The notes beneath the pieces are model-generated. The model worked only from the letters and a program-made list of their open reading frames with translations. It made no database searches and was not told the origin of the DNA. Shown here piece by piece: positions 1-32,429 of a stretch of DNA of 32,429 nt. Each line of letters begins with the position of its first letter. The first letter of the stretch is position 1. The position numbers and the translations under genes are program-made. The stretch covers positions 1 to 32,429 of the forward strand of contig NZ_JADEXQ010000071.1 in assembly GCF_015207035.1 (NCBI RefSeq), given 5' to 3'. The stretch comes from Romeriopsis navalis LEGE 11480 (GTDB lineage Bacteria > Cyanobacteriota > Cyanobacteriia > Leptolyngbyales > Leptolyngbyaceae).

Positions 1-2
1 AC

Positions 3-80
3 CGTGCCCAAAATGACCCCGACGAACAACTCCGCACCTGGGCGCAAGAACAACTGCAAAAACTAGAGGCCATACCTTGA
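3..80 (+). CDS. 3' end of an unidentified gene (partial)
   Basis: Only the last 25 codons are in the window, ending at TGA 78-80. The readable tail is hydrophilic and helical (residues such as NDPDEQLRTWAQEQLQ, then KLEAIP), rich in Gln, Glu and Leu, which is ordinary protein composition. The other two forward frames either stop early or read as low-quality peptide. It could be the last helix of a repeat or scaffold protein, but no family can be assigned. It points toward the toxin-antitoxin pair, whose first start codon lies 71 bases downstream. Confidence 0.4.
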   Translation, partial: RAQNDPDEQLRTWAQEQLQKLEAIP

Positions 81-151
81 TATACCGCATATCCATCAAC
101 GGGTAGAGGCAAGACTGGTAAATCTTTACTTAAAATCGAGGGACTCTAAAT

Positions 152-397
152 ATGGCTGAACATACTGTGAAACTGGAAATTCAATTTGAGTCTTTGCTGA
201 CCGCAGTTTCGTCCCTTAAGCCAGCAGAAAAGCACCGACTCCTTGAGATGCTAGAGGAAGAACTGTTTGAAGACGATAATCTAGAAAACGATCCAGCGGC
301 AATGGCCGATATTCAAACCGCTCTGGCTGATTATGCGGCGGGTGACTACCTCACGCATCGAGAGTTTATGGCACAGCAACGTAATCAAGTGGTATGA
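152..397 (+). CDS. Putative antitoxin of a RelE-type toxin-antitoxin pair
   Basis: This is an 81-residue acidic protein. Its N-terminal half is helical (LKPAEKHRLLEMLEEELFE, about residues 22-40) and its C-terminal half is short and probably disordered, ending in AQQRNQVV. It is taken as the antitoxin because the next gene is a recognisable RelE/ParE-fold toxin and the two overlap: the toxin ATG sits inside the antitoxin stop (ATGA, 394-397), a common translational coupling arrangement for such pairs. The ATG is preceded by GAGGGA at about 139-144, a plausible ribosome binding site. I do not recognise the DNA-binding class. By analogy it would neutralise the toxin and may repress its own promoter, but no operator was identified. 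Confidence 0.7.
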   Translation: MAEHTVKLEIQFESLLTAVSSLKPAEKHRLLEMLEEELFEDDNLENDPAAMADIQTALADYAAGDYLTHREFMAQQRNQVV

Positions 398-657
398 CCT
401 ATCAAATCATTACCCCCAAGGCTGTACAGAAACAAATCTTGGCGTTGCCAGTGGAAATTGCGGCCCGGATTAATGAAGCCATTCTAGTTCTGGAAGATAA
501 CCCCCGACCCGATGGCGTGGTCAAGATGAAGGGCGGTGATCATCTCTATCGCATTCGCGTCGGAGACTATCGCGTGATTTACAAAATTGACGATGAACAA
601 TTGGTAATCTTGGTTGTGCGTTGCAAACATCGGCGTGATGTTTACCGTGCTAAATAA
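394..657 (+). CDS. RelE/ParE-family toxin
   Basis: This 87-residue basic protein has the compact RelE fold signature: an N-terminal strand and helix (TPKAVQKQILALP), a middle helix, then the strand series KMKGGDHLYRIRVGDYRVIY, followed by VILVVRCKHRRDVYR at the C terminus. The basic and aromatic residues near the end (about residues 75-85) occupy the position of the RelE catalytic and RNA-contacting residues. RelE-type toxins usually cut mRNA in the ribosomal A site; ParE relatives poison gyrase. The conserved YRIR/GDYRVIY pattern favours RelE. The length is normal and the frame is intact, so it should be functional if paired with the upstream antitoxin. Substrate and activity are inferred from the family only. 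Confidence 0.85.
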   Translation: MTYQIITPKAVQKQILALPVEIAARINEAILVLEDNPRPDGVVKMKGGDHLYRIRVGDYRVIYKIDDEQLVILVVRCKHRRDVYRAK

Positions 658-724
658 AATGGGTGTAAGTGAGATGATGCGCTGTTAAGACAATCAGCCT
701 GAGGAGCCGAAACCCAGTAGGATA

Positions 725-755
725 GGCATAGCAGTAATCCTAGTGCTGCTATGCC
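725..755. other. Perfect 10-bp stem-loop in the leader of the ABC ATPase gene
   Basis: GGCATAGCAG (725-734) pairs exactly with CTGCTATGCC (746-755) around an 11-base loop. No T-run follows, so it does not look like a Rho-independent terminator. It ends 25 bases before the ATG at 781, so it could affect ribosome access to that gene or mark the end of the toxin-antitoxin transcript. Function unknown. Confidence 0.5.
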
Positions 756-780
756 ACGAATCTGTCACGCCTAAAACACC

Positions 781-1530
781 ATGCCTGCCATCATTGCCCA
801 AGACGTTCATAAATGGTTCGACATCCCTAAGAAAGATGGGGGCAAGTTCCATGTGCTAAAAGGGGCTAACCTGACAGTGGAGTCAGGCGAAGTCGTGGTG
901 ATTATGGGGCCATCGGGTTCTGGCAAATCTACCTTTATCCGCACCTTCAATGCCCTCGAACCCTACCAACAAGGCCGCATCGAAATTGATGGTGTAGAAC
1001 TTTCAGAAGATCTCAAAAATATTGAAACCATTCGCCGGGAAGTCGGCATGGTATTTCAGCAGTTCAATCTGTTTCCACATTTGACCGTGCTAGAAAATAT
1101 CGCCCTCGCGCCGGTGCATGTACGCAAGTGGGGCAAAGGCAAAGCCCAGGAAGTGGCAATGGAGCTGCTCGATCGTGTCGGCATTCTCGAACAAGCTAAG
1201 AAATATCCCGGTCAGCTTTCCGGCGGTCAGCAGCAGCGCGTGGCGATCGCCCGTGCCCTCGCGATGCAACCGAAAATCATGCTATTTGACGAACCCACTT
1301 CTGCCCTCGACCCAGAGATGGTGCGCGAAGTCTTAGATGCGATGCGCACCTTAGCAGATTCCGGTATGACGATGGTGACTGTAACCCATGAAGTCGGCTT
1401 CGCGCGGGAAGTGGCCGATCGGATTGTGTTTATGGATGACGGTGTTGTGGTTGAAGTGGCGACGCCCGACGACTTCTTTAATCATCCACAGGAAGATCGC
1501 ACCAAACAATTCTTGTCGCAAATTTTGTAG
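781..1530 (+). CDS. Polar amino acid ABC transporter ATP-binding protein (GlnQ/HisP type)
   Basis: The ATPase subunit of a polar amino acid importer hydrolyses ATP to drive uptake through a membrane permease fed by a periplasmic binding protein. The 249-residue length is typical. Walker A is GPSGSGKST (about residue 43), the Q-loop region is [17 protein letters not shown], the ABC signature is LSGGQQQR, Walker B is [13 protein letters not shown], and the switch histidine is in TVTHEVGFA. The GlnQ subfamily is supported by the [13 protein letters not shown] segment and by the C-terminal [16 protein letters not shown] motif. No permease or binding-protein gene is adjacent: upstream is a toxin-antitoxin pair and downstream is a non-coding stretch. 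The permease may lie beyond the left edge, with the toxin-antitoxin pair inserted between, or elsewhere. The start has no obvious Shine-Dalgarno sequence. The exact substrate is not readable. Confidence 0.92.
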
Positions 1531-2059
1531 CGTCACCCGTCTGCAGTCCAAGGTGGAGTCTGATGTGTGCGATGAATTTGGGCCGTCAGTACTTGCCTTT
1601 TTAGGTTCGCGATCGAGTGAGTTGCGTTGGGGCGATCGTCGTCGCGATCTAGATCACAAAGACCTGATGATCCACATCACAAGAACTCGATCGGCATTGC
1701 TCCAAATCGAATAATCATCGACATTAAATATTGCGATTTCTGTATCAAATCGACCATTGAAAAATCCGTAATCCACCAGAAGTCATCGCTAGGTGGATTT
1801 TATTGGTAACGTATCGAACAACGCATACATAGATGTGGTGATGAGACAGTTGAGCAACTGTCATATATGCAGAAACCTACTTGATCAGCCATCCGTCTTG
1901 AATTGGTTGTCGAATGCTGAAAAGCTTTCTGGGTGGGAGTTTTGGAAATTTTAAATTTGCTAAATCAGGGAATCTCTAGTTAGGATGATTGGCGTTCGCA
2001 AGAACAATACGACGACCCAATTTAATTAACCCTGCTCAAATATTTAGGAGGTACGCAAG
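1531..2059. other. Intergenic stretch before the FAS1 gene
   Basis: About 530 bases without a convincing gene. Just after the ABC gene there is a cluster of CGATCG-type sites (about 1607-1650). A possible terminator hairpin lies at 1770-1799. The last 150 bases are AT-rich and probably hold the FAS1 promoter, but I cannot assign -35/-10 boxes with confidence. Open frames here look like random extensions of out-of-frame reading through the ABC gene. Confidence 0.5.
1770..1799 (+). terminator. Possible terminator hairpin downstream of the ABC ATPase
   Basis: AATCCACC (1770-1777) pairs with GGTGGATT (1792-1799) around a 14-base loop, followed by TTATTGG. The stem is short and the T-run is broken, so termination is only plausible. 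It lies 240 bases after the ABC gene stop. Confidence 0.4.
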
Positions 2060-3025
2060 ATGGGATTTACTATCCAATCACGATTGCTTAACTTATTCGG
2101 ACTTTTGAGCGCTGGAGCATTACTCGCAAATCCTGGTCTAGTGAGTGCGGAAGCCGCGAAACAGAACCTCAACCTGACAGAACAAGTGGTTCAGGCCCCC
2201 GGTATTCCCAGCTCTACCACCGTCCCCACAATTCCCAGCATCCCGGCTAACCCGTTGCCAACTGCGGCTGATGCCCTGAAACCAAAGGCGGAAACTGATG
2301 CGGTCGCAAACAAGACAACGATCGTTGATATTGCGTCCAGCAACGATTCATTCAAAACCCTGACGGCCGCCCTCAAAGCGGCGGGTTTGACCGAAACCCT
2401 GTCGGGCGAAGGTCCATTTACCGTCTTTGCGCCTACAGATAAAGCCTTTGCGGCTTTGCCAGAAGGTGTTTTAGAAAAGTTGTTGCAGCCCGAGAACAAG
2501 GACATCTTGATCAAAATCCTGACCTATCATGTGGTCCCTGGGAAATTAACCGCCGCTGACCTTAAGTCTGGACCAGTCAAAAGCCTAGAAGGTTCCCAAA
2601 TTGATGTGAAAGTTGGTGCTACAGCGGCCGCCGAACCTGACGATGCGACCGCAGCGCCAATTGACCAGCCGGAGGATAAATTAGATCAGCCGCAAGACAA
2701 ATCGGTTGAGCCGCCGGTAGAAAAACCTCAGGATGCGCCGAAAACACCAGTCGTTGCAGCGCCGGAAATTGCTGATCAGGCAACACCCAACACAACCGAT
2801 GCAACGCCCGAGATGCCGGAAAGCCCTGACACACAAGTTATGGTGAATCAAGCTGCCGTGGAAATTGCCGATGTCGCGGCCAGTAATGGTGTAATTCATG
2901 CGATCGATCAAGTCATTGTGCCGATCGAACTGATGGATGCCGCAAAATCCAAAGCACCGGCTGCGCCATCTACCCCCAAGCCAGCGCTTGACAAACCCGG
3001 TAATTCCGATAAATTGCCGCAATAA
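2060..3025 (+). CDS. Secreted fasciclin (FAS1) domain protein with a large acidic/proline-rich insert
   Basis: FAS1 domains are extracellular adhesion modules. This 321-residue protein starts at an ATG with a strong ribosome binding site (TAGGAGG, 2046-2052) and has a signal peptide (hydrophobic about residues 8-30, probable cleavage after LVSAEA). After a Pro/Thr-rich spacer, the FAS1 domain runs from about residue 86: [16 protein letters not shown], then [17 protein letters not shown] (the H1 motif) and [10 protein letters not shown]. The domain is interrupted after IDVKV (about 185) by roughly 70 residues rich in Pro, Asp, Glu and Ala with recurring QPEDK/QPQDK-like units. It then resumes with [18 protein letters not shown] and [11 protein letters not shown] (the H2 motif). 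The C-terminal tail is Pro/Lys-rich. A terminator follows. Export to the periplasm or cell surface is likely; the ligand is unknown. Confidence 0.9.
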
Positions 3026-3121
3026 TCTGAAACTCAGTGCGACGGTTGCTGCTGCTCATACCCTCATTGGCAACCGTCCGCTGAGAAAATCCGGCTAGAA
3101 ACACTCTGTCATATCCTCAAG

Positions 3122-3152
3122 GCCCGCGATCAATTGCGATCGTGGGCTTTTT
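3122..3152 (+). terminator. Rho-independent terminator of the FAS1 gene
   Basis: GCCCGCGATC (3122-3131) pairs with GATCGTGGGC (3138-3147), with one wobble and a 6-base loop, and is followed by TTTTTCT. This is a classic terminator about 100 bases after the FAS1 stop codon. Confidence 0.85.
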
Positions 3153-3198
3153 CTGGGTCAGCGGCCGGATGAGGCACCCAGAAAAACCACATATATTA

Positions 3199-3231
3199 AT
3201 CAAGCGGCCTCTACATGAGAAGCCGCTTGAT
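3199..3231 (-). terminator. psbN: Hairpin between the FAS1 gene and psbN, probable psbN terminator
   Basis: ATCAAGCGGC (3199-3208) pairs with GCCGCTTGAT (3222-3231). The stem continues past one mismatch with TCTA (3210-3213) pairing TGAGA-side bases up to a tiny loop. It lies about 40 bases beyond the psbN stop on the minus strand and is flanked by AT-rich sequence on both sides, so it may work in either direction. Confidence 0.55.
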
Positions 3232-3272
3232 CAAAATTTATTCAACTTGGGGCATTGTGTCGGATCTAATGC

Positions 3273-3404
3273 CTAATCTTCATGATCTTCGAACGGATCA
3301 TTCAATTCGCTTGCGGGGGGGCCAAACGCTGTGTAGATGGCGTAGCCGGTCAAGCCGACCACTGCCGCACATAGCGAAATGTTAAGAGCCATTGCAGGTT
3401 CCAT
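3273..3404 (-). CDS. psbN: Photosystem II protein PsbN
   Basis: This 43-residue open frame was read directly from the minus strand (ATG complement at 3402-3404, TAG complement at 3273-3275). The sequence begins MEPAMALNISLCAAVVG, continues GLTGYAIYTAFGPPASEL and ends NDPFEDHED. That is the normal PsbN pattern: one N-terminal membrane helix followed by the conserved YTAFGPPS/A-xxLxDPFxxHED tail. PsbN is needed for assembly or repair of photosystem II reaction centres rather than being a core subunit. It lies antisense to and just upstream of psbH, the arrangement conserved in cyanobacteria and chloroplasts. Confidence 0.96.
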   Translation of the reverse strand: MEPAMALNISLCAAVVGLTGYAIYTAFGPPASELNDPFEDHED

Positions 3405-3494
3405 AATGCTGATCAATTTATGAGTGGGATTATCTTATAATGTAACGCAGAATTAACAAGTTCTGTTGAGACTATTAAGGTAGGCGATTAACAT

Positions 3495-3692
3495 ATGGCA
3501 CAGCGCACGCGGTTGGGAGATATTCTGCGCCCCTTAAACTCTGAGTACGGAAAGGTCACTCCGGGGTGGGGGACAACAGTATTAATGGGCATTTTCATGG
3601 GCCTGTTCCTGGTTTTCTTGCTAATCATTCTCCAGATCTATAACTCCTCTCTCCTGCTTGACGGATTCTCCGTTAACTGGATGGGTGGCTAG
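3495..3692 (+). CDS. psbH: Photosystem II reaction centre protein PsbH
   Basis: The protein is 65 residues, begins [20 protein letters not shown] and has one membrane helix (about residues 28-50, [20 protein letters not shown]) followed by the conserved [16 protein letters not shown] tail. PsbH is a small thylakoid membrane subunit beside CP47 that stabilises the QB site and bicarbonate binding. The cyanobacterial form lacks the phosphorylated N-terminal extension of plant PsbH, as here. A purine-rich stretch (AAGGTAGG) sits about 10 bases before the ATG. The gene order psbN(antisense)-psbH-tatA-pth is familiar in cyanobacteria. A terminator follows at 3791. Confidence 0.98.
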
Positions 3693-3790
3693 TTTGATTG
3701 GGATTTCGATCCCTCTGGTTGTCCGACTCGCTTTCACTTGAAGCAAATGTTTCATGCGGAAATTGAGTCTAAATGTTGCTTTTGATCCAA

Positions 3791-3814
3791 AACCCGGCTC
3801 CGGTCGGGTTTTTT
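3791..3814 (+). terminator. psbH: Terminator after psbH
   Basis: AACCCG (3791-3796) pairs with CGGGTT (3805-3810) around GCTCCGGT, followed directly by TTTTATT. It lies about 100 bases after the psbH stop and separates psbH from tatA. Confidence 0.8.
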
Positions 3815-3941
3815 ATTATCTTGGGTGGTGGATTCTCCTGATTGGCTTTATGGCTGATCCGTTCGATCACCACCAATCTGTGTAAAACTGGGGCTAAGTT
3901 CCACCGTGAATTTAGCCGGATGATTGATTCCAGGAGGCAGC

Positions 3942-4265
3942 ATGAACGTATTTGGTATCGGCCTGCCAGAGATGGCGCTAATTTTTGTTTTGGCTCTATT
4001 AGTATTTGGTCCGAAGAAGCTGCCGGAAATTGGTAAGACCTTGGGGAAAACCCTGCGTGGGTTCCAAGATGCGTCCAAAGAATTTGAGCAGGAATTTAAA
4101 AATGCGACTGAAACGGTCGAAGAAGCCGTGAAGGAAGCCCCAATGAAAGCCACGCTGGAACCCCCGGCGCAGTTGTCGCCAGCAGAGGATATTCCAGAAG
4201 CGACGATCGCTCCGCCCGAGGCGGAGCCCGTTGTGGTTCCCCCGGAGGAATCGGCTAACGTGTAA
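3942..4265 (+). CDS. tatA: Twin-arginine translocase subunit TatA/Hcf106 type
   Basis: TatA forms the size-variable channel of the Tat system, exporting folded proteins across the thylakoid and plasma membranes. The chosen ATG (3942) has AGGAGG 4 bases upstream (3932-3937), and the resulting start MNVFGIGLPEMALIF is the usual one; a TTG 18 bases earlier would place the ribosome binding site inside the gene. The 107 residues contain one N-terminal membrane helix with the early polar residue (GLPE), the hinge motif FGPKKLPEIGKTLGK, an amphipathic helix (RGFQDASKEFEQEFK) and an acidic, proline-rich C-terminal tail. The amphipathic helix sequence is typical of cyanobacterial TatA, though TatB assignment from sequence alone is not fully excluded. 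Confidence 0.93.
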   Translation: MNVFGIGLPEMALIFVLALLVFGPKKLPEIGKTLGKTLRGFQDASKEFEQEFKNATETVEEAVKEAPMKATLEPPAQLSPAEDIPEATIAPPEAEPVVVPPEESANV

Positions 4266-4290
4266 TGCGGTAAATATTTCTGTAACCCCT

Positions 4291-4317
4291 GTAGGGGCGT
4301 GTATTCCACGCCCCTAC
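4291..4317. terminator. Perfect 11-bp stem-loop of the dispersed GTAGGGGCG type, likely terminator
   Basis: GTAGGGGCGTG (4291-4301) and CACGCCCCTAC (4307-4317) form a perfect 11-bp stem with a 5-base loop, followed by TTTG. The arm resembles a short palindromic repeat (GTAGGGGCG...CGCCCCTAC) that I recall as scattered in cyanobacterial genomes. Here it lies 26 bases after tatA, so it probably also ends that transcript. Confidence 0.65.
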
Positions 4318-4372
4318 TTTGTTGAAATAACGCACCAGCTTGACTATTAATATTCTCGATCAATTGTTACCC

Positions 4373-5002
4373 ATGCCAGCTTCTAAACCGCCATCTGCGT
4401 TGATTCAGCCCCAGTTAATCGTGGGACTGGGTAATCCCGGTGCTAAGTATGATGGGACGCGCCACAATATTGGGTTTGTTGTTCTTGATGCCTTGGCACG
4501 TGCTTGGAACATCCCGATGTCGGAAAATAAAAAGTTCCAAGGTTGGTTCGGTGAAGGGTTGGTTGCGGGCCAGCATAAAGTGCGGCTGCTCAAACCCACG
4601 ACCTATATGAATAATTCTGGCCAAGCGATTCGGGCGGTGCTGGATTGGTACAAAATTCCACCGGAAGCGGTATTGGTTGTCTATGACGATATGGATTTGC
4701 CCGTGGGGCGTTTGCGCCTGCGGTTGACGGGTTCCGCTGGGGGACAAAATGGGATGAAATCGGCGATCGCGCACCTCGGCACGCAGAAATTTCCGCGACT
4801 ACGCATTGGCATTGGCAGCAAAGCCGGTGGTCGCGATGCCGTTTCCCATGTTTTAGGTTCATTTGCGCCCGCCGATAAAGCAATTATTGTCGATGTGCTG
4901 GATTTAGCGGTCGGTGCGGTTGAAACGGCTTTAAAACAGGGCGTTGAAAAATCGATGAATCTCTACAACAATCGGGTAATTGCGCCAGAATCGTTGGAAT
5001 AA
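4373..5002 (+). CDS. pth: Peptidyl-tRNA hydrolase
   Basis: Pth releases peptides from prematurely dropped peptidyl-tRNA so that the tRNA can be reused; it is a cytosolic housekeeping enzyme. The family motifs are all present: LIVGLGNPGAKYDGTRHNIG with the catalytic histidine, TYMNNSGQA with the substrate-binding asparagine, VYDDMDLPVGRLRLR with the conserved aspartate, and GGQNGMKSAIAHLGT. From the ATG at 4373 the protein is 209 residues, close to the usual size. A TTG at 4340 would add 11 residues; neither start has a clear Shine-Dalgarno sequence, so the start is uncertain. The position after tatA fits the conserved psbH-tatA-pth neighbourhood. Confidence 0.95.
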   Translation: MPASKPPSALIQPQLIVGLGNPGAKYDGTRHNIGFVVLDALARAWNIPMSENKKFQGWFGEGLVAGQHKVRLLKPTTYMNNSGQAIRAVLDWYKIPPEAVLVVYDDMDLPVGRLRLRLTGSAGGQNGMKSAIAHLGTQKFPRLRIGIGSKAGGRDAVSHVLGSFAPADKAIIVDVLDLAVGAVETALKQGVEKSMNLYNNRVIAPESLE

Positions 5003-5118
5003 TGCCTAACCACGATCGTGGTTTGAGTAGCGATTTCGTGATCGTTGTGCTTGTTCTTGCCTGATTTTTTCGGTTTAATAGAGGGTCAAATCTTGCAGCG
5101 CTATTGGGATGGATCTTC

Positions 5119-5379
5119 TTGGCACAACGTTTACCCAAAACGACCGCCCATGTGCGGATTACGCGCCATTCGTGGCCCGCGGGCGAAATCGCGGGCGAGG
5201 TGAGTGCAAATCAATATGCCTGGCAGTTTTCCTGGAAATTTCGCCAGGGTGATCTGAACGTGCAACCCTCCTTGGGCCGGGCTTTGATTCATGAGCCCCT
5301 CGGTCGATTTCTCGAAGCGAAGGATTATCAGTTGGAACCGGGTGGTGACTATTCGTTTACGATTCGGGCGGAATTATAG
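5119..5379 (+). CDS. DUF3146 family protein
   Basis: This small soluble protein of about 86 residues belongs to a cyanobacterial family of unknown function that I recognise as DUF3146. Its conserved core reads LPKTTAHVRITRHSWPAGEI, then GEVSANQYAWQFSWKFRQG, LGRALIHEPLGRFLE and KDYQLEPGGDYSFTIRAEL. There is no ATG in frame: TTG at 5119 gives MAQRLPKTT, which matches where I expect family members to begin, while TTG at 5104 would add 5 residues. It lies about 115 bases after pth on the same strand and could be read through from it. A 16-bp palindrome (AACCACGATCGTGGTT, 5008-5023) lies between them. No catalytic residues can be proposed. Confidence 0.78.
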   Translation: MAQRLPKTTAHVRITRHSWPAGEIAGEVSANQYAWQFSWKFRQGDLNVQPSLGRALIHEPLGRFLEAKDYQLEPGGDYSFTIRAEL

Positions 5380-5558
5380 TGCGAGTCGCTAGGGCGGCGG
5401 TCGATGTGTGAGACTTTCCCTTGAGTTAAGTTGCCATAACTGGTTATCGCCCACCTTAAATTGTTGAAATTCTTGGTGGCTACAATACTTTGCGCTGGCA
5501 TAAAAATACTGAATTATGTTGCCACTTATTGTCTTGATGTAACATCCGTCGATTGTGG

Positions 5559-6020
5559 CTATGCTGCCATTGATGCGCGCTCAGCCACCTGTTTTAAGCG
5601 CACTAATTGGGCTGCCATATCGGCTTGGGTCCACTTTGCGGCAAAGGTGTTGAAACCAAAGCTGATCAAGGGGTTGGGGATGGTAAATTCGAAGCGATTA
5701 ATTAATAAACTACCGCTCCCCTCGGGCTGAACCTCCCAGCGATCTCGCCCTTGGAAAAATCCATCAAATTCCCAGACAACGAGTCCCGGCGCGCGTTCTA
5801 CGACTGTGCTAATTAATACGGGTCTGAAAATCGGCACTTGCATGATGAAACGGCTTTGAGCACCTTGCTGGGTTGACCATGACTCTCCGGGTAATGCTTC
5901 GCATCGAAGTGCCGGATTTAACCATTGATGCATGTATTCTAGCTCCGTAAAGCAGCGTTCAACCCAGCTTGAACTGGTGGCGATCATAATGGTGTGCTGG
6001 AAAAGTTGGAGGTCTGACAT
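5559..6020 (-). CDS. SRPBCC (START-like) family protein
   Basis: The 153-residue protein has the pattern of a polyketide cyclase/START-like helix-grip fold. It opens with a strand (LFQHTIMIATSS), then the paired short helices with Trp (WVERCFTELEYMHQWLNP). A series of strands follows (RFIMQVPIFRPVLISTVVE, VVWEFDGFFQGRDRWEV, LLINRFEFTI), and the protein closes with a long C-terminal helix (AAKWTQADMAAQLVRLKQVA). Such proteins bind hydrophobic ligands or act as cyclases. The start is the ATG at 6020; the best upstream purine run is GAAAGA. It faces pth/DUF3146 convergently and is divergent from the TM-helix protein gene. The ligand cannot be inferred. Confidence 0.82.
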   Translation of the reverse strand: MSDLQLFQHTIMIATSSSWVERCFTELEYMHQWLNPALRCEALPGESWSTQQGAQSRFIMQVPIFRPVLISTVVERAPGLVVWEFDGFFQGRDRWEVQPEGSGSLLINRFEFTIPNPLISFGFNTFAAKWTQADMAAQLVRLKQVAERASMAA

Positions 6021-6484
6021 TATCTTTCGGTGATGGAGATTTTAAAAAATGACTTCTGCTTAGAAAATAATCAACCCTCTGTCTGGTCGGGGTTAGCTAA
6101 TCCATAATGTTTTTTTAATTTACAAACAAATATCAGTTTAGCTATTTTTATAGTGAGGGTTTCTATCGCTGGTGATTCGATTGCGCGGCCGATGGATTAT
6201 GTATAAGTGTTGCTGAGTATTAATCAATGCTTTTGCGCCATGGAATTCCCTGTAAACTGTGGTTAAGCAACCTTCGATTGTCTCGTGTGCATTCCTTGAG
6301 CGTAGCGCCGGAAATCGGTGTTTCGTGCAGTGGTGATTCTCGAGTTGCCCCCTAGCCCTCACAAAATTATTGCCGATGTTGAGGTGGTGTCATCCGATTG
6401 CGTTCGCGATCTTGCTTGTATCCCGCTCAGCTTCGCCAGTAATTACGTTCAAATCAGAAACGAAAAAAAGGTTGAATAATTACC
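6021..6484. other. Divergent intergenic region
   Basis: About 460 bases between two divergent starts. The left half is AT-rich, with long A and T runs around 6040-6160, and likely holds the SRPBCC promoter. The right half should hold the promoter of the TM-helix protein gene; AAAAAAAGG at about 6463-6472 precedes its ATG. I see no RNA gene or convincing small open frame. Confidence 0.45.
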
Positions 6485-8062
6485 ATGAATAGCCTGTCGC
6501 CGTTAATGGAGACAGTCGCAGGTGGCGCGCTTAGCTTCCCTGATGCACTCTCTTTCGGCAATTCTATGTTCCCTTTGGCATTTATTGATGCCATTCCCAA
6601 AGATGCAATTTCAAATGGAATTGCCCTCCTGCTGAATATCCTCGGCGCCGTCATCATCCTGGTTTTGGGATGGATTATTTCAGGGTTTGTGGCCGGCATA
6701 TTCCGCAAACTGCTGCAAAAAACGACGATCGATGACAAGCTGTCCAACTTCATGTCGGGCGGTGGTCGGACGCAATTTAGCGTTGAGAACATCGTTGTTT
6801 TGCTGATTGGCTGGATTATCAAAATCTTGGCAATTGTTGCAGCATTGAATGTGCTGAACCTGAATACAGTTTCCGAGCCATTAAATAATTTCCTCAATCA
6901 AGTTTTCGCCTTCTTGCCTCGCCTCGGTTCGGCGGCGGCGTTGATTGGTGTGGCTTGGGTCGTGGCAACCTTGGTTAAAGGTCTAGTCGTACAGGCGGGC
7001 GATTCCTTCGACCTCGATGCGCGCCTCAATAGTGCTTCGGCGGAGAATACCCTGTCGGCGACCGATACTCTGGGTAATGCGCTCTACTGGTTTGTCTTCC
7101 TGTTCTTCTTGCCCATGATTTTGGGCGTGTTGGGCTTGGAAGGTCCGTTAGCGCCGGTTCAAGGTTTACTTGATCAGTTCCTCTCGGCAATTCCGCAAAT
7201 CATCAAGGCCGTTGCGGTTGGTGCCGTTGGCTGGTTTATTGCGACGATCGTTCGCAATGTTGTAACGAACCTCCTGGCTGCAACTGGGGTTGATAATATC
7301 GGTAGCCGCGTTGGCATTAGCAATGATTCCACTGGTCAGTCTTTGTCCAGCATGGGCGGTTTGGTTGTTTACATCTTCATCCTGATTCCCGCAATCATTG
7401 CTGCTCTGCGTGAACTGAATATTTCGGCGATCTCGGACCCGGCAACAAATATGCTGGGCCAGTTCATGGCGGCGATTCCGTTGATTTTCACGGCTGGCAT
7501 CATCATGACGGTTTCTTACTTTGTGGGTAAGTTGCTGTCGGATTTGGCGGCGAGCCTACTATCTGGCTTCGGCTTCGATGGGATGGTTGGTAAACTCGGT
7601 GTTACAACTCCGGAAGATAGCGCGCAGACGCCTTCCCAGGTGGTCGGTACGCTGGTGTTAGTCGCCACTATGTTGGTTGCCGCAGTTGCCGCAGTTGATG
7701 TCCTGAATCTGCCGGCCTTCAAGACGTTGGTTACTGGTTTACTGCAAATTGCGGGCCAAGTTGCCGTGGGCGTTGCGATCTTTGGTGCGGGCCTGTTCTT
7801 AGCGAACTGGGTGGCCGAATTGATCAAGAGCACCGGTGTGCGTGAGAGCAACTTGCTTTCGACCGCGGCCCGGGTGGCAATCATGATCTTCTCTGGTGCG
7901 ATGGCGTTACGCCAAATCGGTGTGGCTACTGACATTGTTAACCTCACCTTTGGTTTACTGCTCGGTGCCATGGCGGTGGCCATTGCCATTGCGTTCGGTT
8001 TGGGTGGTCGTGATGTGGCTGGTGAACAGCTACGTGACTGGGTCAAGCCCTTTAAGCGCTAG
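6485..8062 (+). CDS. Multi-span TM-helix protein, mechanosensitive channel-like
   Basis: The 525-residue integral membrane protein is built of repeated glycine-rich membrane helices of the conserved TM-helix type found beside or within MscS-like proteins. Repeats include AVIILVLGWIISGFVAGIFRK (about 57-77), the region beginning PRLGSAAALIGVAWVVATLV, AVAVGAVGWFIATIVRNVV and QVAVGVAIFGAGLFLANWV. Each is followed by a short amphipathic stretch with GV..GSR/DNIG-like turns. The C terminus ends AIAFGLGGRDVAGEQLRDWVK, which resembles the start of the MscS cytoplasmic beta domain; the rest of that domain is missing. It may therefore be a pore-like membrane module without the large vestibule. Channel activity is inferred. 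The gene stands alone, with a terminator at 8138. Confidence 0.85.
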   Translation: MNSLSPLMETVAGGALSFPDALSFGNSMFPLAFIDAIPKDAISNGIALLLNILGAVIILVLGWIISGFVAGIFRKLLQKTTIDDKLSNFMSGGGRTQFSVENIVVLLIGWIIKILAIVAALNVLNLNTVSEPLNNFLNQVFAFLPRLGSAAALIGVAWVVATLVKGLVVQAGDSFDLDARLNSASAENTLSATDTLGNALYWFVFLFFLPMILGVLGLEGPLAPVQGLLDQFLSAIPQIIKAVAVGAVGWFIATIVRNVVTNLLAATGVDNIGSRVGISNDSTGQSLSSMGGLVVYIFILIPAIIAALRELNISAISDPATNMLGQFMAAIPLIFTAGIIMTVSYFVGKLLSDLAASLLSGFGFDGMVGKLGVTTPEDSAQTPSQVVGTLVLVATMLVAAVAAVDVLNLPAFKTLVTGLLQIAGQVAVGVAIFGAGLFLANWVAELIKSTGVRESNLLSTAARVAIMIFSGAMALRQIGVATDIVNLTFGLLLGAMAVAIAIAFGLGGRDVAGEQLRDWVKPFKR

Positions 8063-8137
8063 TCCGATCCGCCAATTACTTGACTGTGAAGCTGATTCAA
8101 AATTGAGTCGCTGAATTCAAGCATAGGCATTTAAGTG

Positions 8138-8175
8138 AAAGTCCCGCCGGCCCAAGTGGCTGGGGGGACTTTTGC
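8138..8175 (+). terminator. Terminator after the TM-helix protein gene
   Basis: AAAGTCCC (8138-8145) pairs with GGGACTTT (8165-8172). The interior is GC-rich and pairs further with two mismatches around AAGT, and a short T-run closes it. It lies about 75 bases after the stop. Confidence 0.75.
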
Positions 8176-8242
8176 TTGGGGTTCGATCGAGGACCAGGAC
8201 GCTCCCCTGATACACTAGATAGCCTGCAATCTCCAAATTCCT

Positions 8243-9256
8243 ATGAATCCTGTTGTTGTGTCTGATAGTCAGTTAGACGGTGATGAGCGTCCGGCCGTTT
8301 CCGTTGTGGTGCCGATTTATAACGAGTTGGAGAGTATTCCACATCTGCTGGATGCCCTATCACAGCAGCTTCAGGCTGCGCAGTTATCCTACGAGATTCT
8401 CTGCATTGATGACGGTTCGACCGATGGGAGCGATCAACTGTTGAAGCAGCAGGCATTTGAGCGACAGGATCTGCGCGTGGTGTTGCTGCGGCGCAACTAT
8501 GGTCAAACCGCAGCGATGGCCGCGGGCTTTTCCTATGCCACTGGCCAAGTCGTTGTGACGATCGATGGGGATTTGCAGAATGATCCGTCGGATATTCCGA
8601 TGTTGATGCAGATTTTGGATGAAGGGTATGACTTAGTCAGTGGTTGGCGGAAAAATCGTCAGGATAAGTCGGTGACGCGGGTGATTCCCTCGAAGATTGC
8701 CAACTGGCTGATTGGTCGCGTGACGGGGGTGAAGTTACATGACTATGGCTGTTCTTTGAAAGCCTATCGTTCAGAATTGGTCGCGGATATGCATTTGTAT
8801 GGAGAGCTGCATCGCTTTCTGCCAGCTCTAGCATTTATTGAAGGGGCCAGAATTACGGAAGTGCCGGTGAAGCATCATGCGCGGCAGTTTGGGCAAAGTA
8901 AATACGGCCTCGATCGCACCTTCCGGGTGGTGATGGATTTACTAACGATTTCGTTTATGCGGACTTTCCTCACCCGTCCCATGCATGTGTTTGGGCTATT
9001 TGGGTTGAGTTTCTTGATCTGTGGGATGGCGGTGAGTGCACATTTAGCCTATGTGCGACTAATCGTCGGAGAAGATATTGGCCAACGACCGCTGCTGATT
9101 TTGGCCGTAGTTTTGTTGTTGGCTGGCTTAAACCTATTTAGTGTGGGAATTTTGGCCGAGATTTCGATGCGGACTTACCATGAGTCTCAAGGCAGACCAA
9201 TTTACCGGGTGCGTGAAGCGATCGGTTGTCATCCGAAGACAAAAAAAGCGCACTAA
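8243..9256 (+). CDS. Family 2 glycosyltransferase, polyprenyl-phosphate sugar transferase type
   Basis: The enzyme probably moves a sugar from a nucleotide donor to a polyprenyl phosphate on the cytoplasmic face of the membrane, as in ArnC/GtrB/DPM1 relatives. The GT-A domain covers about residues 18-235: VSVVVPIYNE, CIDDGSTDGS with the donor-binding aspartates, NYGQTAAMAAGF, TIDGDLQNDP with the metal-binding DGD, and later HARQFGQSKYGLDRT, the conserved acceptor-side motif. Two C-terminal membrane helices follow (about 250-272 and 282-307), the usual GtrB-like layout. The length of 337 is normal. The stop codon lies inside a hairpin that also serves as the likely terminator of the opposing RRM gene. 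Confidence 0.93.
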   Translation: MNPVVVSDSQLDGDERPAVSVVVPIYNELESIPHLLDALSQQLQAAQLSYEILCIDDGSTDGSDQLLKQQAFERQDLRVVLLRRNYGQTAAMAAGFSYATGQVVVTIDGDLQNDPSDIPMLMQILDEGYDLVSGWRKNRQDKSVTRVIPSKIANWLIGRVTGVKLHDYGCSLKAYRSELVADMHLYGELHRFLPALAFIEGARITEVPVKHHARQFGQSKYGLDRTFRVVMDLLTISFMRTFLTRPMHVFGLFGLSFLICGMAVSAHLAYVRLIVGEDIGQRPLLILAVVLLLAGLNLFSVGILAEISMRTYHESQGRPIYRVREAIGCHPKTKKAH

Positions 9257-9267
9257 AACGTGCGCTT
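9241..9267 (-). terminator. Minus-strand terminator overlapping the 3' end of the glycosyltransferase gene
   Basis: AAGCGCAC (9246-9253) pairs with GTGCGCTT (9260-9267) around TAAAAC. On the minus strand the stem is followed by a run of seven Ts (complement of 9241-9247), so it is a terminator for the RRM gene whose stop lies about 190 bases away. It contains the last codons and the stop of the glycosyltransferase gene. Confidence 0.75.
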
Positions 9268-9456
9268 ACACCATGATCTCAAACGGTTGTGCTGGCCTTT
9301 CGCTGATGCGTCGGTTGATCTAGCGGGTGTGATCAGAATTTTGTGTAAATCCTGGTTCCGACCCAGAATTCATAGGGATGTCAGATGCGGTTACACAAAA
9401 TTCTAGACAGCCCCGATCGAGCCGCCAGCCATGGCAGTTGTGTTTGCCGATAATGT

Positions 9457-9708
9457 CTATTGGTCCGGCTTGGGCTTTGCCTTGTTTAGCCGTAACTCGC
9501 GGCCCATCCACTCGGCGCCATTAAGTTGATCAATCGCACTGTCTTCGCTTTGGACTTGATCGAGTTCAATAAAGGCAAATCCTCGGACGCGCCCCGTTTC
9601 ACGATCGGTAGGAACCACGACGCGCTTAATTTCGCCATAGTCAGAAAAGACATCACGGAGATCAGTTTCAGTTGCTTTATAGGAAAGGTTACCGACATAA
9701 ATAGTCAT
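9457..9708 (-). CDS. RNA-binding protein with one RRM domain
   Basis: This 83-residue single-RRM protein belongs to the cyanobacterial Rbp type, involved in cold response and mRNA handling. RNP2 is IYVGNLSY (residues 3-10) and RNP1 is RGFAFIEL (about 43-50), both with the aromatic residues that stack on RNA. The family hallmarks DLRDVFSDYGEI and RELRLNKA are present. The C terminus is short (KPKPDQ) with no glycine-rich tail, so it is of the short Rbp class. The start is placed at the ATG 9708 (MTIYVGNL), the standard family start; a TTG four codons earlier is less likely. The upstream 300 bases are AT-rich and could be a long leader, as in cold-regulated rbp genes, though this is inference. 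Confidence 0.93.
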   Translation of the reverse strand: MTIYVGNLSYKATETDLRDVFSDYGEIKRVVVPTDRETGRVRGFAFIELDQVQSEDSAIDQLNGAEWMGRELRLNKAKPKPDQ

Positions 9709-10022
9709 AGTGTTGCTCAACGCCTTCGTTGAAGTTACTTACTGTACAAGTCTGTTGGAAGCGAGTTATTAAACTGCTATCGCGTTTAGCTGCAGGTTGT
9801 GCGTGATTCACATTTGCAAATGCACAAAAAATAATTGGTAAATGTCTAATTCTAAAAGATGTCGCAGCCAAACTAAGAGATTAGGTCTCTATTATATTAA
9901 TAAAAATACTTTTGTGGGTTATGGAGAAGTGTTAAATTCGCTACATAGCAATAAAAAATATAATTTAGTGAGTGTTGACTCCGACGTTATTAGTGACTCG
10001 AACCAATGAATTATTGCCGCTG
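9709..10022. promoter_or_regulatory. AT-rich leader and promoter region of the RRM gene
   Basis: About 310 bases with no gene, strikingly AT-rich compared with the rest of the window (for example around 9880-9970). Cyanobacterial rbp genes are known for long, temperature-responsive untranslated leaders, so a leader here is plausible. I cannot identify the transcription start. A small inverted repeat AGAGA-TTAGG-TCTCT lies at about 9878-9892. Confidence 0.4.
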
Positions 10023-10070
10023 CGCCATGAAAAAGCGCCGGTCAAACTTGACCGGCGCTTTTTCATGGCG
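10023..10070. terminator. 48-bp palindrome, bidirectional terminator
   Basis: The arms 10023-10045 and 10048-10070 are perfect 23-base complements separated by two bases. The GC-rich core (AGCGCCGGTCAA) is flanked by AAAAA on one side and TTTTT on the other, so each strand gives a GC stem followed by a T-run. It lies 24 bases after the lipoprotein gene stop, so its main role is probably ending that minus-strand transcript before the RRM gene. Confidence 0.88.
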
Positions 10071-10094
10071 AACTAGATAGATGTTTGGTTGATT

Positions 10095-11003
10095 CTATGC
10101 GGCGGGTTTACCGATTGCGGCTTCACCGACACCACGCGAAACTTCAACGCCATTCTCCTCGAGCACAACGATGGGGTCTGACCCGGCATTGGCTTCAATG
10201 CGCTTGACTAAGACTTGGCCATTCGAGAGGCGTTGACCGACCTCGACATGGCGACCAGTCGGCTCATTAGGTGCCTTGATAATTGCTTTTGTCAGGCCGC
10301 CGATCGTCACGACGCCTGTGACTTCAACCGCTTTCGCTAAAGTTGGCTCAGGAATTTTTGGTAAAGGCTTGAGGCCTGGATTGGTTGAATTGGGATTCAG
10401 CGTTGTGGCACTTGGTCCGCGTGCAATCAACGGTGGCTGGGGCCGACGGATTTCGATTACGTCGGGAAATGACGGTAGCTTTGGTACGTTGCCTTGACCT
10501 TTGCCTGTGCCAAGCCCGGTACTTTTGTTGTTGCGGCGGTTGTTGTTGCGGCTAATAACCAGTCGATCAAGCGGTGTCCGACCACTACGGGAACCGCCAC
10601 CGCTGCCAAAGCTTGTAGAACGACCGCCTGATCCGAATCCTCCATCTCTGCTCTCAACGGGGGTATTGAAGGTGGTGATTGGTGGCAGGCTGGCAAATGG
10701 ATCGAGCCCGGCGCGACTACGAATCGCGGCTTGTACGAGCTTGGCGCGCTCTTCGGGGTCGGTGGGCTTGAGCAACCCGGCGACTTTATTGCCCGACCTA
10801 TCAGCTTTCTCTTTGCCATCTTCGGTTGCCTCACCATCTGGCTTTTGCGACACTAATGGTTGGTCAAATGGCTGTGCCGCAACCGGTGTATCCGCTTCTG
10901 GAGATGGATTAGTTGTAACGTCGTTAGCGTCTTCGCCGATCGTGCAACCCACAGCGAACAGCCCTGCAACCCCTGCTAACAAAACGATAGATTGCCTACG
11001 CAT
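10095..11003 (-). CDS. Putative lipoprotein with a PilP/PulC-like C-terminal segment
   Basis: This is a 302-residue exported lipoprotein. The signal peptide is MRRQSIVLLAGVAGLF followed by the lipobox AVGC (cysteine 20), so the mature protein should be lipid-anchored. A low-complexity middle follows: acidic and Pro/Gln-rich, then Gly/Ser-rich (GSGGRSTSFGSGGGSRSG), Asn/Arg-rich, then Pro/Leu-rich. The only folded-looking part is the C terminus, VEVTGVVTIGGLTKAIIKA, VGQRLSNGQVLVKRIEA and IVVLEENGVEVSRGVGE, a strand pattern like the PilP/PulC homology region of type IV pilus and type II secretion systems. That link is inference. The ATG at 11003 is chosen over a TTG two codons earlier because GGGGA sits about 8 bases upstream. 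It lies downstream of sigF in the same direction. Confidence 0.8.
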   Translation of the reverse strand: MRRQSIVLLAGVAGLFAVGCTIGEDANDVTTNPSPEADTPVAAQPFDQPLVSQKPDGEATEDGKEKADRSGNKVAGLLKPTDPEERAKLVQAAIRSRAGLDPFASLPPITTFNTPVESRDGGFGSGGRSTSFGSGGGSRSGRTPLDRLVISRNNNRRNNKSTGLGTGKGQGNVPKLPSFPDVIEIRRPQPPLIARGPSATTLNPNSTNPGLKPLPKIPEPTLAKAVEVTGVVTIGGLTKAIIKAPNEPTGRHVEVGQRLSNGQVLVKRIEANAGSDPIVVLEENGVEVSRGVGEAAIGKPAA

Positions 11004-11336
11004 ATCCAATCCCCACAGAATACATTTATTGAATGTTGTGCTTGCTTCCGCCTGACAAATCGACTAGATCTTTTTTACTGCCGATGCCATCTCTTCTAAT
11101 TTGCCACAACCGAACTGGTTTAGCACACTTTTACTAGGATTTTTTTCATCCAGGGTGCAAAATACCAAAAAAGTGAGCCAGATTGACGGGGTATTACGAT
11201 GTGCCGGTGAGGAATGTCGCAGTTTGACGCAATTTGATGTGGGGATAATTTCTACATCAATCCCTTGCGGTGCGAGCGGACTGCGGCTGATCGAGAATTG
11301 CGAGTTGTCCGGCCAGCGAATGATAGGAAATGTGAT
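11004..11336. promoter_or_regulatory. Region between sigF and the lipoprotein gene
   Basis: About 330 bases on the path from sigF to the lipoprotein gene, which probably include the lipoprotein promoter. A 79-codon plus-strand frame at 11101-11340 has no family features and an unlikely composition; I do not call it. No clear terminator hairpin after sigF was seen, so some read-through from sigF is possible. Confidence 0.4.
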
Positions 11337-12134
11337 TTAACTTTCTTCTTCGGCGATCACCTCGTCGCTGCCAACCATAATATTACGTAACGATTCCAGC
11401 CCTTTCTTCACCCGTCGTGAAACCGTTACAGAACTGATTCCAAGTCGTTCTGCGGTTTCTTTTTGGGTTAAATCATGGAGGAACACAAATTCCAACACTT
11501 GTTGCGTTAGCTGTTCGAGATGAACGAGGGATTGTTGGAGGCGAATTTGATCTTCTTGAGCCAGTTGAAAGCTGCGGTATTGTGGGTCGGGCATCATCTC
11601 CATCAGGGAGGCGGTGCTGTCTTCGTCTTCGGCAACGGGTGCGTCAAGACTGATGACCGAACGATTTTTGAAAGCCGTGCGCATTTCCTGCCATTCCTCT
11701 ATGGAGAGCTCCATCGCCTCGGCCATTTCCGCGTCAGTTGGGGTACGGCCCAGTTCTTGATTTAACTGGCGCATTTTGGCCTTAGACTTGTTCTGCATGG
11801 CTTGCCAGCGGCGTGGAATCCGGACCGAAGGACTTTTGTCGCGGAGATAATGCTGAATTTCGCCGCGAATGTAGGGCAGCGCAAAGGAACTAAAGGCTAC
11901 TCCCTTGGATAAATCAAACCGCTCGATCGCCCGAATTAAACCAATACAACCGACTTGAATTAAGTCTTCATAGCTCTCCGTGCATTGGTTGACCCAGTGG
12001 TGCGCTTCTCGCCGGAGGAGGCCAAAATTCAGCTCAACTAATTGATTGCGTACCTGAGCGGTCGGAGTTTCCTGATAGGTGCGTAGGAGTTGTAGGCTTT
12101 CGCCACGGTAATCGACTGGCAAAGTGGTAGGCAT
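11337..12134 (-). CDS. sigF: RNA polymerase sigma factor SigF, group 3
   Basis: This alternative sigma factor directs RNA polymerase to specific promoters. It is 265 residues and of the SigB/SigF/SigG type. Region 2 contains LVELNFGLLRREAHHWV, the core-binding DLIQVGCIGLIRAIERFD, and GVAFSSFALPYIRGEIQHYLRD for -10 recognition. Region 3 follows (RIPRRWQAM through LGRTPTDAEMAEAM). Region 4 ends with the helix-turn-helix LTQKETAERLGISSVTVSRR. In Synechocystis SigF controls type IV pilus genes and motility; the same role here is inferred. No anti-sigma or anti-anti-sigma gene is adjacent. The next gene downstream in the same direction is the lipoprotein with a pilus-like C terminus. Confidence 0.94.
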   Translation of the reverse strand: MPTTLPVDYRGESLQLLRTYQETPTAQVRNQLVELNFGLLRREAHHWVNQCTESYEDLIQVGCIGLIRAIERFDLSKGVAFSSFALPYIRGEIQHYLRDKSPSVRIPRRWQAMQNKSKAKMRQLNQELGRTPTDAEMAEAMELSIEEWQEMRTAFKNRSVISLDAPVAEDEDSTASLMEMMPDPQYRSFQLAQEDQIRLQQSLVHLEQLTQQVLEFVFLHDLTQKETAERLGISSVTVSRRVKKGLESLRNIMVGSDEVIAEEES

Positions 12135-12630
12135 AGAATAAGCAGTGAGATAAATTCAGGACGCGTTGGTTGAATCCTCCAACTAACTGCAATCATCCGG
12201 GCCGCAAGCCAAGCAGTTGAGCTGTATGGGATTAGATTTACCCTAAGCGCTCTGTCAAATGAGTCACAAGGTTATTTATACGGAACCGCTTGGGCTGCGG
12301 CGATTTGACGCATAATTTCCCTGCCATGTTAGCCGTAATCTGGCTCAGGACAGATTTTTACTAGTGTATGCGTAGCGATGATCAAGCTCAATGGGCCGGG
12401 CTTAATGTTTCTGTGAAGTGCTTTATGTCAACAGTGGTGCTAGGTGCAGGGGGTAATTGACCCATGACGTGGAATGTTGGGGAAGTGTTTCCCGGTGCTG
12501 TTGTTTATCTGAGGTTGAGGGGGTTCATGTCACTTCGCTAGTGCGGATTTGGCTGGTGCGATGAGCTGTGGCAGCACGTGTTCTTCAGGGTGCAAACAAT
12601 AAATAGTCCATGCAAAATAATTTAGCAAAA
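12135..12630. promoter_or_regulatory. sigF: Upstream region of sigF
   Basis: About 500 bases between the sigF start and the psbO terminator. It should hold the sigF promoter, read on the minus strand. I found no convincing small protein, tRNA or known RNA motif by eye. A non-coding RNA cannot be excluded in a gap of this length. Confidence 0.35.
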
Positions 12631-12672
12631 CAACATAAAACCGCGGGGCGATCGCCCCGCGGTTTTATGTTG
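12631..12672. terminator. psbO: 42-bp perfect palindrome centred on a HIP1 site, psbO terminator
   Basis: Bases 12631-12672 form an uninterrupted palindrome: CAACATAAAACCGCGGGGC on the left mirrored on the right, centred on GCGATCGC (12648-12655). AAAA and TTTT blocks flank the GC core, so it can end transcription in both directions. It lies 95 bases after the psbO stop. Confidence 0.85.
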
Positions 12673-12766
12673 CAGTGAGCTTTAACTCACTGCTGGTCGT
12701 GAGGGATGGCCCACTCACTCCGTAAACTTGCTGAAGTTAACTCAGCCGTTGTGCTGTTTCGACGGC

Positions 12767-13603
12767 TTAGGCTGTCTCGGCAACCCGACCGTAGAATGTG
12801 CCACGAATCTTGATTTCGCTCGGTTCTTTCGAGCCCATGTCTGACTCCGAGGGCTGAACGCTCTCGAAGATGCCAGAGATTTCGCCAGTATCCGCACTAA
12901 TCTTGTTGATTTCCAAGGACATTTCGCCAGTACCACTGAGGAAACGCTTGACGTTTTCACGCTTCAGCTTGGCATCATCACCACTTGCCGGAATCGCTAC
13001 GGCACTCTCATAACCGGTAGTTAAACCACGGCCTTTGGGATCGAGGAAGTTCGATGTCCGGTAAGAAGGCACTTTGTACTCGCCCTGCAAGTCGGTGGAC
13101 GAAGTGATTGCACTCTGCCCCGGCTGGCTGGTGGCCACTAAGTTCTTAATCGTGAACAGCATGGGGAACTGCTCGCCACCCGGAATCTGCACGGTGATTG
13201 CTTGAAAGTCAATACCGTCTTCTTCTTTGAACGTGACAATACCGTCATCACTGACGCTTAAGCTGCCTTCGATCGCCTCCAGCGAAGAGGTCTCACGAGT
13301 CATAACCTTACCCGGAATGTACTCAGCGGCCCGGCGCTTGTTACCGCCTTCGGATTCTTCCTTAACGAAGAACTCACTGGGTTCAATACAAAGATCGGTC
13401 AGCTTGTATTGTTTGCCTGCTTCCAGAGGAATGGAACCGCGAACAGTTGCCTGAATCTCTGTACAGCTATTCGCTAAGCCGGTGTTGCGAATCTCGTCAT
13501 AGGTCAAGCCTTCCTTCGATGATGGAAGCTCGCTGCTACAAGCAGTAATAAGCACACTCAGGCACAACGCCAAGAATGTGGCAACGATCGCGCGATACCT
13601 CAT
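12767..13603 (-). CDS. psbO: Photosystem II manganese-stabilising protein PsbO
   Basis: PsbO is the lumenal extrinsic subunit that stabilises the Mn4CaO5 cluster. The 278 residues include the hallmark LTYDEIRNTGLANSC near the mature N terminus, the two cysteines of the conserved disulphide (NSCTEI and LTDLCIEP), FFVKEES, GIDFQAITVQIPGGEQFP, the segment beginning YRTSNFLDPKGRG, and the C-terminal EPSEIKIRGTFYGRV. The start is ATG 13603 with GAGG about 7 bases upstream; a TTG 24 bases earlier is rejected. The signal peptide ends LITACSS, a lipobox-like site rather than Ala-X-Ala, so this PsbO may be a lipoprotein, as I recall for several other cyanobacteria. The gene is monocistronic, with its own terminator. 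Confidence 0.98.
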   Translation of the reverse strand: MRYRAIVATFLALCLSVLITACSSELPSSKEGLTYDEIRNTGLANSCTEIQATVRGSIPLEAGKQYKLTDLCIEPSEFFVKEESEGGNKRRAAEYIPGKVMTRETSSLEAIEGSLSVSDDGIVTFKEEDGIDFQAITVQIPGGEQFPMLFTIKNLVATSQPGQSAITSSTDLQGEYKVPSYRTSNFLDPKGRGLTTGYESAVAIPASGDDAKLKRENVKRFLSGTGEMSLEINKISADTGEISGIFESVQPSESDMGSKEPSEIKIRGTFYGRVAETA

Positions 13604-14108
13604 GGTCAACCTCAAAATGAATGTCAAAATCCCGTATTAGTGTCAATTAAACAATTGCAGCGCGACAACTGGATCAATCAATTGCCACCGGTTGGGTGGC
13701 CGATCGGCTTCCTGAGTCGGAGCCTGCGCCCTAGCAGGATGAATTCGGCATGTCGTCAGACAACATAATCGAACCCATCAGACCCAGAACACATGGAATA
13801 ATTTCGGAGTTTTATGAGAACTCACCTTAGCATTATTACATGGCTCATACACGTCTCAAACCCCTCAGCCGCACTGGTTCGCCGAAAGCTTCGTGTTAAG
13901 TTTTACAACATTTCGGATTAACCCTATGGATCCTGTGACGCAGGATCCATAGGGAGTCGCAGTGATTTATGCTTGGCTTCACTCCTGCTTGTGCGGGTTT
14001 GCCAGGGCGAGTTAGGTTAATTGGGCGGCGAGCATGAACATTTGCTGGCTGTGCGATTAACCGCTGTTATTTCGTTATCGTTTTAAGTGAGGATCGCTGA
14101 GGCTGCGC
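13604..14108. promoter_or_regulatory. psbO: Divergent region upstream of psbO
   Basis: About 500 bases between psbO (minus strand) and the 110-aa gene (plus strand). It must contain the strong psbO promoter. A 14-bp perfect hairpin without a T-run lies in the middle (13922-13954). No other open frame or RNA gene could be supported. Confidence 0.45.
13922..13954. other. 14-bp perfect stem-loop between divergent genes
   Basis: CCCTATGGATCCTG (13922-13935) is exactly complementary to CAGGATCCATAGGG (13941-13954) around TGACG. No T-run follows in either direction, so it does not look like a simple terminator. It lies about 320 bases upstream of psbO and 155 upstream of the next gene. Function unknown. 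Confidence 0.6.
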
Positions 14109-14441
14109 ATGGATAATTTAACCTCACCACCAAATTCTGATTTGCCGCAGGATTTAGCGGCATTGTCGGATCAGATTCAAGCGATTGCTGTGCAAGTTGA
14201 AGGGGATAGCCTTGGCTTGCTGGCTTTGTTGCGCTTGTTAGAGCGATTACATCGAACTATTTGTGAAGAGCAATTTCATCCGTCATTGCCGGATACACGT
14301 CAGGCGCTCTATACATTGTTGCGGGATATTGAGGCAGAAGGCGGATGGCCCCATATTCCCCGGATGAAAATTCAGGCGTTAATGAGTGAATTTTTATTAG
14401 CAGAAAATGCGGCGGCATCGGATCTACCACCACCCACCTAG
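14109..14441 (+). CDS. Small conserved-looking protein, function unknown
   Basis: The 110-residue soluble protein is mostly helical. After a polar N terminus (MDNLTSPPNSDLPQ) come helices LAALSDQIQAIAVQV, DSLGLLALLRLLERLHRTIC, DTRQALYTLLRDIEAEGG and IPRMKIQALMSEFL, ending in a short Pro-rich tail. The helix pattern, normal codon use, an isolated ATG and a good terminator 38 bases after the stop make it a credible gene. I do not recognise the family. It faces psbM convergently and is divergent from psbO. GAGG at about 14089 is rather far upstream for a ribosome binding site. Confidence 0.72.
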   Translation: MDNLTSPPNSDLPQDLAALSDQIQAIAVQVEGDSLGLLALLRLLERLHRTICEEQFHPSLPDTRQALYTLLRDIEAEGGWPHIPRMKIQALMSEFLLAENAAASDLPPPT

Positions 14442-14478
14442 GGCATTGGCTAGTTAGTCAATGCCTGGTCGAGCAATT

Positions 14479-14512
14479 AAAAGGGTCGATACCATATGGT
14501 ATCGACCCTTTT
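14479..14512. terminator. 34-bp perfect palindrome, bidirectional terminator
   Basis: AAAAGGGTCGATACCAT (14479-14495) mirrors exactly into 14496-14512, with TTTTGTTT on the plus side and a run of As on the other. It lies between the 110-aa gene and psbM, which converge, and can end both transcripts. Confidence 0.88.
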
Positions 14513-14598
14513 GTTTAGTAGAAGTTTGATGGCCCATCGACGGACTCGATACATGGCTGCCCAGTAGCAAGCAACTGAACAGAAAATACCGTCCGAAG

Positions 14599-14703
14599 TT
14601 ACTCAGTCTCGCCGCGTGTCTGGATAAAGAGGATCAGCAGAAACACAGCCGGCACGAGTACAAACAAAAGGCTTGCAACAAAACCAAGATTATTAACCTG
14701 CAT
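14599..14703 (-). CDS. psbM: Photosystem II protein PsbM
   Basis: This 34-residue frame was read directly from the minus strand (ATG complement 14701-14703, TAA complement 14599-14601). The sequence MQVNNLGFVASLLFVLVPAV followed by FLLILFIQTRGETE is a nearly textbook PsbM: one membrane helix with the conserved VNxLGFVAxLLFxLVPxxFLLILxIQT pattern. PsbM sits at the dimer interface of photosystem II. The ferredoxin gene lies 142 bases upstream in the same direction, and the pair may be co-transcribed, ending at the palindrome 14479-14512. Confidence 0.96.
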   Translation of the reverse strand: MQVNNLGFVASLLFVLVPAVFLLILFIQTRGETE

Positions 14704-14845
14704 AGCTGCTTAGTCCGTAAATCAATACAAGAATCAACACTTCCCACAGTATCACGCTGGTGAATTCCGGTCGGGCCCGAAATGAGGAATGCTTTAAGTT
14801 TCGTTACACGATGGCCGGGGCCACCCGCTGAATTGCCCGATCACC

Positions 14846-15202
14846 CTACTTTTTCTTGGGTTTTGTCTTGACCGCTACTGGCCCATTGACCGTGCTTTGG
14901 CAAGCAAGACGGTAGTTGTCTGGCTTGTTCTTAAAGCGTTTCGCTTCAGCGGCAGAGCGGGGCGAGAGGTTTTCCATCCCTTCAACGACTTCAACCACAC
15001 AGGTTCCACATTGGCCGTAGCCGCCACAGTTCATCATTTTGCCCATAACGGTGTAGAGGTCGATGCCATTCTCGACAGCTTTGACCCGCATGTTGGCCCC
15101 GCCAGAGGCCATCACCTCTTGGTTTTCATTGATGAACTTGATGGACGTGCCCGCTACAAACTTCGGGGTTGTCTCAGGGCTGGATTGTTGTTGAGCGTCC
15201 AT
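14846..15202 (-). CDS. 2Fe-2S ferredoxin-type protein
   Basis: This small electron carrier has 118 residues. Its cluster motif is [10 protein letters not shown] (about residues 59-68), with the fourth cysteine in RLACQSTV near the C terminus. The first spacing is five residues between cysteines 1 and 2, as in adrenodoxin/ISC-type ferredoxins, rather than the four of photosynthetic PetF. The core [21 protein letters not shown] and a basic tail KTKPKKK are typical of the ferredoxin-like gene that I recall near psbB in many cyanobacteria. The N-terminal 15 residues are polar, with no targeting signal. It is divergent from psbB and upstream of psbM. Its redox partner is unknown. Confidence 0.9.
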
Positions 15203-15661
15203 AGGGTCAGTTGTTGGTTCGGTGTAAAAGGTGAAAAAAGCGCCGCCGACTGTTCTCTAGTGGCGTAATCCGCAGATGTTGGACAAGCCATTTTAACTTT
15301 TTGTGGAAACCCGAAGCTGGGCGATCGCCCAGCGAGATATCGCGGGGCCAACGTTACAAAAGGTTAAGCGGATTATAACAAGTTTTTTACACTCGGCCGA
15401 ATGCTTGTGTATGTACTTGCAAATGGCTTCTAAGACTGGTTACACTTCTTTATACAGTGACATTTTGAAAAACGCAGGATTTCTTGGCTCGTCGGAGTTT
15501 CAGGTGTTTTGCCCTGGAACGTCGTCGCGGCTGGCTGAATGATTGTGATCGAATAGCTGGGGGTAAGGACTGGTAGGATTACTAGTAGCCTTTTGCTGTT
15601 TTAATAAAAATCGCTGAAAAAAAGCGTTGCACTCATGTTTATGAGAGGAGGAGCGTAGTCG
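15203..15661. promoter_or_regulatory. psbB: psbB leader and divergent promoter region
   Basis: About 460 bases between the ferredoxin gene and psbB. It contains an 18-bp palindrome (15316-15333) built on a HIP1 octamer at 15321-15328. The psbB ribosome binding site GAGGAGG lies at about 15646-15652, nine or so bases before the ATG. A transcription start cannot be fixed by eye; no RNA gene is apparent. Confidence 0.55.
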
Positions 15662-17191
15662 ATGGCACTACCTTGGTATCGAGTCCATACCGTTCTAATT
15701 AATGACCCCGGACGGTTGATTGCGACTCACCTGATGCACACCGCTTTGGTGGCAGGCTGGGCGGGTTCAATGGCGCTCTACGAACTAGCAATTTTTGATC
15801 CCAGTGACGCCGTGCTGAACCCTATGTGGCGGCAAGGCATGTTCGTGTTGCCATTTATGGCGCGCTTGGGTGTGACTGGCTCGTGGGGTGGCTGGAGTAT
15901 TACGGGTGAAACGGCAGTTAATCCTGGTTTCTGGTCATTTGAAGGTGTGGCATTGGCGCACATCGTTCTGTCCGGCATGTTATTCCTGGCGGCTGTTTGG
16001 CACTGGGTTTATTGGGATTTGGATTTGTTCCGGGATCCGCGGACAGGTGAGCCAGCGCTTGACCTGCCGAAGATGTTTGGAATTCATCTGTTCCTTTCCG
16101 GTTTACTTTGTTTTGGTTTTGGGGCATTCCATCTAACGGGTCTTTGGGGACCTGGGATGTGGGTGTCAGACGCCTATGGTGTCACGGGCCACGTTCAAGG
16201 CGTTGCGCCAGAATGGGGACCGGGCGGTTTCAACCCGTTTAATCCTGGCAGTATTGTGGCGCACCACATTGCCGCAGGGATTATCGGCATCATCGCTGGT
16301 GTATTCCATCTATCGGTACGACCACCAGAGCGTCTCTACAAGGCGTTGCGGATGGGTAATATTGAGACGGTTTTGGCCAGTAGTATTGCAGCGGTGTTCT
16401 TTGCGGCGTTTATCGTTGCTGGAACGATGTGGTATGGCAACGCGGCGACGCCGATCGAACTCTTTGGTCCGACCCGTTACCAGTGGGATAGCGGTTACTT
16501 CAAGCAGGAAATGAGCCGTCGCGTTCAGGTTGCAGTTGCCGATGGTGCAACTGAAGCTGATGCTTGGAATTCGATTCCAGAGAAGCTGGCATTCTATGAC
16601 TATGTTGGTAACAGCCCGGCGAAAGGCGGTTTGTTCCGGACTGGTGCTATGGATAGTGGCGACGGAATCGCCCAATCTTGGTTGGGTCACCCTGTATTCA
16701 AGGATGGCGAAGGCCGCGAACTGTTTGTTCGTCGAATCCCGAACTTCTTTGAGAACTTCCCCGTCTTGATGACTGATGCGGATGGCGTCTTGCGCGCTGA
16801 TATTCCGTTCCGTAAAGCTGAATCGCAGTATTCCGTTGAGCAGACAGGTGTAACTGTTAGCTTCCTGGGTGGTCAATTGGACGGTCAAACGTTCACTGAT
16901 CCGGCTGACGTGAAGAAGTATGGTCGTGCTGCCCAGTTGGGTGAGCCGTTCGCCTTCGATCGTGAGACGTTAGGTTCTGACGGTGTATTCCGGACTAGCC
17001 CGCGTGGTTGGTTTACCTTTGGTCATGCTTGTTTTGCCTTGCTGTTCTTCTTTGGCCACATTTGGCATGGTTCCCGGACCTTGTTCCGCGACGTGTTTGC
17101 CGGTGTTGACCCTGAATTGAGCGAAGAGCAAGTTGAATGGGGCTTCTATCAGAAGATTGGTGATAAGACGACACAAGCGCGCAAGGCGTAA
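15662..17191 (+). CDS. psbB: Photosystem II CP47 chlorophyll-binding protein
   Basis: CP47 is the inner antenna that passes excitation energy to the reaction centre. At 509 residues it has the usual length. The N terminus [20 protein letters not shown], six membrane helices with chlorophyll-ligating histidines (for example in [41 protein letters not shown] and [18 protein letters not shown]) and the large lumenal loop between helices 5 and 6 (about residues 265-440) are all present. No frameshift or missing part is seen. It has a strong ribosome binding site and is followed by psbT after 111 bases, the conserved psbB-psbT pair. Confidence 0.99.
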
Positions 17192-17302
17192 TTGTCTCGG
17201 ATTGATTTTTCTTCTGTATTTTCCGTAGCGGCGGAATGATCCAGATGTTCGGTAAGCTGGAGATTACGTCGCTACATTCACCTCATTTAGGGAGCTTGTC
17301 CA

Positions 17303-17398
17303 ATGGAAAGCGTTGCATACATTCTGATTTTGACTTTGGCGATCGGCGTGCTGTTCTTTGCGATCGCATTTCGTGAGCCACCGCGGATCGGTAAATAG
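17303..17398 (+). CDS. psbT: Photosystem II protein PsbT
   Basis: This 31-residue frame was read directly: [19 protein letters not shown] followed by [12 protein letters not shown]. One membrane helix and the conserved FREPPRI tail identify PsbT, which lies at the photosystem II dimer interface and protects the QA site. GGAG at about 17291-17294 precedes the ATG. It is presumably co-transcribed with psbB and ends at the terminator at 17425. A HIP1 octamer lies inside the coding sequence (17360-17367). Confidence 0.97.
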
Positions 17399-17424
17399 TT
17401 GATGTAATTTCGTTTGATTAATTT

Positions 17425-17454
17425 ACCTGTCTAGATTCCTAGGCAGGTTTTTTT
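17425..17454 (+). terminator. psbT: Terminator of psbB-psbT
   Basis: ACCTGTCTAG (17425-17434) pairs with CTAGGCAGGT (17439-17448), with one wobble and a 4-base loop, and is followed by seven Ts. A classic Rho-independent terminator. Confidence 0.9.
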
Positions 17455-17480
17455 GTGAATGGTTTCGGGGCGAAGATGCG

Positions 17481-18083
17481 ATGGAGACAGCTTTAGACAA
17501 TATGTCTTTGGATAATCGAGCACCGCGCTTACCCGCGGCGGTGGTGGAAATTCGGCCCGCGACTCGAGCGGATTTAGGCGTGTTGGCTGTACTTTTAGTT
17601 CAGGAATTTCAGCTTTATCCCGTTGGTCATAAATGGCTGATTCCCGTTGTGAGTTTGGGGATCCAATGGGATATGCAGCAGCGATTATCGGCAACCCGAT
17701 ATGTCTGTTTAGTTGCTGTGAATGCGACCCAAGAGATTGTTGGGACGGTCGAGGTGGGCTATCGTGCGGCCCCACCATGGCAGTTGGATCAAACGCCCTA
17801 CGCCTATCTTTCGAATTTAGCTGTGCGATCGCAGATGCGACAGCAGGGGATTGCCAAGCAGTTAATTGCCGCGAGTGAACGATCGGTGCAACGGTGGCAC
17901 GGTCAGGATATTTATCTTCACGTGATTGCGCATAATTATGCGGCCCGCCAACTTTACTTGCAGGCGGGTTACGCGATTCACCAGGTTAGTCATGAATGGA
18001 TGACATGGCTCGGAGCGTCGCCTCGTTTGTTTTTACATAAGCGCCTCAGTGCGACCGCTGGAAAAAGTGAAGCAGAAAGATGA
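17481..18083 (+). CDS. GNAT family N-acetyltransferase
   Basis: The 200-residue acetyl-CoA-dependent acyltransferase has a GNAT domain from about residue 22 (VEIRPATRADL). The acetyl-CoA-binding motif A is AYLSNLAVRSQMRQQGIAKQ (about 109-128), with the R/Q-x-x-G-x-A loop. Motif B is HNYAARQLYLQAGY (about 155-168), with the conserved N and Y. The first 20 residues are a polar extension. The 45-residue segment before motif A (WLIPVVSLGIQWDMQQRL) suggests a small-molecule or protein target, but no substrate can be named. It follows the psbT terminator closely, in the position where nrdR is found in some other cyanobacteria. Confidence 0.9.
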   Translation: METALDNMSLDNRAPRLPAAVVEIRPATRADLGVLAVLLVQEFQLYPVGHKWLIPVVSLGIQWDMQQRLSATRYVCLVAVNATQEIVGTVEVGYRAAPPWQLDQTPYAYLSNLAVRSQMRQQGIAKQLIAASERSVQRWHGQDIYLHVIAHNYAARQLYLQAGYAIHQVSHEWMTWLGASPRLFLHKRLSATAGKSEAER

Positions 18084-18409
18084 GGGAAAATGCGGTTTTT
18101 CTGTGTCAAATCGCAGCTTAATGTGTAACGTTAAGTGCGGCTGTGCATTACCGCTAGTTGAGTTCCTTGGGTTGTCACAAACCGATTCTTCAAGCCGCAA
18201 ATTATGCTAGTAGCGTTGGTCTACTGAGGATAAAAACTCGTTAATCCGATAAAAAGATCTAATAGATAGGGTTTTCTGACGGGGAAGCTTTGTTTAAAAT
18301 ATAAGTCGGATCAGTTGTAAGACATATTGATACGCTGTTGATTCGCGAGTGATGTCAGGCGGTTTTTTGTAGTCAGTTCTGTGAGACTTCATTGAGATAT
18401 ACGACAGCT
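18084..18409. other. Intergenic region
   Basis: About 325 bases between two plus-strand genes. AT-rich after 18220; it probably holds the promoter of the next gene. I see no terminator with a clear stem after the GNAT gene and no RNA gene. Confidence 0.35.
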
Positions 18410-18868
18410 GTGAGTCTAAGCCGTTTGAGCAGCACAATCGTGTCTGATCTGTTAGACCAAATTAGGTGCGGTCAGTTGTTGGCCGTGGACAGCCATAAAC
18501 GGGGTGGTTTGATTGTATTCAAGCCATTTCATGCTGAATTCGCGGGGCCTGGTGCCGCCTTCGGCAGTGTGTTTGATCAAGATTGTACGGGCGTTCTACC
18601 GGTCGGTGACTTTGCGGCAGTCACCCCACAGTCCCAGGAAGATCGCCAAAAAGCCTACTTAATTCGGCGTCAGTGGATTCGGTTGATCCAGCAAATTACG
18701 GATAATCCGGAGTCCCACGATCGGGTGCGCATGCTGGTGAACCAGTTTAATAATTACTTTGACTGGTTGACGGTCAGTCAATTGCCGGATGAGGCATTTG
18801 CCTTGATGATTGGGGTCTTACCCCAGACGGTGAGCGAAGTGCGGGCGCGCCTAGGGCAAGTCAGTTAG
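18410..18868 (+). CDS. Protein of unknown function
   Basis: About 152 residues from the GTG at 18410; no ATG precedes the conserved-looking part, and a TTG at 18392 would add six residues. The first half looks mixed alpha/beta (SDLLDQIRCGQLLAVDSH, GLIVFKPFHAEFAGPGAAFG). The second half is helical (QEDRQKAYLIRRQWIRLIQQ, DRVRMLVNQFNNYFDWL) and ends EVRARLGQVS. I do not recognise a family and see no catalytic motif, signal peptide or membrane segment. Its stop lies 8 bases before the stop of the converging ycf45-type gene, so the two share their 3' ends, with no terminator between them. Confidence 0.7.
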   Translation: MSLSRLSSTIVSDLLDQIRCGQLLAVDSHKRGGLIVFKPFHAEFAGPGAAFGSVFDQDCTGVLPVGDFAAVTPQSQEDRQKAYLIRRQWIRLIQQITDNPESHDRVRMLVNQFNNYFDWLTVSQLPDEAFALMIGVLPQTVSEVRARLGQVS

Positions 18869-18876
18869 GCGTGTTG

Positions 18877-20793
18877 CTAGGCTGGGTAAATCCGAATGCG
18901 GCGATTGGGTTCAGTGCCGAAGCTACTGGACTTGAGTCGATAGCGTTCGACGAGTTCGTGCTGCATTTTGCGCACTAGTCCGGCGCGCGGGAGTAACTCG
19001 ACAGGTTGGCCTTTGGGGATGACGATTTGTTCGACGGCCAAGCGCGCTTCTTCCAAGGCTTCTAATTCGTCATCACTTTCGCCACGGGTAAACAGGCTCA
19101 AATCCGGCGGCGTATCTAGTCCTTCTTCATCGAGCTGCATTAATCGCCGCAACCCTTGGGCAATTTGCGGCATGCTATTGGATTTGAGCGTATGGATGGG
19201 AATTTGACGTGCATTGGCTAAATGGCGCAGTTTAGTATGATTCTTGACATGGGAGCGCAGTGCCAGCACGACATCGGCACTATCGAGGTCTTTGGTTAGG
19301 AGTATGGGGAGTTCCAAGGTGACGATCGCTTGCTCCAACTGGTGTCGTCCAATGCCGTAGGGATAAACATATAGTGGATTGGTTTCGGAGTTCGGCAGAT
19401 TATCGAGGATGCCATTGGCATTTTCCCGTAGTCCAAGTGTGTGGGCGCTCGGGACGATTTGGGCTTGACTCTGGAGCGGCTGCATGGAGCGATCCGCGGT
19501 GGGGGGAACCATGCGTCCCGAAGCGCGCCAGCCTTTAGCTTGGGCAATGGGGGTGGCGCTGCGATGATTCATGGGCCCACCCAAAGGAACTTGGCCACCG
19601 AGGGGCACTACGCGCCGACCTTTGTTTGGCGGGGTGGCGGTTTTGCTCCCGGCGATTTGAGCGACTGCGACTTTGCCATCGGCTTCGACACTGCGCACTT
19701 CCGGACTAGGTAAGAGACCCCGTAGTAGAATATCGATCGTCTTCGCGACATTCGGGTGGACGACCCATTTTTGCCGCTCTTGCATTTCGACCGCAATTTC
19801 AAAGGTGGGCAGGGCTTTACGTTCGAGCACACTTTTTTGGGAACCGCGGCGGCGGGCTTCTTCATCCCCCAGGGTGACGGATTGAATGCCGCCAACCAGG
19901 TCAGAGAGCGTGGGGTTTTTGATTAAATTATCGAGGTAGTTACCGTGGGCCGTGCCGACGAGTTGGACCCCGCGTTCGGCGATCGTCCGCGCCGCGAGAG
20001 CTTCGAGTTCCGTGCCAATTTCATCAATGACGATGACTTCTGGCATATGATTCTCGACCGCTTCGATCATCACTTGATGTTGCAACTCAGGCCGCGCCAC
20101 CTGCATCCGACGAGCCCGACCGATCGCTGGGTGGGGCACGTCCCCGTCGCCAGCGATTTCATTGGATGAGTCGATAATCACGACTCGTTTGCCAAGGTCA
20201 TCGGCGAGTACGCGGGCAATTTCGCGTAGTGCTGTAGTTTTCCCGACACCGGGGCGACCCAGCATCAGAATAGATTGGCCACTTTCGACTAAATCACGAA
20301 TCATGCCAACGGTGCCAAAAACGGCCCGGCCGACGCGGCAAGTCAGCCCAATCACATCACCGCGCCGATTGCGCATGGCGCTGATCCGGTGTAGCGTGCG
20401 TTCGATGCCGGCCCGGTTATCGCCACCAAAGTCCCCGACTTTGGCAATGCTTTCTTGGAGCTGCTCATGGGTGATGACCGCTTCCGTGATATCTTCTGCC
20501 CCATTGGGAAAGCGAATCTCGGGTTTCCGACCTAAGTCCATGATGACTTCGACTAAGTCCGCTTTTTGGGGGTGTTGCTCGATTTTTTGGCAGAGGTCAG
20601 TTGGGAGGATGGCGAGGAGTTTATCAAGGTCGTCTGTAATACTGTGCTCAACGATCGTGGTTTGGCGGACGTCGTTTGCTGCCGCTGCGGGTTGTGTTGA
20701 GTCAGTCGGTTCGGGGTGGGATACTGGTGTGGCCTCTGATGCCTCAGTTGCAGCAGTTTTATCCGTAGAGGCATTCGACATGGATTCCATCAT
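18877..20793 (-). CDS. ycf45: Ycf45-type AAA ATPase with C-terminal R3H domain
   Basis: This cytosolic P-loop ATPase is related to SpoIIIAA and chloroplast Ycf45 and probably acts on single-stranded nucleic acid. From the ATG at 20793 it has 638 residues. After a disordered N terminus (about 45 residues rich in Thr, Ala and Pro) come a short domain, the ATPase with Walker A LGRPGVGKTTAL (about 178-189) and Walker B VIVIDEIGTE (about 253-262), and a long Pro/Gln-rich linker. A segment ADVVLALRSHVKNHTKLRHL follows, and finally the R3H motif VRKMQHELVERYRLKSSSFG (last 35 residues), which carries the R-x3-H pair. A TTG three codons upstream is possible but less likely. The cellular target is unknown. 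Confidence 0.93.
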   Translation of the reverse strand: MMESMSNASTDKTAATEASEATPVSHPEPTDSTQPAAAANDVRQTTIVEHSITDDLDKLLAILPTDLCQKIEQHPQKADLVEVIMDLGRKPEIRFPNGAEDITEAVITHEQLQESIAKVGDFGGDNRAGIERTLHRISAMRNRRGDVIGLTCRVGRAVFGTVGMIRDLVESGQSILMLGRPGVGKTTALREIARVLADDLGKRVVIIDSSNEIAGDGDVPHPAIGRARRMQVARPELQHQVMIEAVENHMPEVIVIDEIGTELEALAARTIAERGVQLVGTAHGNYLDNLIKNPTLSDLVGGIQSVTLGDEEARRRGSQKSVLERKALPTFEIAVEMQERQKWVVHPNVAKTIDILLRGLLPSPEVRSVEADGKVAVAQIAGSKTATPPNKGRRVVPLGGQVPLGGPMNHRSATPIAQAKGWRASGRMVPPTADRSMQPLQSQAQIVPSAHTLGLRENANGILDNLPNSETNPLYVYPYGIGRHQLEQAIVTLELPILLTKDLDSADVVLALRSHVKNHTKLRHLANARQIPIHTLKSNSMPQIAQGLRRLMQLDEEGLDTPPDLSLFTRGESDDELEALEEARLAVEQIVIPKGQPVELLPRAGLVRKMQHELVERYRLKSSSFGTEPNRRIRIYPA

Positions 20794-20974
20794 AGGTTTC
20801 AAACAGGCGATGCTGGTACTTAAGGAGTGAACGAATCAGGTACTAAATGACAATTTGCTGATCGCCGGGACAGCGCGAAAAGATCTCGAACCGGATCGAT
20901 TGACGCACAATATCGAATTAATCCGCATTGGATGGTCGGACTAGCCGCAAAATTCGATTGTCAACAGCCTTAAT

Positions 20975-21205
20975 TTAAGCCGTGGTGGTTTGTCGGATGT
21001 ATTGCAAAAACGCGTAGGCCTTTGCGGCGGATAACCGGAGTGATGCACCTTGGTAGTCGATGATATAGTCACCGGCGACTTTGGGGCAGGCGGTACAGGT
21101 GAAAATGCCTTGGCTCAAGGTGTCGACGCTTAACGCTAAGATCTGTTGGGCTAACCAATCGTCAAATTGTTGTGGAGTCGATGATTGCGGTGTGGTTTGA
21201 ATCAT
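20975..21205 (-). CDS. Small protein of unknown function
   Basis: This 76-residue protein starts at the ATG 21205 (a GTG three codons earlier is possible). It has a helix (QQFDDWLAQQILALSVDTL), a CxxC pair in GIFTCTACPKVAG, then DYIIDYQGASLRLSAAKAYA and a final helix FLQYIRQ. The CTAC pair could bind metal or form a disulphide, but a single pair proves nothing. It lies between ldpA and ycf45 on the same strand with gaps of about 240 and 180 bases, so it probably has its own promoter. Composition and codon use match its neighbours. Confidence 0.62.
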   Translation of the reverse strand: MIQTTPQSSTPQQFDDWLAQQILALSVDTLSQGIFTCTACPKVAGDYIIDYQGASLRLSAAKAYAFLQYIRQTTTA

Positions 21206-21401
21206 GGAACGCACTCAGAAATGATTTAACAGTGTTACAGCGACGGTGAGCCTGTGGTCGATCGTCAGATCTCAGGTATCACAGTGCCAGATGTTGTTGG
21301 CGGTGATCGTTGAAACGTCTTATGCGAAGTTACAACGATTGAGTTAAGTCACCTCAACTGCCTTTTGACATATAAAGCAGTCTATTTCAAATAATGAACT
21401 G

Positions 21402-21424
21402 CTGTAGTGCTGTGTGGACTACAG
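21402..21424 (-). terminator. ldpA: Weak stem-loop downstream of ldpA
   Basis: CTGTAGT (21402-21408) pairs with ACTACAG (21418-21424) around nine bases, 24 bases after the ldpA stop. There is no good T-run on the minus strand, so a terminator role is uncertain. Confidence 0.35.
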
Positions 21425-21447
21425 TTTGACAAAAATTCTCAAAATAT

Positions 21448-22629
21448 TCATGGACTTGTGGGGGAATTGGCCGGTATCGGCGTTAAGTTCTCTTGGGTTA
21501 CTGATTCTGAGTGACCAGTGGATTTAATTTGACTAACGAGTTCATGGGCTAAGGCGACAGCTTGCCAGAGTAATTCTCCGTGGGCCGGGGGCGATGTGTT
21601 TCGCACGGTCGGCGACCCTTGAATCGAATGACTGCTGTAGCTTTCTTCTTTTAGGTTAGCGAATTCAGGCTGAAATTGGGGTTCGAGTTTTTGCAGAATG
21701 GGGTGAAGTCGCGATCGCGCATAGCTGCCGTAGGCAATCCCAGCGAATTGTGGGGCTTTTGTGAGGCCGATGGTTTGGGCTTTGGCGACTGTTGAATCGT
21801 TCGTGCCACCAGCGAGCTGGACAAATCCAGGGAGATCGAAGTTGAGGACTTTTTGCCCGAGACGTAGACAAGCGCGCGAGGTGCCGCTACCGATATCACC
21901 GCTCATGGGGCGACCATCGGTTTGCCATAACAGTTGGCAGTCGAGGGGTTGGATTAACTGGTTGAGCGATCGTAAATAATTTTCCAGTCCGTTACCATCC
22001 GGACAACTGATCGCCAAGAGTTTGAGCTGCGTGATATGTGGCTGAATGGCTTGCCACAAGCGAGTGAAGTCTGCCAAACGGCCAATTTGAGTATGAATCT
22101 CGATCGCATCGACACCGGCCTGGAGCACCATGGGGGCAACAATTTCGGGGGCGTAAATGTAGGAGCGAGCGGTGATTTGGTCGATCGGGCAAATATTTAA
22201 GCAGCGGCCACAACCATAGCAGAGTGCATCGACCACCCCGGCATAATCTGGGTTGAAGACAATTGCATCGGCGGGACAAATGCGTTCGCAGGGTCGCGGG
22301 CAATCAGTGGGACAACGATCAGGATTGAATTCCGCTTTCCGAAAGTGAGGGTCTTCGCCGTCGTTGAGGCTGACCATCAGCCAGGGTGTTGGATTGGGGT
22401 GAAAGCCTCTGGTTTGGGCTGGCTCAATTAAGGCTTGGGCTTCGGCGATCGCGCTTCTCGTCGCGGCAATAATTGCGGGGTCAGCGGCAACATCAATGCA
22501 ATCGGCGCCGGCGAGGGTGTAGGCGATCGTCAGATTGCGAATGGCGGGAATATGTTGATAACTGGCCCCGCAAATAAGCTTGAACCAGTGGCCAGATTGA
22601 AGTGACTGTAGGGGTTGCATCGGATTCAT
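21448..22629 (-). CDS. ldpA: Light-dependent period protein LdpA, Fe-S protein
   Basis: LdpA is a cyanobacterial iron-sulphur protein that senses cellular redox state and feeds light information to the circadian clock; in Synechococcus elongatus it associates with clock proteins such as KaiA and CikA. The 393-residue protein opens with MNPMQPLQSLQSGHWFKLIC and ASYQHIPAIRNLTIAY. Two Fe-S motifs lie near residues 105-155: CPTDCPRPCERICPADAIVF and CYGCGRCLNICPIDQI. The C-terminal part (GVDAIEIHTQIGRLADF, LAISCPDGNGLENYL, QLAGGTNDSTV, KAPQFAGIAYGSYAR) is the LdpA-specific domain. The ATG at 22629 is chosen over a GTG one codon earlier. The final 20 residues (Ser/Thr/Pro) look disordered. Gene identity is firm; clock coupling here is inferred. 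Confidence 0.92.
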   Translation of the reverse strand: MNPMQPLQSLQSGHWFKLICGASYQHIPAIRNLTIAYTLAGADCIDVAADPAIIAATRSAIAEAQALIEPAQTRGFHPNPTPWLMVSLNDGEDPHFRKAEFNPDRCPTDCPRPCERICPADAIVFNPDYAGVVDALCYGCGRCLNICPIDQITARSYIYAPEIVAPMVLQAGVDAIEIHTQIGRLADFTRLWQAIQPHITQLKLLAISCPDGNGLENYLRSLNQLIQPLDCQLLWQTDGRPMSGDIGSGTSRACLRLGQKVLNFDLPGFVQLAGGTNDSTVAKAQTIGLTKAPQFAGIAYGSYARSRLHPILQKLEPQFQPEFANLKEESYSSHSIQGSPTVRNTSPPAHGELLWQAVALAHELVSQIKSTGHSESVTQENLTPIPANSPTSP

Positions 22630-22771
22630 CACGCTATCCTACGGTGTGATGGCCAGACAAGGGCGATAATTTATATTTATGATGTGTTTGGCTTCCGACT
22701 GGGTGAACAATACCGGGATTGCGGCGTGGTGTTGAACCTCCTCGGTGTTCAAGTTCCCAACCAAAAATAGT

Positions 22772-22798
22772 CCCCGATCACTATCAACACAATCGGGG
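22772..22798 (-). terminator. Minus-strand terminator after the exported PsbP-fold-like protein
   Basis: CCCCGAT (22772-22778) pairs with ATCGGGG (22792-22798). On the minus strand it is followed by ACTATTTTTGG. It lies about 17 bases after the stop at 22815. The stem core matches the terminator at 23888-23920. Confidence 0.7.
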
Positions 22799-22814
22799 CT
22801 GCGATGTTCAACTA

Positions 22815-23798
22815 CTAAAACTGAAAATTTGACAGAATCGACTTGGCATCTTGTCCCAATGGCCCATCGCCCTTCTCTGTGGAGAGGGTCACGTTTAAGT
22901 GCACAACATGCTTACCGTCAGGGGTGGGAAACATCACATTGCGCATGGTGTAAAGTCCAGATGCCGCAAATTCGATGCCTTTTTGTCCAGCCACTGTTGT
23001 TTGCTTGGTTTTCCCCTCGACATCGAAGCCAAGCCCGTCACGAACTTTGGCGAGTGATCGGCCCTTCGGATTTTTGTAAACAGAAATACTGATGTAAGGC
23101 GGCTCCGGCTCATTTTTGTCTTCGACGCGGCGTAAATAGATATAGTCGTTCAGATTATTCTCGTTCGTCGTCAAGTTGTAATTCTGCGGATAAGCAAACT
23201 TAAACCCAAAGCGACCGCTGGCATAGGTATTGGGTGTTGGGACTGGCACTGCTGGTTTGACGGCCACGATCGGTTTGCCATGCTCCTTGGAAAGCTGACG
23301 CAATCCCGCCGTAATGCCGCCATCGATACAGGCTTTATCCAGGGCTTCGGGTGCCAGATTGTTGGCAAACCATGTGCCGGAAAGGGCTTTGGGGAGGTTC
23401 TTTAATACTGCTGGGTCTTCTGCCTCCACGACTTGCGATCGCAGTTGTTTTTCCCCTGGACGAATCGTCACGCCATTGAGTGGCACCAGGTAGGTGTTAT
23501 CCGTAAACGGTTCGCCCATAATTTTGTAGCGATACAGAAAAGCGGTTCGCGCCATACCGCCCAATGCATCTCTGGTCCAACAGGCATAGCCCAAACGTTG
23601 TGGGGGATTATTTTGGCCGGGTTTGAGTCCAGTCAGATCGATGGGATTGGTAAACCGCCAGCTCAAGGCAGCCCCGCCACCAAGATTTTGGCCACTATAG
23701 GTGTTGGCGATCGCCCCTTCCGGTGCGATTCCTAGGGATCCCAAAACCATCAGACAGGCAATATGAATTCGTCTAGACATAGCCGATGAGATTCTCAT
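22815..23798 (-). CDS. Exported protein with a PsbP/Mog1-like C-terminal region
   Basis: The 327-residue protein has a signal peptide (hydrophobic about residues 11-30, probable cleavage after EGAIA). The mature N-terminal domain (GGGAALSWRFTNPIDLTG, GYACWTRDAL) has no family that I recognise. After a Pro/Val linker (KPAVPVPTPN) comes a C-terminal domain of about 140 residues beginning FGFKFAYPQNYNL, continuing PPYISISVYKNPKG and VAGQKGIEFAASGLYT, and ending ILSNFQF. This strand order resembles the PsbP/Mog1/DUF1795 fold, in which members start with a 'fsfsyP' strand and end 'ilnSF.f'. The resemblance is by eye and moderate. An internal ATG at 23780 would also leave a usable signal peptide. 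It lies downstream of the VWD gene in the same direction. Confidence 0.78.
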   Translation of the reverse strand: MRISSAMSRRIHIACLMVLGSLGIAPEGAIANTYSGQNLGGGAALSWRFTNPIDLTGLKPGQNNPPQRLGYACWTRDALGGMARTAFLYRYKIMGEPFTDNTYLVPLNGVTIRPGEKQLRSQVVEAEDPAVLKNLPKALSGTWFANNLAPEALDKACIDGGITAGLRQLSKEHGKPIVAVKPAVPVPTPNTYASGRFGFKFAYPQNYNLTTNENNLNDYIYLRRVEDKNEPEPPYISISVYKNPKGRSLAKVRDGLGFDVEGKTKQTTVAGQKGIEFAASGLYTMRNVMFPTPDGKHVVHLNVTLSTEKGDGPLGQDAKSILSNFQF

Positions 23799-23887
23799 TG
23801 GAACGTACAGTGCTTACAACATAGAATTCCCACGCTGTTCCCGAAATTTGGTTATCGGCTGTAAAACGATTAACCCGGCCGAATAAA

Positions 23888-23920
23888 TATCCCCGATCGC
23901 CAAAATGACCATCGGGGATA
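23888..23920 (-). terminator. Minus-strand terminator after the VWD protein gene
   Basis: TATCCCCGAT (23888-23897) pairs perfectly with ATCGGGGATA (23911-23920) around a 13-base loop. On the minus strand TTTATTC follows. It lies 40 bases after the VWD gene stop. Confidence 0.75.
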
Positions 23921-23959
23921 GCCTGAATTGACTCAAGCTAATTTATTCAAGTTTGGCGG

Positions 23960-25276
23960 TTAGCGGCAGCCGATAAACGGCAGGCAAACTTTTGGACGGA
24001 CTTGATCAATCACGCGATCGACCGCTTGATCCACGGTGGGAATCCCTAAGCCCGGAAATAATTCCTGGGCGGTACGGAGGTAACTATTGACCTGGGCCGT
24101 AGTCCGAGCAAAGCCTGACATCCCAGAAAATCCGACGTCAAAAATACAGCCTTCTAACGTGTCGGCTGGTACTCGTGCCTGCTGGCAGGTTTTCCGGGCT
24201 GCGTTAATCCGCTGGCGCCCCAACATATTTAAGGTCAGATAGTCCTTGGGAAAGGCCATATTCACAAAGCTTGCAGTTGTGCGGCCTGCCGGATAGTCGA
24301 ATAGCGACTCTGCCGCTGATACACGCCAGCTGTTGCCAAACTCTTTGTACATTTGCTTAAAGTACAAGCGCTCGGCACCGCTGAGTGAAACGGGACCCGA
24401 ATTTAATCCGGCAAAGCTCAGGGCTTTACGCACATCACCATAGCTTGATCGCTCCGGCAAAACGCCTTTGCCGCGAATCTGCAGGTCATCCTTGGGATCG
24501 CCATTGAAGTTGCCGAGCAAGCCCTGTACTTGATTGCGCTGAGAGCTGGGCACAAATACCGCGATATTGAAGAATGATTGTTGGCTGACGGTGGATTTTG
24601 CCGCAGTGACTTTCTCGCCAGTTGGCGAGTTGATTACATAAACGTTGCCTTTTAAGGCGATCGCCCCGCCCGTGGGCAGTTTGACTGGGGTTGAACCGAC
24701 TTCTAACGGTTTGCCATTGACCCAAACCACGTGGTTACGATCGCCATCGGGGAAATCTTGGGCATATAAACCGACCCGATCACCACAAATCTGCATAGCG
24801 ACGGCACTATTCAGCGATAGTGATTCGCGCACTGCAGCATGCCGAGCTTGGACCTTAAAGGAATTATTCTGTGAGTCGATCAGCCCGAACTCGCCGACTG
24901 CTTGGAAGCTATAGCGTTTGCCATCCAAGGTTTTAAAGTGAGGGTCGCCATAGCTCCGACCTTGGACTAAATCACCACTGGCGGTCAGTTGGCAGCTGGT
25001 GGGTGGTTTGACCACGGGGTCGCTGGGTCTCGTTGTCGGTGTAACGGTATCGGTGTCGGTTGTTTCTGTTGGCGAAGCCTCAAAAATTTGCTCGACATCG
25101 AGTCCACTCGGAATTTGTGCTTGAGCCAAAAGCTCACCGCCGATCGAGGGTGTCCCCAGCATCAGTCCACTGAGCATGACGGCGATCCCTCGCCGCAGTA
25201 GACCTTCTATACCGATCGCCAATGCGACACCCACCAGAACTAAAATATAGCGGCGAAATTGTCTAAATTTTTGCAT
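23960..25276 (-). CDS. Exported protein with a von Willebrand factor type D domain
   Basis: VWD domains are extracellular modules best known from animal mucins and von Willebrand factor and rarer in bacteria. This 438-residue protein has a basic N terminus with hydrophobic segments (about 11-26 and 31-50, ending GELLAQAQ), consistent with export or anchoring. A Thr/Pro/Asp-rich spacer follows (about 65-93). The VWD core starts at YGDPHFKTLDGKRYSFQAVG (about 109-128), the family hallmark, and closes with VQGLLGNFNGDPKDDL (about 250-265). The C-terminal 130 residues contain FGNSWRVSAAESLFDY, KTCQQARVP, EGCIFDVGFSGMSGFA and a final CLPFIGC. I associate these with the segment that commonly follows bacterial VWD domains. 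Several cysteines could form disulphides. It is co-directional with the exported protein downstream, but a terminator separates them. Confidence 0.9.
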   Translation of the reverse strand: MQKFRQFRRYILVLVGVALAIGIEGLLRRGIAVMLSGLMLGTPSIGGELLAQAQIPSGLDVEQIFEASPTETTDTDTVTPTTRPSDPVVKPPTSCQLTASGDLVQGRSYGDPHFKTLDGKRYSFQAVGEFGLIDSQNNSFKVQARHAAVRESLSLNSAVAMQICGDRVGLYAQDFPDGDRNHVVWVNGKPLEVGSTPVKLPTGGAIALKGNVYVINSPTGEKVTAAKSTVSQQSFFNIAVFVPSSQRNQVQGLLGNFNGDPKDDLQIRGKGVLPERSSYGDVRKALSFAGLNSGPVSLSGAERLYFKQMYKEFGNSWRVSAAESLFDYPAGRTTASFVNMAFPKDYLTLNMLGRQRINAARKTCQQARVPADTLEGCIFDVGFSGMSGFARTTAQVNSYLRTAQELFPGLGIPTVDQAVDRVIDQVRPKVCLPFIGCR

Positions 25277-25438
25277 AAACGCTGGATCTTGTTGAAGTGG
25301 TCCTGAATCTAATCATTAGGTTTCCCCGATGCGGATGAATTGCTGCGGGGATGACGCTAATGCTTCTTTCAGAACTGACCTACGTTGTATCCGGAAAGGT
25401 TTATGCAATGAAACGGTCGATTGTCGGGCACTAGTGGC

Positions 25439-26098
25439 CTAATTCCGCGCCGTGTTATTGGGGTTATTCCCCTTACTGATCGCATCGCGAATATCGGCTA
25501 AATCGATAAACCGATCGGCTAGATTAATCAAATTGTCGTTGGTCATTGAGCGCAGGCTGACCAGCTCAACTTTGACCCCACGATAGGTAATGGCATTGAC
25601 CACATAGGACAGGTCACCATCTCCGCTAAGCAAAATCAGCGTATCGCAATAATTGGCCAGACTCAGCATATCAACGGCCATCTCGACACTGACGTTGGCT
25701 TTTTTCGAGCCATCGGGCATATGGATTAGCTCCTTTGTAATCACCCGATAACCATGTCGCCGTAGCCATAGAATAAAGCCTTGTTGCTTATCATTATGGC
25801 GATCGACCCCCGTATAGAAATAGGGCCGCAGCAAACGTCGCCCGTCCACGAGTTGGCTGAGTAGTTTGGTGTAGTCAATTTCGATTTGTAGATGGACGGC
25901 GGCGTAAAACAGATTGGCTCCATCAATAAAAATGGCAATCCGATCACGGGTGGGACTTACAGGGGATGTACTATCGCGCAGTAGCTCTAGATCCGCTGGT
26001 GCTTCATCATCAGTTGATTGTTTGATCAAAGGGTCCTGATTGCTCTTCGCTCCGTTTTCTTTTGATTCGTTACTTTCTGACATGCGGCGCTCGGCCAT
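25439..26098 (-). CDS. LabA-like NYN domain protein (DUF88)
   Basis: NYN domains share the PIN-like nuclease fold. In Synechococcus elongatus the LabA protein of this family is needed for negative feedback in circadian output. The 219-residue protein is placed at ATG 26098 because GGAGG lies 7 bases upstream (26106-26110); the frame extends upstream but without such support. The N-terminal 50 residues are polar and disordered. The NYN domain begins RIAIFIDGANLFYAAV with the first acidic residue, followed by RPYFYTGVDRHNDKQQGF, VEMAVDMLSLANYCDTLILL and SGDGDLSYVVNAI with the SGDxD active-site motif. Metal-binding acids are all present, so nuclease activity is possible. Being LabA itself, rather than one of its paralogues, cannot be decided here. 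Confidence 0.9.
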   Translation of the reverse strand: MAERRMSESNESKENGAKSNQDPLIKQSTDDEAPADLELLRDSTSPVSPTRDRIAIFIDGANLFYAAVHLQIEIDYTKLLSQLVDGRRLLRPYFYTGVDRHNDKQQGFILWLRRHGYRVITKELIHMPDGSKKANVSVEMAVDMLSLANYCDTLILLSGDGDLSYVVNAITYRGVKVELVSLRSMTNDNLINLADRFIDLADIRDAISKGNNPNNTARN

Positions 26099-26691
26099 CT
26101 CGTAACCTCCAATCCCCAACGAAGCATGACATTTATACAGCGAGTCTAAGCACAATAAAAAATCTCCATCCCTGTCAAAACAACAGGTGGAGCCATACCG
26201 TTACGAATTCGCGGGGGAAGGAATGTTCTTAAAAAGGGGAGTGATCGTGCGTTTGTTGCAGTAACTAAGGCTGAAACTATGGCAGTCTCAGACCTTGTAC
26301 TCAACTCGGCGCATAGCATTGCTATAGACACCTTGACCAGTCATAAAATTGTTGATGTTAAAAAACCCGCACCCAGCGAAATTCGCTAGTGTCGGGAGTA
26401 CAACCCCACGCAAAGGCTCAAAATGCACATCTGCGTAACGGCCCAACCGATGCGCAGCTATTGCCATTAAAAATGGTCAAAGCAGTCATCTAAGGGTTTG
26501 GGTGAAACGGAAGTTTTTATGGTTTTTTATTCTTATGAGCAGATCCTAAAAGGTCTAACTCAGGCACGGATCACAAAGAGATAAGTCTTCACTCACCGCA
26601 ACATTTCGTTATTATTCCACAACTTGGCAGTTTCTGGATGGGTTTCTAAATTTGGTGATGTTGCGTCAGTCCACGCATGTTCATCCGGTTT
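26099..26691. other. Intergenic region between the DUF2993 and LabA-like genes
   Basis: About 590 bases on the path from the DUF2993 gene to the LabA-like gene, both on the minus strand. It holds a probable terminator at 26360-26396 and, to its left, the promoter region of the LabA-like gene. Short frames here show no family features, and I see no RNA gene. Confidence 0.4.
26360..26396 (-). terminator. Imperfect minus-strand terminator after DUF2993
   Basis: CCCG-CAC-AGCG (26366-26378) pairs, with small bulges, with CGCT-GTG-CGGG (26384-26396) around a short loop. On the minus strand six Ts follow (complement of 26360-26365). It is about 300 bases beyond the DUF2993 stop. Confidence 0.6.
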
Positions 26692-27438
26692 TTACGCGGG
26701 TCGTACGAGGAGTTGTCCGGTACAAATAATTTGCGATTCAGCGATCGTTAATGTGGTTAATTCCGTATCCCCCAGATCAAATTCATATCCGTCGAGTTCT
26801 TTGAGTGGTAGTCCCCGTTTGGCCTTGAAGTGGGGTATCCATTGGGGTTGGTGTAGCGTGAGTCGATCTGGTTGAGGCAATTTCAGCCCCGATCGAATGG
26901 CAATTTCGGTGGCTTGACCCGTTTGCGAAATCAGATCAGCGCGGAGGGTCAGGACATCCGGGCGCAGCCGCATTTTGAGATTTTGCAGATTCAAACTCTC
27001 GGTATCAGTGTCGCTGCCGATGGCGCTCGATTTCAGGAGGTCAAGCAAAAATAATTTGATCGCGTCGGCGAGCAGTGGGGCCGCTAGGGACTGATTCAGA
27101 TCTGCTTCATTCAGCTGAATTGTGCCAGTTACAGGAATCGGTTCGAGTAATTGCAGTGCTTGGCCGCGAATCACCTGCTTTAAATTAACGCGGATATTAC
27201 TGCCGGTTAAATCCACATCACTTAAATGGAGTCCTTGATAAACCGCTTGTTGGGCGAGCAGTGTCACTTGGGGAATGGTGCCGGATAAGAGTTGGCGATC
27301 GCCAGCATTAATCGCCACCTGTAACTGTTCAACTGATTCGACTTGTGATTTTAACCAAAGCTGCACGGCGGGGCCGAGGACGCGACTAATAAGGCCTTTG
27401 GCCGGCGCGGCGTTGATTGGCGTATTCGAATCTCCCAT
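26692..27438 (-). CDS. DUF2993 (LmeA-type phospholipid-binding) protein
   Basis: The 248-residue protein is of the DUF2993 family, whose actinobacterial member LmeA binds phospholipids. Typical features are the early LISRVLGPAVQLWLKSQV segment, VEQLQVAINAGDRQLLSGTI, a strand-rich middle with QGLHLSDVDLTGSNIRVNL, VTGTIQLNEADLNQSLAAPL, and a C-terminal strand set (MRLRPDVLTLRADLIS, TTLTIAESQIICTGQLLVRP). No signal peptide is seen: the N terminus is MGDSNTPINAAPAKG, so it may stay cytoplasmic or peripheral to membranes. It starts at an ATG without a strong ribosome binding site. It is divergent from the DUF4912 gene across a region with two large stem-loops. Confidence 0.88.
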   Translation of the reverse strand: MGDSNTPINAAPAKGLISRVLGPAVQLWLKSQVESVEQLQVAINAGDRQLLSGTIPQVTLLAQQAVYQGLHLSDVDLTGSNIRVNLKQVIRGQALQLLEPIPVTGTIQLNEADLNQSLAAPLLADAIKLFLLDLLKSSAIGSDTDTESLNLQNLKMRLRPDVLTLRADLISQTGQATEIAIRSGLKLPQPDRLTLHQPQWIPHFKAKRGLPLKELDGYEFDLGDTELTTLTIAESQIICTGQLLVRPA

Positions 27439-27533
27439 GGGGTTGGCTTCCGTAAATCAGTGCAGTTTAGCGAGGGCAATTTTGTGATCCTACCGCCTCA
27501 GCAGTCTAGCGGAAATTGTCAGTTGCCTGATGT

Positions 27534-27629
27534 TTTCGCGTATTGTCTTGATTTCATGACAATACGCGAAAGGTTTGGGGATCGTTGGCCTTAAAAGTGA
27601 TGAAATCATGACATCTTGATCCCCAAACC
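27534..27629. repeat. Two adjacent stem-loops with complementary loops, divergent intergenic region
   Basis: Hairpin A has a 14-bp perfect stem (27534-27547 with 27558-27571) and a 10-base loop. Hairpin B starts at the next base: a 12-bp perfect stem (GGTTTGGGGATC 27572-27583 with its complement 27618-27629) and a 34-base loop. The loop of A (TGATTTCAT, 27549-27557) is exactly complementary to ATGAAATCA (27600-27608) in the loop of B, so a loop-loop contact is possible. No T-run follows on either strand. It lies between the starts of the DUF2993 and DUF4912 genes, roughly 145-240 bases upstream of the latter. The rest of the 336-base gap shows no gene. Confidence 0.75.
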
Positions 27630-27774
27630 CCCAATAAATACGTCGATCGTGAGTTTAATTACTCATTTAGGGGTTGATCTGCAGCCATGGTTGGCCCATT
27701 ATGGAGATCAGTAACAAGCAACTAGCGATCCCCAAATCGACTAATCTACGCATTTAAATGCTGAGGTGCCCAAT

Positions 27775-28971
27775 ATGTTTAGTAATAGTCTTCCCTTGAC
27801 CGAAATGACCCTACGGCAATTGCGTCGTGTGGCAAGTCTTCTGGGTATTTCTCGTTATAGTCGGATGCGTAAGGATCAGCTGCTTGCCTCGATCGTAGAG
27901 AAACAAGGTGATACGGATGCTCAGACTATGGTAGAGACAGCGAAGAAGGATACGGATACAACTGTCGATGTTGCTTTGGCGGATGTGGATGCGGCGTTAC
28001 CGGATTTGCCAGGGGGCTACGGTGCGAGTCAGATTTTCTTGATGCCGCGTGATCCGCAGTGGGCTTACGCTTACTGGGATGTGGCGAACGAGCGTAAGGA
28101 AGAGTTGCGTCAGCAAGGTGGCCAGCAATTGGCGCTACGTTTGTACGATGTCACTGGAATTGATATCAATAATCAGTCGCCTCACAACTTGCAAGAGTAT
28201 GGTTGTGATGAGATGACGCGTGAATGGTATTTGCCGATTCCGGTCAGCGATCGCGACTATATGTTGGAAATTGGTTATCGCACTTGGGATGGTCGCTGGT
28301 TGATGCTGGCACGTTCTGAGTCAATGCGGGTGCCGCCGGTATATCCCTCTGACTGGGTCGAAGATCACTTCGTTGCGGTTGATTGGGAGCAAGAGCTGCG
28401 TGGTCAAACGATTATGACCTTGGTGCCACCGAGTCAGAAGCCTGCGGCAACACCGGGTGCGATGCCCACTGCGCATGAATCAGTCTTCGGCATGGCAGCC
28501 GAGGCTGAAGCAATGCGGATGTCGGGTTCGCTCTACGGTTCGATGCAGCATATGCCGAGTTCGGCTCAGCCAATCGAATCCCTCAGCTCCTATGTCTTCC
28601 CTTCGGGCGTTGGCATGTGGGCGATGCCGAATGCTTCCGGCCTAACAATGTCGGGCGTCGGTATGGGTGCTTCGATGCCGCCGGTACAGCCGCGGAAGTT
28701 CTGGTTGATTGCCGATGCTGAGCTGATTGTTTACGGTGCAACTGAGCCAGATGCCACAGTCTATGTGGACGGTGAGCCGATCCAGCTCAACTCCGATGGA
28801 ACATTCCGGTTCCAGGTCTCTTTCCAGGATGGTCAACTCCGCTTCCCAATCTTCGCAGTAGCCGCTGATGGTGAGCAGAACCGGGCGATTCATATGGACT
28901 TCGAGCGCCAGACGCTAGAGCGCCGGACGAATACGAAGGAAGAAGCACAACTGGAATGGCTGCCGAACTAG
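27775..28971 (+). CDS. DUF4912 protein with N-terminal Rho-N/SAP-like helices and a C-terminal Ig-like domain
   Basis: This 398-residue modular protein is of unknown function. Residues 8-42 (LTEMTLRQLRRVASLLGISR, MRKDQLLASI) form the helix-extended-helix seen in Rho N-terminal and SAP-like nucleic acid-binding modules. DUF4912 follows at about 80-210, with SQIFLMPRDPQWAYAYWDV, LALRLYDVTGID, EWYLPIPVSDRDYMLEIGYR and VDWEQEL. A linker of about 80 residues is rich in Met, Ser, Gly and Pro. The C-terminal segment FWLIADAELIVYGATEPDAT, VYVDGEPIQLNSDGTFRFQV is a small bacterial Ig-like beta domain. The ATG at 27775 is preferred over GTG 27766 because GAGG (27763-27766) is then 8 bases upstream. No signal peptide or membrane helix. 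A terminator follows at 29047. Confidence 0.88.
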   Translation: MFSNSLPLTEMTLRQLRRVASLLGISRYSRMRKDQLLASIVEKQGDTDAQTMVETAKKDTDTTVDVALADVDAALPDLPGGYGASQIFLMPRDPQWAYAYWDVANERKEELRQQGGQQLALRLYDVTGIDINNQSPHNLQEYGCDEMTREWYLPIPVSDRDYMLEIGYRTWDGRWLMLARSESMRVPPVYPSDWVEDHFVAVDWEQELRGQTIMTLVPPSQKPAATPGAMPTAHESVFGMAAEAEAMRMSGSLYGSMQHMPSSAQPIESLSSYVFPSGVGMWAMPNASGLTMSGVGMGASMPPVQPRKFWLIADAELIVYGATEPDATVYVDGEPIQLNSDGTFRFQVSFQDGQLRFPIFAVAADGEQNRAIHMDFERQTLERRTNTKEEAQLEWLPN

Positions 28972-29046
28972 GCTGATGTTGCCAGCTCGGGAAATTCCAG
29001 GGTTGGCGCACGAGTTGTTTCAGTTGTTCAGTTATAACTGCTTGAG

Positions 29047-29077
29047 AATCCCTCACCATTTATGGTGGGGGATTTTT
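29047..29077 (+). terminator. Terminator of the DUF4912 gene
   Basis: AATCCCTCACCA (29047-29058) pairs with TGGTGGGGGATT (29063-29074), with one wobble and a 4-base loop, ending in TTTTT. It lies 75 bases after the stop. Confidence 0.88.
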
Positions 29078-29143
29078 GGGGTCCTATGCGCCTGCATGCG
29101 AGAATAGGACGATTTCCAGCGCTGTTTATTTCTTGTTTGTTGC

Positions 29144-29710
29144 ATGACTCCCCAAGAACTTCCGAATACCTTGGCTGCTTTATTTGGCGATGCCGTTCAA
29201 ACCTTAGCGCCCGGTTCCTATCAGGTCGAAACCGAAGGGTTTCGGATGCTGGTGCTGTTATCTCAAGAGCAGGATTGGTTACGGGTGTTGTTGCCCGTTG
29301 CGCCCGCGATCGAAGCGATGCCATTTATGGAAGAATTGCTGGCGGCCAATTTCGATCGCACATTAGAAACCCGTTATGCGTTGCATCAAGACTTGCTCTG
29401 GGGGGTATTTCAGCATGGTTTAGAGGGTTTGACAGAAGCGGATTTGGGGCTGGCAATTCAGCGATTGGTGGAGTTACATCAACAGGGGATTGATCAGATT
29501 TTTGCGACCTTTGCGGAAAAGCGGGTGCGTGAGATTATCAAAGCGGCCAAGCAGCAGGGCCAAACTTTTGAAGCAACGCTACAAACCCTCGATCGGTTCT
29601 ACGAAGAAGGTGTTATGGGCGATATCGCCGATGCGCCAGAAGAGCGGGAGCAGATGATGCGATCGTGGCATCACCAGCTAGAAAGACTTTGGGATGACGT
29701 AGAGCCATAA
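29144..29710 (+). CDS. Conserved-looking protein, CesT/YbjN-like N-terminal pattern
   Basis: The 188-residue soluble protein has a first half that alternates strands and helices: YQVETEGFRMLVLLSQEQDW, LRVLLPVAPAIEAMPFMEEL, LAANFDRTLETRYALHQDLL, WGVFQHGLEGLTEADLGLAI. This pattern resembles the secretion-chaperone-like fold (CesT/YbjN), though by eye only. The second half is a long helical region with many charged residues (IFATFAEKRVREIIKAAKQQ, REQMMRSWHHQLERLWDDVE). No membrane segment or catalytic motif is apparent. It is a single gene after the DUF4912 terminator. The start is the first ATG in frame; its ribosome binding site is weak. Probable role unknown, possibly a protein-binding factor. 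Confidence 0.75.
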   Translation: MTPQELPNTLAALFGDAVQTLAPGSYQVETEGFRMLVLLSQEQDWLRVLLPVAPAIEAMPFMEELLAANFDRTLETRYALHQDLLWGVFQHGLEGLTEADLGLAIQRLVELHQQGIDQIFATFAEKRVREIIKAAKQQGQTFEATLQTLDRFYEEGVMGDIADAPEEREQMMRSWHHQLERLWDDVEP

Positions 29711-30015
29711 TTTTCAGCTTGTTGGCCGCCGATATCCGACTGCGATGTGGACTGTAATGAATTGCCTTGGTCTGTTTCGCGTTGAGGCCGTTGGTGACGC
29801 TTGGGGGTGATCAGGAATGGTGATTGGTTGATGTATTAATGATCACCATCTTGATTGCATCTTGTTAAAAATACGGATTAGCCGCGTCATTTTGGGCATG
29901 CTTACCTACAATGCAATTGCTATCGCTCCGTTTCGGGTTTATCTGCATAAGATAGCGACGCGGTGAAGATAGTCTGTAGGACACACGTGAGATTCATTCA
30001 CACTAAAGATTTGCT
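29711..30015. other. Intergenic region
   Basis: About 305 bases. It contains a small inverted repeat (ATGGTGAT 29817-29824 with ATCACCAT 29842-29849), which may belong to the end of the previous gene, and the promoter region of the DUF5684 gene. No RNA gene could be supported. Confidence 0.4.
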
Positions 30016-30471
30016 ATGACAAACTTAACGACCCTTCTCCTCAACACTGGTATTGTCGATGCGATGCCAACGCTATTAGCTCAAACTTCTTCATATCCCT
30101 CCAGTGGCGAAGCCGCGGCTGTTTCTGCTGGTGCTAATCTCGTTTCACTGCTGTTTTATGCGGTCATCTATGCGTTCACAAGTTTTTGTGGCATGAAGAT
30201 TCTACAGACGTTGAACTATGAAAATGCTTGGTTGGCTTGGGTGCCCATCGGTAATGTATATGCTTACTTGGAAGCTGGAGAGCAAGATCAGCCCATTGTC
30301 TGGACGATCGTTTCCTTGATTCCTTGTGTGGGTTTGATTTCGTTGATTAAGATCATTCCGGCCTGGATTAATATCTGTAACCAGCTGGGTAAGACACCAA
30401 TGATCCTATGGGCGATTTTGGTGCCTTGCTTAGGGCCGTTCATTGTCTTTGGTTACTTGGCATTTGCCTAG
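30016..30471 (+). CDS. DUF5684 family membrane protein
   Basis: The 151-residue integral membrane protein has about three helices in its core: LVSLLFYAVIYAFTSFCGMK (42-61), a second at WTIVSLIPCVGLISLIKIIP, and a third at MILWAILVPCLGPFIVFGYL. The sequence around NYENAWLAWVPIGNVYAY and AWINICNQLGKTP is what I recognise as DUF5684, a family in which this conserved W-P-x-x-N motif recurs. The first 40 residues are polar to weakly hydrophobic. Function is unknown. The gene starts a tight run of plus-strand genes; the next begins 40 bases after its stop. Confidence 0.8.
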   Translation: MTNLTTLLLNTGIVDAMPTLLAQTSSYPSSGEAAAVSAGANLVSLLFYAVIYAFTSFCGMKILQTLNYENAWLAWVPIGNVYAYLEAGEQDQPIVWTIVSLIPCVGLISLIKIIPAWINICNQLGKTPMILWAILVPCLGPFIVFGYLAFA

Positions 30472-30511
30472 CAACCAGCGGATCGGTTGATTTTTGTGAG
30501 GATCGTAATCG

Positions 30512-30715
30512 ATGAAATTGAAGCAGCGAAAAACGCTTTTTCTGATCTTGATGACGCTAGCTGCCGGTGGTTCTATGACCCTGTATGGCTCGCTGGATGG
30601 CAGTTTTATGAGCAAGACAATGCAGATTGTGGTACTACAACAACTTGTTGGGGCTGCAATTTATTTGAGTTGTTTTGGGCCAAATTTAGTTCGTTCGAAA
30701 TCACCCTTTGAATAG
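30512..30715 (+). CDS. Small membrane protein
   Basis: This 67-residue peptide has a basic N terminus (MKLKQRK), a hydrophobic segment FLILMTLAAGGSM (9-21) and a second one QIVVLQQLVGAAIYLSCFGP (38-57), ending in a charged tail. GAGG (30498-30501) lies about 10 bases before the ATG. It fits between DUF5684 and DUF2752 with short gaps (40 and 24 bases), which supports co-transcription. I do not recognise the family. It could be a small membrane factor acting with one of its neighbours, but that is inference. Confidence 0.62.
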   Translation: MKLKQRKTLFLILMTLAAGGSMTLYGSLDGSFMSKTMQIVVLQQLVGAAIYLSCFGPNLVRSKSPFE

Positions 30716-30739
30716 CGGCATCGTTGACTGTTTGGCTTT

Positions 30740-31210
30740 ATGTTATCCGCACGTTTGAGCTTATCATCCGCTGAAAAGCGTCAGCGCTGGCTGTATCTGG
30801 CGCTGGTGTTGATTCCCCTGACGATCAGTTTGCTGAATCGTTGGGGGATTCGTTTTTCCTTCTGGGGCTGTCCACTGGTGGAGTGGGTGGGTGTACCTTG
30901 TATGGCTTGGGGGTTAACCCGATCGTTTTATGCGACTGCCCGCGGTGATTTGGTGCAGGCGATCGACTTCCACTTATTTGGGCCGTTGTTGGTAATTGGC
31001 TTGATGATTGCCACCGGGCATATTGGGTTGGAGTTGTTGAAGGGCCAACGACTGTCGACGTTTTATACGCCATGCATTCGCCGTCAGCGGACTTGGGTCT
31101 GGGGCTTTTTGATCATTATGGGTTATCACCTGACGCGGTTAGTCACCCTACAGAGCAGTGGCCAGATTCAGCAGTGGTTTGCGCAGTCGATCGTCGGGCA
31201 GTGGTTTTAG
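30740..31210 (+). CDS. DUF2752 family membrane protein
   Basis: The 156-residue membrane protein has three or more hydrophobic segments (WLYLALVLIPLTISLLNRWG, FGPLLVIGLMIATGHIGLEL, WVWGFLIIMGYHLTRLVTL). The family signature is CPLVEWVGVPCMAWGLTRSF (about 48-67). Most DUF2752 proteins that I know have a second cysteine in PCPGCGxTR; here the segment is PCMAWGLTR, so that cysteine is a tryptophan, while the first pair of cysteines is kept. Function is unknown. It is in the same run as DUF5684 and the 67-aa peptide. Confidence 0.82.
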   Translation: MLSARLSLSSAEKRQRWLYLALVLIPLTISLLNRWGIRFSFWGCPLVEWVGVPCMAWGLTRSFYATARGDLVQAIDFHLFGPLLVIGLMIATGHIGLELLKGQRLSTFYTPCIRRQRTWVWGFLIIMGYHLTRLVTLQSSGQIQQWFAQSIVGQWF

Positions 31211-31244
31211 TTGTTTGTTGTGAATGCTGGGTGTGACGCTATTG

Positions 31245-31277
31245 TCTGAATCGCTTAAGGTTTCTGAATCGCTTAAG
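31245..31277. repeat. Tandem direct repeat upstream of the DUF2358 gene
   Basis: TCTGAATCGCTTAAG occurs twice (31245-31259 and 31263-31277), with a period of 18 bases, each copy ending in the palindrome CTTAAG. It lies 34 bases before the DUF2358 ATG, where a regulator or a leader structure could act. It could also be a simple duplication. Confidence 0.6.
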
Positions 31278-31310
31278 TTTAAAGAGCCGTTCCTTTGCTT
31301 TGACTTTTGC

Positions 31311-31694
31311 ATGGATATTTTGCAACGCCTCCGAGAAGACTACCAGCGCTTTCCCCTTGACCAGAGCTATGACTTGTATGCTGCCGATGTTCGGTTTAAA
31401 GACCCAATGAACGAATTTCGGGGCGTTGATCGCTATCAAAAGATGATTGGGTTTATCCAGCGATTTTTTACGCAGCCGCAGTTGGAATTACATCATATTC
31501 AACAGTCCGGCCCCGAGATTCGGACTGACTGGACTTTAAGTTGGACGACGCCCTTGCCATGGCAGCCCCGGATTCGGATTTCCGGTTGGAGTGAGCTCCA
31601 ACTTGATGCGGCGGGATTAATTTGTGCCCATATTGATTATTGGCATTGCTCGAAGCTGGATGTCCTAAAACAACATTTGCCGATCGGCAGGTAA
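31311..31694 (+). CDS. DUF2358 family protein
   Basis: The 127-residue protein begins MDILQRLREDYQRFPLDQSY and contains the family core YDLYAADVRFKDPMNEFRGV, RYQKMIGFIQRFFTQPQLEL, ISGWSELQLDAAGLICAHID and YWHCSKLDVLKQHLP. This is the DUF2358 pattern common in cyanobacteria and plants, with an NTF2-like (SnoaL-type) fold. The frame is open for 29 codons upstream to a non-conserved ATG-like start at 31224, but that would run through the tandem repeat; the ATG at 31311 gives the normal family length. It is soluble, with no signal peptide. It follows DUF2752 by 100 bases. Function unknown. Confidence 0.87.
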   Translation: MDILQRLREDYQRFPLDQSYDLYAADVRFKDPMNEFRGVDRYQKMIGFIQRFFTQPQLELHHIQQSGPEIRTDWTLSWTTPLPWQPRIRISGWSELQLDAAGLICAHIDYWHCSKLDVLKQHLPIGR

Positions 31695-31760
31695 TCCTAT
31701 CTCAATAACAGTCATTATTTTGTGACAACTTAACGGAGCAGAAATCGATTGAGCATAATT

Positions 31761-32236
31761 GGGTAGTGATGCATAGTGAGGAAAAACGGGAATTCTAATC
31801 ACAGTTGTAGTTTGAGCGATTTCGACGATGGAATGTCCCCGCTGCCAATCCCAGTCGATCTCGAACAATGGACTGACGCACTATGGAAAACAACGCTATC
31901 GCTGCAAGGACTGTCGGCGTCAATTTGTGGAAAATCCCAGTCATCAGCCAATTACCCAAGCTCAACGCGAATTAGTTGACCGTCTGTTGCAGGAACGGCT
32001 GTCTCTAGCTGGGATTGCGTATGCAGCGCAAGTCTCCAAATGTTGGTTACAGTATTACGTTAATCAAAAGTATTATCAGGTCAATCAACAGGTTCAAGTT
32101 CGCCCCAAAAAAAGGCCCGTTAGTGCTGCAACTTGATGAACTCTGGTCTTTTGTCTATCGCAAACGCCACAAATATTGGGTGTGGCTCGCGATGGATGTC
32201 AAAACCCGCGAAATCGTGGGGGCATTTATTGCAATC
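31761..32236 (+). mobile_element. Truncated IS1-family insertion sequence
   Basis: The left end is placed at about 31761, where GGTAGTGATGCATAG resembles the left inverted repeat of IS1-family elements (GGTGATGC...); this boundary is approximate. The transposase genes follow. The right end is missing: the coding sequence stops abruptly after about 32230, where sequence of a different element (IS630 family) begins. No target duplication can be checked because the right end is lost. Confidence 0.75.
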
Positions 32237-32239
32237 TAA
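31828..32239 (+). pseudogene. IS1-family transposase, truncated (InsA plus start of InsB)
   Basis: Two frames cover the gene. The first (31828-32136) starts MECPRCQSQSISNNGL with a CxxC...CKDC zinc finger, then GKQRYRCKDCRRQFVE and a helix-turn-helix. The second frame (to the stop at 32237-32239) reads VLQLDELWSFVYRKRHKYWV followed by WLAMDVKTREIVG: the first two DDE aspartates of IS1 transposase. The switch lies at the run of seven As (about 32106-32112); reading through as one protein needs the frame to move by one base, as if one A were skipped. Programmed frameshifting or polymerase slippage is known in IS1 relatives, so this need not be damage. The protein then ends after GAFIAI, before the catalytic glutamate, so the transposase is inactive. 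Confidence 0.85.
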
Positions 32240-32429
32240 GTCCGGGTTAAGACAGAATGGGGGTGATTCCGCCACCCCAGTTTTGCCATGCCGTCACCCT
32301 ACAGTTTAGACCTGCGTCATAAAGCGCTAGAAGCGATTGATCAGGGGCAGAAGAAATTGCATGTCAGCCGCATGTTTAATGTCAGTCGGAATACGCTGGA
32401 CCTGTGGTTAAAGCGCCGCGAGCAGACTG
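32237..32429 (+). mobile_element. IS630-family element, left end and start (partial)
   Basis: Beginning at about the TAAGTCCGGG around 32237, sequence unrelated to IS1 starts and leads into an IS630-type transposase gene. IS630/Tc1 elements insert at TA, and a TA is present at the junction. The right part lies beyond the window. Confidence 0.6.
32288..32429 (+). CDS. IS630-family transposase, N-terminal helix-turn-helix (partial)
   Basis: The 47 visible codons begin MPSPYSLDLRHKALEAIDQG and continue KLHVSRMFNVSRNTLDLWLK. This is the start of an IS630/Tc1 transposase: the YSLDLRxK(V/A)LE motif followed by a DNA-binding helix-turn-helix (VSRMFNVSRNTLDLWL). The frame is open to the window edge. 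The DDE domain is not visible, so it cannot be said whether the gene is intact. It lies within about 50 bases of the IS1 junction. Confidence 0.85.
   Translation, partial: MPSPYSLDLRHKALEAIDQGQKKLHVSRMFNVSRNTLDLWLKRREQT

What the first reader, a model, noticed from the sequence alone, without database searches (positions are those of the whole stretch)
27534..27629. Two back-to-back stem-loops with complementary loops between divergent genes
Hairpin A (14-bp perfect stem) and hairpin B (12-bp perfect stem) are directly adjacent. Nine bases of A's ten-base loop (27549-27557) are an exact complement of 27600-27608 in B's loop, and the similarity extends to about 14 of 16 bases. There is no T-run, so a plain terminator is unlikely. 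Possible explanations are a regulatory RNA leader with a kissing contact, a protein-binding operator, or a small palindromic mobile repeat.
Basis: partly seen in the sequence, partly recalled or inferred. Interest (0 to 1): 0.62.

Follow-up and report, generated by a model that had tools for sequence, protein, structure and literature searches.

The report
Paired helix-phased operators before a cyanobacterial gene
The two hairpins are this genome's elaborated version of a pair of probable protein-binding DNA sites, found across cyanobacteria in front of one uncharacterised gene and mostly kept a whole number of DNA turns apart, so they are probably a gene switch rather than an RNA structure.

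Summary
In detail: two adjacent perfect hairpins (14 and 12 bp) with nine complementary loop bases. The cause is not a kissing RNA: each loop region holds a copy of one near-palindrome, ATGTCA-N8-TGACAT, centres 52 bp apart. Upstream of the Rho_N + DUF4912 gene (ATG 27775) the site recurs in 29 of 29 same-family loci examined and in 19 of 23 one-per-family cyanobacterial genomes. A GTDB scan for site plus GATCCC gave 102 stretches: 92 precede this gene, 4 cyanobacterial ones are cut off, 6 are other bacteria. Where a second site is found, distances cluster at whole turns of about 10.5 bp. The proximal site lies 78-81 bp before a predicted -35 in 90 of 100 loci. Half-site changes are almost never compensated; the long stems are lineage-specific. 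Best reading: a dimeric transcription factor binds both sites on one helix face and controls this gene, probably by activation. The factor is unknown; PpsR/CrtJ shares the consensus, but none passed the family cut-off in 20 genomes.

The parts
27534..27571 (.). Hairpin A: distal operator plus a 10-bp lineage-specific extension of the inverted repeat on each side
27543..27562 (+). Distal operator (TTGTCTTGATTTCATGACAA, 9 of 10 half-site bases)
   Evidence: 52 bp from the proximal operator
27572..27629 (.). Hairpin B: proximal operator lying off-centre between GGGGATC and GATCCCC arms
27595..27614 (+). Proximal operator (AAGTGATGAAATCATGACAT, 8 of 10 half-site bases)
   Evidence: position matches the orthologs, 79 bp before the predicted -35
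27618..27623 (+). GATCCC box next to the proximal operator
   Evidence: GATCCC about 9 per kb in the control region on the gene strand of 72 loci (one copy per locus imposed by the pattern) against 0.2 per kb elsewhere in those loci
27632..27643 (+). Block resembling the weak consensus aaAA.tcgt, about 31-42 bp upstream of the -35
   Evidence: consensus of 97 aligned loci
27674..27679 (+). Predicted -35 (TTGATC)
   Evidence: conserved position in orthologs; the generic promoter scan did not report it
27697..27702 (+). Predicted -10 (CATTAT), 17-bp spacer
27725..27733 (+). GCGATCCCC box downstream of the predicted start of transcription
   Evidence: in many orthologs a GATC box comes about 10-16 nt after the -10; in the window this one starts 22 nt after it, with another GATC at 27706
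27775..28971 (+). Gene thought to be regulated: Rho_N + DUF4912 protein, 398 aa
   Evidence: Pfam PF07498, PF16258; a match in 23 of 23 one-per-family genomes of the class
26692..27438 (-). Divergent LmeA-like gene; neighbour in part of the lineages only
   Evidence: Pfam PF11209; found in 23 of the 102 scan loci, some of which are cut short

Best explanation
The feature is a pair of palindromic operators (consensus ATGTCA-tgaWWtca-TGACAT) for a dimeric transcription factor that controls the Rho_N-DUF4912 gene. The proximal operator is held about 105 bp upstream of the predicted start of transcription, next to a GATCCC box. The distal operator sits a whole number of helical turns further upstream, so two dimers lie on the same face of the DNA and probably bind cooperatively, the DNA between them bending or looping. 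Shown by sequence comparison: recurrence, near-restriction of the full motif to one gene, phasing, near-fixed promoter distance, lack of stem compensation. Inferred: that a protein binds, that binding is cooperative, and that the effect is activation (sites lie upstream of a -35 that goes with a poor -10). The long perfect stems in this genome are secondary, perhaps made by template switching during replication at a quasi-palindrome.
For: All 29 same-family loci examined (window included; 29 of the 41 genomes with the gene, loci being capped) have at least one site at 8/10 or better within 450 bp of the start, against a mean of 5.7 sites over all 29 shuffled regions. 19 of 23 one-per-family genomes have a site, against a mean of 0.6 in shuffles and 0 in the first 800 bp of the genes. 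GTDB scan: 92 of 102 stretches are upstream of this gene, with the motif on the gene's strand in the 72 checked and the 20. Distal-site distances: over periods of 5-30 bp the best is 10.5 (R 0.75, 72 loci; distinct values R about 0.62); mean phase 0.06 bp from whole turns, and 10 of 100000 random sets of 20 distinct distances as regular; 12 path-disjoint pairs on a tree R 0.68, 11 of 100000. Without 9 duplicate contigs, R is 0.74 over 66 of 92 loci. Proximal site to -35: 78-81 bp in 90 of 100 scored loci; TTG at that distance in 16 of 20 loci not used before. Distal half-site pairs: 40 single changes break pairing, 12 give G-T, 1 compensated. In 15 loci no other neighbour recurs in more than 4.
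Against: 4 of 23 families show no site (L194, L197, L198, L203). 29 of 101 loci have no distal site above the shuffle threshold, in 4 of them because the proximal site was mis-assigned; several Planktothrix and Pseudanabaena loci seem to have one site only, and of the 20 later loci only 9 reach 8/10, at 42, 51, 51, 52, 55, 56, 63, 120 and 169 bp; 120 is out of phase, 55 and 56 are borderline. In the window both sites are degenerate (9/10 and 8/10). Four Pseudanabaena-type loci put the best -35 at 149 bp, L142 at 119, L080 at 92. Two of the 12 independent pairs are out of phase (differences of 7 and 8). The site without GATCCC also occurs at 16 other places in 42 family genomes, against 6 for the reversed control pattern. 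No binding, transcript or start-site data; the generic promoter scan finds none in the window. The factor is unidentified.
Confidence: 0.87

Rival explanations
1. A structured RNA leader: both hairpins are transcribed and their loops kiss to control the downstream or the divergent gene.
For: Very stable folds on both strands; nine complementary loop bases.
Against: No Rfam family at the gathering score. Half-site changes uncompensated. Long stems in few loci only. Sites lie upstream of the conserved predicted promoter. Whole-turn spacing is a property of duplex DNA.
Confidence: 0.04
2. The operators are autoregulatory: the Rho_N-DUF4912 protein, or a complex holding it, binds its own promoter.
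For: The full site with GATCCC is almost private to this gene in the scan; no other neighbour is conserved (15 loci); the Rho_N domain is a possible nucleic-acid binder (recalled).
Against: Pfam shows no classical DNA-binding domain; the structure model is of low confidence and its better parts are a helical N-terminus and beta-sandwich domains. 4 of 23 genomes have the gene but no site found.
Confidence: 0.18
3. A bidirectional switch serving both LmeA and the Rho_N-DUF4912 gene.
For: The sites lie between the two divergent genes here and in part of the lineages.
Against: LmeA was found in only 23 of 102 scan loci and 8 of 23 class loci (short loci can miss it), while the sites remain; the motif with GATCCC lies on the strand of the Rho_N-DUF4912 gene.
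Confidence: 0.2
4. A dispersed palindromic repeat, or chance hairpins, with no regulatory role.
For: The window holds other strong hairpins.
Against: Single copy in its genome; recurs at the orthologous place across families.
Confidence: 0.02

Closest known systems
PpsR/CrtJ operators of purple bacteria (TGTcaN8tgACA)
   Same: Same written consensus, two sites per promoter, cooperative binding that depends on spacing (passages of PMC2654016, and PMC4452267).
   Different: No match over the PpsR/CrtJ family cut-off in 20 genomes including the own one; the target is one uncharacterised gene, not photosynthesis operons; a GATCCC box is attached.
Helix-phased cooperative operator pairs such as those of lambda CI, LacI and AraC (recalled)
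   Same: Two sites whose separation is kept at whole helical turns.
   Different: Here inferred from evolution only; protein unknown; the pair lies upstream of the promoter.
GntR-family operators, including the cyanobacteria-only PlmA subfamily (lead from passages of PMC4494728)
   Same: Palindrome with GT...AC; PlmA occurs in cyanobacteria only.
   Different: No PlmA motif appeared in the passages seen; nothing tested here links PlmA to this site.

Membership tests
Helix-phased operator pair (mechanistic class) | Two copies of a dyad-symmetric site in one promoter region | tested here: met
   a second copy was not found in every locus
Helix-phased operator pair (mechanistic class) | Separation a whole number of helical turns | tested here: met
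   with a few out-of-phase loci
Helix-phased operator pair (mechanistic class) | Cooperative binding of a protein | not testable with these tools
   needs gel shift or footprinting
PpsR/CrtJ regulon | Paired TGT-N12-ACA palindromes | tested here: inconclusive
   met by site A and by many orthologs; site B of the window begins AGT, not TGT; definition
PpsR/CrtJ regulon | A PpsR/CrtJ protein in the genome | tested here: not met
   0 of 20 genomes over the TIGR02040 cut-off; 19 of 20 have weak partial matches below it
Regulatory RNA leader / kissing hairpins | Compensatory changes in the stem | tested here: not met
   1 compensated against 40 broken cells in 62 distal sites, 0 against 6 in 29 family proximal sites; covers the operator half-site stem, not the window-only extensions
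Regulatory RNA leader / kissing hairpins | Lies within a transcript | tested here: inconclusive
   predicted promoter lies downstream of it; no RNA data
Dispersed palindromic repeat (REP/MITE-like) | Several copies per genome | tested here: not met

The most novel reading that the evidence does not exclude
The Rho_N-DUF4912 protein is itself a cyanobacteria-wide DNA-binding regulator of an undescribed kind that controls its own gene through a helix-phased operator pair plus GATCCC boxes.
Probability: 0.15. Interest if true: 0.78.

Novelty: new member of a known kind. Interest (0 to 1): 0.57.

Why it matters
A promoter architecture kept in most cyanobacterial families examined, and in its full form found almost only before a single uncharacterised gene, suggests that the dose of this protein is tightly controlled. 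The whole-turn spacing is a natural experiment on cooperative binding of proteins along DNA and gives an immediate bench test. The site is also a ready bait for finding an unknown, probably old, cyanobacterial regulator.

Tried and rejected
Rejected: an intrinsic terminator (no T-run); a known RNA family; a dispersed repeat; a kissing RNA; membership in the PpsR regulon. Whole-region DNA searches of 58 genomes gave only weak hits, but some fell upstream of the orthologous gene, which led to the ortholog comparison. Solved-structure search of the protein gave nothing better than E 0.11. The AlphaFold model was of low confidence (mean pLDDT 55.7) and Foldseek gave weak FnIII-like matches, so no function is drawn from them. 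NCBIfam: no family for either gene. Plasmid search: no match.

Other sites: ATGTCAN8TGACAT without GATCCC occurs at 36 places in 42 family genomes, 20 at this gene and 16 elsewhere, against 6 for the reversed control pattern (sorted by coordinates, and for G064). Of the 16, 12 were inspected; 2 lie inside long reading frames, two pairs are shared intergenic places within one genus each (L217/L218, L221/L222), so minor further targets in some lineages are not excluded. In the own genome the full pattern with up to 2 mismatches gave site B and one poor match.

Literature: searches (open-access library only) listed no paper describing this gene or element in cyanobacteria; listings were seen, and passages of PMC2654016, PMC4452267, PMC5083789, PMC4494728, PMC8147232, PMC11237433, PMC2920276 (genome-wide site prediction, 14 cyanobacteria; its supplementary motif tables could not be read) and PMC7713314 (DUF4912 named in a cotton table). 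Most listed papers were not opened. The Anabaena protein all2705, called Rho termination factor in a table of PMC8147232, may be the ortholog; not verified.

Rows dropped before counts: L066 (taken for a paralog); the 8 listed scan loci without the gene or cut off; the 22 stretches not listed were left out and examined only; L090 (score too low) from the 100; distances over 110 bp from the distinct-value test and; 4 of 71 loci without a long enough protein match, and spacing differences under 5. 9 of the 101 loci are contigs held twice (contig lengths; removed). The site scores and the promoter score were hand-weighted by me. Shuffles keep base composition only.

Full report
Observation. Stems of this length are above chance for the window's composition, though seven others of 11-22 bp occur in the window, and the fold of either strand is far more stable than in shuffles. 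The nine-base loop complementarity is exact. It has a simple cause: each loop region carries a copy of one near-palindrome, TGTCATGAWWTCATGACA, and two copies of a palindrome are complementary to each other by nature.

Setting. The segment lies between an LmeA-like gene (26692-27438, -) and a gene for a 398-aa protein with Rho_N and DUF4912 domains (27775-28971, +). The genome (6.47 Mb, 251 contigs) holds no second copy of the segment, and Rfam has no match at its gathering scores.

Comparison within the family. The protein has matches in 41 of 42 same-family genomes; loci were held for 30, one of them taken for a paralog and dropped. The upstream regions were oriented and read. All 29 show at least one TGTCA-N8-TGACA site at 8 of 10 bases or better; 23 list two or more, some of these surely spurious, such as the overlapping pair in L064. 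The long perfect stems are not conserved: most sites are short palindromes.

Comparison across the class. The protein has a match in 23 of 23 one-per-family genomes, and 19 of these have a site upstream, against a mean of 0.6 in shuffled sequence and none in the first 800 bp of the genes. An exact scan of the GTDB collection for ATGTCAN8TGACATNNNGATCCC found 102 stretches. Of these, 92 lie upstream of this gene; 4 are cyanobacterial loci that end before the gene would be complete (L088, L109, L120, L173); 6 are other bacteria without the gene, close to the seven or eight expected by chance (my estimate). Two of the 92, L119 and L175, carry non-cyanobacterial labels and are probably mis-binned. 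These loci were selected for the proximal site, so they show that the full motif is almost private to one gene, not how common it is. The shorter pattern without GATCCC is less exclusive: in 42 family genomes 20 places are at this gene and 16 elsewhere, against 6 for the reversed control.

Spacing. The distal site was sought by a sequence score alone, 20-260 bp upstream of the proximal one, in 101 loci (72 from the scan, 29 from the family). In 72 the best candidate exceeds the 95% quantile of shuffles. The distances fall at 41-43, 51-56, 62-65, 74-76, 82-84, 93 and 104 bp, with others at 34, 39 and 178-179; among periods of 5-30 bp the best fit is 10.5. With a simpler criterion and four proximal sites re-assigned, the mean phase of the 56 better sites is 0.06 bp from whole turns, and 10 of 100000 random sets of 20 distinct distances are as regular. 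Twelve path-disjoint pairs on a protein tree give R 0.68; 11 of 100000 random sets do as well; two pairs (differences of 7 and 8) are out of phase. Leaving out nine contigs held twice changes little (R 0.74, 66 of 92 loci). In the 20 scan loci not used before, 9 have a distal candidate at 8/10 or better: 42, 51, 51, 52, 55, 56, 63, 120 and 169 bp; most but not all fit (two of the 20 are contigs already seen in the family set). The window's own spacing is 52 bp, five turns.

Promoter. In 90 of 100 scored loci a -35-like hexamer, sought 30-190 bp downstream, lies 78-81 bp from the start of the proximal site, mostly TTGACC or TTGATC with a 17-bp spacer and a weak -10 such as CAACAT. With corrected proximal sites, 97 of 101 have TTG at that distance, 88 of 92 without duplicates, and 16 of 20 later loci; TTG alone is a lenient test. 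Pseudanabaena-type loci differ. In the window the elements are TTGATC 27674-27679 and CATTAT 27697-27702, which put the start of transcription near 27709 and the proximal operator centre near -105. The generic scan does not report this promoter; the case rests on conserved position. GATCCC boxes are concentrated here on the gene's strand: 210 in 23 kb of 72 loci (72 of them imposed by the search pattern), about 9 per kb, against 0.2 per kb elsewhere in those loci.

DNA site or RNA stem. In 62 distinct distal sites, 257 half-site pairs are unchanged, 40 single changes break the pair, 12 give G-T and one is compensated; in 29 family proximal sites 132, 6, 7 and 0. The distal sites were chosen for closeness to the consensus, which disfavours double changes, but single broken pairs are tolerated. 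Pairing across the central eight bases is no better than in shuffles. Together with whole-turn spacing and position upstream of the promoter, this fits protein binding to duplex DNA and not an RNA structure. The two window stems go beyond the operators: A gains 10 bp on each side, B pairs GGTTTGGGGATC with GATCCCCAAACC off-centre. Symmetric GGGATC...GATCCC flanks occur in nine other loci, and unrelated long extensions at L065 and L158. Template switching at a quasi-palindrome would make such stems; that is inference.

Mechanism and identity. The most likely mechanism is cooperative binding of two dimers on one face of the helix, controlling the Rho_N-DUF4912 gene, more probably as activator than repressor. 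The same written consensus belongs to PpsR/CrtJ of purple bacteria (passages), also with paired sites, but no match over the family cut-off exists in 20 genomes tested. PlmA, a cyanobacteria-only GntR regulator (passages), and the gene product itself are candidates without direct evidence. The product's model is of low confidence, and its function stays unknown.

Noticed in passing
window 9335-9404, 10023-10070, 12631-12672, 13922-13954, 14479-14512: Five further perfect inverted repeats with stems of 14-22 bp, above chance; some look like two-way terminators.
   Followed up: no
window 23960-25276 (-): Protein with a von Willebrand factor type D domain (Pfam PF00094, E 4e-15), which seems unusual in a bacterium.
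   Followed up: no
window 25439-26155 (-): NYN-domain protein (Pfam PF01936) next to the LmeA gene.
   Followed up: no
L104, L143 (Planktothrix): The orthologous protein is much longer (624 and 790 aa read); in L104 its middle is a long run of SGVGYTQ-like repeats.
   Followed up: no
L119 (titled Tatlockia sp. MAG) and L175 (titled Chloroflexaceae MAG): Both hold the cyanobacterial gene and operator; probably mislabelled or contaminated bins.
   Followed up: no
L217/L218 and L221/L222, near position 1500: Intergenic ATGTCAN8TGACAT sites shared by two genomes of one genus each, beside gpsA-like and pdxA/dapF-like genes (names by eye from the sequence); possible further targets.
   Followed up: partly
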